Under the pieces are notes generated by a model. The model saw only the letters and a program-made list of their open reading frames with translations, was not told the DNA's origin and ran no database searches. A DNA stretch of 64,000 bases. Source: Corynebacterium matruchotii. Lineage in GTDB: Bacteria; Actinomycetota; Actinomycetes; Mycobacteriales; Mycobacteriaceae. The translations under genes and the position numbers were made by a program. Location of the stretch: the NCBI RefSeq assembly GCF_011612265.2, contig NZ_CP050134.2, forward strand, positions 1,302,001 to 1,366,000, read 5' to 3'. Of this stretch, positions 1 through 64,000 are shown piece after piece (the first letter of the stretch is position 1; each line of letters begins with the position of its first letter).

Positions 1-1098
1 ACCCGCAGCTATGTTGAGCACGACCTGGACAACATTTACGCGGGCGACGTCCACTACGCCCGCGATGCGTTCGAAGGGCTCAGCCTCATGGACGAAATCA
101 TGGCCCGCAAACGCGGCGAAACCATCACCGAAGACGTGACCAAGCAGCGGAAAAAAGCCGAACGCAAAGCGCGCCGGGAACGGTCCCAAAAGATCGCGGC
201 GGAGCGGAAAGCCAAGGCGAAGCCGGTGCAGCTGCCGGAGCGTTCCGAGGTGGCGGCGGACTTCCCGGTGGCCACCCCACCGTTCTGGGGCACCCGGATC
301 ATCAAGGGCCTGTCCGTGTCCGACTATCTGCTCATGCTGGACGAGCGGGCCTTATTCATGGGGCAGTGGGGGCTGAAATCCACCCGGGGTGATGGCCCGG
401 ACTATGAGGCGCTGGTGGAATCCGAGGGGCGGCCGCGGCTGCGGGCCTGGATCGACCAGCTGAAAAGCCGCGGCGTGTTAGACCATGCCGCGGTCGTGTA
501 CGGGTATTTCCCGGCCGTGAGCGTGAAAGACATGGTCCTGATTCTCGCCGAACCCCGGCCGGACGCCGAGGTGATTCGGGAGCTGAAATTCCCCCGGCAG
601 CAGCGCGGCAAATTCCTGTGCATCGCCGACTATGTGCGCTCCCGCACCCTGGCCGAAGAAACGGGCCAGGTGGATGTGCTGCCCCTGCAACTGGTGACCA
701 TGGGGGATCCCATTGCCCGCTACGCAAACGAACTATTCGCCATGAATAACTACCGGGACTACCTCGAAGTGCACGGCATTGGGGTGCAGCTCACGGAAGC
801 CCTAGCCGAATACTGGCATTCCCGCATCCGCGCCGAGCTGCGGCTCCCCGATGGCACACACGTGGGCGATAGTGATGCTCATGACACCCGCCGGTTCTTC
901 GACCTGGACTATTCCGGTGCCCGCTACTCGTTTGGCTATGGTTCCTGCCCCAACCTCACCGACCGACAGGCTATAGTGGACTTGCTGCACTCTGAGCGGA
1001 TTGGGGTGACACTGTCCGAGGAATACCAATTACACCCCGAACAGTCCACGGACGCATTCGTGCTCTACCACCCTGAGGCGAAATATTTTAATGTTTAA
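1..1098 (+). CDS. metH: Cobalamin-dependent methionine synthase, 3' part
   Basis: The frame is open from base 1, so the gene begins outside the window and only the C-terminal 365 codons are present. The first residues (NIYAGDVHYARDAFEGL) match the end of the MetH cobalamin-binding domain. The rest matches the activation domain that rebinds S-adenosylmethionine to reactivate oxidised cobalamin: LDERALFMGQWGLKS, a Trp-His pair in ALAEYWHSRIRAEL, and the SAM-binding pattern RYSFGYGSCPNL (R-x-x-x-G-Y). A Lys/Arg-rich linker (about residues 33-75) joins the two. The enzyme transfers a methyl group from methyltetrahydrofolate to homocysteine. It is a B12 user in the same window as a B12-synthesis cluster. 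The TAA stop is at 1096-1098. Confidence 0.93.
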   Translation, partial: TRSYVEHDLDNIYAGDVHYARDAFEGLSLMDEIMARKRGETITEDVTKQRKKAERKARRERSQKIAAERKAKAKPVQLPERSEVAADFPVATPPFWGTRIIKGLSVSDYLLMLDERALFMGQWGLKSTRGDGPDYEALVESEGRPRLRAWIDQLKSRGVLDHAAVVYGYFPAVSVKDMVLILAEPRPDAEVIRELKFPRQQRGKFLCIADYVRSRTLAEETGQVDVLPLQLVTMGDPIARYANELFAMNNYRDYLEVHGIGVQLTEALAEYWHSRIRAELRLPDGTHVGDSDAHDTRRFFDLDYSGARYSFGYGSCPNLTDRQAIVDLLHSERIGVTLSEEYQLHPEQSTDAFVLYHPEAKYFNV

Positions 1099-1147
1099 GC
1101 TTTGCGACGTCGGAACCCGCCGGGCGTGCTACCAGGCACTAAGGTGA

Positions 1148-1357
1148 ATGATTGTGAATATCAACGAACTACTCGCCCCGGATGTTTTCGTCCCATTCCT
1201 CATCGGATTGGGCGTGGTCTGGTTAGTGCTCAAGGCAGTAAAACGCGTCATCAACCGGGTGATTACCCTGGTGGCGACCGCCATCATCTTAGGCGGCAGC
1301 CAGCATCTGGGTGCTTTTGATGGGCTTGATAATCTCACACATCTCCTACACCAATAA
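1148..1357 (+). CDS. Small membrane protein, function unknown
   Basis: A 69-residue open frame between metH and the DUF4241 gene. It has two hydrophobic stretches, about residues 13-31 (VFVPFLIGLGVVWLVLKAV) and 39-50 (ITLVATAIILGG), separated by a short basic loop (KRVINR). This suggests a two-helix inner-membrane protein with the basic loop in the cytoplasm. No family was recognised. A weak AAGGTGA sits just before the ATG. The hydrophobic pattern and the position in an otherwise empty gap support it being real, but there is no homology evidence. Confidence 0.5.
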   Translation: MIVNINELLAPDVFVPFLIGLGVVWLVLKAVKRVINRVITLVATAIILGGSQHLGAFDGLDNLTHLLHQ

Positions 1358-1414
1358 AAATATTGCTTTAATAATTGTGTAACCACTCTCGACAAGTAAA
1401 GGACCAACAGATTC

Positions 1415-2074
1415 ATGGACCCAGCACTGTTCTACCCGCTGAAAAACTCCGGCACCGAATACATGGGGGACACCACCCTTTCCCTGACTGTGACCGACGC
1501 CGGAACCATAACCATCCCCTCCGGCACACTCCTGGTGTGCGACCCGTTCGCCCAGTTCATCGGGTTATCCCACGGCCTGGTCTATGATGTGCCGGCCGGC
1601 GATCACCCCACCAAAGTCACCATTGCGAACATTCCCGGGAAAACCCCAGTCAACGCCTACCTCAGTGTGGTGTTCTCCAACACCGAACCTGTTACCTTCG
1701 AACAGCCCTACCCGCACCGCAACCCGGATGAAATCCCCATCCCATCCGCCATGCGCACCGACGGTGTAGCCCTCGACTCCGGGGCCGCCGCCGTGGTCGA
1801 CGCCGCCGCAGCCGAAGCATTCACCGCCTCCACCGACCTGGACAGCTTCACCGACTACATCCACACAGACGCCCCCGACGGCTGGTTCAACCTCCTCCGC
1901 GACCACAACGGTATCGCACAAACCCCCCTACCAGACCACAAAGAAAACATGATACTGGCTAGGTCGGGGTATGATGCCGGGTTCTACCCAATCGTCGCCG
2001 GCTACGACCGGAACCACACCATGGTGTCCCTCCACGTTGACTTCCTTGTTGTGGGCGGGCACCCCTACGACTAG
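1415..2074 (+). CDS. DUF4241 domain protein
   Basis: 219 residues with no signal peptide or membrane segment. It resembles the DUF4241 family: an N-terminal beta-rich half with GTLLVCDPF and PAGDHPTKV, a central acidic patch around [17 protein letters not shown], and the C-terminal family ending in which a glycine-aspartate-rich turn ([17 protein letters not shown]) leads into a hydrophobic strand ([12 protein letters not shown]). The biochemical role of DUF4241 proteins is not known to me. AAAGGA upstream of the ATG is a usable ribosome binding site. It stands alone between the small membrane protein and hisE, with no partner suggesting a toxin or immunity role. Confidence 0.75.
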
Positions 2075-2124
2075 GCCCACAACCCACGTCACGGCGTCGA
2101 CAAGCATGCCGGCGCCATGGAAGA

Positions 2125-2385
2125 ATGGTGCGCGTGAAAGATTTTGACACCCTCTTTACCGAACTCACCCACCGCAAACCCGGATCCGGCACCGACCAGG
2201 CCATCGCCAAAGGCATCCACCATTTAGGCAAAAAAGTCATCGAAGAAGCCGGCGAAGTGTGGATCGCCGCCGAATACCAAACCGACGATGAACTCGCCGA
2301 AGAACTATCCCAACTCCTCTACTGGGCCCAAACCATCATGATCGCCCGTGGACTCACCCCCGCTGACGTTTACAAATACCTCTAA
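2125..2385 (+). CDS. hisE: Phosphoribosyl-ATP pyrophosphatase
   Basis: Hydrolyses phosphoribosyl-ATP to phosphoribosyl-AMP, the second step of histidine synthesis. The protein is about 86 residues, the usual length for a stand-alone HisE. Recognisable features are the PGSGT motif, [18 protein letters not shown] with the metal-binding acidic residues, and [18 protein letters not shown], ending in DVYKYL. The frame opens at ATG 2125, but GTG 2134 (VKDFDTLF) fits the family N-terminus better and may be the true start. hisG follows after 6 bases, so the two are very likely co-transcribed. Confidence 0.93.
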
Positions 2386-2391
2386 ACAACC

Positions 2392-3237
2392 ATGCTAAAA
2401 GTAGCCGTACCCAATAAAGGCTCCCTGTCGGAAGCCGCCCTCACCATATTGTCCGAAGCCGGCTACGCCAGCCGCAGCAACACAAAATCCCTCACCACCC
2501 TCGACAAAACCAACAACGTGGAATTCTTCTTCCTCCGCCCCAAAGACATCGCCATCTATGTCGCCGGCGGACACCTCGACATGGGCATCACCGGCAGAGA
2601 CCTCGCCGCAGACTCCCGCGCCGACGTGACCGAAGTACTCACCCTAGGGTTCGGCGCCGCCACATTCCGCTACGCCGCCCCCGACACCGAAACCTGGACC
2701 ATCCCCAACATAGCCGGCAAACGAGTCGCCACCTCCTACCCCAACCTGGTGCGCGCCGACCTGGCCCGCAGAGGCATCGACGCCACCGTCATCCGGCTAG
2801 ACGGCGCCGTGGAAATCTCCATCAAACTCGGCGTCGCCGACGTCATCGCCGATGTAGTATCCACCGGCCGCACCCTCCGCCAACACGGGCTCGCCCCCTT
2901 CGGGGAACCCCTCATCAACTCCGAAGCCATTGTTGTGGCCCGAACCGGCGCCGAAATCACCCCCGAAATGATGGTGCTATTGCGGCGGATGGAAGGAATC
3001 CTCCACGCCCATAACTTCCTCATGCTCGACTACAACGTGGAACACCACCTGCTGGAACAAGCCAAAGCCATCACCCCCGGCATATCCGGACCCACCGTGT
3101 CCCCACTCGCCCTGGACAATTGGGTTGCCGTCCGCGCCATGGTGCCGAAACCCGAAGCCAACGCAATCATGGACCGCCTCGCCCACCTCGGGGCCCAAGC
3201 CATCCTCGCCACCGAAATCCGCATCGCACGCCTCTAA
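2392..3237 (+). CDS. hisG: ATP phosphoribosyltransferase (long form)
   Basis: First and committed enzyme of histidine synthesis, joining ATP and PRPP. At 281 residues it is the long form, with a C-terminal ACT-like regulatory domain (about residues 210-281) that normally binds histidine for feedback inhibition. Motifs include the N-terminal [11 protein letters not shown], the [12 protein letters not shown] segment, and the PRPP-binding region [20 protein letters not shown]. The ATG is 6 bases after the hisE stop. This hisE-hisG pairing is common in actinobacteria. Confidence 0.95.
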
Positions 3238-3294
3238 AGTCGACTACAGTAAAAAACTGTATCTGTTACCGCCGCGTGAAAAAACGAGGTAAAA

Positions 3295-4776
3295 ATGGCC
3301 AAGTCTGCCCCCAAAAAGGACGAAAAACCCATTCAAGCCCCCCAAAAACCCACAAGTCCCACCCGGAAAGAAGTGGATTTATTGGGGGAAATGGAAGTAT
3401 CCAACGAGCACTACTACGGCATCCACACCCTCCGGGCCATGGATAACTTCCACATCTCCGGGAAAACCATCAACGACGTACCCGACTTCATCCGCGGCAT
3501 GGTACAAGTGAAAAAAGCCGCAGCACTCGCCAACCGACGACTCCACACCCTGCCCGCGAAAAAATGCGACGCCATCGTGTGGGCATGCGACCAAATCCTC
3601 CACCACGGCAGGTGCATGGACCAATTCCCCATCGACGTGTTCCAAGGCGGCGCCGGCACCAGCCTCAACATGAACACCAACGAAGTCATCGCCAACCTCG
3701 CCCTCGAACACCTAGGCGAACCCAAAGGGGCCTACGACATCATCAACCCCAACGATGACGTCAACATGTCCCAATCCACCAACGACGCCTACCCCACCGG
3801 CTTCCGGCTCGGCGTCTACGCCTGCATGCAACGACTCATCGAACGAATCGACGAACTGCAACACGCATTCCACCGCAAAGCCGACGAATTCGTCGACATC
3901 CTCAAAATGGGCCGCACCCAACTCCAAGACGCGGTCCCCATGACCCTCGGCGACGAATTCAACGCATTCGCCCACAACCTGGCCGAAGAACAAGCCATCC
4001 TCCGGGATGCCGCCGACCGACTCCTGGAAATCAACCTGGGGGCCACCGCCATCGGCACCGGGCTCAACACCCCGGCCGGCTACCGCCACCAAGTCACCGC
4101 CACCCTGGCCGAAGTCACCGACCTGCCCATCAAATCCGCCGCCGACCTCATCGAGGCCACCAGCGACACCGGCGCCTACGTGCTCGCCCACTCAGCGGTG
4201 AAACGCGCCGCCATGAAACTCTCAAAAATCTGCAACGACCTGCGGCTCCTAGCATCCGGGCCGACCGCCGGCCTGCACGAAATCAACCTTCCCGAACGAC
4301 AAGCCGGATCCTCCATCATGCCGGCCAAAGTCAACCCGGTCATCCCCGAAGTCGTCAACCAAGTATGCTTCAAAGTCTTCGGCAACGACTTCACCGTCCT
4401 CATGGCCGCCGAAGCCGGCCAACTCCAACTCAACGTGATGGAACCCGCCATCGGCCAAGCCCTATTCGAATCCATTGAAATCCTCGGCAACGCCGCCACC
4501 ACCCTCCGGGAAAAATGCGTCAACGGGATCACCGCCAACGCGGGCGTATGCCGCAAATATGTGGAAAACTCCATCGGCATCGTCACCTACCTCAACCCAT
4601 TCATCGGCCACCACAACGGCGACCTCATCGGTAAAGAAGCCGCCCGCACCGGCAAATCCGTCCGCGACCTGGTCCTAGAAAAAGGCCTCATGGATGAAGC
4701 CACCCTCAACCAGGTGCTCTCCACCGAAAACCTCATGCACCCCATGTTTCGCGGCACCCTCTACCTCGACAACTAA
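3295..4776 (+). CDS. aspA: Aspartate ammonia-lyase (aspartase)
   Basis: Interconverts L-aspartate with fumarate and ammonia. 493 residues of the class II fumarase/aspartase family. The superfamily signature [11 protein letters not shown] lies at about residues 338-348, and [14 protein letters not shown] at about 150-163 is the other conserved active-site region. The catalytic body begins near [20 protein letters not shown] at residue 29. The first 28 residues are a Lys/Pro-rich low-complexity leader; as I recall, C. glutamicum AspA has a similar, longer leader. GAGGT precedes the ATG. A short inverted repeat (ACAGT-AAAAA-ACTGT, 3246-3260) lies between hisG and aspA. Confidence 0.95.
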
Positions 4777-4806
4777 CCCCACCACAACACCAAGGAGGAA
4801 AACCCC

Positions 4807-6464
4807 ATGCCTACCGACGTCGAAATCGCCCAAGCCCACACCCTCGAACCCATCACCACCATCGCCGACCGCGCCGGCATTCCAGAACAATCCCTCATCC
4901 CCTACGGCACCACCAAAGCCAAAATCGACATCACCACCACCCCCACCGAAACAACCGGCAAACTCGTCCTCGTCACCGGCATTTCCCCCACCCCAGCCGG
5001 TGAAGGCAAATCCACCGTCCTCATCGGGCTTGCCGACGCTATCCGGTCCACCGGCCGCTCCGCCATCGTAGCCATCCGGGAACCCTCCCTCGGCCCAGTC
5101 ATGGGCATCAAAGGCGGCGCCGCCGGCGGCGGCTACTCCCAAATCGTCCCCATGGAAGACATCAACCTGCACTTTACCGGGGACTTCCACGCAATCACCG
5201 CCGCCAACAACACCCTGGCGGCCATGATCGACAACCACATCCACCAAGGCAACCAACTCGGCATCGACCCGCGCCGGGTCTCGTGGCAACGGTGCGTCGA
5301 CGTCAACGACCGCAGCCTCCGGCACGTGGTCACCGGCCTGGGCGGCAAAGCCCACGGGGTGCCGGCCGAAACCGGGTTCACCATCACCGCCGCCAGCGAA
5401 ATCATGGCGGTCCTCTGCCTCGCCACCGACCTGGCGGACCTGGCGGACCGCATCAGCCGCATGGTGGTCGCCCAAACCTACGATGGGAAACCCGTCACCG
5501 CCGGTGACGTCAACGCCCAAGGCGCCCTCACCGCCCTCCTCAAAGACGCCATCAACCCCAACCTGGTGCAAACCCTGGGCGGCACCCCCGCCTTCGTCCA
5601 CGGCGGACCGTTCGCTAACATCGCCCACGGCTGCAACTCCCTCATCGCCACCCGCACCGCACTAGCGCACGCCGACGTGGTCCTCACCGAAGGCGGTTTC
5701 GGCTCCGACCTGGGGGCGGAAAAATTCTTCGACATCAAAGCCCGCGCCGGTGATCTCGACGTATCCGCAGTCGTGATCGTGGCAACAATCCGCTCCCTGA
5801 AATACAACGGGGGACTCGCCCGCGACCAACTCACCACCGAAAACCTGGACGCCCTCCAACAAGGCGTTGCTAACCTGGCCCGCCACGTGGAAAACGTGCG
5901 CAAATTCGGGGCGGAACCAGTGGTGGCGCTCAACTCCTTCACGTCGGACACGGACGTCGAAAAGCAATGGCTCGCCGACTGGGCACAAACCAATAACATC
6001 ACCCTCGTGCCGTGCGACGTGTGGGCCCACGGTGGGGCAGGAGCCACCAACCTGGCGGACGCGGTCCTTACCACCATCGACGCCGCAACCCCCACCCACC
6101 CCCTCTACGACCCCGCCGACGGCCTGGAAGCCAACATCACCACCATCGCCCGGAACTCTACCACGCCACCAGCGTGGAATTCACCAAACAAGCCCGCACC
6201 GACCTGGCCTACCTTGCCGAAAACGGGTGGGACACCCTCCCCGTGTGCATCTCCAAAACCCAATACTCATTCAGCGACGACCCCACCCTCCTCGGCGCCG
6301 CCGAAGGCCACGTCCTCCACGTCCGGCAACTCCTGCCCCGCATCGGGGCCGGCTTCATCGTGGCACTCACCGGAAACGTTATGACCATGCCCGGGCTTCC
6401 CAAGAAACCCGCAGCTGAAGGCATCGCCGTCTCAGACGGCGGGAAGATCACCGGACTGTTCTAA
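4807..6464 (+). CDS. fhs: Formate-tetrahydrofolate ligase, one frameshift
   Basis: Makes 10-formyltetrahydrofolate from formate, ATP and THF. The family's ATP-binding loop TPAGEGKSTVLIGL (about residue 62), EPSLGPVMGIKGGAAGGGYS and LHFTGDFHAI are intact. A strong AAGGAGG sits 7 bases before the ATG. The frame breaks near 6153: IARN is followed by nonsense in frame 1, while another frame carries the expected ELYHATSVEFTKQ... and the normal ending SDGGKITGLF. One G missing after CGG (cgg-aac for cgg-gaa-c) explains it. The corrected length is about 552 residues, which is normal. A sequencing error or a recent mutation is equally possible from sequence alone. Confidence 0.9.
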
Positions 6465-6710
6465 CTGCCACTTATCCCACGCCCGCTGGGATTCCATCCA
6501 AAACTTTGGAGTCTTGCCGAAAACCGCAGACATGCGCTTGGCAAGACTCCAAGTCAATTTCTCCGTGCCCGCAACCATCCCATTCACGGTCGACTCCGGC
6601 GCATATAATCGCTTCGCCGCATCATACTGACTCAACCTCATCGGGATTAAATAATCCTCCAACAAAATCCGGCCGGGGTGACGCGGAACCGGGTGATCTG
6701 CTGCGGGCAT
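6432..6710 (-). CDS. HigA/VapI-like antitoxin, orphan
   Basis: 92 residues of the HigA-type XRE helix-turn-helix antitoxins. HPGRILLEDYLIPMRLSQYDAAKRL is the family opening, followed by the helix-turn-helix (residues about 28-62) and the typical FGKTPKFWMESQRAWDKW tail, where these proteins usually have an F-W-x-x-L-Q pattern. No HigB-like toxin lies upstream: only about 86 untranslated bases separate it from the recB-like gene, and downstream it overlaps the fhs 3' end by 33 bases on the opposite strand. It may be a toxin-antitoxin remnant or a stand-alone regulator. Confidence 0.8.
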   Translation of the reverse strand: MPAADHPVPRHPGRILLEDYLIPMRLSQYDAAKRLYAPESTVNGMVAGTEKLTWSLAKRMSAVFGKTPKFWMESQRAWDKWQLEQSGDLPAV

Positions 6711-6796
6711 AACAAAAACTCCAACCTAGCCAAAACACAACCTAACACCACCAAAGTTTAAAAACCCCACCCAAATTTCACCAGGTAGGTTAGGCT

Positions 6797-7591
6797 TTAC
6801 TCCACCCCAGGGAACGGTGGGGGAGTACCCCCAAACATTGGGCACAACCGTTGATGCGGGCACCACCCACACAACTTCGACGTCTTCGCCCGAAACACCC
6901 CAGCGGAAATATCACCCAAAATCTTCCCCCACAAATCCCCCAAATCCCGCTCAAAAAACTCCAACTCCTCCCGCGACGGTGCAAGATACAGCGAATCCGC
7001 CACCTTCAAATACATCAGCCGCAACTGGTGCGGAATCACCCCCTGAGTCCGCCACCACACCAACGCATAAAACCGCATCTGAAACTTAGCCTGCCCACTA
7101 TACCGCGGCAATGGCTTCTTCCCAGTCTTATAATCCACCACCCGCACCTCACCAGTAGGTGCCACATCCACCCGATCAATAAACCCCCGCACCGGCACCC
7201 CATTCGGCAATACCGCATCCACAAACTTCTCACACGCCAACGCATCAAAACCCTGCGGATTCTCCATCAAAAAATAGCCCTTCAACAACGACCGGCACCC
7301 CACCAAAAACTCATACACCTCCCCCTCCGGCACTAACTCCAGCAGCGACGGATCCTCCCCACACATATCCGCCCAATTCGGCCGCAACCGCTTCACCACC
7401 GCCGGATACGTCCGCTCAGGTCGCTCCCACAAATGCATATCCTCCAAACACGCATGCACCAACGTGCCCCGAACCTGGGCCACAGTCTTCGGCTCCGGTA
7501 ACTTATCAATCGCCCGAAACCGATACAACAACGGGCACTGCATATAATCATTCGCACGAGAAGGAGACAAGGCAAGACTCACCACACCCAA
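6797..7591 (-). CDS. RecB-family PD-(D/E)XK exonuclease-like protein
   Basis: 264 residues. LSPSRANDYMQCPLLYRFR is the typical opening with the first iron-sulfur cysteine. VRGFIDRVDVAPTGEVRVVDYKTGKKP contains the nuclease core (Asp in RVD, then V-D-Y-K-T-G-K). The end has CGWCPHQRLCP, giving the C-x2-C-x5-C cluster of AddB/Cas4-like nucleases that hold a 4Fe-4S cluster. A homologue sits beside the pupylation locus in mycobacteria, as I recall, so the neighbourhood is conserved. It is divergent from the M18 aminopeptidase gene. The role is presumably DNA processing or repair; no helicase domain is attached. Confidence 0.85.
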   Translation of the reverse strand: MGVVSLALSPSRANDYMQCPLLYRFRAIDKLPEPKTVAQVRGTLVHACLEDMHLWERPERTYPAVVKRLRPNWADMCGEDPSLLELVPEGEVYEFLVGCRSLLKGYFLMENPQGFDALACEKFVDAVLPNGVPVRGFIDRVDVAPTGEVRVVDYKTGKKPLPRYSGQAKFQMRFYALVWWRTQGVIPHQLRLMYLKVADSLYLAPSREELEFFERDLGDLWGKILGDISAGVFRAKTSKLCGWCPHQRLCPMFGGTPPPFPGVE

Positions 7592-7593
7592 GC

Positions 7594-7599
7594 TACACT
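7594..7599 (+). promoter_or_regulatory. Possible -10 element, leaderless start
   Basis: TACACT lies 8 bases before the ATG of the M18 aminopeptidase, which would place transcription initiation at or near the A of the ATG. Leaderless transcripts are common in Corynebacterium. No convincing -35 element was seen. Confidence 0.3.
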
Positions 7600-7607
7600 A
7601 GAACACC

Positions 7608-8801
7608 ATGCCCGACGACTTCATCAACTTCCTCACCGCATCACCCAGCTCCTACCACGCCGCCCACACCGGCGCCCACCTCCTTGCCCAAGCCGGATTC
7701 ACCCACCACACCGAAACCGACCCCTGGGACGCCCAACCCGGCGGCCACTACCTCATCCGCGGCGGCGCCCTCATCGCCTGGCACATCCCCACCCAACTCC
7801 CCACCAACCCAGCATTCCGCATCATCGGCGCCCACACCGACTCACCCGGATTCAAACTCAAACACACCCCCGACCACACCACCTACGGCTTCAACCAAGC
7901 CGCAGTCGAAATCTACGGTGGCCCCATCATCTCCTCCTGGTTCGACCGCGACCTCAAACTCGCCGGCATCATCACCCACACTGACGGCACCACCCACCTC
8001 TACGAAACCCCACCACTGCTCCGCATCCCCAACCTCGCCATCCACCTCGACCGCAACCCTACAGTCGACCGACAACACCACACCACCCCCATCTACGGCA
8101 CCACCACCAACCCAACCAGCATCCTCCCCACCAACACCTGCACCCACGACCTCATCACCGTCGACACCCAACCACCCGGCCGCCTTGGCACTGACCACAA
8201 ACTCCTCGCCGCCGGCAGACTCGACAACCTCAGCTCCGTCTACCCAGCCATCACCGCACTCATCGACGCCGCCGACGCCGCCACCGACATCCTCATCCTC
8301 GCCTGCTTCGACCACGAAGAAATCGGCTCCGCCACCACCACCGGCGCAGCCGGCCCCATCCTCCAAGACACCCTCGAACGCACCGCCTATGCCCTCGGCC
8401 TCAACCTCGACGAAACCAAACGCGCCTACCAACGCTCCACCTGCGTCTCCGCCGACGCCGCCCACTCCATCCACCCCAACTACCCAACCCACCACGACCC
8501 CCACAACTACCCACAACTAGGACACGGCCCCGTCCTTAAAATCAACGCCAACCACCGCTACGCCTCCACCGCCGAAACCCAAGCCCACTGGCTCAAACAC
8601 TGCCCCGAATCCCAACACTTCGTCAGCAACAACAACACCCCCTGCGGCACCACCATTGGCCCCATCACCGCCACCCGACTCGGCATCCCCACCGTCGACG
8701 TCGGCATCCCCCTGCTCAGCATGCACTCCGCCCGCGAACTCTGCCACCTCGACGACATCACCGCACTCCACAAAGCACTCACCAACTATCTGGTAGGTTA
8801 A
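7608..8801 (+). CDS. M18 family aminopeptidase
   Basis: 397 residues of the zinc aminopeptidase M18 family (yeast aminopeptidase I / aspartyl aminopeptidase type). Metal and catalytic motifs are intact: GAHTDSPGFKLK, the LDNLSSVYPAI Asp ligand, CFDHEEIGSATTTGA (catalytic and ligand Glu), AHSIHPNY, and the terminal MHSARELCHLDD with its His ligand. The protein is cytosolic and removes N-terminal residues from peptides. It ends 6 bases before trmI. The codons are extremely C-rich, but the G-rich coding strand of the oppositely oriented recB-like gene shows that this is a strand bias of the region rather than of this gene. Confidence 0.92.
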   Translation: MPDDFINFLTASPSSYHAAHTGAHLLAQAGFTHHTETDPWDAQPGGHYLIRGGALIAWHIPTQLPTNPAFRIIGAHTDSPGFKLKHTPDHTTYGFNQAAVEIYGGPIISSWFDRDLKLAGIITHTDGTTHLYETPPLLRIPNLAIHLDRNPTVDRQHHTTPIYGTTTNPTSILPTNTCTHDLITVDTQPPGRLGTDHKLLAAGRLDNLSSVYPAITALIDAADAATDILILACFDHEEIGSATTTGAAGPILQDTLERTAYALGLNLDETKRAYQRSTCVSADAAHSIHPNYPTHHDPHNYPQLGHGPVLKINANHRYASTAETQAHWLKHCPESQHFVSNNNTPCGTTIGPITATRLGIPTVDVGIPLLSMHSARELCHLDDITALHKALTNYLVG

Positions 8802-8807
8802 ACCCCC

Positions 8808-9647
8808 ATGGCATACTCAGGACCCTTCCAACCCGGCGACCGCGTCCAACTCACCGACCCCAAACGCCGCCACCTCACCATCACCCTCCAACCAGACGCC
8901 AAACTCTCCACCCACAAAGGCATCATCAACCACAACGACATCATCGGCGCCGACGAAGGAACCATCGTTAAAAGCGAACAAGGCACCGAATACCTCTGCT
9001 TCCGGCACCTCCTCGTCGACCACATCCTCTCCATGCCCCGCGGCGCCGCCGTCATCTACCCCAAAGACTCCGCCCAAATCCTCACCGAAGGCGACATCTT
9101 CCCCGGCGCCCGTGTCCTCGAAGCCGGCGCCGGCTCCGGCGCCCTCACCATCTCCCTCCTCAGAGCAGTAGGGGACACCGGCCAAGTCATCTCCTACGAA
9201 ATCCGCCCCGACCACCTCGAATACGCCGAAAAAAACGTCGACCAATACTTCGGCACCCGCCCACCCAACTGGGACCCCCGCCTCGGCGACCTCCGCGCCA
9301 CCACCCTCGACGACCTCGACGGCCAACCCGTCGACCGGGTCCTCCTCGACATGCTCGAACCCTGGGAATGCCTCACCGTCGCCAAACAACTCCTCGTCCC
9401 TGGCGGAGTACTCATGGCCTACGTCGCCACCGTGCCCCAACTCATGAACGTCATGGAAGGCATCCGCGAACAACAATGCTTCACCGAACCCCGCGCCTGG
9501 GAATCCCTCGTCCGCGAATGGCGCGTCGAAGGACTCGCCACCCGACCCGAACACCGCATGAACGCCCACACCGCATTCCTCATCTGGGCCCGCCGCCTCG
9601 CCGACGGAGTCACACCCCCCAGGCCGCAGCGCCGCGCCCGAAAATAA
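8808..9647 (+). CDS. trmI: tRNA (adenine-58-N1)-methyltransferase
   Basis: Methylates N1 of A58 in the T-loop of tRNAs using SAM. 279 residues, orthologous in appearance to mycobacterial Rv2118c. An N-terminal beta domain (FQPGDRVQLTDPKRRHLTI) precedes the Rossmann domain with motif I VLEAGAGSGALTISLL (about residues 103-118), the acidic residue of motif II in ISYEIRPDHL, and DRVLLDMLEPWE (motif IV). It lies between the M18 peptidase and arc, the conserved actinobacterial arrangement next to the pupylation genes. Confidence 0.93.
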   Translation: MAYSGPFQPGDRVQLTDPKRRHLTITLQPDAKLSTHKGIINHNDIIGADEGTIVKSEQGTEYLCFRHLLVDHILSMPRGAAVIYPKDSAQILTEGDIFPGARVLEAGAGSGALTISLLRAVGDTGQVISYEIRPDHLEYAEKNVDQYFGTRPPNWDPRLGDLRATTLDDLDGQPVDRVLLDMLEPWECLTVAKQLLVPGGVLMAYVATVPQLMNVMEGIREQQCFTEPRAWESLVREWRVEGLATRPEHRMNAHTAFLIWARRLADGVTPPRPQRRARK

Positions 9648-9689
9648 CCCCCACCACCGCTTATCGACCCCACCCGCACATAAGCTAAG

Positions 9690-11221
9690 GTGAAAACCAT
9701 GCATTCTTCCGACATTGCTTGGATAAAAAAGACCAATGACGAGCTGAAAACCCGCAACGCGAAACTCGCCGAACTACTCAAAGCATCCCGCGATAAACTC
9801 CAGGTCCTCCACCAACAATTAGAAGAACTCGCCGCACCCCCCTCCACCTACGGCACCTACCTCGAACCCAGCCCCAACGGGAAAACCGCCGAAGTATTCA
9901 CCGCCGGCCGCCTCATGCGCCTCGCAATCTCCCCCCTCATCAACCCAGACGACCTGGTGCCCGGCATCCAAGTCCGACTCGGCGAAGCCCACGAAATAGT
10001 CGAAGCCTGCTCCTACACCACCACCGGGAAACTCGCCATCCTCGTCGAAATGATCGACCCCACCCGGGCCCTCATCGTCGACCAACAGGGGGAAGAACAC
10101 GTCGCCCGCCTCGCCCACCCACTCGCAAACCCCACCAACCCCATAAACCGCCGCCCCCGCGCCGGGACACGGTCCTGGTGGACCTCAAGGCCGGCTATGT
10201 GTTCGAAATCATTCCGAAAACCGAGGTGGCCCGCCTGGTGTTGGAAGAAACCCCCGACGCGACCTACGCCGACATTGGGGGATTGGACACCCAGATAGAA
10301 CAAATCCACGATGCGGTGGAACTGCCCTTCACCCACCCGCAGCTGTACCGCGACTACCAGCTGCACCCACCCAAAGGGGTGCTGCTGTATGGGCCGCCTG
10401 GTTGCGGGAAAACCCTCATCGCTAAGGCGGTGGCGAACTCCCTGGCCAGCCGGGTGGGGGATGGGGAATCCAGCTATTTCATTAACGTGAAAGGCCCCGA
10501 ACTGCTCAACAAATACGTGGGGGAGACCGAGCGGCGGATCCGCCTCATTTTCGAGCGGGCTAGGGAACTTGCCGAAGCCGGCCGGCCCGTCATCATATTT
10601 TTCGACGAAATGGATTCCATTTTCCGCACCCGCGGCTCCGGGGTGTCCTCCGACATGGAAACCACCGTGGTGCCCCAACTCCTCACCGAACTCGACGGGG
10701 TGGAATCCCTCTCCAACGTTATTGTTATTGGGGCCACCAACCGGGAAGAACTTATCGACCCGGCTGTGCTGCGGCCCGGCCGGCTGGATGTGAAAATCCG
10801 GGTGGGCCGCCCCACGAAAGACAACGCCAAAGAAATCTTCGCCCGCCACCTGGACCAGTCCGTGCCCACGGCAGACAGCGTCGACAAGCTCATCGAAGTA
10901 GCCTGCGAATACATGTATGCGGACCGGCCCTATGTGGAACTCACCCTGGTCACCGGGGAAGTGGAAACCCTGCACTACCGGGATTTCATATCCGGCGCCA
11001 TGATCGCCAACATTGTTGACCGGGCTAAAAAATCCGCCATCAAAGCCCACCTGGCCGGCGACCCCCGGGGCATCACCGCCGACCAGCTGCGCCAAGCCAT
11101 CGACGCGGAAAACCGGGAAAGCGAAGACATGCCCAACACCGCAAACCCGGACGAATGGTCCCGCATCACTCATCGCACTGGAATCCGGGTCGCCCACGCC
11201 CGCGTCATAGGAGGGAACTAA
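9690..11221 (+). CDS. arc: AAA+ ATPase ARC (Mpa-type), one frameshift
   Basis: Ring ATPase that unfolds pupylated proteins. It has an N-terminal coiled coil (residues about 5-45), then the OB domains, then the AAA domain with Walker [17 protein letters not shown] and Walker [12 protein letters not shown]. The frame breaks near 10166, where RRPRAG should continue as [14 protein letters not shown]; one G is missing from a G run. The protein ends [25 protein letters not shown] and lacks the GQYL tail with which mycobacterial Mpa docks to the 20S proteasome, in keeping with the absence of prcBA here. In C. glutamicum, ARC acts without a proteasome. The codon style changes from C-ending to G-rich right at the frameshift. 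Confidence 0.92.
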
Positions 11222-11223
11222 CC

Positions 11224-12691
11224 ATGATCTTCGGCACCGAAACCGAATACGGCATCAGCACCCCCACCCACCCCACACTCAGCCCCATCATCACCTCTAC
11301 CCACGCCGTTGTGGCCTTCAGCCAAGGGCAAGGCGCCCGGTGGGACTTCTCCGCCGAACACCCCCTGCGGGACAGCCGTGGCTTCGACCTGAAACGCTAC
11401 CGCACCGTCCCCGTCGTCGACCCCAACGCCCTCAACATTGCCAACGTGGTACTGGAAAACGGGGGCCGGTTTTATGTTGACCACGCCCACCCCGAATACT
11501 CCAGCCCCGAAACCACCAACCCCTACCAAGCCCTGGTCTATGATGCGGCCGGCGACCATATTCTCCGCACCGCCGTCGAACGAGTGGCCGCATTCACCAG
11601 CCGTAACCACTCCATCCTCGACCACCACGACCCCTGCCCACCCCTGAAAATCTACAAAAATAATGTGGACGGTAAAGGCGCCAGCTACGGCAGCCACGAA
11701 AACTACCTGTACCACCGCACCACCGACTTCGACACCCTCGCCCAGGCGCTCATACCGTTCTTCGTCGCCCGCCAAATCATCTGCGGCGCCGGCCGCGTCG
11801 GGAAAGGGGAGCACGGCGAAACCCCCGGCTACCAAATCTCCCAACGCGCCGACTACATCGAACAAGAAATCTCCCTGGAAACCACCCTCAACCGGGGCAT
11901 CATCAATACCCGCGACGAACCCCACGCCCGCACCACTACCTACGGGCGCCTCCACGTCATCAACGGTGACGCCACCATGGCCCACCACTCCACCCTCCTG
12001 AAACTCGGCATGACCGGCCTCATCATCGACGCCATCGAAGCCGCACCGACTTCCGCGACCTCCAACTCGCAAACCCCGTCGCCGAATTCCGCAACGTTTC
12101 CTACGACCTCACCCTCACTCACCCCCTCACGCTTGTCGACGGCCGACACCTCACCGCCCTGGAAATCCTCGCCGAATACCACAACCGGGTCACCCCCGAC
12201 CACCTCATCCACCCCCTCTGGCACACCATCATGACCGACCTCAAAACCGGCGGATGGCAAGCCTGCGCCAACCGGCTCGACTGGTGCGCCAAATACGCCC
12301 TCATCACCTCCTACCTCAACCGGGGCCTTACCATCACCGACCCCAAAATCCAACTCATCGACCTCCATACTCCGACATTGACCCCGCAAAAAGCCTCTAC
12401 CACGCCCTCGTCCGCAACCACCGCATGGAAACCATCGCCCCCGAAGCCGAAATCCTCGCGGCCGCCACCAACCCCCCAGAAGACACCCGCGCCTACTTCC
12501 GCGGCAAACTCATCCACCACATACCCCACCTCATCGACGCCGCCAACTGGGAAGCCGTCACCGTCTTCGGCCATACCATCCCCATGCCCGAAGTCACCAC
12601 CCACACCAAACAACAAACCGACCCCCTCCTCGACCTCCTCCCAGACAACATCCCCGCATTCATAGCAACCCTCAACAACAAGGAATGGTGA
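11224..12691 (+). CDS. dop: Pup deamidase/depupylase Dop, two frameshifts
   Basis: Converts the C-terminal Gln of Pup to Glu and also removes Pup from substrates. The start [12 protein letters not shown] and later segments [37 protein letters not shown] and ICGAGRVG identify the Dop branch of the carboxylate-amine ligase-like fold. Two lost bases break the frame: near 12043 (IIDAIEA then [13 protein letters not shown] in frame 3) and near 12368 (LIDLH then [14 protein letters not shown] in frame 2). Correcting both gives about 489 residues and the ending LNNKEW. pup starts 6 bases after the stop. The start follows a GGAGGG site inside the arc 3' end. Confidence 0.9.
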
Positions 12692-12697
12692 ACTAAC

Positions 12698-12886
12698 ATG
12701 CCACAAACCCACATCAACACCCCCAACAACAACGACGACGACACCCACCACTCCCGAACCACCACCGGTGGCCAAACCCACATCAACACCTCCGGCGTCG
12801 ACGACCTCCTCGACGAAATCGACGGCCTCCTCGAAACCAACGCCGAAGACTTCGTCCGCTCCTACATCCAAAAAGGCGGCCAATAA
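12698..12886 (+). CDS. pup: Prokaryotic ubiquitin-like protein Pup
   Basis: 62 residues. The N-terminal half is disordered and rich in Asn, Asp, His and Thr. The C-terminal half carries the coiled-coil segment VDDLLDEIDGLLETNAEDF that contacts the ATPase, and the ending FVRSYIQKGGQ. The Gly-Gly-Gln terminus must be deamidated by Dop before PafA can attach it to lysines. Two related segments in the first half, TH-INT at residues 4-8 and 27-31 (QTHINT twice), suggest an internal repeat. The gene is intact, unlike its neighbours dop and pafA. pafA begins at the next base after its stop. Confidence 0.96.
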   Translation: MPQTHINTPNNNDDDTHHSRTTTGGQTHINTSGVDDLLDEIDGLLETNAEDFVRSYIQKGGQ

Positions 12887-14306
12887 ATGACCCACACCCG
12901 CCGCATCATGGGCATAGAAAACCGAATACGGCATCACCGCACCACCCCCCGGCACCGCCAACCACCCCCTCAGCCCCGACGAAATCGCCCGCGTCCTCTT
13001 CCGCCCCATCACCACCAATGGGGCAGCTCCAACATCTTCACCCACAACGCATCCCGCCTCTACCTCGACGTCGGATCCCACCCCGAAATCGCCACCGCCG
13101 AATGCGACAACCTCACCCACCATCACCTACTACGACCGGGCAGGCGACGAAATCATCAACAACCTCGCCACCCAAGCCGAACAAACCCTCAAAACCGAAG
13201 GCATCAACACCAACGTCTACCTTTTCAAAAACAACCTCGACTCCGCCGGCAACTCCTACGGCTGCCACGAAAACTACCTCATCGACCGGAAAATCGTCCT
13301 CAAAACCCTAGGACACACCCTCCTCCCATTCCTCATCACCCGCCAACTCATCTGCGGCGCCGGCAACATCAGCCCCGACGGCACCTACCAATTCTCCCAA
13401 CGCGCCGACCACGTATGGGAAGGCGTCTCCTCCGCCGCCACCACCCGATCCCGACCCATCATCACACCCGCGACGAAGCCCACGCCGACACCCACCGCTA
13501 CCGCCGCCTCCACATCATCGTCGGCGACTCCAACCTCGCCGAACCCACCCTCGCCCTCAAAATCGGCAGCACCACCCTCATACTCGAAATGATCGAAGCC
13601 GGGTTCCCCAACCTACCCCACCTCGAATTCGCCAACAACATGGCCGCCATCCGCACCATATCCCGCGACCTCACCGGCCAAACCCCCATCCCCACCACAA
13701 CCGGCACCACCACAACCGCCCTCGAACTCCAACAACGCTACCTCGACGCCGCCACCGAATGGCTCACCCACCGCGAAGAAACCGGCGGCACCACCAACAC
13801 CGAACTCACCCACACCCTCAACCTCTGGCACACCACCCTCAACGCCATCAAAACCGGCGACATCACCACCATCGACCACGACATCGACTGGGCCATCAAA
13901 CTCAACCTCCTCACCACCTACCACCCACACTCGGCCTCAAACCCCACAACTACAACCACCCCAAACTCCACCAACTCAACCTCGCCTACCACGACATCCG
14001 CCCCCGGCCGCGGCCTCCACCGACTCCTCGAAACCAAAAACCGCATCAACCGCATCACCACCCCGAAACCGTCACCACCCACGCCACCACCAACCCACCA
14101 CAACCACCCGCCGCCCTCCGCGGCACCTTCCTCCACCACGCCACCTACCACCACGCCCCCTTCGCCGTCGACTGGCTCCGACTCAAAATCAACCAAACCG
14201 AACCCCAAATCGTCGAACTCACCGACCCCTTCGCCAACACCGACCCCGAGTCGACGACCTCATCAAATACCTCGAAACCCACAGCCACTATTATCAAGAA
14301 CCATGA
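12887..14306 (+). CDS. pafA: Pup-protein ligase PafA, about eight frameshifts
   Basis: Attaches Pup to substrate lysines using ATP. Across three frames the whole family pattern can be read: [112 protein letters not shown] and the ending YLETHSHYYQEP. Single-base changes lie near 12920 (+A), 13018 (-1), 13121 (+C), 13464 (-1), 13925 (-C), 14003 (+C), 14064 (-1) and 14250 (-G). An extra in-frame Ala (SSAATT, usually SSATT) is also present. Conserved residues resume after every break and no other decay is visible, so sequence errors are likely. The stop at 14304-14306 overlaps the pafB ATG at 14303. Confidence 0.88.
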
Positions 14307-15310
14307 ACACCCCCCGCCGCAACTACCACCTCGAACGCCTCACCAACCTCACCTTCGCCTTCCTCAACGCCGCCCAAAACCTCCAGCGGCGAACTCACCC
14401 TCGACTACATACGCACCCACATCACCGGCTACACCAAAGACAACCACGGCAACCCCCGATCCCCGAAGCCACCTACAAACTCGTCTACCGCGACCTAGGC
14501 AGCCTCATCCGCGCCGGCGTCCCCCTCGAAATGTAAAATCCGGCGACAACACAATCTGGCGACTCCGCGCCGACGACTACGAACTCCCAGAAAATCCTTC
14601 ACCCCAGAAGAAGCAACCATCCTCGGACTCGCCGGCAAAATGGGACAAGGCGACCAACTCGCCACATTCTCCCGCTCCGGCTGGACCAAAATCGCCGCCA
14701 GCGGCGCCGGCACCCACCTCACACCCACACCAATATTCACCCCCATCAACGACTGGACACCCTCGGCGCCCACGACCTCGACCTCATCACCAAAGCCTGC
14801 GCCACCAAACAACGCATCAGCTTCTACTACCAACGCACCTCCGCCAGCGACTACACCGAACGCTGGATGGACCCCTGGGGAATCGTCACCAACCGCGACC
14901 GCCTCTACCTCGTCGGCCACGACCTCGACCGCGACGCCCCCCGCAGCTTCCGCATCACCCGAATCAGCGAACTCGAAATCCTCAACCCCGAAACCACCGA
15001 CCTCGAACCCTACGGACCCTTCCACGAACCACCACCAGACACCAACCTCCAACAACTCGTCATCAACCAACTCAGACAAGGCATGACCCTCGTCGACGCC
15101 ACCCTCACCATCGAACCCGGCAAAGCCGACGTCCTCCGCAGCCGCGCCCACCAAACCCGACGGCACCTACAAACTCATCGACGTCGACGCCGACTGGCTC
15201 ATCCGACAAGCCGTCGCACTAGCCCCAGCCGCAATCGTCACCGAACCCCAAGAAATAGTCACCCAAATCATCAACCTCCTCCACAAGGAACCCACCATGG
15301 CCAGGCCTAA
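14303..15310 (+). CDS. pafB: PafB, HTH-WYL transcriptional regulator, multiple frameshifts
   Basis: PafB and PafC form the WYL-domain activator of the mycobacterial DNA-damage response and are encoded with PafA. Readable pieces are MNTPRRNYHLERLTNLTFAF (HTH start), ATYKLVYRDLGSLIRAGVPLE, SGDNTIWRLRADDYELP, FTPEEATILGLAGKM, then the WYL core RISFYYQRTSASDYTERWMDPWGIV and RDRLYLVGHD. Breaks occur near 14381 (+C), 14457 (-C), 14531 (-1), 14593 (-A), 14750 (-C) and 15149 (-C). After 15150 the frame that fits the family runs through the pafC ATG without a stop. The TAA at 15308-15310 in the other frame is the likely true end, so one more lost base is suspected. Confidence 0.82.
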
Positions 15311-16471
15311 AAAACCAAAGCACCACCGACATCGTCCGCATGCTCAACCTCCTCCCATACTTCCAACAACCCCGGCCGCTCCACAATGGAAGCCGCAGTC
15401 GACCTCGGACTCGACCCCGCCACCATTATGGACGACCTCAACCGCCTTTTCTGCTGCGGCATCGGCGACATGCCCGACGAACTCGTCGACCTCGACCCCA
15501 ACGACAAGCCGTACAAATATACGACGCCCAAGGCATGGACAAACCCCTCCGACTCACCCGCACCGAAGCCGGCGCCCCTCCTCGCCCTCGAATCACTCGA
15601 ATCCATCCCCGGACTCGTCGAAAAGCACGCCGTACGATCCGCCGCCACCAAACTCCGCACCATCATGCACAACGAAACCCGCGGCGTCTTCGACTCCGAA
15701 GCAATCACCGACACCCCCGACGAACCCCACACCATCACCACCCTCCGCACCGCCCTCGAACAAGGACACCAAATAACCCTCGACTACTACCACCGCAACC
15801 GCGACGACATCACCCACCGCACCCTCTCACCAACCCGAATCTTCTCCACCGACGGCCAAACCTACCTCCACGCCTACGACCACCACATCAACGACCACCG
15901 CATCTTCCGCACCGACATGATCCACAACATCACCATCACCACCACCCCAGCCGAACCCCACACCACCACCCTCCACTTCGACACCAACGACCCATTCAGC
16001 CTCACCCACGCCACCGAAAAAGCCACCATCACCATCAACCCCAACGCCAACTGGCTCGTCGACACCATCCCCTGCGACATCGAAACCATCAACCCAGACG
16101 GCACCATCACCGCCACCCTCCCCCTCGTATCCCAAGAATGGCTCACCCAATTCGCCCTCAGCCACACCGACCACATCACCGTCACCGAACCTGCCACAAT
16201 TGCACATACCATCCGCCAACGGGCTAAGGTGGGCTTGGCAGCGTATCATCAAAGCCAAACCAAAACCAAAACGAAAGGACAACAACATGCCCGGAGTATG
16301 GGAATGGGTCATCATCGCCGTCGTCGTCATCATCTTCTTCGGAGCCAACAAACTCCCCGACGCCGCCCGCTCACTAGGCCGCTCCATGCGCATATTCAAA
16401 TCAGAAGTCAAAGAACTCAACAAAGAAAACAACACCACAACCACCAACACCGAAACCCCCACCACCCCTGA
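15297..16471 (+). CDS. pafC: PafC, HTH-WYL transcriptional regulator, frameshifted, 3' end unresolved
   Basis: Partner of PafB. MARPKK and then, in another frame, [17 protein letters not shown] and [22 protein letters not shown] form the HTH region. [23 protein letters not shown] and [14 protein letters not shown] follow, and then the WYL core ([24 protein letters not shown]) to [14 protein letters not shown] near 16250. Frame changes lie near 15312, 15370 (+C), 15505 (-1) and 15576 (+C). From about 15580 the frame is continuous, but it has no stop before tatA and stays open to 16471 inside tatA. None of the three forward frames has a stop between 16228 and the tatA ATG, so the natural terminator is missing from the sequence. 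AAGGAACCC precedes the ATG. Confidence 0.82.
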
Positions 16472-16505
16472 CACCACCGACACCCCCAAAAAAGACCAAG
16501 CCTAA
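16287..16505 (+). CDS. tatA: Sec-independent protein translocase subunit TatA
   Basis: 72 residues. A short N-terminal helix ([20 protein letters not shown]) spans the membrane, followed by the FGxxKLP-type hinge (FGANKLPD), an amphipathic helix ([19 protein letters not shown]) and a Thr/Pro-rich acidic tail. TatA polymerises to form the pore through which folded twin-arginine proteins pass, with TatC as receptor. AAAGGA lies 7 bases before the ATG. tatC starts 21 bases downstream, so they form one operon, as in other actinobacteria beside pafBC. Confidence 0.95.
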
Positions 16506-16526
16506 CCAACCCCCACCACCAACCCC

Positions 16527-17446
16527 ATGACAAAAAAACCACAGAACCCAACCGGCGACATGACCCTGGTCGAACACCTCAAAGAACTCCGCCGCCGCGT
16601 CATCATCGCCCTCATCGCCTTCGCAATCGGCACCATCATCGGGTTCATCTGGTACGGAACATCCCCCTCACCCATCCCCACACTCGGCGACATCCTCCGC
16701 GGCCCCTACTGCTCACTACCAGCAGACAAACGCGCCGCCTTCACCCTCGACGGCGAATGCCGACTCATCGCCACCATGCCATTCGAAGCATTCTCCCTCC
16801 GACTCAAAATCGGATCCCTCGCCGGCGCAGTCCTCTCATCACCCATCTGGCTCTACCAACTCTGGGCCTTCATCACCCCGGCCTCCACAAAAACGAAAAA
16901 CGCACCACCACCATATTCGTCACCATCGCCGTCACCCTCTTCACCGCCGGCGCCACCCTCGCCTACTTCGTCGTCCACTACGGCCTAGAATTCCTCCTCA
17001 CCATCGGCGGCGAATTCCAAGTCACCGCCCTATCCGGCGAACGCTACTTCAACTTCCTCCTCGCCCTCCTCATCATCTTCGGCGTCAGCTTCGAAGTCCC
17101 CCTCGTCATCGCCATGCTCAACATCGTCGGCATCCTCCCATACGACATGGTCAAAAACAAACGCCGACTCATCATCGTCATCCTCTTCATCTTCGCCGCC
17201 ATCATGACCCCCGGCCAAGACCCATACTCCATGCTAGCCCTCGCCCTAGCACTCACCCTCCTCGTCGAACTCTCCCTCCAATTCACCCGCATCAACGACA
17301 AACGCCGAGGACGCAACCGCCCCGACTGGCTCAACACCGACGACGAACACGCCTCACCCCTCACCACCCCAACCAAACCCCCCAACCCACAACCCACCCA
17401 AAAACAACCTATAAATAACCCCACAAACTTCGACGACATCATCTAG
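16527..17446 (+). CDS. tatC: Sec-independent protein translocase subunit TatC, one frameshift
   Basis: Multispanning receptor for twin-arginine signal peptides. It starts with the family pattern MTLVEHLKELRRRVIIAL and an F-E-A-F segment (MPFEAFSLRLKIG), and later has GVSFEVPLVIAMLNIVGILPYD and ITPGQDPYSML (as MTPGQDPYSML). The frame breaks near 16881: WAFITP should continue as GLHKNEKRTTTIF, and one G of CCGGG is missing. The corrected protein is about 306 residues with six transmembrane segments and a polar tail (about 45 residues after the last helix). helY starts 13 bases downstream. Confidence 0.92.
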
Positions 17447-17459
17447 TAACCTATAAATT

Positions 17460-20176
17460 ATGCACCTAGACGAATTCGCCGCCCACCTCAAATTCCCCCT
17501 CGACGAATTCCAACACCAAGCCTGCCAAGCCGTCGAAAACGACCACGGCGTCCTCGTCTGCGCCCCCACCGGCGCCGGCAAAACCATCATCGGCGAATTC
17601 GCCGTCAGCCTCGCCCTCTCCCGAGGCACCAAATGCTTCTACACCACCCCCATCAAAGCCCTCAGCAACCAAAAATACCACGACCTCGTAGCAGCACACG
17701 GCCCAGAAACCATCGGCCTCCTCACCGGCGACACCACCATCAACCACAACGCCGACATCCTCGTCATGACCACCGAAGTCCTGCGCAACATGATCTACGC
17801 GCAATCACCCACCTTCGACCGCCTCACCCACGTCGTCATGGACGAAATCCACTACCTCTCCGACAAAACCCGCGGCAGCGTCTGGGAAGAAATCATCCTT
17901 GGCCTCCACGACTCCATCAAAATCATCGGACTCTCCGCAACAGTCAGCAACTCCGAAGAATTCGGCCACTGGCTCACCACCGTCCGCGGCAACACCGACA
18001 TCATCGTCACCGACCACCGACCCGTCCCCCTCAACCAATGGATGCTCGTAAGCACCACCCTCCACCCACTCTTCGAACCCAACACCACCACCCTCAACCA
18101 CCAACTCGCCAGCCACATCAACAAACTCGAACACACCTACCAAGACAACCACCCCACCTTCCGCACCCGCAGCACCAACCCCAACCACACCACACAACCA
18201 CCAAAACCCAACTACCGACCCCTCGGCCGACCCGAAGTCACCACCATCCTCGCAGCCAACAACATGCTGCCAGCCATCACCTTCATCTTCTCCCGCATCG
18301 GATGCGACAGCGCCCTCGCCCAATGCCTCCGCTCCCGCATCAACCTCACCACCCCAGAAGAAACCAACCGCATCAAACACATCATCGACACCAACATCAC
18401 CACCATCCCTGAAGAAGACCTCAAAGTCCTCGGCTACCGCAACTGGCGCACCGCCCTCACCCGCGGCTTCGCCGCCCACCACGCCGGCATGCTCCCCGCC
18501 TTCCGCCACATCGTCGAAGAACTCTTCGTCAACGGCCTCCTCAAAGTCGTCTTCGCCACCGAAACCCTCGCCCTCGGCATCAACATGCCCGCCCGCACCG
18601 TCATCCTGGAAAAACTCGTCAAATTCGACGGCGAAGGACACGTCGACCTCACACCCGGCCAATACACCCAACTCACCGGACGCGCCGGGCGGCGCGGCAT
18701 CGACGTCCTCGGCAACGCCGTAGTGCAATGGTCACCAGCAATGGACCCCCAACAAGTCGCCAACCTCGCCTCAACCCGCACCTACCCACTGGTATCAACA
18801 TTCACCCCCGGCTACAACATGAGCGTGAACCTGCTGAAAACCATGGGATTTACGGCAGCCCACCACCTGCTAGAAATGTCATTCGCCCAGTTCCAAGCCA
18901 ACAAAAGCATCGTGGGGCACGCCCACCAGGTCGAAAAGGCCGAACAACGGGTGCAGGAACTAGAACAGCAGCTTGAAGAAGAGCTAGCAGCCCGGCAGGT
19001 TCCCAGCGAACAACCACTGGCGGAATTCCTGGAATACATGCAACTGCAGCGGGACCTGAGCCTGGAGGAGCGGAACGCGAAAAAGCTCCGTATCCGCCAG
19101 CGCCGGGAAGCAGTGACCGCGGTGCTGTCGAAGGTGCGGGTGGGGGATGTGCTCGCCCTGTCCACGAAGAAACGGCCGGTGTTGGCGGTGGTAGTGAAGG
19201 CCCCGGGCCGGCCGGCGGATCCCCGGGTGGGCATCATCATGGAGTCCGGCTGGCGGGGGACCGTGGAGGTGGATGACTTCGCGGTGCCGCCGAAGGTAGT
19301 GAGCCACATGCGGTTGGGTGGCTACCACAAGGCTATGGACACCAAGCAGGTGGTGAAAAACCTGAAGAAGTACGCGCATTCCCGGCCGAAAAAGCTTCGG
19401 GCGGCCACCACGGATAAGCTCACGAAGAAGGCCCTGGCGCTGCATGCGGCGGTGCGGGGACACCCGGTTCGGTATTGGCAGCAGGTGGATGATTTAACCC
19501 AGATTGGGCACGATATTATTCGGGTACGCACCGAAGTGGATAAATTGCACGCAACTGTTGATGCGTCAGTTGACACGTTGGGGAAGGAATTCGACCGTAT
19601 CCTGGGGTTATTGGCGGAGCTAGACTATGTGGAGTACGTCGACGGTGACCGTAATAACCCTCGCGTGTCTGAAGAAGGGGAGCGGTTAGCGCTCATCCAC
19701 AACGAATGCGATCTGTTGGTGGCCCAGTGCTTGCGCCGCGGCATTTGGGATGGTCTCGACCCCGCGGAGCTGGCGGGGGTGGTGAGCCTCTGCACGTTTG
19801 AGAATCGGCGGGAGACCCGGGGGAGCCTATTGGGGCGACGGATGCCATGGCCGATGCTATGGATAACACGATCCGGCTGTGGGAGGAGCTGCACAGCGAT
19901 GAGCGGCGGCATCAGCTTCCCGAGACCCGCTACCCGGATTCGGGGTTTGCGTTGGCGATTCACCAGTGGGCGGCCGGGGCGCCGTTGGGGTATTGCATGG
20001 CTGCCGCGGCGGAGTGTGGTGCCGAGCTGACCCCCGGTGATTTTGTGCGGCAGGCCCGGCAGGTGGTTGACCTGCTGGAGCAGGTGCGGAAGACCGGCTA
20101 TCACGAGGACACGATTTGGGCGGCCCGGCACGCGGTTGATGCTATTCGCCGGGGTGTGGTGGCAATCGGTGCATAG
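17460..20176 (+). CDS. helY: Ski2-like DEAD/DEAH-box RNA helicase HelY, one frameshift
   Basis: About 905 residues, the usual HelY length. Helicase motifs in order: Walker A APTGAGKTIIGEFA, Ia TTPIKALSNQKYHD, II VMDEIHYLSD, III SATVSN, IV-V ATETLALGINMPART and VI QLTGRAGRRGID, followed by the Ski2/Mtr4-type C-terminal region. The frame breaks near 19819-19823 (RRETRG then EPIGATDAMADAMDN in another frame); one G of a G run is missing. Codon choice and strand composition switch inside this gene at about 18.8-19.0 kb, from CTC/CAA/GAA/GTC to CTG/CAG/GAG/GTG. It is the last gene of the tat-helY group, and its 3' end overlaps an antisense protease gene by 35 bases. Confidence 0.93.
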
Positions 20177-20752
20177 CCGCCCGGATTTCGCCCAGGTGCG
20201 GGTTGATGAGCGAGATGGTGGCCACTCCCAGGTTTTTGCCGTAGGGGTCGAGGATGAGCGATTGCAGCCCCACTAGCTGGTTGTTGACCATGACTGGTCC
20301 GCCGGAGTCGCCGGGATTGCGGGGTTATTGGGTTGGCGGATTACGAGTGCGTGCCGCACTCTAGTGTGATAGTTTTTCCCGATGACCTGCGGGAATTTAA
20401 ACCATATGGTTCCGGGGCGTTGTTGGGGTTTTCCACCGCCCATGCCGTAGCTGATGGTGGGGGTGCCGCGGGTGAGCGGGGGTAGTGATGCGGCTGTGGG
20501 TAAGGGAGTGGGGGTGATGGCGGGGTGGTCGGCTTCCATGATGGGGCGGGCGAGCCGGAGAACGCTGATGTCGGTGGTGGCGAGGTCTATCCAGCCGGAA
20601 ACTTTACGATTCCAGTGGTCGCCGAAGACGAACATGTCACCGGCAGTGCGGTGGCGGAGGAAGTGGCGGGCGGTCAGGATGAAGTAGGGGTCGATGAGTA
20701 CGCCGGAGCAGTAGCCGGTTGGGGTGTGGACCCGTACCAAAGAAGACAACAT
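20142..20752 (-). CDS. Trypsin-like serine protease (S1), no export signal, one frameshift
   Basis: About 203 residues after correction. The chymotrypsin-fold triad is readable: His in ILTARHFL, Asp in TTDISVLRLA and Ser in GDSGGP. The frame breaks near 20314: NPAIP continues as GDSGGPVMVNNQLVGLQ in another frame, with one C (G on the + strand) missing from a run of four. The frame upstream of the ATG closes within about 30 bases without any signal peptide, and the protein begins almost at the point where a mature trypsin would. It may be cytosolic, or an exported precursor may have lost its leader. It overlaps the helY 3' end and is divergent from the M24 peptidase. Confidence 0.82.
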
Positions 20753-20767
20753 AGTTACGATAATGCC

Positions 20768-21838
20768 ATGAGTGATTCAGTTTCGGTATCGACGTATTCG
20801 GGTAGGTTGCGGCGGGCGCAGGAGTTGTGTTCCCGCCGGGGGTTGGCGGGGTTGGTGCTTGGCCCGGGGGAGCAGTTGGCGTATTTGACCGGGTTGCGGT
20901 TTGATACGCATGAGCGGTTTTCGGCGCTGGTGGTTCCGGCCGTGGGGGAGATCCGGTTGGTGTTGCCGGTGGTGGATCGGGATGTGACGCCTGAAGAAAG
21001 GTTGGAAATCAAGGTAGAAACCTGGGTGGATGGTTCGTCGCCGTATGATTTGGTGCCGACTGGTCGCATAGGAGTGGGGGCAGAATTGGTTGCGAGTCAT
21101 GTGCTAAGGCTGATGCCGGGGCGGGAGTTGGTGTCGGCCACGGAGGTGCTCGCAGAATTATTTGTGAGTAAAGAGAAACTAGAACTTGAAGAATTACGGC
21201 GAGCTGGCAAAGCAATCGACCGCGTGCATGCACAGGTCCCGCAGTTGCTGCGTCCGGGGCGCACTGAGCGGAAGGTTGCAGCGGATCTTTCCCGGCTTAT
21301 CCTTGAAGAGCATGAAAAAGTTGATTTCGTCATCGTGGGCTCTGGGCCAAACGGTGCGAATCCGCATCACGAGTTTTCGGATCGCATTCTTGGATTGGGG
21401 GATATGGTGGTGGTTGATATTGGAGGTTCGTTGCAGTCGGGTTATCATTCGGATTGCACGCGCACGTATGTTGTGGGTGGCCCCGGCGCGGTTCCGCGCA
21501 TGTATCGGGTGCTTTACGACGCCCAGGCGGCCGCGGTGCGGACGGTTCGCCCGGGGGTGACGGCTGAGTCGGTGGATGCTGCCGCCCGGGAGGTGATTTC
21601 GGCGGCTGGTTTTGGGGAGTTTTTCATTCACCGGACGGGCCATGGGATTGGGTTGTCGCTGCATGAGGAGCCGTTTATTGTGGCGGGAAACACCATGGAG
21701 TTGTTGCCGGGGATGGCGTTTTCTGTCGAGCCGGGAATTTATATTCCGGGGAAGTGTGGGGCCCGGATTGAGGATATTGTGGCGGTGACTGAGGATGGGT
21801 GCGAGCTCATGAATAATCGGCCACGGGAGTTGTTATAA
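20768..21838 (+). CDS. M24 family aminopeptidase, Xaa-Pro dipeptidase-like
   Basis: 356 residues with the creatinase/prolidase fold: an N-terminal RNase H-like domain to about residue 130 and a C-terminal pita-bread domain. The five metal ligands are present: Asp in VVVDIGG, Asp in HSDCTRTY, His in HRTGHGIGLSLHE, Glu in SVEPGIYI and Glu in ARIEDIVAV. It cleaves Xaa-Pro bonds in peptides and acts in the cytosol. A longer frame begins at 20525, but ATG 20768 matches the family start, and the upstream part is antisense to the protease gene. Confidence 0.9.
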   Translation: MSDSVSVSTYSGRLRRAQELCSRRGLAGLVLGPGEQLAYLTGLRFDTHERFSALVVPAVGEIRLVLPVVDRDVTPEERLEIKVETWVDGSSPYDLVPTGRIGVGAELVASHVLRLMPGRELVSATEVLAELFVSKEKLELEELRRAGKAIDRVHAQVPQLLRPGRTERKVAADLSRLILEEHEKVDFVIVGSGPNGANPHHEFSDRILGLGDMVVVDIGGSLQSGYHSDCTRTYVVGGPGAVPRMYRVLYDAQAAAVRTVRPGVTAESVDAAAREVISAAGFGEFFIHRTGHGIGLSLHEEPFIVAGNTMELLPGMAFSVEPGIYIPGKCGARIEDIVAVTEDGCELMNNRPRELL

Positions 21839-21900
21839 ATTGCGGCGTGTTCGGTCTGGCGTGCGATGCGGTGGGGAGATTACGGCTAAACTCATTCGAT

Positions 21901-23163
21901 ATGACCGAACCACATGTCCAGATTCGTAGTGATGTTGATGATTCCGCTGTAACCGATAACGCTGTATCCGTAGTGGGGTTGTCGGCGATGGGCATGAGCG
22001 AGTTGGGGGCAACCGCGGTGGCTGTGTTGCGGGATGCGGATGTCATTTTGGGGTCGTGGCGGCAGTTGAATCTGTTGTCGGATGATATTACGGCGGAGCG
22101 GCGGCCGTGGCCGTCGCCGATGCTGCCGGCGCTGAACCGGATTTTTGGGGAATTGTCGGGGAAGAAGATAGCGGTGTTGGCCAGTGGGGATCCCATGTTT
22201 CATGGTATTGGTTCGACGTTGCGTCGTAAGTTTCCGCATATGTCTATCGTGGTGTATCCGCATGTGTCGTCGGCGTCGCTGGCGTGTGCCCGCTTGGGGT
22301 GGGCTGTGAACCGCACGGGGGTGTATTCGTTGGTGAATCAGGTGGTGGAGTCGCTGGTGTTGCCGATTGAGGCGGGGCAGCCGTTTTTGGTGTTGGGGCG
22401 GGACGATAAGACCCCGATGGAGATTTGCCAGTTGTTGGTGAGTATGGGGCAGCCGGATGCCCGGGTGGAGATTCTGAACGACTTGGGGTCGAAGGTGGAG
22501 GCGCATTCGGTGGGGTCGGCGGCGCAGCCGCCCCAGGTGGTGAGTGTGTTGAATGTGATTGCGGTGGTGCCGCAGCGGCAGGGGTGGGCCCGCACCCCGG
22601 GGTTGCCGGATTCCGCGTTTTCGCATGATGGCCAGTTGACCAAGTCGCATATTCGGGCGTTGACGGTGGCGGCCTTGGCGCCGCGGGAGGGGGAAACCTT
22701 GTGGGATATTGGGGGTGGGGCTGGCAGCGTGGCGATTGAGTGTTTGCGGGCCACGAATACGGGCAAGGCGGTGTGTTTTGAGGCGGATGAGATTCGTCGG
22801 GGGCGGATCCTGAAGAATGCTCGAAAATTAGGAGTGGCACACCGACTGGCGGTGCAGGGTGCAGCGCCGGATAATTACACGTCGGTGCCAGATAATCCGG
22901 ATGTGATTTTCATTGGTGGCGGGTTGACCATGCTGGGAGTGTTTGCGGATGCGTGGAATCGCCTAAAGGTTGGGGGCCGGATGGTTATTAATGCGGTCAC
23001 GATTGAGTCGGAACAGCAGCTATGGCAGTTGAAACAGCGCTATGGTGGTGAATTGGTGCGGTTGAGTGTGGCGAAGGAGCATCGGATTGGTTCGTTTGCC
23101 GCGTTTCAGCCGGCGCTGCCGGTCACCCAGTGGGTGGCCACGAAGCAACCGACTGTGACGTAA
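21901..23163 (+). CDS. cobL: Precorrin-6Y C5,15-methyltransferase (decarboxylating)
   Basis: CbiE-CbiT fusion that methylates C5 and C15 and decarboxylates the ring acetate in aerobic cobalamin synthesis. The N-terminal tetrapyrrole methylase half has VVGLSAMGMSELGATAVAVL and LASGDPMFHGIGSTL. The C-terminal Rossmann half (from about residue 235) has GETLWDIGGGAGSVAIE and DVIFIGGGLT. A longer frame begins at 21847; ATG 21901 is chosen because the MTEPH start fits the family better. First of the cobL-cobM-cobK group; cobM starts 21 bases after it with an AAGGAG site between. Confidence 0.93.
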   Translation: MTEPHVQIRSDVDDSAVTDNAVSVVGLSAMGMSELGATAVAVLRDADVILGSWRQLNLLSDDITAERRPWPSPMLPALNRIFGELSGKKIAVLASGDPMFHGIGSTLRRKFPHMSIVVYPHVSSASLACARLGWAVNRTGVYSLVNQVVESLVLPIEAGQPFLVLGRDDKTPMEICQLLVSMGQPDARVEILNDLGSKVEAHSVGSAAQPPQVVSVLNVIAVVPQRQGWARTPGLPDSAFSHDGQLTKSHIRALTVAALAPREGETLWDIGGGAGSVAIECLRATNTGKAVCFEADEIRRGRILKNARKLGVAHRLAVQGAAPDNYTSVPDNPDVIFIGGGLTMLGVFADAWNRLKVGGRMVINAVTIESEQQLWQLKQRYGGELVRLSVAKEHRIGSFAAFQPALPVTQWVATKQPTVT

Positions 23164-23184
23164 GTCAAGGAGAGTGGTCGTAGT

Positions 23185-23958
23185 ATGACCGTGTATTTTA
23201 TTGGTGCCGGCCCGGGCGCGGCGGATTTGTTGACGCTGCGGGCCGATCGGCTGATTCGTACGTGTGACATGTGTTTGTATGCGGGTTCGATAGTGCCGGA
23301 TGAGGTGTTGGCGCATACCCCGGAGGGGGCGGAGGTGATCAATACTGCTCGCATGCCGTTGGAGGAGATTATAGCGACGATTATTCGGGCGGATTCTGAA
23401 GGAAAGAATATTGCCCGCCTGCACTCGGGCGACCCCACATTGTATTCAGCTGTCGCAGAGCAGATACGGCGGCTGACAGAGGCGGGGATAGCTTATGAGA
23501 TTGTGCCAGGGGTGCCGGCGTTTTCGGCGGCTGCGGCGTCGTTGGGCCATGAGTTGACGGTGCCGACGGTGGGGCAGACGGTGATTTTGACTAGAGTGTC
23601 GGGTCGGGCGTCAGCCATGCCGGAGGGGGAGGATTTACCCACGTTGGGGGCGTCGGGGGCCACGATGGTGATTCATTTAGCGGCGCACGATATTCGCCGG
23701 GTGGTGGCGGAGTTGACGCCGAATTATGGACCTGATTGTCCGGTGGCGGTGGTGGCGTTTGCTAGCCGCCCGGCGGAGGTGATTGTGCGGGGCACGTTGG
23801 CGGATATTGCGGAGCAGGTGGAGTTGGCGGGGATTACCCGCACCGCGGTGATTATTGTGGGTCGGGTGTTGCAGGCGACGGAGTTCCCGGATTCGTTTTT
23901 GTATTCCGATGATCGGCCGCGTGATGATGAAGGGCGTACTATACCGTGCATGCATTAA
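23185..23958 (+). CDS. cobM: Precorrin-4 C11-methyltransferase
   Basis: 257 residues of the tetrapyrrole methylase family. The opening VYFIGAGPGAADLLTLR binds SAM with the conserved GAGPG loop, and RLHSGDPTLYSAVAEQIR is the second family motif. The YEIVPGVPAFSAAAASLG segment is typical of CobM/CbiF. It methylates C11 of precorrin-4 to give precorrin-5. Its last 13 bases overlap the cobK start, implying translational coupling. Confidence 0.95.
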   Translation: MTVYFIGAGPGAADLLTLRADRLIRTCDMCLYAGSIVPDEVLAHTPEGAEVINTARMPLEEIIATIIRADSEGKNIARLHSGDPTLYSAVAEQIRRLTEAGIAYEIVPGVPAFSAAAASLGHELTVPTVGQTVILTRVSGRASAMPEGEDLPTLGASGATMVIHLAAHDIRRVVAELTPNYGPDCPVAVVAFASRPAEVIVRGTLADIAEQVELAGITRTAVIIVGRVLQATEFPDSFLYSDDRPRDDEGRTIPCMH

Positions 23959-24680
23959 TTTTGGGTGGTACTCATGAGGGCCGGGAGTTAGCCCGGTTGC
24001 TTGTCGACGCTGGGTGGTATGTGACTAGTTCGCTTGCTGGTCGGGTTGCGGCGCCACGCCTGCCGGTGGGGGAGGTGCGGGTTGGTGGTTTTGGTGGGCC
24101 TGCCGGTTTGACCCGGTGGCTTATGGGTAGTCAGATTGATGTGATTATTGATGCCACTCACCCGTTTGCGGAGCGGATTTCGTATTCCGCGGCGGAGGCC
24201 GCGAATGCTACCGGGGTGCCGCTGATAGCATTGCACCGGCCGGCGTGGACGCCGGAGCCGCGGGATAAGTGGATTCTGGTGCAGTCCATGGCGGAGGCGG
24301 CTCGGATTGCGGCCCAGCAGTTTCATCACGTGTTTTTGACGATTGGCCGGCAACAGTTGGCTCCGTTTGCTGATGATCCGCATAATTTATATGTGATTCG
24401 GGCGGTGGAGCCGCCGCAGGTGGTGTTGCCGAAGCGGAATCGGGTGATTTTGTCCCGTGGCCCGTTTACTGTGGCGGATGAGAAGAAGCTGATGCGGGAT
24501 AATCAGATTGATTGTGTGGTGACAAAAAACTCCGGGGGCGAGTTAACTCGTGCGAAGTTGGTCGCCGCCCGGGAGTTGGGGATTACGGTGATTATGGTGC
24601 AGCGCCCCCAGTTGCCGAAGGTGAAAACGGTGGTGCACACCCCGGCGGAGGTGCTGCAGATGCTGTCAGATTCTGTTTAG
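23946..24680 (+). CDS. cobK: Precorrin-6A reductase
   Basis: 244 residues. The N-terminal dinucleotide-binding signature ALILGGTHEGRELARLL and the family motif IDATHPFAERIS identify CobK/CbiJ, which reduces precorrin-6A to 6B with NADPH. VVTKNSGGELTRAKLVAARELGI and the VIMVQRPQLP ending are also typical. It starts within the cobM 3' end and its stop overlaps the convergent secreted-protein gene by 4 bases. No cobF (precorrin-5 C1-methyltransferase), which would act just before it, is in the window. Confidence 0.94.
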   Translation: MHALILGGTHEGRELARLLVDAGWYVTSSLAGRVAAPRLPVGEVRVGGFGGPAGLTRWLMGSQIDVIIDATHPFAERISYSAAEAANATGVPLIALHRPAWTPEPRDKWILVQSMAEAARIAAQQFHHVFLTIGRQQLAPFADDPHNLYVIRAVEPPQVVLPKRNRVILSRGPFTVADEKKLMRDNQIDCVVTKNSGGELTRAKLVAARELGITVIMVQRPQLPKVKTVVHTPAEVLQMLSDSV

Positions 24681-25099
24681 ATGTGGAAGAAGTTGTACAC
24701 GGCTACCCGCAGCGGCCCAATGACCAGGCCGATGACACCCATGACGCCGAGGATGAGTACCGCGGTTTGGATGGTGGGGTTTTGCCGCTCAAACCAAGCT
24801 TCGGATTTGGAGCTGCCGTCGCCGACTTTGAGTTTTTTCACCTCTGCGGAGCCTGAGGAATTCTTCGTCACACCCGGCACGCCGGCGGTGTGGTGCAGGT
24901 CCGTGTTGTTGTTTTCCGACGATAACCCGTTCCCTTGGGCGGAGCCTTCTTCCGGTTTGGAAGAGAGTGATTGCTCAGCGGAGGTTGCCTGGTCAGCGCT
25001 GCCGGTGTTGGGGGCGGCGTAGGCGGCGGTAGTACCGGTAGCAATCAGGGCAGTGGTGGTTGCAACGATGAGAGCGCGGGTGATCTTCATGCGAAACAA
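24677..25099 (-). CDS. Secreted or membrane-anchored protein, function unknown
   Basis: 140 residues. A clear signal peptide (MKITRALIVATTTALIATGTT, then AAYA-AP as cleavage region) precedes a low-complexity stretch rich in Ser, Gly, Glu and Asn to about residue 95. One C-terminal transmembrane helix (TAVLILGVMGVIGLVIGPL) follows, with a short end (RVAVYNFFHI). Topology would be an extracytoplasmic Ser-rich domain anchored at its C-terminus. M4 (MKIT) is the likely start. It sits convergent to cobK and upstream, in its own direction, of nothing recognisable. A role in cobalt or corrinoid uptake would be a guess from position only. Confidence 0.7.
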   Translation of the reverse strand: MFRMKITRALIVATTTALIATGTTAAYAAPNTGSADQATSAEQSLSSKPEEGSAQGNGLSSENNNTDLHHTAGVPGVTKNSSGSAEVKKLKVGDGSSKSEAWFERQNPTIQTAVLILGVMGVIGLVIGPLRVAVYNFFHI

Positions 25100-25171
25100 A
25101 ACGAGTCCTCCTCGATGGACAAAAAATTCAATAAGAAAGTTATTGGATGAGACTAATACAAACTTAGTTCA

Positions 25172-26698
25172 CTAGCCATATCGTCGAGAAGTAAAGACCC
25201 GTTTCACTCCCCCCTCATCAGTGCCCACACCCGCTTGGTATGTGCGGGTGGTTGAGGCGCCGATGATGAGCATGGTTTGCATGTCAACCACGGACGGATC
25301 GAAATCAGCAAGAGTGGTAACGGTGACTTGTTCGTGGTTGCTACCCACCGCCCGCGCCACGATAACGGGGGTAGTGGGAGCCTGATATTCCGCCACGATT
25401 TTCTTGAGGATGGCCACTTGATCGCGGCGTTCTTTGGACGCTGGATTGTACACGGCGAACGCCATGTCGGCGCCGGCGAGTGCCCGCACCCGGTTTTCCA
25501 CCACTTCGAATGGTTTTAGCCGGTCCGAGAGGGAGATCATGCCGAAGTCATGCCCGAGCGGGGCGCCCACCCGGGACGCCACCGCCTGGGCCGCGGTCAT
25601 GCCCGGCACGATCCGCACCGGCACATCCCGCCATTGGTCGTCGTCGGCGGTTTCGATCACGGCCGCGGCCATGGCGAATACCCCGGGGTCCCCGGAGGAC
25701 ACCACCGCCACCCGCCGACCACGTTTGGCCAGGTCCAGGGCCATGGCGGCCCGTTCCGCCTCCACCTTGTTGTCCGACGAATGCCGTTTCTGGCCGGCCC
25801 GGTGCGGCACCCGGTTGACATAGGTGGAGTAGCCAACAATGTCGGTGGCGTGGGCGAGTTCCATGGTGGCTTCCGGCGTGATCCATTGGGGGGAGCCCGG
25901 ACCCAGGCCCACAACCACGACTTCGCCGCGTGGCTTATCGCCGGCGGGGATCGCGTCGGTGGCATCGATTCCCCCGGTGGAGGGCACGACCGCCACCGCG
26001 AAATAGGGGATGGTTTCCGGGTCGGCGGCTAGCACCGGGATAATGGTTTCGTCGGTCATACTGGCCCGCACCACAACGTAGGCTTTGTCGGCCACACCGG
26101 CGTCGATGAGGGCCTGTTTCACCTTGGGGAAGGTTCGCCCAAGCTTCATGATGACGGCGCAGTCGGTGTCCCGCAGCCGGGCGGTCAAAACCACCTGGTC
26201 CAGGGTTCCTGGCAGCACCGTGAGTATTTCTTCTTCCTCGCACAAAGGTTGGCCGAGCGCGTCGGCGGCCGCGGTGATGGAGGGAATGCCGGGGATGATG
26301 GTGCTGGGGAATTGTTCCGCCAGCACCCGGTGCAAGTGCTGGTAGGAGCTGTACAGCATGGGGTCGCCCAGGGTGAGGACGGCCACGGTTTTGCCGGCCG
26401 CCAGGTGGGCGGCAAGCCGGGTGGTGGCCTCCAGGTAGAAGTCCGCCATGGCGCCGGCGTAGCCACCGGGGTGGTCGACAATGCCGGTGGTGACGGGGTA
26501 TTCCAACAGTTCCAGCTCGTGGTTATCGCTGAGGTAGTTGGTGGCGATGGTTTTCGCGGCGGATACTCCACCGGGTCGGGCGTGGAAGGCGATCACGTCG
26601 GCGGTTTGGATGGCCTTGACCGCTTTGATAGTGAGCAGTTCGGGGTCGCCGGGCCCAACCCCAACGCCGATGAGGGTACCGGTAGGTGGCTGTGTCAT
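25172..26698 (-). CDS. cobIJ: CobIJ fusion: precorrin-2 C20- and precorrin-3B C17-methyltransferase
   Basis: 508 residues with two tetrapyrrole methylase domains. The first (CobI) has LIGVGVGPGDPELLTIKAV and VLTLGDPMLYSSYQHL. The second (CobJ), from about residue 245, has VVVVGLGPGSPQWITPEA, the YVNR motif in YSTYVNRVPHR, and VVSSGDPGVFAMAA. It performs the C20 methylation of precorrin-2 and the ring-contracting C17 methylation of precorrin-3B. The frame is open to 27064 upstream, but MTQPPTGTLIG at 26698 is the family start and overlaps the cobH stop as ATGA. Fused CobIJ is usual in mycobacteria and corynebacteria. Confidence 0.95.
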   Translation of the reverse strand: MTQPPTGTLIGVGVGPGDPELLTIKAVKAIQTADVIAFHARPGGVSAAKTIATNYLSDNHELELLEYPVTTGIVDHPGGYAGAMADFYLEATTRLAAHLAAGKTVAVLTLGDPMLYSSYQHLHRVLAEQFPSTIIPGIPSITAAADALGQPLCEEEEILTVLPGTLDQVVLTARLRDTDCAVIMKLGRTFPKVKQALIDAGVADKAYVVVRASMTDETIIPVLAADPETIPYFAVAVVPSTGGIDATDAIPAGDKPRGEVVVVGLGPGSPQWITPEATMELAHATDIVGYSTYVNRVPHRAGQKRHSSDNKVEAERAAMALDLAKRGRRVAVVSSGDPGVFAMAAAVIETADDDQWRDVPVRIVPGMTAAQAVASRVGAPLGHDFGMISLSDRLKPFEVVENRVRALAGADMAFAVYNPASKERRDQVAILKKIVAEYQAPTTPVIVARAVGSNHEQVTVTTLADFDPSVVDMQTMLIIGASTTRTYQAGVGTDEGGVKRVFTSRRYG

Positions 26699-27348
26699 GA
26701 TTGTTCTAGGATCTCTTTTTCGGTGGCGAGGGCGTTGATGGCGGCGCAGGTGATGGCCGAGCCGCCTCGACGCCCGTGGACGGTAAGGAATTCGGTGCCG
26801 ACCGCCGTGGCGGCGGAAGCGAGTGCTTGTTTCGATTCCGCCGCCCCAACGAATCCCACGGGGATGCCGAGGATAGCGGCAGGGCGGGGGCGGGCCGGGT
26901 CCGCCAGTAACCAGTTCAGGAGGTGAAACAGGGCGGTGGGGGCGTTGCCGATGGCCACCACCGCGCCATCGAGGTGGGGTTCCCACAGCTCCACGGCGGC
27001 GGCGGTGCGGGTGGTCCCTAACTGTTTCGCCAATCCCGGAACCCGATCGTCGCGGAGGAAACATAGTGCCTCGTTGTTGTGGGGGAGTCGGGTCCGGGTG
27101 ATGCCAGAGTGCACCATGAACACATCCGTGAGGATGGGCTTGCCCACGGCCAACGCCATCCGGGCGGCCGTCACCAGGTGTGGGGAGAACTCGATGTCGC
27201 GCGCCAGGTCGGTTTGCCCCGCCGCGTGGATCATGCGCACGGCAACTTGCGCCTGATCCGGGGTGAACGCGCCAAGGTCGGCCTCGGCGCGGATGAGGGC
27301 AAAGGACTGGCGGTAGATTTCATTACCGTCGGTGAGATATTCAAACAT
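26695..27348 (-). CDS. cobH: Precorrin-8X methylmutase
   Basis: 217 residues from MFEYLTDGNEIYRQS. It moves the C11 methyl to C12 to form hydrogenobyrinate. Family features include MIHAAGQTDLARDIEFSP with the catalytic His in the R-M-I-H-A segment, TDVFMVHSGITR, and AIGNAPTALFHLL followed by GIPVGFVGAAESK. The frame stays open upstream to 27432, but that part does not look like CobH. The stop overlaps the cobIJ start by 4 bases, so cobG-cobH-cobIJ form one transcript on the - strand. Confidence 0.95.
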   Translation of the reverse strand: MFEYLTDGNEIYRQSFALIRAEADLGAFTPDQAQVAVRMIHAAGQTDLARDIEFSPHLVTAARMALAVGKPILTDVFMVHSGITRTRLPHNNEALCFLRDDRVPGLAKQLGTTRTAAAVELWEPHLDGAVVAIGNAPTALFHLLNWLLADPARPRPAAILGIPVGFVGAAESKQALASAATAVGTEFLTVHGRRGGSAITCAAINALATEKEILEQS

Positions 27349-27353
27349 GTTTT

Positions 27354-28505
27354 CTATCGTTGGTGGGTGATGAGGTATTCGCCTTCGGCAACGGCCAAAT
27401 ATTCGGTGTGGGCGACCCGGGGATGCCCACACCGGCGATCACAGCCGGAGAAATGCACCAGGCCATCGGGAATATTATCACTGTTCATGAGGGCCACAGC
27501 ATCGTCGTGGGTGTGCGACTTGGATTTCGCGCACCCGGGGAGCCCGGTGCAGGCGGTGATGCGCAGCCAGGGGGAGTCCGCGTCGAAAATAAGTCCGAGC
27601 GGGGCGAGCGCCTTAATGGCGGCTTCGGCATGGGATTCGTCAAGGTCGTGGATGACAAGTGACGCCCACGGGGTGATGGTGGTTTCCGCACCCAAGGTGG
27701 CGAGCATAGCGGCGACGGCGGCGGGGAAGAACCCGAACCGCAGCCCGGCGCCCAAGGTGACGCGCCCGTGATCGTTATCGATCCAGCCGATGGGTGCGGC
27801 GGTGGTTTCCGGCACGGCGGGCAGCTCATCCAGCTTGTCGACGGCAAACGCTTCGGCAATGTCTGCCAGGATGAGGGAGATGTCCTCGGGGGTTTCGTGC
27901 AACCGCCACGCATCACCCCGGTGGGCTTGCCACCAGGCAGCAGCGAAGGCGAGCACCTCCGGCACATCCGACTCGGAGACGGTGACGTGTTGGGGGGCTC
28001 CGCCTAACACCAGTTGGTAGCGGTCACCAACCTTGCGGGCTGCGAAGTCGGGTTCTTGGCTAATGATGGCCCCATCCCCAGCGTCGATGCCGAAAAGGGT
28101 GCGGCCGGACAGGCCGGCGGTTGCGTCGGTGGCCAGGAGGGCTGCATCCAGGGCGTCGACAAGCGGCCAAAGTTCAGGGGACAGGGGAGATGCGATGATG
28201 TTGCGGATTTTGTCGTGGGGCTGGGAGGGGACAAAACCGGCTTGGGTGACCACGCACCCAAATTCTTGGTCTTGGGTGACGCCGCGGAATTGCATATTAC
28301 CGCGGGTGGTGACGTGAATGTTGCCGTCGCCGAGTTCGGTGGCGATGCGGGCAATGTCGGCCCATTGTTGAGGTCGCACGTGGCCGCCGGGGAAGCGGAC
28401 CCGCCCGATAGAGCCGTCGGTGGCGTGGTGGAGTTTGAATGCACCTGGGCAAATATCGCCTCGGGTGCGGTCTGGGGCTGAAATAAGGGAAGTCATGGTG
28501 CTCAT
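27354..28505 (-). CDS. cobG: Precorrin-3B synthase
   Basis: Monooxygenase-like sulfite/nitrite reductase-family enzyme that makes precorrin-3B with oxygen, which places this cluster on the aerobic cobalamin route. About 383 residues. The duplicated ferredoxin-like half-domains contain GRVRFPGGHVRPQQW and GNIHVTTRGNMQFRGV. The C-terminal iron-sulfur/siroheme-type cysteines are in CTGLPGCAKSKSH and HFSGCDRRCGHP. Either ATG 28505 or 28496 could be the start; AGGATG precedes the second. The gene ends 5 bases before cobH and is divergent from cobN. Confidence 0.92.
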   Translation of the reverse strand: MSTMTSLISAPDRTRGDICPGAFKLHHATDGSIGRVRFPGGHVRPQQWADIARIATELGDGNIHVTTRGNMQFRGVTQDQEFGCVVTQAGFVPSQPHDKIRNIIASPLSPELWPLVDALDAALLATDATAGLSGRTLFGIDAGDGAIISQEPDFAARKVGDRYQLVLGGAPQHVTVSESDVPEVLAFAAAWWQAHRGDAWRLHETPEDISLILADIAEAFAVDKLDELPAVPETTAAPIGWIDNDHGRVTLGAGLRFGFFPAAVAAMLATLGAETTITPWASLVIHDLDESHAEAAIKALAPLGLIFDADSPWLRITACTGLPGCAKSKSHTHDDAVALMNSDNIPDGLVHFSGCDRRCGHPRVAHTEYLAVAEGEYLITHQR

Positions 28506-28551
28506 CCTAGTGCGAAATCTCATTATCCGACCAAGTAGGCTAATGTGATTT

Positions 28552-28632
28552 TATGCTGTGGTCCTGGAAACCAGTGGAATTCTGGGCGGTCGCGCCACTG
28601 TCATAGTCAGACCCTGGACCAGGCGTTATTGC
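28552..28632 (+). ncRNA. Cobalamin riboswitch upstream of cobN
   Basis: The leader of cobN carries the conserved core of the cobalamin riboswitch: a CCAGTGGAATTCTGGGCGGT region, then the hallmark GCGCCACTGTCATAG and AGTCAGACC, ending with CCTGG pairing back towards the start. The order and spacing match the B12-box consensus (GCCACTG followed by AGTCAGA). Downstream, AAAGGCGC-TCACC and a GAAAGGA ribosome binding site at 28677-28683 precede the GTG start, so control of translation initiation by adenosyl- or methylcobalamin is likely. Exact ends of the aptamer are estimates. Confidence 0.85.
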
Positions 28633-28695
28633 CTTTCGCTCCTAGATTAAAAGGCGCGTCACCTTAAACCAGTTTTTGAAAGGACTATTTTTCTC

Positions 28696-31600
28696 GTGAT
28701 TACGTTGCTTTCCACTTCGGACACGGATTTGTTGTCGGCGCAGGCCGCCACCCACACCGAGGATGTGCACTACCAGTACGCCAATCCGAACCTGCTCACC
28801 GAACAAACCCTGGCCCAGCTGGTGGACACCACGGATGTGTTTGTGGTGCGCCTGTTGGGCGGCAAACGGGCCTGGGAGTGGGGGCTTGATGCGCTGCTGG
28901 CCAGCAAAAAGCCCCTGGTGGTGGTGTCCGGTGAGTTGGCGGTCGATGCGGAGCTCACCGACCTGTCAACGGTGCCGGCCGGTGTGGTCACCACCGCCCA
29001 CACGTATTTAGCGGAAGGTGGCAAGCAGAACCTTGTTAACCTGCATAATTTCCTTTCCGACACGGTGCTGCTCACCGGTTTAGGGTTTGAGGCGCCCAGC
29101 CACATGCCGATCTGGGGCCACCTGGAGGACGGCACGTGGGATGCGGGCGCGGATGCGCCCCGGGTGGGGATCGTGTACTACCGGGCGCAGCATTTGGCCG
29201 GTAACACGAATTATGTGCATGCGTTAGCGGATGCGCTTGTGGCCCGGGGCGCCACCGCGGTGCCGATTTTTGCCGCCTCGTTGCGGCAGGCCGAGCCGGA
29301 GCTATTGGCGGAGCTTGCGACGTGTGATGCGCTCATCACCACGGTGTTGGCGGCCGGCGGGACGAAGCCCGCCAGTGTGGGGGCCGGCGGGGATGATGAG
29401 GCGTGGGATGTTGCGGAGCTCGCCGCATTGGACATTCCGATTATCCAGGGGTTGGCCTTGACGAATTCCCGGGCCGAGTGGGAAGAATCCGATGAGGGGT
29501 TGAGCCCACGGGATGTGGCGTCGCAAATTGCGGTGCCCGAGTTTGATGGCCGGCTGATTACCGTGCCATTCTCGTTTAAGGAATATAACGCCGAGGGGCT
29601 GATTACCTATGTGCCGGATCCTGAGCGGTGCGCCCGCCTGGCCGGTATCGCCTACCGGCATGCCCGGCTGCGACATATTCCGAACGGGGAGAAGAAGTTG
29701 GTGCTGATGTTCTCCGCGTATCCGACTAAGCATGCCCGCATCGGTAACGCGGTGGGGTTGGATACCCCGCTGTCGGCCTTGCGGGTATTGCGGGCCCTGC
29801 ACCAGGCCGGCTACGACCTTGGTGATGTGGAACACATTCCCGGGTTCACCGTTGACGGTGATTTGGATGGGGACGCCCTCATGCACGCAGTCATTGAGGC
29901 CGGCGGGCACGACCCGGAGTGGCTGACCGAGGAAGTGTTGGCCACGAACCCGCTAAAACTGTCCGCCGACGACTACAAGGGGTTTTTCGCCACCCTGCCC
30001 GCAACCATGCAGGAGGAGATGACGAAGCATTGGGGCGCGGCCCCCGGCACGCACTATGTGAACCCGGACACGCAGGAGATTTATATTGCCGGCCTGCAAT
30101 TCGGCAATGTGGTGGTGATGGTGCAGCCGCCCCGCGGGTTTGGCGATAACCCGGTGGGGATTTACCACGACCCGGATTTGCCCGCGAACCACCACTATTT
30201 GGGCACCTATTTTTGGTTGCGTGAGGTGTTCGGGGCGGACGCTATCGTACACATGGGCAAGCACGGCAACATGGAGTGGCTGCCGGGGAAGAACGCCGGC
30301 CTGTCCGACGGGTGCTACCCGGATCAGGCGATTCATGAGCTGCCGCTCATCTACCCGTTCCTGGTGAATGACCCGGGTGAGGGCACCCAGGCGAAGCGGC
30401 GCGCCCACGCCACCCTGATCGACCACATGATTCCGCCCATGGCCCGGGCGGAGTCGTATGGGGATATTACCCGCCTGGAACAGTTGCTTGACGAGCACGC
30501 CACCATTGCGGCAATGGACCCGGCGAAGCTGCCGGCCATCCGGCAGGAGATTTGGACGTTGCTGCAGGCCGCCAAGATGGACCATGATTTGGGTTGGTCG
30601 GAACGCCCCGACGAGGATGCGTTCGACGACAAGATCATGGAGATCGACGGTTGGTTGTGCGAGATCAAGGACGTGGCCATCCGAGGTGGCTTGCACGTGC
30701 TGGCCGAGGCCGTAACCGGTGACATGCGGGTGGAATTGGTGCTCGCCATGCTTCGGGCCCGCCAGCTGTGGGGCGGGGAGACCGCCGTGCCGGGGCTACG
30801 GGAGTCATTGGGCCTGTCGGAGGCCGGCGATGAGTCCCGCACCCGGGTGGATGAGGTGGAGCGGATCGCCCACGGCCTGCTGGCGGATTTGGAGGCCGCC
30901 GAATGGCAAACCGACGCGGTCGAACGGGTGATCGAGGATAATGCGGTGTACCTGCCGGAGGATGCCCGCCGGGATGAGCTGCGTTCCCTGCTGGTGTTCG
31001 CCTGCACCGAGATCATTCCCCGCCTGGCCCGAACCGAACGAGAGATCGACCAGATTCTGCGCGCCTTGGAGGGGCGGTTTATCGAGGCCGGCCCGTCCGG
31101 TTCCCCCATGCGCGGTTTAGTGAATGTGCTGCCCACCGGCCGGAACTTTTATTCCGTCGACCCGAAGTCGTTGCCGTCGCGTCTGGCGTGGGAGACCGGC
31201 CAGTTGTTGGCGGATTCCCTGGTCGCCCGCTACAAGGAGGAGCACGGCGAGTATCCCAAGTCAGTGGGCTTGTCCGTGTGGGGCACGTCGGCGATGCGCA
31301 CCTCCGGGGATGACATTGCCGAGGTCTTTGCCCTGCTGGGGGTGCGGCCGGTGTGGGATGAGGCATCCCGGCGCGTCGTGGATTTGGAGCTGATTCCGTT
31401 GGCGGAGTTGGGTCGGCCACGGATTGATACGACGGTGCGGATTTCCGGGTTTTTCCGGGATGCGTTCCCGCACGTGTTGGCGTTGTTGGATGATGCGGTG
31501 CAGTTGGTGGCGCAGGCGGATGAGCCGGTGGAGCAGAATTTCGTGAAGGCACATGCGCTCGCTGATAGCGGTGCGGCGGGCGTCGATAAGCATGTGCGGC

Positions 31601-32320
31601 GGATTTTCGGTTCGAAGCCGGGGACGTATGGTGCCGGGTTGCTGCAGTTGATTGAGTCGGGGAACTGGCGTGACGATAAGGATTTGGCTGAGGTGTATAC
31701 CACGTGGGGTGGGTATGCGTATGGTCGGGGCCTGGAGGGGGTTGCGGCTGCCGATGATATGCGGACGGCGTATAAGCGAATTCAGGTTGCGGCGAAGAAT
31801 GTGGATTCGAAGGAGCATGATATTGCGGATTCGGATGATTATTTCCAGTTCCATGGGGGGATGGTGGCGACGGTTCGGGCGCTGACCGGGTCGGATCCTG
31901 AGGCTTATATTGGGGATTCGACGCGGCAGGAGACGGTGAAGACGCGGACGTTGCATGAGGAGTCGCGGCGGGTGTTCCGGGCTCGGGTGGTGAATCCTCG
32001 GTGGTTGGCTGCTATGCGGGAGCATGGGTATAAGGGGGCGTTTGAGATGAGTGCGACCGTGGATTATTTGTTTGGTTATGATGCGACGACGAACATGATG
32101 GAGGATTGGATGTATGAGACGTTGACGCAGACGTATGTGGCGGATGAGGTGAATCGGGAGTTTTTTTGCGAAGTCGAATCCGTGGGCGTTGCGGGATATT
32201 TCGGAGCGGTTGTTGGAGGCTGCGGAGCGGAAGTTGTGGGAGAGCCCGTCTGAGGAGGCGTTGGAGACGCTGCGGGAGACGTATTTAGCTATGGAGGGTG
32301 AGTTGGAGGATCGAATGTAG
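28696..32320 (+). CDS. cobN: Cobaltochelatase subunit CobN, one frameshift
   Basis: Large subunit of the ATP-dependent aerobic cobaltochelatase that inserts cobalt into hydrogenobyrinate diamide. About 1207 residues. Typical segments: NYVHALADALVARGATAVPIF, SAYPTKHARIGNAVGLDTP, the metal-binding-type HMGKHGNMEWLPGKNAGLS, EYPKSVGLSVWGTSAMRT and SDDYFQFHGGMVATVRALTG. The start is GTG with GAAAGGA upstream, directly behind a cobalamin riboswitch. A run of seven T at 32161-32167 adds one base; removing it restores EFFAKSNPWALRDISERLLEAAE and a stop at 32318-32320. Partner subunits CobS/CobT or ChlI/ChlD are outside the window. Confidence 0.94.
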
Positions 32321-32390
32321 TAATAAGTTTTCGGCATGCCCTGAGCGAACATACAGCTTTTACGCAGGTGTGGTCGGTATCGTTAGGGGC

Positions 32391-32942
32391 ATGCGAGCTT
32401 CTGTGATTTTTGGTTATGTTCTTGTTGAGACGTTGGTGTTTTATGCGGTAGCGAAGTGGCTGGGGGTGGGTACTGCGCTGCTGCTGCTTTTGGGGGTGTT
32501 TTTTGGGGGATTTTTGGTGGCGTTGTGGCAGATGTCGCGGTTGGGTCGGTTGGCGCAGCGTCGGGGGTTGTCGCCGCGGGATTCGTCGAGATTGCTTGGT
32601 GATATGGGGTTAGTGGCCGCCGGTACGGTGGGGGTGGCGTTGCCGGGGTTTGTGTCGAGTGTGGTGGGGTTGGTGTTGATTGTGCCGGTGACGCGGGCTG
32701 TGGTGCGTCGAGTGGTGGCGAAGCGGTTGCAGGAGCGGATTTCGGTGGCGGGGGCCCGGAGTTTTGCGCGGGTGTATCAGTCGCGGCCGCGGACGAGTTA
32801 TGGGAGTTTTGGGGGCCAGTCGGCGCCGATTGTGGTGGATGAGTCGGAGATTGTTGAGTGGTCGAAGTCGGTGAAGCCGGAGGATTTTGCTGGTCCGCGG
32901 GGTTCGTCGGATAATGATTCGGGTAAGGATGTGAAAGGATAG
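32391..32942 (+). CDS. FxsA family membrane protein
   Basis: 183 residues. The N-terminal half matches FxsA: YVLVETLVFYAVAKWLGVGTALLLLLGVFFGGFLVALWQ, then LLGDMGLVAAGTVGVALPGFVSSVVGLVLIVP, giving three or four membrane helices. A basic cytoplasmic tail follows. In E. coli, FxsA overproduction relieves phage T7 exclusion by the F plasmid; its normal function is not established. A longer frame begins at 32298; ATG 32391 is chosen to match the family. It precedes lnt by 7 bases, in the common actinobacterial order. Confidence 0.85.
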   Translation: MRASVIFGYVLVETLVFYAVAKWLGVGTALLLLLGVFFGGFLVALWQMSRLGRLAQRRGLSPRDSSRLLGDMGLVAAGTVGVALPGFVSSVVGLVLIVPVTRAVVRRVVAKRLQERISVAGARSFARVYQSRPRTSYGSFGGQSAPIVVDESEIVEWSKSVKPEDFAGPRGSSDNDSGKDVKG

Positions 32943-32949
32943 TTAGTCT

Positions 32950-34397
32950 GTGAAGTTTGCGCTGGTGCGGCTGGTGGGGGGATGGTTGCTGGGGGTTTGG
33001 TGTTTTTGTCGTATCAGCCTGTGGGGTGGTGGTGGGCTGCCATAGTGGGGGTGGCGTTGTTGTTTGTGGTGCTTGCGCCGTGGCCTAGGGGTGGGGGACC
33101 GTCGTTGCGGTTGGGGGCTGGGATTGCGGTGGCGCATAGTTTAGTGTTGTTTTTGTTGTTGTTGCCGTGGATTGGGTCGTTTGTGGGGACGATGCCGTAT
33201 GTGGCGTTGGCGATCTGGTTGTCGCTGTATAGCGTGCTGTTGGGGGTTTTGGGGGTGGCGGTGGCCAGGTTACGGTTTGGGCCGCTGGTGTTTCCGCTGG
33301 TGTTTATGGCTGTGGAGTGGTTGCGGTCGACTGTGCCGTTTGGGGGGTTCGCGTGGGTGCGGTTGGGGTGGGGTCAGGTGGGTGGCCGTTGCAGGATGTG
33401 GCGAGTGTGGGGGGTCCGGCGTTGGTGAGTGGGGTTGTTGTTGCGGTGGGGTGTTGTGTGGGTGCTGTTGCTTTGCGACGCCCGGTGCTGCCGGTTGCGG
33501 GCTTGTTGGGGTTGTAGTGTTGTTGGCGGTGGGTGCTTCGGTGTCGTTGGGGTCGGCGGATGTTGGTTCGGTTCGGGTGGCGGCGATTCAGGGGAATGTG
33601 CCCAGGTTGGGGTTGGAGTTTAATGCGCAGCGGCGGGCGGTGTTAGCGAATCATGTGGCGGAGACAAAGAAGTTGGCGGGGTCGGAGCCGGTGGATATGG
33701 TGGTGTGGCCGGAGAATTCGGCGGATGTGAGCCCGTTTTATGATGCCCAGGCGGCGGATATGGTGTCGGAGGCGGTGGCTGCGGCAGGTGCTCCGGTGTT
33801 GGTGGGGACGATTACTCGGGATGAGGTGGGGTTGCGGAATACTATGTCGGTGTTTAATCCGGGTCGGGGGCTGGGGATTTTCACTATAAGCGGTATTTGC
33901 AGCCGTTTGGGGAGTATATGCCGTTGCGGAGTTTTTTTCGGCTGTTTTCCGAGAAGGTGGATTGGGCTGGGGATTTTAAGCCTGGTGTGACGAGTGATCC
34001 GGTGCGGATGGGGGATGTGTTGGTGGGGGTGGCGACGTGTTATGAGGTGGCGTTTGATAATGCGGGCCGGGAGGCGGTGCGTCGGGGGGCGCAGATTTTA
34101 ACGACGCCGACGAATAATGCGACGTTTGGGTTTTCGGATATGACGTATCAGCAGTTGGCGATGAGCCGGATGTTGGCGATTCAGACGGATCGGGCGGTGG
34201 TGGTTGCCGCGACGTCGGGGGTGTCGGCGATGGTGCACCCGGATGGGAGTGTGAGCCAGGAGACGGGGATTTTCACGGCGGCGACGCTTCGGGAGTCGTT
34301 GCCGCTTCGGGAGAGTCAGACTGTTGCGGTGCGGTTTGGGTTTGTGATCGAGTATGTGCTGGTGTTGGCCGGGTGGCTGGTGGGGCCGGTGCGGTAA
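32950..34397 (+). CDS. lnt: Apolipoprotein N-acyltransferase, four frameshifts
   Basis: Adds the third acyl chain to lipoproteins at the membrane. Start GTG 32950 (VKFALVRLVGGWLLG). Several N-terminal membrane helices are followed by a nitrilase-like domain in which the catalytic Glu (DMVVWPENSAD), Lys (HYKRYLQPFGEYMP) and Cys (GVATCYEVAF) are all readable. Single lost bases break the frame near 32995 (G run), 33381 (G), 33511 (G) and 33882 (C). Corrected length is about 482 residues. The enzyme is encoded apart from Ppm1, as in C. glutamicum, whereas in M. tuberculosis the two are fused. The + strand here is extremely G-rich. Confidence 0.9.
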
Positions 34398-34488
34398 TTC
34401 GGGCTCGGCGAAGTGGTGGCGGGTTTCCCTGATTTGGGGTGTGCTTGGTTATCATGGAAGTAATTATCGAACATGTAGAAGGTTTAAT

Positions 34489-35277
34489 ATGAAGACATTG
34501 GTTATTATTCCCACCTATAATGAGCTGCAGAATTTGCCGCTCATTACGTCCCGGGTGCGGGCTGCCGCCCCGGAGGTGGATATTTTAGTGGTTGATGATA
34601 ATAGCCCGGATGGGACGGGGGAGGCCGCGGATAAGTTAGCGGCCGAGGATTCGAAGATTCATGTGCTGCATCGTGCCGGTAAGGGCGGGTTGTGTGGCGC
34701 CTATGTGGCGGGGTTCCGGTGGGGGTTGGAGCAGGATTTTGATGTGTTGTGCGAGATGGATGCGGATGGGTCGCATGCGCCGGAGGAGTTGCATCGGCTG
34801 TTGGAGCAGATTGCGTTGGGGGCGGATTTAGTGATCGGGTCCCGGTATGTGCCGGGCGGCAAGGTGGTGAATTGGCCGAAGCAGCGGTGGGTGTTGTCGA
34901 AGGGCGGCAATGTGTATATTTCGGTGGCGTTGGGGGCGGGTTTGAAAGATATGACCGCCGGCTATCGGGCGTTTCGCCGTCAGGTGTTGGAGACCGTGGA
35001 CCTGGATGAGTTGTCGAATGCCGGCTATATTTTCCAGGTGGATATGGCGTGGCGGGTCGTGCAGGAGGGGTTTGATGTGCGTGAGGTGCCGATCACGTTC
35101 ACGGAGCGGGCGATTGGGGAATCGAAGTTGGATGGTTCGTTCGTGAAGGATTCCTTGTTGGAGGTCACAAAGTGGGGGATTCGGCACCGGAAGCAGCAGG
35201 TGACGGGGTTGGCGCGGGAGATGCGCCGGCTGGGGGCGAAGGGGATTCAGAATTGGCGGAAGAAACACATGATATAG
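34489..35277 (+). CDS. ppm1: Polyprenol monophosphomannose synthase
   Basis: GT2-family glycosyltransferase that transfers mannose from GDP-mannose to polyprenyl phosphate, the donor for lipomannan, lipoarabinomannan and protein O-mannosylation. 262 residues. Motifs: LVIIPTYNELQNLP, ILVVDDNSPDGTG (first Asp pair), VLCEMDADGSHAPEEL (DxD-type), LVIGSRYVPGG and the QVDMAWR segment. A longer frame starts at 34354, but the ATG at 34489 fits and is preceded by AGAAGG. It lies directly behind lnt, whose product shares the lipoprotein and cell-envelope theme. Confidence 0.94.
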   Translation: MKTLVIIPTYNELQNLPLITSRVRAAAPEVDILVVDDNSPDGTGEAADKLAAEDSKIHVLHRAGKGGLCGAYVAGFRWGLEQDFDVLCEMDADGSHAPEELHRLLEQIALGADLVIGSRYVPGGKVVNWPKQRWVLSKGGNVYISVALGAGLKDMTAGYRAFRRQVLETVDLDELSNAGYIFQVDMAWRVVQEGFDVREVPITFTERAIGESKLDGSFVKDSLLEVTKWGIRHRKQQVTGLAREMRRLGAKGIQNWRKKHMI

Positions 35278-35280
35278 AAA

Positions 35281-35311
35281 AAGGTGCACCACCTGCGGGG
35301 TAATGCACCTT
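35281..35311. terminator. Hairpin between ppm1 and rbpA, probable bidirectional terminator
   Basis: AAGGTGCA at 35281-35288 pairs with TGCACCTT at 35304-35311 around a 15-base loop. On the - strand the hairpin is followed by a T run, so it terminates rbpA best. On the + strand an A run precedes it and the T tract is weak. It lies between two convergent genes. Confidence 0.6.
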
Positions 35312-35322
35312 CATCAGTAGGT

Positions 35323-35721
35323 TTATTGTTCTGCTGCTGCGGCCGCTGCTGCTTCCTCTTGCTGTTGTTGTTTCAGTAGGCGGGCGGCGTTGCGGCGCCG
35401 CTTGCGTAGTTGTTCGATGCGTTCTTCCAGGAGAATGTCGAGGTCTTCGATGCTGCGGCGTTCCCGGAGCATATCCCAGTGGGTGCGGGCGGGTTTGGAG
35501 GGTTTCGCTTCGATGCCTTCGCCCTCCATGAGAATGCCCACTTGCCCGTTTTTGCACAACCATTCGCCGGGTATTTCGGCGTCGTGAGCGAAGGGGACTT
35601 CGAATACTTCGTTGGTTTCGGTTTTGTAGCGCACCATTTGGCGGGGTGCTAAATCGTGGTCCCGGTCAGTTTCGTAGCTGACCGCCCCCATACGGGAACC
35701 ACGGAGAACACGATCTGCCAT
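35323..35721 (-). CDS. rbpA: RNA polymerase-binding protein RbpA
   Basis: Actinobacterial protein that binds the principal sigma factor and RNA polymerase and stabilises the open complex. 132 residues. MADRVLRGSRMGAVSYETDR (N-terminal tail), the core domain with VRYKTETNEVFEVPFAHDAEIP and EWLCKNGQ, and the C-terminal sigma-interaction helix THWDMLRERRSIEDLDILLEER are all clear. The tail is Arg-rich and then poly-Gln/Ala. M4 of a longer frame (35721) is the conserved start. It is monocistronic, with a shared terminator hairpin after its stop. Confidence 0.95.
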   Translation of the reverse strand: MADRVLRGSRMGAVSYETDRDHDLAPRQMVRYKTETNEVFEVPFAHDAEIPGEWLCKNGQVGILMEGEGIEAKPSKPARTHWDMLRERRSIEDLDILLEERIEQLRKRRRNAARLLKQQQQEEAAAAAAAEQ

Positions 35722-35878
35722 ATACATCAACCCTTTCGTATTAGGCCCATAAGGTCATACATTATAACGTAATTTCGGTGGGGTTTGTTCCCCATGGGGT
35801 TAGTTCCATCCGTGCATCTTTGTGATGACCTGCCAAAGTTGCACTTACAATGGGGGTAGGTTCATGCTTGGAGATGGG

Positions 35879-36238
35879 ATGGATATGACTAGACTAAAGC
35901 GAATGGCAGCCAAGAGGCACCCAACCTGTCAGTGGTGTGGTACGGAGCTTCGTAGTTCGAGGCGTGGTCGGCCGCGGAAGTACTGCAGCCAAGCATGCCG
36001 GCAGCGAGCGTATGAGCAGCGGAACGCTATTGCGGGTACCCAGATTCCGGCGGAGGCGATTATACTCCGGCCGGAGTTGGCGCAACGGTTGCAGGATTCG
36101 TTGTTTGAATTGCGGTGTGCCGCCGAGGACGTGAAAACAGCAGTCAATGAGGGCGCTACCTCAGCGGAGATTACCCAATTATGCAACGAGTTTGTAGCAT
36201 TAGCGCATAAAACTGAAAAGTTTCGCATGAAGGAATAA
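35879..36238 (+). CDS. Small zinc-ribbon-like protein, conserved, function unknown
   Basis: 119 residues from MDMTRLKRMAA. The N-terminal part has CQWCGTELRSSRRGRPRKYCSQACRQRAYEQ, a C-x2-C ... C-x3-C arrangement within a basic AT-hook-like stretch (RRGRPRK), as in small DNA- or RNA-binding zinc fingers. The C-terminal half (from about residue 55) is predicted helical, with PELAQRLQDSLFELRCAAEDVKTAV and repeated hydrophobic heptads. GGAG lies just before ATG 35879; a longer frame from 35822 is less likely. It is followed by the YceI gene after 9 bases and may be co-transcribed. Confidence 0.75.
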   Translation: MDMTRLKRMAAKRHPTCQWCGTELRSSRRGRPRKYCSQACRQRAYEQRNAIAGTQIPAEAIILRPELAQRLQDSLFELRCAAEDVKTAVNEGATSAEITQLCNEFVALAHKTEKFRMKE

Positions 36239-36247
36239 CTATTTTCG

Positions 36248-36943
36248 ATGGATACTCGACGTAAACCTATTATCATCGGCGGTGTTGTCATTATTGTGCT
36301 GTTGGCGATATTCGCCCTGGGCACGGTGGTGATGTCGTTATTAAGCACTCCAGGGGTGCACACCCCGGAGTTGAATGCGGATAACGCCAAGCCGGCATCA
36401 ACGGATGTGGGGGGCGAATGGCAAGTGGTCACCGGTGACGCGCCAAATATTTCCTCGGTAGGGTTTACGTTCGATGAGATTTTACCGTCGGATAAGCGCA
36501 CTACCTCCGGCTCTACCCAGGCGGTGCGGGGAACCATTACTGTCGACGACGTAACGTTGCAGCCTGGTGGCCGGATCGAGGTGGACATGACGTCGATTAA
36601 CACGGACACGCAGCGGCGCGACGTGAACGTGCGCACCAAGCTGTTCGACACGGACAACTACCCGGATGCGGCTTTTGAGGTGACCGAGCCGGTGGATTTG
36701 TCCGCGTTGCCAGATGACGGTTCAGTGGGCATGGTTACAGTGCCGGGGAAGCTCACTATCAAGGGGGAAACCCGGGAGGTAAAGCCCGAGTTCCAGGCGG
36801 TGCGTGATGGGGACAAGCTCACGGTGAGTACGGTGCTGCGGTTTAACCGGTTGGATTACGGGGTAAAAACCCCCGAGTTCATTGCGGCAAAAGTGTCCGA
36901 GGAGGGTGACCTGAATGTGCTCTTGACTTTCAAAAAGTCATGA
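36248..36943 (+). CDS. YceI family protein, membrane-anchored
   Basis: 231 residues. A basic start and one helix (IIIGGVVIIVLLAIFALGTVVM) form a signal anchor. The YceI lipocalin-like domain follows from about residue 55: GGEWQVVTGDAPNISSVGFTFDE, then VDMTSINTDTQRRDVNVRTKLFDTDNYPDAAFEV and LTIKGETREVKPEF. YceI domains bind isoprenoid or amphiphilic ligands in the periplasm; the ligand here is unknown. The stop codon overlaps the ATG of the next small membrane protein as ATGA, indicating coupled translation. Confidence 0.88.
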   Translation: MDTRRKPIIIGGVVIIVLLAIFALGTVVMSLLSTPGVHTPELNADNAKPASTDVGGEWQVVTGDAPNISSVGFTFDEILPSDKRTTSGSTQAVRGTITVDDVTLQPGGRIEVDMTSINTDTQRRDVNVRTKLFDTDNYPDAAFEVTEPVDLSALPDDGSVGMVTVPGKLTIKGETREVKPEFQAVRDGDKLTVSTVLRFNRLDYGVKTPEFIAAKVSEEGDLNVLLTFKKS

Positions 36944-37092
36944 TCCTTCCAATGCTATGGCTGCGGCTCGTCGTGGTCATTGGGTTCACCATTTTCGTGG
37001 CCATCCAACAAATGTGGCTCATCACGGCCATAGGGGTGGTGTTGACGCTGCTCACCGGCTATCAAATCTACCACGCCTATTCGTCACGATGA
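36940..37092 (+). CDS. 50-residue membrane protein coupled to YceI
   Basis: Short frame starting MILPMLWLRL with its ATG inside the YceI stop (ATGA). Almost the whole chain is two hydrophobic helices (LVVVIGFTIFVAIQQMWL and ITAIGVVLTLLTGYQIYHAY) with a polar end YSSR. The overlap and continuous hydrophobic pattern argue that it is translated. It may be a small partner of the YceI protein; no family was recognised. Its 3' end overlaps the convergent hydrolase stop by 9 bases. Confidence 0.65.
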   Translation: MILPMLWLRLVVVIGFTIFVAIQQMWLITAIGVVLTLLTGYQIYHAYSSR

Positions 37093-38064
37093 CGTTTCCC
37101 AGAAGTCGGTGAGTTTCTTCCCCAGCGGTTCGGCAACCTGCATGGGGAGCGAATGAGTGGTATCCGGCCACACCTCCACCTGGGCGTGGGGGAGTAGCTC
37201 ACCTGCGCGGTGCTGAGCTTTGTCCCCGCCGGCGAGCGAATCCGTGCTAGCTATCGCCACATAGCAGGGCATGGTGAGGGCACGCGCATCATCGTCGGAC
37301 AGCAGGCTGGGGGTGGGCAGGTGCGCGTCATAGTGGTGGGTGCCGGCGTCAATCATGCGGGCCATGGGTTCGGTGGGATCATAGTCGGTACCACCAATGC
37401 GGCCCAAGGCGTGGTTCCGCCAACCGGTGGGAAGCCCCGGCAGTGAGGCAACCATGGTCCAGGCCATGAGCCGGGCGGACGGGTAGCTGAACGTGAATAC
37501 CGGCTCCAGCAGCGTGAGTGATCGCACCTCGGTGGGGTAGTGGCGGGCATAGGCCGCGGCAGTGGCGCCGCCGAAGGAATGCCCAACAATATGCGCCCCG
37601 CGGGGCGCCTGCCTAACTAAAACCTGGTGAATCCACGCAGCCTGATCGGCCATATCCGCCAAGGGGGCGGCCTGGACCGACAGGCCAGCGTCCCCCAACG
37701 CGTCGAACGCTATCACCCGGTGGCGGCTACTGAACGCGGCAAGATTATCCGCCCACATTGGGGCTCCAGACGACCTCCCGGGAATAAGCACCACCGGCAT
37801 GCTGTCCCTCGTCTCTGGGGTGTGCCATTCGTACACCCGGACCGCCCCAAAATCCGTGTCAACATCAGCCGTAACACTAGGCGGGGTGGGGAAGCGTCGC
37901 ATAGCCTCCCGATAGTGCGTGACATATTCCTTCCGGCCGGCGACAGAACGGAACTGCCCAACAGTGGCATCGGAATCAGGGTGCAGGAACCAACCAAACG
38001 CGATCATAACAACCGACACCACAACGAGGGTGCGTTTCCGGCCGCGGAGGTCAGCAAGCTTCAT
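37084..38064 (-). CDS. Membrane-anchored alpha/beta hydrolase with a transporter-like N-terminus
   Basis: About 326 residues. The catalytic domain has HIVGHSFGGATAAAYARHYP (Ser nucleophile in GHSFGG), an oxyanion region VVLIPGRSSGAPMW, an acidic candidate in VAIASTDSL and the His in WPDTTHSLPM. GQFRSVAGRKEYVTHYREAM is the usual actinobacterial hydrolase opening. Before it, residues 1-36 (LADLRGRKRTLVVVSVVMIA...) copy a loop and helix of the neighbouring MHS transporter and would act as a signal anchor. ATG 38064 is preferred because GGGGG precedes it, though ATG 38085 is possible. Substrate unknown. It lies 18-39 bases downstream of the transporter gene on the same strand. Confidence 0.85.
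   Translation of the reverse strand: MKLADLRGRKRTLVVVSVVMIAFGWFLHPDSDATVGQFRSVAGRKEYVTHYREAMRRFPTPPSVTADVDTDFGAVRVYEWHTPETRDSMPVVLIPGRSSGAPMWADNLAAFSSRHRVIAFDALGDAGLSVQAAPLADMADQAAWIHQVLVRQAPRGAHIVGHSFGGATAAAYARHYPTEVRSLTLLEPVFTFSYPSARLMAWTMVASLPGLPTGWRNHALGRIGGTDYDPTEPMARMIDAGTHHYDAHLPTPSLLSDDDARALTMPCYVAIASTDSLAGGDKAQHRAGELLPHAQVEVWPDTTHSLPMQVAEPLGKKLTDFWETSS
37957..38064 (-). repeat. Partial copy of a transporter gene segment inside the hydrolase 5' end
   Basis: Read on the - strand, this stretch shares GCTTGCTGA, GGCCGGAA, ATGAT, GCGTTTGGT, a TGGTT-CTGC-CC-GAT block and GCCACTG in the same order with 38513-38398 in the MHS transporter gene. The protein match is LAD-RGRKRTL--VS-VMIAFG followed by L-PD--AT-G, with three extra residues in the transporter. 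A partial tandem duplication with fusion to a hydrolase gene would explain it. Confidence 0.75.
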
Positions 38065-38102
38065 ACCCCCAGTATGGCACGCCAAACCCCCAGAAACATG
38101 TG

Positions 38103-39464
38103 TTAAATGTCAGACATATCAAAATGCTTGGTTTCCTTCATCAGCAAGATAGCGATGAGGGAAAGCACGGACACAACAATAAGATAAATACCAACGGCAC
38201 CCACACCATAGGACTTCACCAACGCCGTCGCAACAAACGGGGCGATAGCGGCACCCAGGATGGACGCCACATTATAGCTAATCCCGGAACCGGTGTAGCG
38301 CACATTGGTGGGGAACAGCTCGGGCAGCACCGCGGACATGGGGCCGAAAATAAGGCCCATGATGAACATACCAACCGTGAGGAACACTAAAACCGTGCCC
38401 TCAGTGGCGGTATCCGGGCGCAGCAACCAGGAGAAGGTAAGACCAAACGCAATCATGACGGCGGAAACCGCTATAAGAGTGCGCTTCCGGCCCCGGGAAT
38501 CAGCAAGCCGCCCCGCAACCGGAATGCTCACGATGAACGCGAAAATCGAGACGAGCTGCAGCTTCAAAAAGTCCAGGTAGGGGATACCCAACCCAACACC
38601 CTTCTTGGCAATACCATAGGAAAGCACCCAGGTGGTGACCAGGTAAAACAGGGTATAGCAGGACACCATGATGAACGTGCCCAGAATTAACGGCTTCCAT
38701 GAGGTACGGAACACCTCGGCCAGGGGAGTCTTCACCTTCTTCCCGGACTCCACAGCCTTCTTAAACACCGGGGTTTCCTCCAGCCGGAACCGCACATACA
38801 ACCCAACAATGACCATGATGGCGCTGAGCAGGAAGGGAATCCGCCAACCCCAGGTCATAAAGGCCCCCTCAAAATCACCATCAGTGTGGTTTAAGACGGT
38901 GACAAGGATCAGGAAGAAACCGTTAGCAACCAGGAAACCAAACGGGGCACCCAGCTGCGGCCACATGGCGGCCCAGGCACGTTTCCCCTTGTCGGCGGTT
39001 TCCGTCGCCAGCAACGCGGCACCGGACCATTCGCCACCCAGCCCAAGGCCCTGACAGAACCGCATGAGAGCCAATAGGGCAGGGGCGATAATACCAACCT
39101 GGCCATAGGTGGGGAGCAGACCAATGAGGAATGTGGCAATACCCATGGTCAGCAACGAACCAACCAGGGTGGCTTTCCGGCCGATACGATCACCGAAGTG
39201 ACCGAAAACAATAGAACCCAAAGGGCGGGCGACGAATGCCAAGCCAAACGTAGCGAAAGACGCTAAAAGCCCAATGGTGGGGTCGTCGTTTTTCGGGAAG
39301 AACAAATACGGGAAGACAGCAACGGCGGCAGTGGCGTAGACGTAGAAGTCATAAAACTCAATGGTGGTGCCCACCATAGACGCGATAATAATCCGCCGGC
39401 GAGTGGCCGCGTCAACTCGGGGCGCGGCTGTAGGTTTGGTGACTGTTTGTTGCAGTTGAGACAT
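38103..39464 (-). CDS. MFS transporter, metabolite:H+ symporter (MHS) type
   Basis: 453 residues with twelve predicted helices. GTTIEFYDFYVYATAAVAVF at the first helix is typical of the MHS subfamily (ShiA, proline/betaine and dicarboxylate symporters). GHFGDRIGRKATL and RLADSRGRKRTL are the two MFS loop motifs (G-x3-D-R-x-G-R-R type), and RFCQGLGLGGEWSGAALLATE is the fifth-helix motif. It takes up a small organic acid, amino acid or related solute with protons; the substrate cannot be read. It is followed on the same strand by the hydrolase that carries a copy of its 38398-38513 segment. Confidence 0.9.
   Translation of the reverse strand: MSQLQQTVTKPTAAPRVDAATRRRIIIASMVGTTIEFYDFYVYATAAVAVFPYLFFPKNDDPTIGLLASFATFGLAFVARPLGSIVFGHFGDRIGRKATLVGSLLTMGIATFLIGLLPTYGQVGIIAPALLALMRFCQGLGLGGEWSGAALLATETADKGKRAWAAMWPQLGAPFGFLVANGFFLILVTVLNHTDGDFEGAFMTWGWRIPFLLSAIMVIVGLYVRFRLEETPVFKKAVESGKKVKTPLAEVFRTSWKPLILGTFIMVSCYTLFYLVTTWVLSYGIAKKGVGLGIPYLDFLKLQLVSIFAFIVSIPVAGRLADSRGRKRTLIAVSAVMIAFGLTFSWLLRPDTATEGTVLVFLTVGMFIMGLIFGPMSAVLPELFPTNVRYTGSGISYNVASILGAAIAPFVATALVKSYGVGAVGIYLIVVSVLSLIAILLMKETKHFDMSDI
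38398..38513 (-). repeat. Source segment in the transporter for the hydrolase 5' end
   Basis: Codons for GRLADSRGRKRTLIAVSAVM and the following helix of the MHS transporter. RGRKR is the conserved cytoplasmic loop motif of the major facilitator fold, repeated at mid-protein. This copy is in its native place, so it is the likely source of the related stretch at 37957-38064. Confidence 0.7.
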
Positions 39465-39585
39465 GTTGGTGCGAGAATCCGGGGTTAGAAAATGTGGAAC
39501 CTTGTGGGTTCATATTTGATTGTGTGGTTATAAACGTAGTTCATCAGTAGCAGCATTGCAATCATACGGCGATATAATTTCAAAC

Positions 39586-40101
39586 TTACGATGCACGCTC
39601 AATAGTGGCGTGAAAGAACCCCGTCTGCGCCTTCACAAGATCAATAGGATCATCAAACCGGCCAATACGGGCAATCCCACCCGAATAACTAACATCACCA
39701 TAATAAAAAGCAAGAGTATTCCACGGCCGAAACCACCCAATATCACCAGGCTGCGGATCATCACCCTCGGGCATACCATCCGCAGACAACGGTGGTTTCG
39801 GCAAATACCCAACCTTTTCCTGATTATCTACATCCTGCAGTCTTACCGTCAGCGGCAACCGATCAAGCAGATCCCGCGCCGGAGCATTGTCCCATAGGCG
39901 GGCATGTAGCACCTGACCGTTGATGGTGACCCGGATCGGCGTGCTTGCGGCCGAATCGTTCCCAGACGCAGATGATGTGGATGGGGACGGTGATTGTTGC
40001 GACGGCGTGCTGGAGCAGGAGGCGAGTGCGAGGATCCCGGCAACTATAAATATGAGCGATAGGGCACCCCGGGGGCGCGCTGGAGCCAATGAAACGATCA
40101 T
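39586..40101 (-). CDS. Lipoprotein with cyclophilin-like fold
   Basis: 171 residues. Signal peptide with a lipobox LALAS-C (Cys about residue 29), then a Ser/Pro-rich linker. From about residue 54 comes a cyclophilin-like domain: IRVTINGQVLHARLWDNAPARDLLDRLPLTVRL, GDIGWFRPWNTLAFYYGDVSYSGGIARIGRFDD. This matches the small cyclophilin-like family seen in secreted bacterial proteins, which lacks proven prolyl isomerase activity. The protein should be lipid-anchored outside the membrane. No operon partner; it is separated from the MHS gene by about 120 bases. Confidence 0.82.
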   Translation of the reverse strand: MIVSLAPARPRGALSLIFIVAGILALASCSSTPSQQSPSPSTSSASGNDSAASTPIRVTINGQVLHARLWDNAPARDLLDRLPLTVRLQDVDNQEKVGYLPKPPLSADGMPEGDDPQPGDIGWFRPWNTLAFYYGDVSYSGGIARIGRFDDPIDLVKAQTGFFHATIERAS

Positions 40102-40184
40102 ATCCCTTTATACTATTAGCGGATGCAGCAACAGGGTAGGGCGCCTAATACAGCCGTTTTGACATAATGTACATTATCGGCGCG

Positions 40185-41498
40185 TTACCCCCAGGCGCGT
40201 CGATACCGAGACGTCACCACTAGCTGCAGCGCATCGAGCGCCCCCACCCGGAATAATGCCTCCCGCAGCGCCAGCTGAAACACCCACAGGTTCCGATACA
40301 CCCGATCATAACCATTCGCGGCGGCCTCCCGGGACTGCGCCTCAAACGTCTCCCGCTGCATCGCTAGCCCCTCAACATAGTGCGACCCCATGTGCGTTTG
40401 CGCAATGATCCGCAGGTCCGTGTTCACGTCGAAAAGACGATGCAGTTGCTCGATAGTGAGATAGTTCAATGCCGGCCAAATATACGCCCGCAGCACATCC
40501 GCACACCGGTCAAGCGTTACCGACAGCTTATCTGTCGCCACCACCGTTTGGATCGCTAAAAACCCACCATGCACCAGCATCCGGTTTAACGATTGCGCAT
40601 ACACTCGCTGCGCTTGGGTATCCATGACTTCGAGCTTTTCGACGCTGGTAATCACATCGTAATGGCTTGGCCACGTGCGCGGATTAGGGAAAAGCGACTC
40701 CAACAGCCGCACCTGCACCGACGAATCCACATCCGCCAGCGCCACCACATCCTGCACATCCGCCACCTGCTGAGCGTCACTGCTTAACACATCCACGGTG
40801 GCCGACCGCCGGGCCGCCGCAATGGGAATCGTCGGACCCGAACTGGGAAAATCCAGCACATGGGTGCCTATGCCTACATGCGCCGCGTCTAACAACCCCA
40901 CGGCCGCCCGCACCTGGGCGTCCCCCAAATCCGCCCGTTCCACCAGTGTGGGGGGCGATAATTCGGTGATGTCCACAAAATGCTGGCCCGGCTCGTCTTT
41001 CTTCCCGGCTCCCGGCACATAGCTTTTCATGTACACCCGTTCCGTTGTGGGCACCCCAGAGGAAAATACTGGACCGTGCGTGCTCATCCCATCACCGGAA
41101 TACAGTCGCACCAAACTGTCGGGGATTTCCTCCCCTAAATATAATCCGCCCACCTCTAGTTTGCCGCACCTAGGACGGTAGCCCGCCTCCAGCAGGCCGG
41201 TGAGTACCCGCACCAGATTATCACTTTCCCACTCCCCGGCCATATAACCTTCGGCCAGCCCCAGCCAACCGGAGTACGCAATCCGGGTAAAGACCTCCTC
41301 GTATAGCACCCGCAGATCCGGTTGAGGGCCGTCAAGATCCAGCCCGGCCTTTTCGCAGGCGGTAGCAAACTCGGCTTCCGCCCGGCGGGCTTTTGACGCT
41401 GCGAACATTCCTGTAGGAATCGTGACGATGCCCGGCCACACATCCGCATTTATCGCAGCTAAATGATGATACCTGCCGGTATCTTGCAGAGCTTGCAC
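40185..41498 (-). CDS. Cyclopropane-fatty-acid synthase-like methyltransferase, degenerate SAM site
   Basis: 437 residues. The overall layout follows the Cfa/mycolic acid cyclopropane synthase family: an N-terminal helical domain with GWLGLAEGYMAGEWESDNLVRVL, then a Rossmann-like domain and the YIWPALNYLTIEQLHRLFDVNTDL segment, as in Cfa (YIFPGG...). The expected SAM-binding loop (family pattern V-L-E-I-G-C-G-W-G) reads VLDFPSSGPTIPIAA here, without the G-x-G. Catalysis is therefore doubtful, or the protein may bind something else. C-terminal LWVFQLALREALFRVG is also family-like. It is divergent from ndh. Confidence 0.75.
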   Translation of the reverse strand: MQALQDTGRYHHLAAINADVWPGIVTIPTGMFAASKARRAEAEFATACEKAGLDLDGPQPDLRVLYEEVFTRIAYSGWLGLAEGYMAGEWESDNLVRVLTGLLEAGYRPRCGKLEVGGLYLGEEIPDSLVRLYSGDGMSTHGPVFSSGVPTTERVYMKSYVPGAGKKDEPGQHFVDITELSPPTLVERADLGDAQVRAAVGLLDAAHVGIGTHVLDFPSSGPTIPIAAARRSATVDVLSSDAQQVADVQDVVALADVDSSVQVRLLESLFPNPRTWPSHYDVITSVEKLEVMDTQAQRVYAQSLNRMLVHGGFLAIQTVVATDKLSVTLDRCADVLRAYIWPALNYLTIEQLHRLFDVNTDLRIIAQTHMGSHYVEGLAMQRETFEAQSREAAANGYDRVYRNLWVFQLALREALFRVGALDALQLVVTSRYRRAWG

Positions 41499-41657
41499 GC
41501 ACCCTCCTCACATACGTATCTAACCCAAATAGTGTAATTCGCACACTTCCCCACCCCGCGGTGCCACACCGATCCCGATTCGAATGTGTTATTTGCTGAA
41601 ACGCCGACTACCATAGGTGAAGCATTATCATTGCCTAACTGCAGGAGTTATACTGTC

Positions 41658-43010
41658 ATGACTGACGCTCCCTATCGTCCCGAGGGTGGTCGCCATCACG
41701 TTGTCGTTATTGGTTCCGGCTTCGGCGGGCTTTTCGCCGTCCAAAACCTCAAAAACGCAAATGTGGACATTACCCTCATCGACCGCACAAACCACCACTT
41801 ATTCCAACCCCTGTTATATCAGGTGGCGACCGGCATCCTCTCTCACGGCGAGATTGCGCCCTCCACCCGGCAGATTCTCGCTAACCAGGATAATGTGAGT
41901 GTGTTTAAGGCCGAAGTCACCGGCATTGATACCAAACACAAAACCGTCACCGCGGAACTATCCGAATACACCAAGGTGTTTTCCTATGATTCCCTCATCA
42001 TTTCCGCCGGCGCCGGCCAATCCTATTTCGGTAACGACCATTTTGCCGAGTTCGCCCCCGGCATGAAGACCATTGACGACGCCCTAGAGCTTCGCGCCCG
42101 GATTCTGGGCGCGTTTGAACGCGCCGAAGTCACCGAGGACCCCCTAGAACGGGAACGCCTGCTCACTTTCGTGATCGTGGGTGCCGGCCCCACCGGTGTG
42201 GAATTAGCCGGTCAGGTTGCCGAAATGGCGCACCGCACCCTGGCGGGTTCGTTCCGGCGTTCGAATCCCGCCAATGCGAAGATCATTCTGCTCGACGCCG
42301 CACCCCAGGTGTTGCCGCCGTTCGGGAAACGGCTCGGCCGTAACGCCCAACGCCAATTGGAGAAAATCGGGGTGACCGTCAAACTGAACGCCATGGTCAC
42401 CGACATCACCGACAGCACGGTGAAATACCAGGTGAAGGGCGACGATACGGTTTACACCATTGAATCGTTCTGTAAGATCTGGTCCGCCGGCGTGGCCGCC
42501 TCCCCACTGGGGAAGATGGTTGCCGACCAATTGGGTGCCGAGGTGGATCGTTCCGGCCGGGTGCTGGTCAACCATGATTTAAGCGTTGGTAGTGACAAAA
42601 ACGTGTTCGTCATTGGGGACATGATGAACTACCAGAATCTTCCCGGCGTAGCCCAGGTAGCCATCCAGGCTGGCGAATATGTGGCGGAACAAATCGCTGC
42701 CGAGGCCCAGGGCCGCTCCGACATGGAACGCCCCACCTTCGAATACTTCGACAAGGGGTCCATGGCCACCATCTCCCGGTTTAATGCCGTGGTGAAAATG
42801 GGCAATGTGGAGATCACCGGTTTCTTCGGCTGGGTGTTGTGGCTGGTGGTGCACGTCATGTTCCTGGTGGGGTTCCGCAACCGGATCACCTCCATTGTTT
42901 CTTGGGGCATTAATGCCCTGTCTCGGAACCGGTGGAACCTGGCAGCCACCCGCCAACAGTTATACGCCCGCGCCGCCATGCACGAGGTAGAGAAGAAACC
43001 CGAACACTAA
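41658..43010 (+). CDS. ndh: Type II NADH dehydrogenase (non-proton-pumping)
   Basis: Oxidises NADH and reduces menaquinone at the inner face of the membrane. 450 residues. FAD-binding HHVVVIGSGFGGLFAVQNL, NADH-binding FVIVGAGPTGVELAGQVAEM, LFQPLLYQVATGILSHGEIA and the FAD motif VFVIGDMMNYQNLPGVAQVAIQ are intact, followed by a C-terminal amphipathic/membrane part (GWVLWLVVHVMFLVGFRNRI). The longer frame from 41586 is not preferred; ATG 41658 fits the family, with CAGGAG upstream. In corynebacteria this enzyme replaces complex I. Confidence 0.95.
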   Translation: MTDAPYRPEGGRHHVVVIGSGFGGLFAVQNLKNANVDITLIDRTNHHLFQPLLYQVATGILSHGEIAPSTRQILANQDNVSVFKAEVTGIDTKHKTVTAELSEYTKVFSYDSLIISAGAGQSYFGNDHFAEFAPGMKTIDDALELRARILGAFERAEVTEDPLERERLLTFVIVGAGPTGVELAGQVAEMAHRTLAGSFRRSNPANAKIILLDAAPQVLPPFGKRLGRNAQRQLEKIGVTVKLNAMVTDITDSTVKYQVKGDDTVYTIESFCKIWSAGVAASPLGKMVADQLGAEVDRSGRVLVNHDLSVGSDKNVFVIGDMMNYQNLPGVAQVAIQAGEYVAEQIAAEAQGRSDMERPTFEYFDKGSMATISRFNAVVKMGNVEITGFFGWVLWLVVHVMFLVGFRNRITSIVSWGINALSRNRWNLAATRQQLYARAAMHEVEKKPEH

Positions 43011-43014
43011 TCCC

Positions 43015-43626
43015 CTACTGCCCCAGGCCATAGGGCTTGGGGCGGCGCAGCACTGCCACCAAGAATTCCGACCGGTCCGTGTACGGGTCCAACTCCCAGG
43101 AGGAGAATTTATGCTCCACCACGAAACCGGCGGTTTCCGCATTAGCAAAGAACTCCGGGAAGCTCCAGGCCCGGCCGGGGCCACTACCATAAGCGATCAC
43201 GGCCCGCCCACCGTTTTTCAACGCCCGGTATAGGTGGTCAAGGGCTGGTTGGCGACCCTCCGGCGCGAGGAACCCCATGACGTTGCCGGCGGACACGATG
43301 AGATCGAAGTCGGATTCGGGGATTTCGTCTGTGCTTAAATCCCCCACATAGAAGGTGGCGTCAGGATTCGCTTCCTTGGCTATGTCGATCAGCACCGGGT
43401 CAACGTCAAACCCCACCACGGTGTGCCCCCGATCGGTGAGGAATCCCGTGAGTCGACCCTGACCACAGCCGGCGTCCAAAATGCGGGATCCCCGCTGCGC
43501 CATGGCGTCGATAAGCCGCGCCTCACCAACAATGTCATGCCCCTGCTCCGCCAACATCTGCCATCGGTTGGCATAGTTGATAGAGTGAGCAGGGTTGTTT
43601 TTTACAATTTCGTTCCAGGTTGGCAT
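43015..43626 (-). CDS. Class I SAM-dependent methyltransferase
   Basis: 203 residues. SAM-binding motif I is RILDAGCGQGRLTGFLTDRG (about residues 48-67), with the acidic ligand in VVGFDVDPVLID. DFDLIVSAGNVMGFLAPEGR is the motif IV region. The substrate cannot be inferred; it resembles the small stand-alone methyltransferases common in corynebacteria. It is convergent with ndh (4-base gap) and divergent from corA. Confidence 0.85.
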   Translation of the reverse strand: MPTWNEIVKNNPAHSINYANRWQMLAEQGHDIVGEARLIDAMAQRGSRILDAGCGQGRLTGFLTDRGHTVVGFDVDPVLIDIAKEANPDATFYVGDLSTDEIPESDFDLIVSAGNVMGFLAPEGRQPALDHLYRALKNGGRAVIAYGSGPGRAWSFPEFFANAETAGFVVEHKFSSWELDPYTDRSEFLVAVLRRPKPYGLGQ

Positions 43627-43681
43627 GCGCTACAGTCTAGCTGCTAGTAACCCCACACTAAAAATATTTAAGGAGAGTGAT

Positions 43682-44821
43682 ATGTCTCGCCGCAGGTTTC
43701 CCCTTACCCCTAAAAACCTCATCCCCTCAGCCACCGCCGCGGCGCAGAAACCTCCCGCCCCGCATCGTTCGTTCGCCGACGTGGTCGATCATTGTTGCAT
43801 TTTCATCGACGGCATCCGCATGCCCGGGGAACTCAAGCAGCATGCTGGCGCCCTGGAAACCCTGCATCGTCATTTGGCCGAGGCGAAACGGGAGGGTGGG
43901 CACCCGCACGGGTTTGTGTGGCTGAGTCTCAACGCACCTAACGCCAACCACATGCACGCGGTTGCAGACTCATTTAAGGTCCATGATCTCATCATTGATG
44001 ACATCGTTGCTGCCCACCAACGCCCCAAGGTGGAAACCTACGATGACCAAATATTCATGGTGCTGAAATCCGTGAAATACTCCGATTTTGATAACCGACA
44101 GGATTCGGTGCAGCAATCCCGCCAGGTTATTGAGGTTGGTGAGGTACAAATGGTGTTGGGTAAGCATTTCATTATCACTATCCGCCACAACACTCCCCTG
44201 CCGGACCTGAAATCCCGCATCACCATCACCGACAACGAGCCCGCCACCAAGCAAGGACCATTGGGGTTAGCGTGGGCCATTGCCGACGCGCTTGTCGACG
44301 ACTACCGCAGGGCTGCCAACGAGCTTTCCGAAGACGTCGACGTGTTGGAAGAAGAAGTCTTCACCCCCCAATCAGAACTCAACGTTGACCAAATCTATCT
44401 GCTCAAACGCGAGGTTCTAGAGATGCGGCACGCTATTAACCCCCTCGAACCCGCGCTGAGTACCTTCAACCAGTTGTTGAAAACCCGTAAGGAGGGTGAG
44501 GAGCTGCGCAGCTATTTCCGGGATGTGCTGGACCACGAGATCGTGGCCAAAGACTCGGTCAATAGCTCCAACGAGCGGCTCACCGCCCTCATTGATGCCG
44601 CCGTGGCGAAGATTTCCCTGCAACAAAACGCCGACATGCGTGCCATCTCCGCCTATGTAGGCATGGCGGCCGTGCCCACACTGGTGGCCGGCATTTACGG
44701 CATGAACTTCCAAAACATGCCGGAACTGGCGTGGAAGTATGGTTATTTCGGCGCCCTTGGCCTCATGGTCGTCATCGTCATCGCAGTATGGTGGGCGTTT
44801 AAACGCCGCAATTGGCTTTAG
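43682..44821 (+). CDS. corA: Magnesium/cobalt transporter CorA
   Basis: 379 residues. A large cytosolic N-terminal domain (about residues 30-310) ends in the long stalk helix. Two C-terminal helices follow, with the selectivity motif GMN in AGIYGMNFQNMPEL (about residue 340) and the end VVIVIAVWWAFKRRNWL, basic after the last helix as in CorA. It forms a pentameric channel for Mg2+, Co2+ and Ni2+. AAGGAGAG precedes ATG 43682. The stop overlaps the convergent thioesterase gene by 4 bases. Cobalt entry through CorA could serve the cobalamin pathway, but nothing in the sequence ties its control to B12. Confidence 0.94.
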   Translation: MSRRRFPLTPKNLIPSATAAAQKPPAPHRSFADVVDHCCIFIDGIRMPGELKQHAGALETLHRHLAEAKREGGHPHGFVWLSLNAPNANHMHAVADSFKVHDLIIDDIVAAHQRPKVETYDDQIFMVLKSVKYSDFDNRQDSVQQSRQVIEVGEVQMVLGKHFIITIRHNTPLPDLKSRITITDNEPATKQGPLGLAWAIADALVDDYRRAANELSEDVDVLEEEVFTPQSELNVDQIYLLKREVLEMRHAINPLEPALSTFNQLLKTRKEGEELRSYFRDVLDHEIVAKDSVNSSNERLTALIDAAVAKISLQQNADMRAISAYVGMAAVPTLVAGIYGMNFQNMPELAWKYGYFGALGLMVVIVIAVWWAFKRRNWL

Positions 44822-45294
44822 TTCTTTTCATCAATCACCATGGTTCGCACTATCGAGGTGGCCACCAAGTGGCCCCGGTGGAACATGTCCACGGAAATGA
44901 GTTGGGTCCGCCGCCCCGGCTGAATGACTTTCGCCTCGGCGGTAATAACCCCGGCAGATACCGGGGCAATGAAGTTCGTGTTGTTATTAATGCCCACGAC
45001 CACTTTCCCATTGCTGGCGGTGATCCCCATGATCGACCCCACGGTTTCCGCAATCGCGCAGCACACCCCACCGTTAACGATGCCGGTGATCTGCAAATGC
45101 TCCTGGGTCACATGCAATTCGGCCACAATGTGTTCCCGATCCGCCTCGGTGAACCGCAACCCGAGCTGATTGCAGAATCCGCCGGAAAGATCATTGAGAC
45201 GGGCTAGTTCTCGAATGTGTAGCCCATTTTCCCCCATGTTATGCAGTAGTTCCAACAAGTCAGCCGCAGTATTGGGGATTTCTGTATGTGTCAT
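44818..45294 (-). CDS. PaaI-type hotdog thioesterase
   Basis: 158 residues from MTHTEIPNTA. The hotdog core contains GIVNGGVCCAIAETVGSIMG (the usual catalytic helix, with H-G-G replaced by N-G-G) and VVVGINNNTNFIAPVSAGVITAEAKVIQPGR, then VDMFHRGHLVATSIVRTMVI. It should hydrolyse a CoA thioester, as in PaaI or YbgC relatives; the substrate is not known. The first ten residues of the longer frame to 45324 are not family-like. In C. glutamicum a similar gene is adjacent to gnd, as I recall; here an integrase intervenes. Confidence 0.85.
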   Translation of the reverse strand: MTHTEIPNTAADLLELLHNMGENGLHIRELARLNDLSGGFCNQLGLRFTEADREHIVAELHVTQEHLQITGIVNGGVCCAIAETVGSIMGITASNGKVVVGINNNTNFIAPVSAGVITAEAKVIQPGRRTQLISVDMFHRGHLVATSIVRTMVIDEKN

Positions 45295-45411
45295 AGTAAT
45301 TAGCCTACTTATTTTCAGTAGCACGTGGATAATAAGCTTCCTGGCTCACATAATTTTCACTATCATATATGGGATAGCCAAGAGAAAATTTTTATCGTAG
45401 GGGCGCGGACT

Positions 45412-46560
45412 ATGCCAACAAAGCGGATACGAAACACCGGGATCAGCTGGCAGGGGCGGTACCGCGATGCCTCCGGCAAGGAACACAGTAAAACATTTAG
45501 AACCAAACGGGAGGCGAAGGCGTGGGAAGACGACCAGATCCGCGCCGTCCGCCGCGGCGAGTGGCTGGACCCGCAAACCAGCACCATCACCGTGCATGAA
45601 CTGGTGAAAAAGAAACTCTCCCAGTCGGCGAAACCCAATACCCAGCAGGCACGGAACTACCTATTGGCAAACCTTGGTGACCTCTCCCCCATCCCAATCA
45701 CGGCGCTGCGGCCGGCAATGGTCCGCTCCTGGCTGCACGTTTTAGAAACCGGGCGGCCGTGGGTGTCGGACCGCAGCCCGCTGGCGGCAAACACCATCAG
45801 CATGATCGCCGGCCAGCTGCGGGCGATTTTGACCCAGGCGGTCAACGACGACGTGATTTTACGCCACCCCATGCGGGGTGTGGTGATTTCATCCGCGTCA
45901 AAGCAGGTAGAGCGCGACGATATCCCAGATACCGAGGAAATCCAGGCCCTGATTCGGGCGGCCTACTCGTCCGGCCGGGGAGTGTCGCCGAACCCGCAAC
46001 TGGCCCGCATGATTATCGTGGCGGCCACCACGGGGCTGCGCGGCGGCGAAATCGGGGGGTTGCGGGTCAAGGACGTGGATTTCTTCCGCCGGGAACTGCA
46101 CGTTTCCCAACAGGTGAGCCAGAATAGTGCGGAGCCGACCGCCCCGAAATCGCGGCGGGCCTCCCGAACCGTTCCACTCACGGAGGAAACCCTGGCGGCA
46201 TTGAACACGCAACTGCGGGAACGACCCCGCGGCCGGGAGGAAACCATTTTCGCGGCGAAAAGCGGCGAGCCCTATAATTCCCTAGCGATCGGAACCCAAT
46301 TTAAAAACCTGACGAAACGAGTTGGGGTAACCACAACCTTTCACGCTTTACGTCACTATTACGCTTCTAAGCTGATCGAGTCCGGGGTGAGCGTGTCGGT
46401 CGTGCAACGGGTGTTGGGACATTCGTCGCCGGCAACAACGCTTGGGGTGTATGCGCACCTGTGGCCGGGGGCGGAAGACGAGGTCCGCGACGCGGTGCGG
46501 TCATTCTGCGGTATTTCAGACCAAAAACCCACGAAAGATATTGGTAAAATACCAGGTTAA
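45412..46560 (+). CDS. Tyrosine recombinase (phage-type integrase)
   Basis: 382 residues from MPTKRIRNTGISWQGRYRD. An N-terminal arm-binding AP2-like region is followed by the SAM-like core-binding domain (residues about 60-165) and the catalytic domain. The active-site residues are present: Arg in TTGLRGGEI, the His-x-x-Arg box in FHALRHYYASKLI, the second His in GHSSPATTLGVYAHL, and the Tyr nucleophile in the same segment. It resembles integrases of corynebacterial and mycobacterial phages. No other phage or conjugative gene is nearby. It interrupts what is otherwise a conserved thioesterase-gnd neighbourhood and is followed by AT-rich DNA. Confidence 0.92.
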   Translation: MPTKRIRNTGISWQGRYRDASGKEHSKTFRTKREAKAWEDDQIRAVRRGEWLDPQTSTITVHELVKKKLSQSAKPNTQQARNYLLANLGDLSPIPITALRPAMVRSWLHVLETGRPWVSDRSPLAANTISMIAGQLRAILTQAVNDDVILRHPMRGVVISSASKQVERDDIPDTEEIQALIRAAYSSGRGVSPNPQLARMIIVAATTGLRGGEIGGLRVKDVDFFRRELHVSQQVSQNSAEPTAPKSRRASRTVPLTEETLAALNTQLRERPRGREETIFAAKSGEPYNSLAIGTQFKNLTKRVGVTTTFHALRHYYASKLIESGVSVSVVQRVLGHSSPATTLGVYAHLWPGAEDEVRDAVRSFCGISDQKPTKDIGKIPG

Positions 46561-46619
46561 ACGGTATAAATATTTTTTCACATGGTCCATGTTTTACATA
46601 TAATATGCGAAAGATTCCT

Positions 46620-46661
46620 GACGACGGTCACCCATGAAATAAGTGACCGTCGTCACTTTTT
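46620..46661 (+). terminator. Strong intrinsic terminator after the integrase
   Basis: GACGACGGTCAC (46620-46631) pairs perfectly with GTGACCGTCGTC (46643-46654) across an 11-base loop, and is followed by ACTTTTT. The stem is twelve base pairs long. It should end transcription from the integrase gene. Confidence 0.85.
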
Positions 46662-47093
46662 ATGAGTGGTTTTTATCTCATTTTGCCCACAATCATATCT
46701 ATTATTTCTTAAAAATTAGCACCCATCTTTTCGCAATGTTGTCAGTATGCCTCAATTCTATTGTACGGAAATACATTTCACGCACATCACTACACATGCC
46801 AACTAATGGGCAATTTTAGCGAAACACTATTTTTAAAACATGCTTTTACCTGCGACTACGTTATACATAAAGATATTATTATACATCGCCTGGTACGGTA
46901 ATCTTGATGAAGAAACTAACTGCTTTTTATATAAAACATGATATCAATATGGAAATTAAAAATAAGAATACTACGCAAATAAAATGATTGTAGACGATAA
47001 TATATTAAGACAAATATAAAAATATGGGCGGGAAAATCGTGCCGCAACCTTGCATCAACACCGCTGCATATTTCCTATTCCCCCATTGGGGGC

Positions 47094-47099
47094 TAGACT
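47094..47099 (+). promoter_or_regulatory. Possible -10 element of gnd
   Basis: TAGACT ends 8 bases before the gnd ATG, so the transcript would have a leader of only a few bases or none. A CCCCC-ATT-GGGGG inverted repeat lies immediately upstream. The -35 region is weak. Confidence 0.35.
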
Positions 47100-47107
47100 A
47101 AGAAACC

Positions 47108-48562
<1,455 letters not shown>

Positions 48563-48576
48563 CCCACACCACAACC

Positions 48577-48607
48577 AGCGGACCTAGGATTTTCTCCTAG
48601 GTCCGCT
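48577..48607 (+). terminator. Hairpin after gnd
   Basis: AGCGGACCTAGGA pairs with the mirror sequence TCCTAGGTCCGCT (48595-48607) around a short T-rich loop, about 14 bases after the gnd stop. The stem is long and GC-rich, but no T tract follows on the + strand, so it may be a transcript-stabilising hairpin or a weak terminator. Confidence 0.6.
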
Positions 48608-48638
48608 CAACCAATCGTCGACACCGAAACTAGCCACC

Positions 48639-50003
48639 ATGGATCTCCTCTTCTCCATACTGTCACTCATAGGATTCATCCTCCTCACCGCCAGCACCGG
48701 CCTCTTCGTTGCCGTCGAATTCGCCCTCACCGGTCTCGAACGCGCCACCATCGACCAAGACCTTAACACCCATAACGATTCCCGCGCCCACGCAGTCAAA
48801 CGCGCCTTCCATAACCTTTCTTTTGTTTTATCCGGCGCCCAACTTGGCATTACTATCACCACTCTCACCACCGGTTACCTCGCGGAACCTATCCTCGCTA
48901 AATTCCTCAATCCTCTGCTTCGCCTCACCGGACTGAGTGAAACCTGGACCACCCCAACGGCCCTCGTCCTTGCTCTCATCATCGCCACTTTCCTTTCCAT
49001 GGTCTTCGGCGAGCTTGTCCCTAAAAACATTGCTATCACCAACCCCATTCGTACCGCCCGGTTTACTATCCAACCTGCCCACGCCTTCAACCTCATCTTT
49101 AAAGGATTCATCACCCTCCTTAATAAAACCGCCAATGCCCTCGTCCGCGCCATAGGTATCGAACCTGCCGACGAGCTCGCCACCGCCCGGTCCGCCCAAG
49201 AGCTCACAACCCTAGTCCGCAATTCTGTCGGCGACGACGGCTTCGACGAAACCATCGCCAACTTCCTAGGCCGCTCCCTCCTTTTTGGCGCCACCACCGC
49301 CGAGGAGCTCATGACCCCCCGCTCCACTATCGAAACCCTCTCCCACGACGACACCATCCTTGACCTCCTCGCCAAGGCCGCCACCACCGGCTATTCCCGC
49401 TTCCCTGTCGTCAACGGCGACCTTGACGACACCATCGGTATCGTCCATTACAAAGACGCCTTCGCTATCCCCACCCACCAGCGCGCCACCACCACCTTAG
49501 GCAGCATCGCCCACACCGTCCGCGCCGTCCCCGAATCCCTCGATGGTGACGCTGTCCTCAATACTGTCCGCGCCGCTGGCGCCCAAGTCATCCTGGTCAA
49601 GGACGAATACGGCGGCACCGCCGGCCTCATCACTATTGAGGACGTCATCGAAGAAATCCTCGGCGACGTCTACGATGAACACGACAACGAAGAAGAACAG
49701 CAAGAATTTCACCAAAACACCACCAGCACCTGGACTATCTCCGGTCTCGTCCGTCTCGATGAACTGGAAGAAAACCTCGGATACCTCGCCCCCGAAGGCC
49801 CCTACGAAACCCTCGGCGGGCTCATCATGTATAACCTCGGACGCATCCCCAAAACCGGCGACGAACTCATACTCCCACCCACCGCCAACCAGCCGACCGA
49901 CGACATTACCCCACCGCCAACCACCTGGCATGCTACTGTCCTCGCCATGGAAGACCGCCGCGTCGACAAAGTACTCCTCACCCCCACCACCAACCTAAAC
50001 TAA
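48639..50003 (+). CDS. CNNM/CorC-type membrane protein with CBS domains (paralogue 1)
   Basis: 454 residues. An N-terminal DUF21/CNNM membrane domain carries the family signature VFGELVPKNIAITNP at the third or fourth helix. A pair of CBS domains follows (about residues 215-335), starting EELMTPRSTIETL and including VKDEYGGTAGLITIEDVIEEILGD. The C-terminal CorC/HlyC domain (from about residue 360) has SGLVRLDELEENLGY and YETLGGLIMYNLGRIP. Family members are linked to Mg2+ or Co2+ export. The second paralogue starts 10 bases downstream. Confidence 0.92.
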   Translation: MDLLFSILSLIGFILLTASTGLFVAVEFALTGLERATIDQDLNTHNDSRAHAVKRAFHNLSFVLSGAQLGITITTLTTGYLAEPILAKFLNPLLRLTGLSETWTTPTALVLALIIATFLSMVFGELVPKNIAITNPIRTARFTIQPAHAFNLIFKGFITLLNKTANALVRAIGIEPADELATARSAQELTTLVRNSVGDDGFDETIANFLGRSLLFGATTAEELMTPRSTIETLSHDDTILDLLAKAATTGYSRFPVVNGDLDDTIGIVHYKDAFAIPTHQRATTTLGSIAHTVRAVPESLDGDAVLNTVRAAGAQVILVKDEYGGTAGLITIEDVIEEILGDVYDEHDNEEEQQEFHQNTTSTWTISGLVRLDELEENLGYLAPEGPYETLGGLIMYNLGRIPKTGDELILPPTANQPTDDITPPPTTWHATVLAMEDRRVDKVLLTPTTNLN

Positions 50004-50013
50004 GGAATAAGCT

Positions 50014-51102
50014 ATGGGAGTCATCACCACCATCACCCTCATTATCGCCCTCCTCGGCGGCAATGCCCTTTTCGTTGCTGCCGAATTCGCCCTCATTTCT
50101 TCTCGCCGCGACCGCATCGAAAACCTCATTGCCAACGGCAATACCAGAGCAAACCGAGTTCTCGGCGCCATATCACACCTCTCTATCAACCTCGCCGCCT
50201 GCCAACTCGGCATCACTATTTGTTCCCTCATTCTCGGCAAAGTCGCCGAACCTGCCATCGCCCACTACCTAACAATCCCCTTCGAACACCTCGGCATTCC
50301 CCACCAGCTTCTGCATCCCCTTTCTTTCGTTCTCGCCCTCGCCATCATTACCTATCTCCATATCCTCCTTGGCGAAATGGTGCCCAAAAACATTTCCCTC
50401 ACCAACCCGGAAACCCTCGCCATCTGGCTCACTCCCCCACTACTGTTTTGGGCACGACTCTCTCGTCCCCTCATCAGCATGATGAACGCCGTCGCCCGCC
50501 ACACCCTCAAACTCGTTGGCATCGAACAGCGCGATGAGCTCAATGCCACCGTCGACGAAAACCAGCTCAAAACCATGATTACCGAATCCCGCTCCGAGGG
50601 CCTCCTCGATGCGGAAGAACACGCCCGCCTCAGCAAGGCCCTCCGCAGCGGTCGCACCCTCGCCGAAGTCATGATCCCTCTCACCAAAGTCCGCACCCTC
50701 ACCTTCGGTGCCCGCGGCCCCCTGCTCACCGACGTCGAACAAGCCGTCAGAGAAACCGGTTTCTCCCGCTTCCCAGTCGAAATCACCCCCGGCACCTTCC
50801 AGGGATATGTCCACGTCAAAGACGTCCTCGACCGGTTTGACGCCGGCAAAACCTACCCACCCAACGCTATTGTTCACCGTAGCGAGATTCGTCCCTTGCA
50901 CAATATCGACGTTAATGAAACCCTCGACCGGGCTCTCCACGACCTCCACCACAAATCCGCCCACATGGCCCAAGTCCGGGACCACGGCCGCGTCGTCGGC
51001 GTCGTCACTCTCGAAGATCTTATCGAGGAATACCTTGGCACCTTCAACGACTGGACCCACAGCAATAACCGTGGCGGCAACACCACACCACCAGCAGCAT
51101 GA
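50014..51102 (+). CDS. CNNM-type membrane protein with CBS domains (paralogue 2)
   Basis: 362 residues. It shares the DUF21 membrane domain (NALFVAAEFALISSRRDRIE, HILLGEMVPKNISLTNPE) and the CBS pair (AEVMIPLTKVRTLTFG, GRVVGVVTLEDLIEEYLGTFND) with the preceding gene, but lacks the C-terminal CorC domain. AAGGAAT precedes the ATG. The tandem probably works as one pair in metal-ion transport; in C. glutamicum two such genes also follow gnd, as I recall. The last 4 bases overlap the next gene (ATGA). Confidence 0.91.
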   Translation: MGVITTITLIIALLGGNALFVAAEFALISSRRDRIENLIANGNTRANRVLGAISHLSINLAACQLGITICSLILGKVAEPAIAHYLTIPFEHLGIPHQLLHPLSFVLALAIITYLHILLGEMVPKNISLTNPETLAIWLTPPLLFWARLSRPLISMMNAVARHTLKLVGIEQRDELNATVDENQLKTMITESRSEGLLDAEEHARLSKALRSGRTLAEVMIPLTKVRTLTFGARGPLLTDVEQAVRETGFSRFPVEITPGTFQGYVHVKDVLDRFDAGKTYPPNAIVHRSEIRPLHNIDVNETLDRALHDLHHKSAHMAQVRDHGRVVGVVTLEDLIEEYLGTFNDWTHSNNRGGNTTPPAA

Positions 51103-51968
51103 ACATCCTCACCGAAACCGAATGGCGCGCCCACAACAATAACCACATCACCCGTGCCCGCCGCTACACCGACGACCACCTCGCCCGTCGTAAAGCCGGC
51201 ACCGCCCACCCCATCTTCGATTTCCTGTTCGAGTACTACCCCATCCGAATCTCACACCTCCACCGCTGGCACCCCGGCATCGGCATTGGGCTCGCCGACC
51301 CTCACCGTGCTAGCCCTCACAGCGCCTGGCGGTACTACTACCACCACAATGGGGTAACCACAACAGACGTGTCCGCCTTCCTCGCCGCGCATAAACCTGC
51401 CATCACCCAAATCCGCACCATCCTCACAAACACCACCGCCAACCCCACCCGTTTCGACTGCTTTGGCCTGCACGAATGGGCCATGGTTTACCGCACCGAC
51501 CATCCCCGCCACAATCTTCCCCTCCGGCTCACCCCCGCGGAAACCAACCAGGTCGTAGAACAGCACACCATCAAATGCACCCACTTCGATGCTTACCGAT
51601 TTTTCACCCCCGAAGCCCAACCCCTAAATCTCACAGTTTTAACCCGTGAAAACCGGGAGCATGGGGAACAACGGGGGTGCCTACACGCCACGATGGATTT
51701 GTATAAATGGGCGGCGAAATTGGGGCCGCTCATTCCCGGGGATTTATGGTTGGACACGTTTGAATTGGCATGGCAAGCCCGTATTTTGGATATGGAAGCG
51801 TCCCCGTATGATTGCCGAAGTTTAGGGTTTGGGGTGGTCCCGATTGAGACCCCCGAGGGGAAGCACGAGTATGTACATCGGCAACGATTATTGGCTCATG
51901 CGGGGGATTTATTACGGCACCGGATCCTGACCACGATCGAGCAGGCATTCGCGTTCAACTATAACTAA
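51099..51968 (+). CDS. Conserved actinobacterial protein, often labelled 3-methyladenine DNA glycosylase
   Basis: 289 residues, no signal peptide or membrane segment. It has many His and aromatic residues: FDFLFEYYPIRISHLHRWHPG, RYYYHHNGV, FDCFGLHEWAMVYR, CTHFDAYRFFTPEA, GCLHATMDLYKWAAKLGPLIPGDL and ILDMEASPYDC. The conserved His/Asp/Cys pattern suggests an enzyme. I recall homologues annotated as a DNA glycosylase, but I see no helix-hairpin-helix or known glycosylase motif to support this. It overlaps the upstream CNNM gene by 4 bases and is likely co-transcribed. Codon style changes from C-ending to G/T-rich at about 51.64 kb inside the gene. Confidence 0.7.
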   Translation: MNILTETEWRAHNNNHITRARRYTDDHLARRKAGTAHPIFDFLFEYYPIRISHLHRWHPGIGIGLADPHRASPHSAWRYYYHHNGVTTTDVSAFLAAHKPAITQIRTILTNTTANPTRFDCFGLHEWAMVYRTDHPRHNLPLRLTPAETNQVVEQHTIKCTHFDAYRFFTPEAQPLNLTVLTRENREHGEQRGCLHATMDLYKWAAKLGPLIPGDLWLDTFELAWQARILDMEASPYDCRSLGFGVVPIETPEGKHEYVHRQRLLAHAGDLLRHRILTTIEQAFAFNYN

Positions 51969-52063
51969 ACGGTAACATTGGAGATTAATGCCGGCCCTTT
52001 GAATAAAAGTTATATGCCGGAAAATCTTTGTCGCGGCAACATGATAGAAAGGGTATCTCTGCC

Positions 52064-53542
52064 ATGGGGCGCCATTCCGATGGACTCACCAATTACAAGT
52101 TTTCCACGCATGTGTATGTGGTTATCGCGTGTTTAGTTGTTGCCGTCATCATTATTGTGTTTTGGGTTAAGGCAATTCATGGTGATTCGACTACGGATAA
52201 GTCGAAGTGCTTGGCTGGTGATCTCACGGTGAAAATAGCGTCGTCGGCGGGGGCAGAGTCGCTGGCCACTAACGTTATCGACCAATATAATGCGAAGAAA
52301 CCGGTGGTGCGGGATCATTGCATTACTGCGGAGGCCACCAAGTCGTTGGCGGAGGCGAGTGCGTATATTACTGACGAGTCGGACGGTATGGCAGCGCAAG
52401 CGGTGACCCAGGCACAGCGGGCGCCGGCGCAGGCCGCAGCTGAATGGCCGATCGTGCAGGTAATGAAGGTGGGAATTGCGTCGACGGAACACGATGTCAG
52501 CCGGGAGAAACTCACCGATGTGACCTACCCGGTCAAGGATAATGCGATGGCATCGGCGCTGGTTGCGGCCAGTTTGAATAATAATTCGGTGGACGCCACG
52601 AAGCAGGCGTTGACAAAGGATAAATCGGTGACGGTCGCGTCTGCGGTACAGGACGGCAAGAAATTCATTGTTGTCAACGAAACAAGTGCGCCGGCGAATT
52701 ACACATTTACCGAGATCAAGGATGTGGTGCAGCCGGTACGGGTGGTGTCGTTGACGGCCACGGATACGGTCGCGGAGGATGCGGTGCGAGCCGGGGCGGA
52801 TCTTGGTTCTAGCATGGTCAACGCGGATGCTGGAAAGCAGGCCACGTCGGTGACGTCATTGGCGGCGACGCAGGCGTTGCAGCAGTTTGATACGGAAGCG
52901 AATTCGGCGGCGCCAGCATCTCCTGCTCCCGCTCCGGCCCCGGAGGCCCAGCCGCAGGCCGCGGCAAGTGCTGTGACGAGTGCGAATACGTTGTTCCTGT
53001 TTGATACGTCGGCGGCGATGGCGCAGGCGTCGGATGATGGCCGAACCTGGTTCCAGGTGGTTTCGAATGCGATTGCGCAGGCGGTGCCGATGGTGGGGGC
53101 ACAGCACCAGGTGGCGTTGTGGAATTATTCGTCACCGCTGAACCCGGGGGTGAAAAAGGGGTGGCGGGAGAATGTGAGTTTTGCCTCGTCGATGACGAAT
53201 GAGCAGATTGGTAATACGGCGATTGGGTTTACTACCGGTGGTGTGCCGCAGACTCGGGCGGCGACGGTGGCGGCGGTGAATTATGCCACGTCGTATGCGA
53301 AGGAGTCTGGTCAGCCTGCCCGGGTGGTGCTCGTTACTACTGGCACGTCGGATTTGGGGGATATGTCGGCGGTGACGCAGGCGCTGTCCGCGGCGAAGGC
53401 TGCGAAAGTGGAGCTATCGGTGGTGCATGTGGGTACTGGTACGCAGGACAGCGAGTTAATGAAGGCAGCCCAGGCATCTGAGGTGGTGACGACCGCTGAT
53501 AATGTGGCGGATGTGATAGAAAAGCTCAGTGGGGTGAAATAA
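52064..53542 (+). CDS. Membrane-anchored VWA-domain protein
   Basis: 492 residues from MGRHSDGLTNYKF. One N-terminal helix (VYVVIACLVVAVIIIVFWV, about 15-33) anchors it. A region to about residue 285 resembles the solute-binding-like domain often coupled to VWA in actinobacteria. A Pro/Ala linker (SPAPAPAPEAQPQ, near residue 290) leads to a VWA domain starting NTLFLFDTSAAMAQ. The MIDAS pattern D-x-S-x-S reads D-T-S-A-A, so metal binding may be altered. GAAAGGG precedes ATG 52064. The function is unknown; a role in envelope adhesion or assembly is only an inference. A clear terminator follows. Confidence 0.8.
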   Translation: MGRHSDGLTNYKFSTHVYVVIACLVVAVIIIVFWVKAIHGDSTTDKSKCLAGDLTVKIASSAGAESLATNVIDQYNAKKPVVRDHCITAEATKSLAEASAYITDESDGMAAQAVTQAQRAPAQAAAEWPIVQVMKVGIASTEHDVSREKLTDVTYPVKDNAMASALVAASLNNNSVDATKQALTKDKSVTVASAVQDGKKFIVVNETSAPANYTFTEIKDVVQPVRVVSLTATDTVAEDAVRAGADLGSSMVNADAGKQATSVTSLAATQALQQFDTEANSAAPASPAPAPAPEAQPQAAASAVTSANTLFLFDTSAAMAQASDDGRTWFQVVSNAIAQAVPMVGAQHQVALWNYSSPLNPGVKKGWRENVSFASSMTNEQIGNTAIGFTTGGVPQTRAATVAAVNYATSYAKESGQPARVVLVTTGTSDLGDMSAVTQALSAAKAAKVELSVVHVGTGTQDSELMKAAQASEVVTTADNVADVIEKLSGVK

Positions 53543-53546
53543 GAGA

Positions 53547-53570
53547 AACCGACTGTTACGTCGGTTTTTT
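53547..53570 (+). terminator. Intrinsic terminator after the VWA gene
   Basis: AACCGAC (53547-53553) pairs with GTCGGTT (53560-53566) around a 6-base loop, and a run of T follows directly. It lies 5 bases after the stop, between convergent genes. Confidence 0.85.
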
Positions 53571-54120
53571 AGGAGCTTTTGCGACGCCTAGCGGCGAGTT
53601 CATCGACCTCCGATTCTGGGGTGGTGTCGGTGGTGGCGGGTTGGTCGACTCGTTCCGAGGGGAATGCGGAAATGGTGCCGGTGAGTTCTTTCATGATGCC
53701 GGGCACCGCAATGCCGAACACGCCTTGTCCGCCGCCGAGCAGGTCAATGACTTCTTCGGCGCTGCGGCATTCGTAAACGGTGGTGCCGTCAGAGACGAGG
53801 GTGATTTCGGCGAGGTCTTCGACGCCGAGGTCCCGGAGCTTGTCGACGGCCTGTCGAATGTTTTGGAGGGAAATGCCGGTGTCTAACAGTCGTTTGACGA
53901 TTTTTAGGACCAAAATGTCTTTAAAGGAGTAGAGGCGTTGCGACCCGGAGCCGCGGGCGGTGCGGATACTAGGTTCGACGAGTTTGGTGCGGGCCCAGTA
54001 GTCGAGTTGCCGGTAGGTGATGCCGGCGACTTGGCAGGCTATGGGCACTCGATAGCCGAGGGCTTCGTCGGGTCCTCCCATATCGAAGAGTGATTCTTGA
54101 ATGGGGTGGTCATTAGTCAT
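53569..54120 (-). CDS. MerR-family transcriptional regulator
   Basis: 183 residues from MTNDHPIQES (a longer frame begins at 54132). The MerR helix-turn-helix reads YRVPIACQVAGITYRQLDYWARTKLVEPSIRTARGSGSQRLYSFKDILVLKIVKRLLDTG, in which the QLDYWARTKLV and GSGSQRLYS segments are typical. A dimerisation helix follows (ISLQNIRQAVDKLRDL). The C-terminal half has no metal-binding cysteines, so the signal is unknown. It is the last gene of the odhI-ftsR-nuclease-merR group and has its own upstream region with two palindromes at 54239-54262. Confidence 0.88.
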   Translation of the reverse strand: MTNDHPIQESLFDMGGPDEALGYRVPIACQVAGITYRQLDYWARTKLVEPSIRTARGSGSQRLYSFKDILVLKIVKRLLDTGISLQNIRQAVDKLRDLGVEDLAEITLVSDGTTVYECRSAEEVIDLLGGGQGVFGIAVPGIMKELTGTISAFPSERVDQPATTDTTPESEVDELAARRRKSS

Positions 54121-54238
54121 TATTGTTCGCACTCCTTGCGGTCTTATGCTCCATTAAAGAACTTCATGGTTTTGTTAGGGCGTTAGGGCAAGGTTAACGA
54201 AGCTCCACTGTGAGGGCCTGCGACACGCCGCTAATTTA

Positions 54239-54262
54239 AACCTCAGGTTGAAGTTTAAACTT
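54239..54262. promoter_or_regulatory. Two adjacent palindromes, possible MerR operator
   Basis: AACCTCAGGTT (54239-54249) and AAGTTTAAACTT (54251-54262) are each self-complementary and one base apart, within an AT-rich stretch about 120 bases upstream of the merR start. MerR regulators bind dyads inside their promoters, so autoregulation is plausible. It is also in the region after the nuclease-family gene. Confidence 0.4.
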
Positions 54263-54307
54263 ATTTTAGATCTTTGTCACTCACCCGCGACAAAAGTATC
54301 TTCATTA

Positions 54308-54889
54308 TTATTCTTTCGAATCTTTTGGGGGGTTATCATCCGAACCCAATAAATCCGCTTCGCTGACTCCCATGCTCTCCATGAGCTTGGAAAAATCCGC
54401 ATCGGCGGCCGCGTCACCGGATGCTGACTCCTCAAGGTGAGATTCGACTGGATCCGTGGTGAGGTAGAGGCCTAACCAGGTTTCCAGGTCGGCTTCGGAA
54501 ATAAAAACGCTGGCATGTGATAACACATCCTCACTCGCCATGATCGGCAAATTTAGTAAATATGCCACCCCCATGGCGTCGCTGGGGCGACATTCAAGTT
54601 CGTCCCCATTATTGGTAACCAAGCTGGCAATGTAGTCACCAGCAAAGTAGGAATCGATGTGAACTTCCTTGAACCCACCCGCCGTTGCAGCTGCCAAATC
54701 AATGAGAACATTGACCATGCGTGGGCGTCGCGTTGGCACCCCAGCCTCGTGTTGCAACAGTTCAAATGCATCGGCGGCGTCGATCCACACGGGTAGTATT
54801 CGGTTTTTCTCAATCCACCGCAGCACGATGCAATATTGGTTTTCGGGGAATTCCGAAATTTGGAGGTATTCAACGAGATGGTAGGTCAT
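54308..54889 (-). CDS. Bifunctional nuclease family protein (DUF151)
   Basis: 193 residues. The DUF151/BFN domain covers about residues 1-140: VLRWIEKNRILPVWIDAADAF, LQHEAGVPTRRPRMVNVLIDLAAA, FKEVHIDSYFAGDYIASL, ELECRPSDAMGVAYLLNLPIMASEDVL. The family has been reported to have RNase and DNase activity in plants, and its role in bacteria is unclear. The acidic C-terminus (from about residue 145) is low complexity. It starts 12 bases after the ftsR stop and is probably on the same transcript. Confidence 0.88.
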   Translation of the reverse strand: MTYHLVEYLQISEFPENQYCIVLRWIEKNRILPVWIDAADAFELLQHEAGVPTRRPRMVNVLIDLAAATAGGFKEVHIDSYFAGDYIASLVTNNGDELECRPSDAMGVAYLLNLPIMASEDVLSHASVFISEADLETWLGLYLTTDPVESHLEESASGDAAADADFSKLMESMGVSEADLLGSDDNPPKDSKE

Positions 54890-54901
54890 AAAAAGCCAAC
54901 T

Positions 54902-55618
54902 TTAACCTGATTGGTTACGCAATTCATTCTTCACCAGAACCGCATGCAAGGAAACTACAAGTGCTGACATTCGCCGACTCATTTCTTCGGCCTGTTCTCT
55001 AGCCACATCCTTGTTGGACTTGGCTAGGGGGGTAACAACCTGGGAAATCAAACCAGCCTGCCGGCTTGCAGCATTTTTCACCGATTTTAAATGGCGGGCG
55101 TCAATACCAAATTCGCTCAAGGCATTAGCGGTACTCACCACTTGGATGTCATCAGCGGTGAAAAATCCTGACTGATCCGGTCCGATAATTCCTACGTTAG
55201 CCAAATCAATAACAAATTGCAGTTCTACCCCCGCTTTCTTGGCGACTTCCACATCACTTAGGCGGGTGATAGCCGGTTTTCGAAATTTTTCGGGGCTGAT
55301 AATGGTTTGGGCCGTTGCGGCTTTAGTGATGGGAATGACTGAACGGGAATCCATGGCATCCAGCTGCTTTTTGATTTCTTTGAGGGGCATATAGGTTTCT
55401 TGCTGGATGGTGAGGACATAACGCAGCCGCTCCACATCCGCGTTGGTGTATTTGCGGTAGCCGGAACTGGTTCGTTGGGGAGACACCAGCCCCTCCGACT
55501 CCAGATACCGGATTTTCGACAGGGTAATGTCAGGGAATTCTGGTGTTAGCAGCTTGAGTACCTCACCGATATTAATCGGTTTGGGATCGGGCCCAGTAGG
55601 TTGTGGGATTGCGCTCAT
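54902..55618 (-). CDS. ftsR: MerR-type regulator FtsR
   Basis: 238 residues. The N-terminal MerR domain reads INIGEVLKLLTPEFPDITLSKIRYLESEGLVSPQRTSSGYRKYTNADVERLRYVL. It continues with a helical region and a C-terminal domain starting TRLSDVEVAKKAGVELQFV, as in M. tuberculosis Rv1828. In C. glutamicum the homologue next to odhI activates ftsZ and affects cell growth. A TTTAACGTTAAA palindrome (55754-55765) lies in its upstream region. The order odhI-ftsR-nuclease-merR is conserved in corynebacteria. Confidence 0.9.
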   Translation of the reverse strand: MSAIPQPTGPDPKPINIGEVLKLLTPEFPDITLSKIRYLESEGLVSPQRTSSGYRKYTNADVERLRYVLTIQQETYMPLKEIKKQLDAMDSRSVIPITKAATAQTIISPEKFRKPAITRLSDVEVAKKAGVELQFVIDLANVGIIGPDQSGFFTADDIQVVSTANALSEFGIDARHLKSVKNAASRQAGLISQVVTPLAKSNKDVAREQAEEMSRRMSALVVSLHAVLVKNELRNQSG

Positions 55619-55753
55619 GGACTAGTGTTTCCGGCTCGGGGGATGGACAACGACAAAATTATTTTGACTTTATAAGGATGCCGAAATACCGCATCCCTAG
55701 TGCTACCTACCGATTGTGCCCGAAAAAACCACGGCGGTGGGCTAAACGTCAAC

Positions 55754-55765
55754 TTTAACGTTAAA
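55754..55765. promoter_or_regulatory. TTTAACGTTAAA palindrome upstream of ftsR
   Basis: A perfect 12-base palindrome located 3 bases after the odhI stop and about 136 bases upstream of the ftsR start. Related AACTTTAAC sequence recurs at the ftsR-nuclease gene junction (about 54897-54905). It may be an FtsR binding site for autoregulation, by inference from position only. Confidence 0.4.
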
Positions 55766-55768
55766 TTC

Positions 55769-56198
55769 TCAGTTTTCCGGACCCGCAATGAACACTAGTC
55801 GGAACTTACCGATTTGGATTTCATCACCAATAGATAGCACCTGTGAGTTGCGAGGTTCCCTATTGACATAGGTGCCGTTGAGGGATCCCACATCCACAAC
55901 TTCGAAAGTTCCGTCGTTAAGCCGAAATTCAGCATGCCGGCGAGACACGGTGACGTCGTCGAGGAAAATGTCCGACTCGGGATGCCGGCCGGCGGTGGTG
56001 GTTTCCTGATCCAGTAAGAACCTAGCGCCGGCGTTCGGCCCCCGCTTCACGATCAAAATGGCGGCGCCGGCTGGTGGGGTGATGTCAGAACCGGTGGCGG
56101 GTGCTGCCGCTCCGCTCTCCATTTCTTTCAGCAGATCAGCGCGAAACACGGATGTGGTCTCAACCTGAACATCCTGGTTATCGTTGTTATCACTCATG
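55769..56198 (-). CDS. odhI: 2-oxoglutarate dehydrogenase inhibitor OdhI
   Basis: FHA-domain protein that in unphosphorylated form binds and inhibits the E1o subunit of 2-oxoglutarate dehydrogenase and is released by PknG phosphorylation. 142 residues from MSDNNDNQDV. The phospho-site segment ETTSVFRADLLKEME (adjacent Thr residues near 14-15) precedes the FHA domain with GRHPESDIFLDDVTVSRRHAEF and GSLNGTYVN. ATG 56198 is chosen over a longer frame because MSDNN is the family start. The mycobacterial equivalent is GarA. Confidence 0.95.
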
Positions 56199-56427
56199 CG
56201 TGAACCCTCCATCAACAAAGTTTATAATTACCGGATGCATTCACAATGTGATGCAAGGAAAACATCGGAACCACCCGCATAATAATTTTCAACCAATGTA
56301 AACATAATAGCGCCTGAACTCTGTTTTTGGGCAGAACTCATAAGCTATCTCCAGCTTGTGGCGTCGTTGTAAGCTATCGTAACACAAATAACAGCTGTGT
56401 AATTTCATCTCACCTGACGCATAAAAC

Positions 56428-58719
56428 TCACCGGAAGATATTACCAATGCCGCGGAGCAGCGAATTCCCCGAGCCAGCTAGCGGGTTGTCCGACACCATA
56501 TAGGTCCAGGTTGCGGACGGCCGCGCGAGTCCTTGCTCCTCAAGATGTGCCCCGTCGGCGTCGATTGGTACTTCGTTAAACGTATCCACGGCGTTATCCA
56601 CCGCCCGCTGTGCTAATTCTTTGAATTCGCGTACCGCGATCCGGTGGAATTCGTCGATGGGGGTTTCCCGGGCAATGGCCCGCAGGTGGATGGATTCCCG
56701 CACATCATCCATGAGCGCCAGGTGGTCGCTCCACCCAAGGTCTAGGTGGTAGAGCATGATTTCCCGAGCCGCCCGCACCAGGGTGTCGCGGGGTAGCTCC
56801 TTGTCTAATAAGGTGGCGCGGGCGGAGCGTTCGAAGATTTCCTGCCAGGCCCGGTCGGTGTCGAGCAGTTCCGCCCGGCGTTTGTCAATGATATCGCGTT
56901 GGTCGGCGAGGAGTTTATTATATTTCCAGGTTTGGGAGTGGATTTCCAGCAGTTGGCCTTCGGTAACCCGCTGGCAGTGTTCGATCCAGTCCCGAATCCG
57001 TTTCGATTCGATACTGCCGTCCGCCGCGGGTCGGGCAGTGACTTCTTCCCCAGCGCCGCCCACGACTACCACATCGTCTTCCAGGGAGACGAAGAATAGG
57101 GCAAGCCCAGGATCCCCCTGCCGGCCGGCCCGACCCCGCAGTTGGTTATCCAGCCGGGCGGTGCGGTGCCGGGAGGTGCCGATCACGGCAAGCCCGCCGA
57201 GTTTCACTACCGCGTCGTGGTCGTTTTCGTCCGCCCCGCCGAGTTTAATGTCGGTGCCCCGACCGGCCATTTGCGTGGAGACGGTGACCCGACCAATGTC
57301 CCCGGCTTCGGCGATGATTCGGGCTTCCTCCGCGTCGTTTTTCGCGTTGAGCACGTTCACGTCGATGTCGTATTCCCGCAGGGCTTCGGCCAATGCTTCG
57401 GATTCCGCCACGTCTTGGGTGCCGACCAGCACCGGCTGGCCCGTGTCATGGATGGCTTTGATTTCGTCGATGATGGCCCGGTTTTTATCCCGGATTGTGG
57501 CGTACACCCGGTCTGCCTCGTCGAAGCGTTGCAGTGGTTCGTTCCGGTCGATCACGCTAACCCGCAGGTCGTAGAAACTGCGGAGCTGGTCTGTGGCTTC
57601 CACCGCGGTGCCGGTCATGCCGCACACCATGGGGTATCGGTGCATGAGGGCCTGTAAGGTGATGGTGTCGAGAATGCGGCCCCCCTCCGTCACGGCCAGG
57701 CCTTCCTTGGCTTCCACGGCGGCTTGTACCCCATCGGGCCACCGCTGGAGGTCCGCCACCCGGCCTTTGGAGGCGTCGATAAGTGCCACTTTGCCGTCCC
57801 GCACGATGTAGTGCACGTCCCGGGTGAGGAGCGCGTGCGCGTGCAGTGCCAGGTTGACCTGCACTAATGTGCTGCCCACGTGTTCGTCATCGTAGAGTGA
57901 GGCAATGCCGAGTTGGCGTTCCAGCAGCCGCGCCCCCACGTCGGTGAGTGAGGCGTTCCGCCCGTCCTCGTCCACCACATAATGCTGGTTTTTCTTTAGC
58001 CTGCGCACCAGGTCCGTGATTCGGCCGCCGGGTGCGGTTCCGGGCTCGTTGCCAGCCAGCACCAGGGGCACCAGGGCCTCGTCGACTAGCACCGAGTCGG
58101 CCTCGTCGATAAGCGCCACGTCCGCCCCGTGTTGGACCGCATCTGCCCGGTCGGTGATGAGCTGGTCGCGTAGCACGTCGAAGCCGATTTCGTTGACAGG
58201 CGCGTACACAATGTTTGCTTTGTATGCTTTTCGACGCTCATCCGTGGTCATCGACTCCGTGACCGCCGCCACCGTCAGGCCGAAAAATTTCACCAGCGGA
58301 CCCATCCATTCCGCATCCCGGGCCGCCAGGTAGTCGTTCACGGTGACCGAATGCACCCGCTTGCCCATCAGCCCGAACCCGGTGTTTGCCATGGCTCCCA
58401 CCAGGGTTTTGCCCTCACCGGTGGCCATTTGGATCACGTCGCCTTCCAGCAGGCGCAGCACCGCCTGGAGTTGCACGGGAAACGGGGTCATCCCCAGGGT
58501 TCTGGTGGCGGCTATGGATAATATGGCCAAAAATTCTGCCGCGTCCGCAACCTCACCCGATGCGGTGATCTCCCGGGCCCGAGCTACCAGATCCTCATCT
58601 GAACGGGCGTTTAGTTTCGCCACCCGGGCTGCGGCCTGGTCCACAATGGCCAAGCTGCGTTTTTGATTGCGGCCCTGTTTGCCGCCCATTGCTTTCCAAA
58701 ACCAGTCGAAACCAGCCAC
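56428..58719 (-). CDS. secA2: Accessory preprotein translocase ATPase SecA2
   Basis: About 763 residues, shorter than SecA1 as usual for SecA2. Walker A MATGEGKTLVGAM, DEADSVLVDEALVPLVLAG (Walker B region), the TVNDYLAARDAEWM segment, MVCGMTGTA and QMAGRGTDIKLGG are clear, with the helical scaffold and a short C-terminus without the zinc-binding Cys tail of SecA1. AGGAGG (58726-58731 on the - strand) lies within the longer frame from ATG 58734, with GTG 58719 6 bases behind it. The GTG start, giving VAGFDWFWKAMGGKQG, matches the family. It exports a subset of proteins and works with SecYEG in other actinobacteria. Confidence 0.93.
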   Translation of the reverse strand: MAGFDWFWKAMGGKQGRNQKRSLAIVDQAAARVAKLNARSDEDLVARAREITASGEVADAAEFLAILSIAATRTLGMTPFPVQLQAVLRLLEGDVIQMATGEGKTLVGAMANTGFGLMGKRVHSVTVNDYLAARDAEWMGPLVKFFGLTVAAVTESMTTDERRKAYKANIVYAPVNEIGFDVLRDQLITDRADAVQHGADVALIDEADSVLVDEALVPLVLAGNEPGTAPGGRITDLVRRLKKNQHYVVDEDGRNASLTDVGARLLERQLGIASLYDDEHVGSTLVQVNLALHAHALLTRDVHYIVRDGKVALIDASKGRVADLQRWPDGVQAAVEAKEGLAVTEGGRILDTITLQALMHRYPMVCGMTGTAVEATDQLRSFYDLRVSVIDRNEPLQRFDEADRVYATIRDKNRAIIDEIKAIHDTGQPVLVGTQDVAESEALAEALREYDIDVNVLNAKNDAEEARIIAEAGDIGRVTVSTQMAGRGTDIKLGGADENDHDAVVKLGGLAVIGTSRHRTARLDNQLRGRAGRQGDPGLALFFVSLEDDVVVVGGAGEEVTARPAADGSIESKRIRDWIEHCQRVTEGQLLEIHSQTWKYNKLLADQRDIIDKRRAELLDTDRAWQEIFERSARATLLDKELPRDTLVRAAREIMLYHLDLGWSDHLALMDDVRESIHLRAIARETPIDEFHRIAVREFKELAQRAVDNAVDTFNEVPIDADGAHLEEQGLARPSATWTYMVSDNPLAGSGNSLLRGIGNIFR

Positions 58720-58854
58720 CACATGCCTCCTCATACCGTCGCATCTTAAATTTATCCTTAATAGTAATCACAACACCAGAGAATTTATCCGCCCCCGATT
58801 ATGTCCTAAGCTAGTGATGCGTTTTTTCCTAGCCTACGAAAGAGAACAATCTTC

Positions 58855-60048
58855 ATGCATTCGATGAGTGTTCAGCTGCCTAGTTCCGCCGGCCACACCA
58901 TGGCCGGCACCATTGACATGCCCGACACCGAACCAGTCGCCTACGCCCTTTTTGCCCACTGTTTTACTGGCTCTCGGTTCACCCCCGCGGCGGCCCGGGT
59001 GAGTAAAACCCTCGCCGAGCAGTCCATTGCCTGCCTCCGGTTTGATTTTCCCGGCCTGGGCCAGTCCACAGGTGATTTTCATGAAACCTGTTTCAGTGAA
59101 AACGTGGCCGATATCATCAGCGCCCACCAGTGGCTTGCCGACAATTACCGCACCCCCCAGCTGCTCATCGGCCATTCCCTCGGCGGCGCCGCCGCGCTTA
59201 AGGCCGCAACCAGCATCAAGGATCTCAAGGCGGTGGCGACCATTGGTGCCCCATTTGATCCGGCCCACGCGGTCCTGCATTTTGCCGACCGGATCAGCGA
59301 GGTGGACGCCACCGGAGCAGTCACGCTCACCCTTGGGGGCCGCGACATCACGATTTCCCGGGAGTTCCTAGAGGACCTGGCCGAAACCAACCCCGAATCC
59401 TACCTGCCCCGCCTGCGGAGACCCTTGCTCATTCTGCACTCCCCCATCGACCAAACCGTGGGTATCGACAACGCCCAAAACATTTACCGCACCACCCGCT
59501 ACCCCAAGTCCCTTGTCACGTTGAATAAGGCGGATCATCTCCTCACCAAACCGGGTACCGCCGCGGCGGCAGCCCGCATGATTGCCACCTGGTCACAGCA
59601 GTACCTCATCCCGGACACTGCCCCTACCGCTGCCGATGTGATCCCCGAGGGAGTGGCTATTTCCCGCACCACCAAGGCCGGCCGGTTTACCGACGTTGTC
59701 CGCACCGGCACCCACACGCTGTACACCGACCGGGATAAAGCCCATGGCGGCCGAAACCTAGGTGTGGCCCCCACCTCGCTTATTCTCACCGCGCTGGCCG
59801 CCGCCACCAGCCAGGCCATTCGGGTGGCCGCCAACGAATCCCGCATCACCACGTTGGATGATGTTTCTGTCACGGTTTCCCGCATTGTTACCGAATCCGC
59901 CACCATTCACCTGCGCCGCGAAATCGCCCTCATCGGTGACCAGCTCACCGACACCGACCGCATGGAACTCCTCGCCGCAGCCAACGATAATGAGATCCAG
60001 GCCATGCTCGCCCACGGCATCATCATTGAGGACGTGCAACCAGCATAA
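58855..60048 (+). CDS. Alpha/beta hydrolase-OsmC fusion, OsmC cysteines missing
   Basis: 397 residues. The N-terminal hydrolase (to about residue 250) has FAHCFTGSRFTPAA, FDFPGLGQS, the nucleophile motif LIGHSLGGAAALK, Asp in LHSPIDQTV and His in ADHLLTKPG. The C-terminal half (from about residue 270) follows the OsmC fold (FTDVVRTGTHTLYTDR, GVAPTSLILTALAAATSQAIRV). In family members a reactive Cys stands in the A-L-G-A-C-T segment and another in a C-P-V-H-R-T-L segment near the end. Here these read LAAATSQ and AANDNEIQAML, so both are absent and peroxide reduction is unlikely. Neighbour of secA2, as in C. glutamicum. Confidence 0.87.
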   Translation: MHSMSVQLPSSAGHTMAGTIDMPDTEPVAYALFAHCFTGSRFTPAAARVSKTLAEQSIACLRFDFPGLGQSTGDFHETCFSENVADIISAHQWLADNYRTPQLLIGHSLGGAAALKAATSIKDLKAVATIGAPFDPAHAVLHFADRISEVDATGAVTLTLGGRDITISREFLEDLAETNPESYLPRLRRPLLILHSPIDQTVGIDNAQNIYRTTRYPKSLVTLNKADHLLTKPGTAAAAARMIATWSQQYLIPDTAPTAADVIPEGVAISRTTKAGRFTDVVRTGTHTLYTDRDKAHGGRNLGVAPTSLILTALAAATSQAIRVAANESRITTLDDVSVTVSRIVTESATIHLRREIALIGDQLTDTDRMELLAAANDNEIQAMLAHGIIIEDVQPA

Positions 60049-60112
60049 ACGCCCCCGGTTGGCGCTTTAGGGCCTCATGATGTAACCTAAACAAGTCGCC
60101 AAAAGCGACACT

Positions 60113-60186
60113 CGGACTGTGGCGCAGTTTGGTAGCGCACTTGACTGGGGGTTAAGGGGTCGCAGGTTCAAATCCTGTCAGTCCGA
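60113..60186 (+). tRNA. tRNA-Pro (GGG)
   Basis: Cloverleaf: acceptor CGGACTG (60113-60119) pairs with CAGTCCG (60179-60185), discriminator A. D-arm GCGC-AGTTTGGTA-GCGC, anticodon stem CTTGA/TTAAG with loop CTGGGGG giving anticodon GGG (60147-60149), T-arm with GGTTCAAATCC. No encoded CCA is seen (CAAG follows). Confidence 0.95.
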
Positions 60187-60194
60187 CAAGATAA

Positions 60195-60231
60195 GGCTCA
60201 CACCATATTGATTATGGTGTGAGCCGTTTTT
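60195..60231 (+). terminator. Intrinsic terminator after tRNA-Pro
   Basis: GGCTCACACCATA (60195-60207) pairs with TATGGTGTGAGCC (60213-60225) across a 5-base loop, followed by GTTTTT. The stem is thirteen base pairs. It should end the tRNA transcript and may also act on the convergent glp operon. Confidence 0.9.
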
Positions 60232-60559
60232 AATTACGCAGCCACGAAAGCAATCTCATGGCAATAAGCGTGCTCAGCATTGATGCCAACGCAATCATCC
60301 ACGCCGGCATCCCACCGGATTGCGCCTGCGGCTGCGCTACCGGCACCACTACCTGTGGGGGCATCACCACCGGCGGCTCCGACTCGGGTTCTGGTTCCGG
60401 TTCCGGCTCAACCAGCACGAATTCCGCCTGGCCCACCACCCGGTTTGTTTCATTATCAAGCAGCACCCCCCGATATGAGCCCTCCGTATCTTTCGATGAC
60501 GCTAAATGCGTCCCCTCCGGGTGCACCGCCCGATACAACTGTTCCCGATTATTATCCAT
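60230..60559 (-). CDS. Small C-terminally anchored protein in the glp operon
   Basis: 109 residues from MDNNREQLYRAVHPEG; AAAGGAG precedes this ATG. A polar domain (to about residue 55, with LASSKDTEGSYRGVLLDNE) is followed by an EPEPEPEPESEPP repeat, a Pro/Gln linker and one C-terminal helix (AWMIALASMLSTLIAMRLLS) ending in WLRN. No signal peptide is present, so the N-terminus is cytoplasmic with a tail anchor. It lies 19 bases downstream of glpK on the same strand. Function unknown. Confidence 0.65.
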   Translation of the reverse strand: MDNNREQLYRAVHPEGTHLASSKDTEGSYRGVLLDNETNRVVGQAEFVLVEPEPEPEPESEPPVVMPPQVVVPVAQPQAQSGGMPAWMIALASMLSTLIAMRLLSWLRN

Positions 60560-60578
60560 AAGAAAACACTCCTTTTCA

Positions 60579-62090
60579 TCATTCCCAATCATAAGTTCGT
60601 TCCACGGCTCGGTTCCATTCCGAATATAACATCGCAACCTCTTGCGGCATCCGCCTGGGCGACCAGGTTTTTTCCGGCCGAATCTGATTCCGTAACTGTG
60701 TTAAATCCTGCACCAACCCCACACTCAACCCGGCCGCGAACGCCGCCCCCAATGCGGTAGTCTCAATCAGCCGCGGCCGCACCACATCCGTGCACACCAC
60801 ATCCGCCTGAAACTGCATCAATAAATTATTCCGCACCATTCCCCCATCAACCTTCAACTGGGTAAGCGGCACCCCGGAATCCGCCACCATCGCATCCACC
60901 ACCTCTTTCGTTTGAAACGCTGTTGCCTCCAACGCCGCCCGCGCCAAGTGGCACCTATTCGCAAACCGCGTCAATCCCACAATCACTCCCCGCGCATCCG
61001 GCCGCCACCGAGGCGCAAACAACCCCGAAAACGCCGGCACAATATACACCCCACCGTTATCCGACACCTGCAACGCTAACTCCTCCACCTCGGAGGCGTC
61101 ACGAATAATCCCCAGGTTATCCCGCAGCCACTGCACCAACGCCCCACCAATGGCCACCGACCCTTCCAACGCATACACCGGCCGCTGCCCCCGAATCTGG
61201 TAGCACACCGTTGTGATGAGCCCATTCTCACTCCATTTCGGCTCCATTCCCGTATTGAGCAACAAAAACAGGCCCGTACCGTACGTGTTTTTCGCCTCCC
61301 CCGGGGAAAAACACGCCTGCCCGAACATTGCCGACTGCTGATCCCCCAACACCCCCGCAATCGGCACCCCGGCCAACACGCCCCGCTGCCGCACCTGCCC
61401 GAACTCCCCCACACTGGGGCAGATCTTCGGCAGCATGCTCATGGGAATCCCCAACTCCGCACAAATGTCCGCATCCCACTGTAACGACCGGATATCCATC
61501 AGCAATGTCCGCGACGCATTCGTCACATCCGTCACATGCATTGCGGGTTTCCCCTGGTCGCCGGCCGCACCACCCGTCAAATTCCACAACAACCAGGTGT
61601 CCATCGTCCCAAACAGCAAATCCCCCGCCACCGCCTGCTCCCTAGCGTGCGGCACATTATCTAAAATCCACCGCAACTTCGGGCCGGACGAATACGAATT
61701 CACCAATAACCCCGTGGTCTCCCGCCACCGATCCGCGCCCCCACCAGCGGCAGCCAACTCCTCACACAACTTCGTCGTCCGAGTATCTTGCCACACAATC
61801 GCATGACACACCGGCTTCCCCGTATGCCGATTCCACACCACCGTCGTTTCCCGCTGATTCGTAATCCCCACCGCAGCAATATCTTCCCGGGCCACATTCG
61901 CCTCCGCCAATGCGGCCGCAACACTAAGTCGCACATTATCCCAAATCTCCACCGGATCATGCTCCACCCACCCCTTATGCGGAAAAATCTGCTCATGCTC
62001 ATACTGGCCTACCCCCACCACCGAAAAATCCGCATCAAAAATAACGCACCGAGTCGACGTCGTGCCCTGGTCAATAGCAGCAATAAACAT
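60579..62090 (-). CDS. glpK: Glycerol kinase
   Basis: Phosphorylates glycerol to glycerol 3-phosphate with ATP. 503 residues of the FGGY family. Motifs: [16 protein letters not shown] at the start, [53 protein letters not shown], and the C-terminal FGGY signature region ([34 protein letters not shown]). It starts 3 bases after the glpD stop and forms one operon with glpD. Residue numbering and length match the family. Confidence 0.96.
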
Positions 62091-62093
62091 GTC

Positions 62094-63811
62094 TCACCTA
62101 TCCTGACTCACATCAATCCGACTCCGGGGATCCGACACCCGAGCCACCATCTCATTCGCCCCAGCATCGGTTGCCTCCTGCTCCGCAGATAGTAATGCCG
62201 CAACCGTTGCGGCATAACCATCCACCTCAGCAGTCACCTCCGTAGCCGACCACCCCAAATATGGTGCCACCACCTGCGCAATCGGTGCGGCGCACTCCAC
62301 CCCCCGATGCCCATACTCCATAGCGATCCGCAACCGCCGCTCAATAATATCCGCCACATGCAGCGCCCCCTCATGGGTGACCGCATACACCGCCTCCACC
62401 AGCAAATACCGGGGCGCACCCGGGATCGGGGCCAACAGGGCAGGATCACTCACCCCCAAAGCCAGCACCTCCCGCACCAACGACCCGTACCTTCCCAACA
62501 AATGCTCAACCTGCGCCGTCGTCAACCCATATTGGTGAGCCAGCGCCGGGGTGTGATTCGCCACAGCCTGATACCGCTCCGCCCCCAACAATGGCGTGGC
62601 ATCCGTCACCGACTCTGGTACCATCCGGCCCCGAATATCTTGTACCGCCGCCGCAACCGCATCCCGACCAATAACCCGGTAGGTGGTGTACTTCCCACCA
62701 GCCACAGACACCAATCCGGGCGTCACCCGCGCCACCGCATGGTTACGGGACAAATTCGTGGTGGACTCCGACGTCCCACTCACTAATGGCCGCAACCCCG
62801 AATACACGCCCACAATATCCGCCACCGTGATCGGGTGCCGCACCTTCTCATTCACATGCGCCAAAATATAGTCAATGTCCGCCCGGGTTGCCGCCGGATA
62901 CGCCAAATTCTTATCCCAATCAGTATCAGTCGTACCAATAATCCAATACTCCCCCCACGGGATCACAAACAACACCGACTTCTCAGTCACAAAACACAAC
63001 GCAGCATCCGCATCCAAACAATCACGCGGCACCACAATATGCACCCCCTTCGACGCCCGCACCGTAAACGGCCCCGTCACCCCGGCAAGCTTATGGATCT
63101 CCTCCGTCCACACCCCCGTAGCATTAATAAACACATCCGCCGATAGTGTGGTCTCCGAACCCGTGTCGGTGTCCAACAGCCTTGCCCCCACCACCCGACT
63201 CCCCACCTTCGTCAACCCCACCACCTGCGTCGACGGCCGAACAACCGCCCCCAACTCCGCGGCCGTACGCAACACCGTCAACGTGTGGCGGGCATCGTCG
63301 ACAAGCGTGTCAAAATACCGCACCCCACCAACTACCACGTCATCTTTCAACCCGGGGGCCAACCGCAACGTGCCCGCCCGCGACAAATGCTTCTGCATGG
63401 GCACAGACTTCGCCCCACCCATCAAGTCATACAGCGCAAACCCCGACGCCATATACGGCCGCTCCCACACCCTATGCGTCAACGGGAAAATAAACCGCAA
63501 CGGTTTCACCAAATGCGGCGCCAACGTCGACATCGAAAGCTCCCGCTCCCGCAACGACTCCGCCACCAGCCGAAAATCCAGCATCGCTAAATACCGCAAC
63601 CCGCCATGAAACATTTTCGACGACCGCGAACTCGTGCCAGAGGCAAAATCCCGCGCCTCCACAACCGCAACTTTCAACCCCCTACTCGCGGCATCCAACG
63701 CCGCACCCGCCCCCACGGAACCCCACCAATAACACACACATCAAAATGCTGCGCCCCAAACTCCGCCCACGCCTGGGAAAATACGCAGGATTCCAACTCA
63801 CCATGGCCCAT
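62094..63811 (-). CDS. glpD: Glycerol-3-phosphate dehydrogenase, one frameshift
   Basis: FAD enzyme oxidising glycerol 3-phosphate at the membrane. About 572 residues. The FAD motif FDVCVIGGGSVGAGAALDAASRG is split by a frameshift at about 63721-63724: one C (G on the coding strand) is missing. Also clear are ARDFASGTSSRSSKMFHGGLRYL, WIIGTTDTDWD and SGLRPLVSG. The inferred start is ATG 63811 (MGHGELES); AAGGAG lies unusually close to it. Followed by glpK after 3 bases. Confidence 0.92.
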
Positions 63812-63940
63812 GCTCCTTACCTGGTTACTAATTTCCCAGTCTAAAGGCTCCCACCCGATCAGGCTAGCAATTCTTGTGTGAGTCTCACCCACAATCTACA
63901 ATTTCCATTGTTCACAACCCCAACCAGGCAGGAATACGGC

Positions 63941-64000
63941 ATGCCTCTAACATCCAAGAAAAACACCGCCATCCTCTTCGCCATCCTGGCGGCAGCGTTC
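63941..64000 (+). CDS. Start of an unidentified gene, probably membrane or exported
   Basis: Only the first 20 codons lie in the window. MPLTSKKNTAILFAILAAAF has a basic start and a hydrophobic run, as in a signal peptide or first transmembrane helix. It is divergent from glpD, so a glycerol or glycerol-phosphate transporter is possible, but nothing seen here shows this. An AGGCAGGA lies upstream. Confidence 0.5.
   Translation, partial: MPLTSKKNTAILFAILAAAF

Follow-up and report, generated by a model that had tools for sequence, protein, structure and literature searches.

Probable replacement of the N-terminal anchor of an alpha/beta hydrolase by a copied piece of the neighbouring transporter gene in Corynebacterium matruchotii

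Hydrolase and transporter genes at the locus

The window, a stretch of 64,000 nucleotides of Corynebacterium matruchotii DNA (contig NZ_CP050134.2, positions 1,302,001 to 1,366,000), harbours an alpha/beta hydrolase gene directly behind a gene coding for an MHS-type transporter, near a dif site. Positions are those of the window, and the following features are of relevance:

36248..36943, plus strand: YceI-like protein (PF04264), which flanks the hydrolase on the side away from MHS
37084..38064, minus strand: alpha/beta hydrolase CDS, ATG at 38064, 326 amino acids, PF00561 above cut-off
37957..38058, minus strand: transporter-like piece of the hydrolase gene, codons 3-36, 51/67 bases including the core
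37993-38058, minus strand: ungapped 66-base core of this piece, hydrolase codons 3-24, 50/66 bases
38065..38102, minus strand: spacer of 38 bases from the MHS stop to the hydrolase ATG
38103..39464, minus strand: MHS-type (metabolite:H+ symporter-like) major facilitator transporter, 453 amino acids, assigned by Pfam
38397..38510, minus strand: donor stretch, MHS codons 319-356, a loop with an RGRK motif and the next helix
38442-38507, minus strand: donor core, MHS codons 320-341
39586..40101, minus strand: cyclophilin-like small protein with a lipoprotein-like N-terminus (PF18050, 113.5 bits), between MHS and dif
40157..40184, plus strand: dif site with a conserved 21-base core at 40160-40180

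The hydrolase scores well above the Pfam cut-offs for PF00561 (62.7 bits, cut-off 25.8) and PF12697 (59.2 bits, cut-off 26.3). A named NCBIfam assignment was not obtained, as the scores for all 17 families listed for the hydrolase were below the curated cut-off. The closest solved sequences are the carboxylesterases YbfK / NP (4ccy, 2r11 and 4ccw; E 2e-17 to 1e-15). Their likeness to the hydrolase extends over residues 37-321 or 47-321, and since the matches start at residue 37 or later, none of them covers the transporter-derived piece. Ser163 (in GHSFGG) and His304 are invariant across seven aligned sequences, which include 6 of the 22 relatives described below. The protein has a single hydrophobic segment, at codons 10-30 (hydropathy above 1.6), and no later one. 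It follows the basic motif RGRKR at codons 7-11, an arrangement with the sequence features of an N-terminal signal anchor, and the hydrolase is apparently membrane-tethered.

Translation of the hydrolase likely starts at 38064, although the ribosome-binding signal upstream of this ATG is poor. An alternative TTG start at 38085 would add seven codons. Reading of the spacer by eye revealed a mini-ORF of 12 codons, with its ATG at 38099, which ends over the hydrolase ATG and could provide translational coupling to the hydrolase. Comparison by eye of the spacer with the DNA behind the MHS gene in two other genomes, G041 and G225, revealed no similarity. G041 is the nearest relative by MHS (88%).

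The transporter exceeds the Pfam cut-offs of PF00083 (114.4 bits) and PF07690 (107.4 bits). TIGR00883, the model of the MHS / metabolite:H+ symporter subfamily, matches over its whole length with 430.8 bits, below its cut-off of 443.45. As the general major facilitator models were reached and the TIGR00883 cut-off was missed, the protein is referred to here as MHS-type, membership in the subfamily not being certain. The top named records for this protein are from Corynebacterium meridianum and C. pygosceleis. In terms of the major facilitator fold, we assign the donor stretch to loop 8-9 and helix 9. The motif-A-like loop 8-9 of this fold is on the cytoplasmic side, and the helix after it runs outward.

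Match between the hydrolase 5' end and the transporter gene

The first ~36 codons of the hydrolase (37957-38064, minus strand) resemble MHS codons 319-356, with frame and orientation preserved. A sequence-only reading of this DNA had proposed such a match with an internal piece of the adjacent transporter, and the pairwise nucleotide alignment that it called for bears this out. Without gaps, 51 of 67 bases (76%) are identical between 38508-38442 and the hydrolase 5' end (E 1.07e-8 in 64 kb). The alignment extends to 117 columns across gaps of 12 and 3 bases, and a further gap, of 1 base, occurs only in the last bases; after the 12- and 3-base gaps a short tail aligns around GCCACTG and GGGCA. 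At the protein level the alignment of KLADLRGRKRTLVVVSVVMIAFG----WFLHPDSDATVG with RLADSRGRKRTLIAVSAVMIAFGLTFSWLLRPDT-ATEG has a BLOSUM62 score of 106. A search of the own genome with the hydrolase gave the adjacent MHS gene as best non-self match (E 8.1e-6, 74%). An own-genome DNA search missed the MHS match, probably because the longest exact runs in the match, 9 bases, are shorter than the seed length of that search. Another transporter as donor was also considered and rejected: at E <= 1e-3 the own genome yielded only the hydrolase itself, MHS and one hydrolase-body match, thus no further match to the N-terminus.

Two proteins might resemble each other simply because both have a hydrophobic helix after a basic stretch, and for this reason a null of natural pairs was used. 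Each of 22 related hydrolases (L004-L025) contributed its N-terminal DNA, which was paired with 55 MHS genes (30 found by searching the genus, the own gene among them, and 25 taken from named records), giving 1210 pairs. Two of the named records (L080 and L081) have the same MHS segment and counts as L044 and L041 and probably represent the same species twice; for L010 the excised piece was out of frame, and its 55 pairs are therefore not true anchors. The maximum score was 22 over the 1210 pairs and 19 against the own MHS gene, compared to 36 for the window pair. In 500 codon shuffles of the hydrolase piece the maximum was 20 (mean 11.9), and the fragment scored 11 at most against the anchors of related hydrolases. 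These scores, together with the own MHS gene being the nearest of the 55, agree with the earlier proposal that the piece derives from the adjacent transporter; there is good support for its having been copied from MHS.

Over the 66-base core the fragment has 50 bases in common with the own MHS gene, the highest number among the 55 MHS genes, followed by G012 with 47 and by G041, L041, L081 and L050 with 45 each (median of the 54 others 38). Sites common to two of three sequences number 10 (fragment and own MHS), 5 and 5 with G041 as third sequence and, more weakly, 9, 6 and 5 with G012. Because of these shared sites the copy was probably made in the lineage of the window, near or after the split from G041, the age test being a weak one. 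The copying is not recent, judging from the 16 differences in the 66-base core; for comparison, 995 of 1359 aligned columns are the same in the whole MHS genes of the own genome (G000) and G041. Third codon positions hold 11 of these 16 (P 0.004 against an even distribution). By a rough rule 7 differences fall on the hydrolase branch (5 at third positions), 8 on the MHS branch (5 at third positions) and 1 on neither; these numbers are too small for a claim of selection on the hydrolase side.

N-termini of related hydrolases and gene order around dif

The genus collection consisted of 242 Corynebacterium genomes, own included, with one genome per species. Some match to the hydrolase was found in 123 of these, many being weak matches to other hydrolases. 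Near full-length relatives, besides the window gene, occur at 22 loci in the 242 genomes and are 35-60% identical; at L010 (G117) the gene is divided between two frames, and at L025 it has an internal stop. None of the 22 carries the transporter piece. An alignment with 6 of the 22 relatives showed that the family sequence starts at VG-F, where the MHS-like part of the window hydrolase ends. The earlier claims that the family-like hydrolase directly follows the piece, and that relatives have different, non-transporter N-termini, have thus held up, and the contrary observation, many relatives with the same N-terminus, was looked for and not found among the 22. All 22 N-termini consist of a basic stretch followed by a hydrophobic stretch (L010 read in its second frame), and RGR-like basic stretches occur in L004 (RGRRGW), L009 (RGRRLRK) and L017 (RGRRGW). 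Two other parts of the sequence-only reading did not stand: the anchor was not gained by the hydrolase, as relatives already have a basic and a hydrophobic segment at the same place, and basic stretches of the RGR type are not foreign to this hydrolase family, in view of these three loci. The gain of an anchor by a soluble enzyme is excluded, since the relatives already have anchors; an older anchor therefore appears to have been replaced here. An MHS-like frame was found neither within 1.5 kb of the hydrolase in the 22 relative loci nor within about 10 kb in the 12 relative loci fetched widely, and none of the genomes searched harbours an intermediate form of the fusion.

A 21-base identity with relatives around 40160 proved to be dif, a conserved XerCD-type site (palindrome 40160-40180). 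The own genome has one copy, at 1342160 of 2866540 bases, and dif was found in 239 of the 242 genus genomes, with two matches in G044, G127 and G220. With its flanks the site is identical in 24 of 28 bases to the 28-base Frankia dif as quoted in PMC3025954. The CFA stop codon begins at 40185, and the 28-base dif ends one base before it. The GC skew in the window changes from + to - at about 38 kb, but further switches occur elsewhere in the window. A search of L063-L081 with the cyclophilin-like protein (39586..40101) gave no match, even with the threshold at E 1. In L063, L064 and L067 other genes occupy the interval from dif to MHS, judged by eye to be amidase-like, symporter-like and peroxidase-like ORFs.

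The gene order of the window deviates from that of its relatives. MHS and CFA are convergent in all 22 other loci with both in view (42 looked at) and not in the window. The MHS 5' end points toward dif in 12/12 loci with dif in view, yceI lies beyond dif in 8/8 loci, and the order yceI-dif-MHS-CFA is kept in all five relatives read over 17-20 kb (L063-L067). In the window the mutual arrangement of MHS and dif is kept and this core is inverted versus both flanks: yceI faces the 3' side of MHS, CFA ends at dif, and the hydrolase lies between yceI and MHS, exactly at this joint. Furthermore, the wider surroundings of 13 hydrolase loci were read (L063, L068-L079). Four of these have the hydrolase between fxsA and cobN (L068, L069, L072 and, as a remnant, L063); in L070 it adjoins fxsA at a contig end, and in the other 8 of 13 it is located elsewhere, which leaves its ancestral place uncertain. 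The window has cobN and fxsA adjacent, with no hydrolase between them. The remnant in G041 (L063, 16175-16521), between fxsA and cobN, misses its N-terminus and contains an internal stop. Under a parsimony model with the blocks hydrolase, lnt..yceI and dif-MHS, the step from a G041-like to the window order needs at least 3 inversions, and all three shortest paths include an inversion bringing the hydrolase 5' end beside the MHS 3' end; this count is a product of the model, not an observation. The hydrolase locus looks like a rearrangement joint near dif and the chromosome terminus.

Two further observations concern the surroundings. The C-terminal part of the cobN-like ORF (about 32150-32310) seems to be continued in another frame (NPWALRDISERLLEAAERKLW...), and a frameshift, either in the gene or in the assembly, may account for its listed end at 32253. 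A tyrosine-integrase-like ORF (45325-46560) is located between a thioesterase-like gene and gnd (names by eye); such an ORF was not seen between these two genes in L064-L067.

Origin of the anchor, alternatives and known systems

It is considered probable that a piece copied from the adjacent MHS transporter took the place of the existing N-terminal anchor of the hydrolase, with a repair route at the terminus and an anchor role of the piece as the presumed elements of this reading. The ancestral hydrolase would already have had an N-terminal membrane anchor. It may then have been moved in rearrangements around the terminus, with loss of its 5' end, and repair at the joint would have inserted ~100 bp copied from nearby MHS in the same orientation and frame. 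The copied loop 8-9 and helix 9 would have restored a start and a putative N-in/C-out anchor. With loop 8-9 on the cytoplasmic side and helix 9 running outward, the transplant would keep this direction; the basic loop and the outward-running helix would hold the catalytic domain outside, presumably as with the older anchor.

The main rival has the same donor and product and differs in route: MHS or its 3' half would have been duplicated in tandem, the hydrolase would have fused to this larger copy behind MHS, and a later deletion would have left 36 codons. The location of the piece directly behind MHS, in the same orientation and frame, would fit such a trimmed duplicate; however, no MHS remnant was seen beyond ~100 bp, the MHS stop and the hydrolase ATG are separated by 38 bases, and a second MHS-like gene (E <= 1e-100) was listed in 3 of 116 matching genomes and is distant (45-46% identity). 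This route is a serious but clearly less probable one. The partial tandem duplication proposed in the earlier reading is a possible event, in which what is left of MHS is about 100 bp at an apparent rearrangement joint. Formation of the fusion in an unsampled Corynebacterium, followed by horizontal transfer of the ready-made gene with MHS or via recombination at the terminus, could explain the patchy presence of the hydrolase in the genus, its frequent location elsewhere and the lack of an intermediate in the genomes searched. It is quite unlikely given that the fragment is nearest to the own MHS gene and that MHS keeps its usual arrangement to dif.

The transporter-like codons might also be untranslated or without a role, in which case the enzyme would be cytoplasmic and its real start a GTG or ATG within the helix. 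Such codons are indeed present internally and the ribosome-binding signal at 38064 is weak. Against this, the frame is kept over 36 codons and two frame-keeping gaps, 11 of the 16 core differences are at third positions (P 0.004, part of them on the MHS branch), and the family in the relatives begins with an anchor; an internal start is given equally little credence as transfer. That chance or convergence made two basic-plus-hydrophobic segments alike would find some basis in the anchors of certain relatives, with RGRR-like stretches followed by Val/Ile/Ala-rich helices. This explanation has a next to negligible probability, as the best non-self partner in the genome is the adjacent gene, and the score of 36 against at most 20 (500 codon shuffles) and at most 22 (1210 natural pairs) largely refutes it. 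Replacement of the older anchor by a piece copied at the joint thus stays the preferred reading. Its generalization, that rearrangement joints around dif in Corynebacterium receive short copies of coding DNA and that new protein-targeting segments can arise there in one step, with the membrane direction inherited from the donor helix, is put forward as a doubtful proposal.

A literature search covering titles and abstract openings found no prior report of this case or of a bacterial anchor derived from a transporter. Bacterial membrane anchors with a nameable donor are useful, and here the donor is the adjacent gene; relatives show the older anchor type, and the spot coincides with a rearrangement joint. 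Provided that the piece functions, the loop and helix of a transporter can act alone as signal anchor with the in-to-out direction kept. The case also illustrates that claims of a new anchor need relatives, as the anchor here would be a replacement. Chimeric genes formed via partial duplication of a neighbouring gene are a known general class. Common to this class and the present case is a coding piece copied in frame onto another gene, where it takes a new role; the difference is that here an existing anchor would have been exchanged for a transporter loop and helix, with the joint at a rearrangement near dif. Another named class is that of templated insertions at rearrangement junctions, with human and other eukaryotic cases in the part of the literature covered. 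These share with the present case a short copy of nearby DNA within a junction, whereas the insertion described here is bacterial, in frame and long inherited, and templated repair would be its presumed mechanism.
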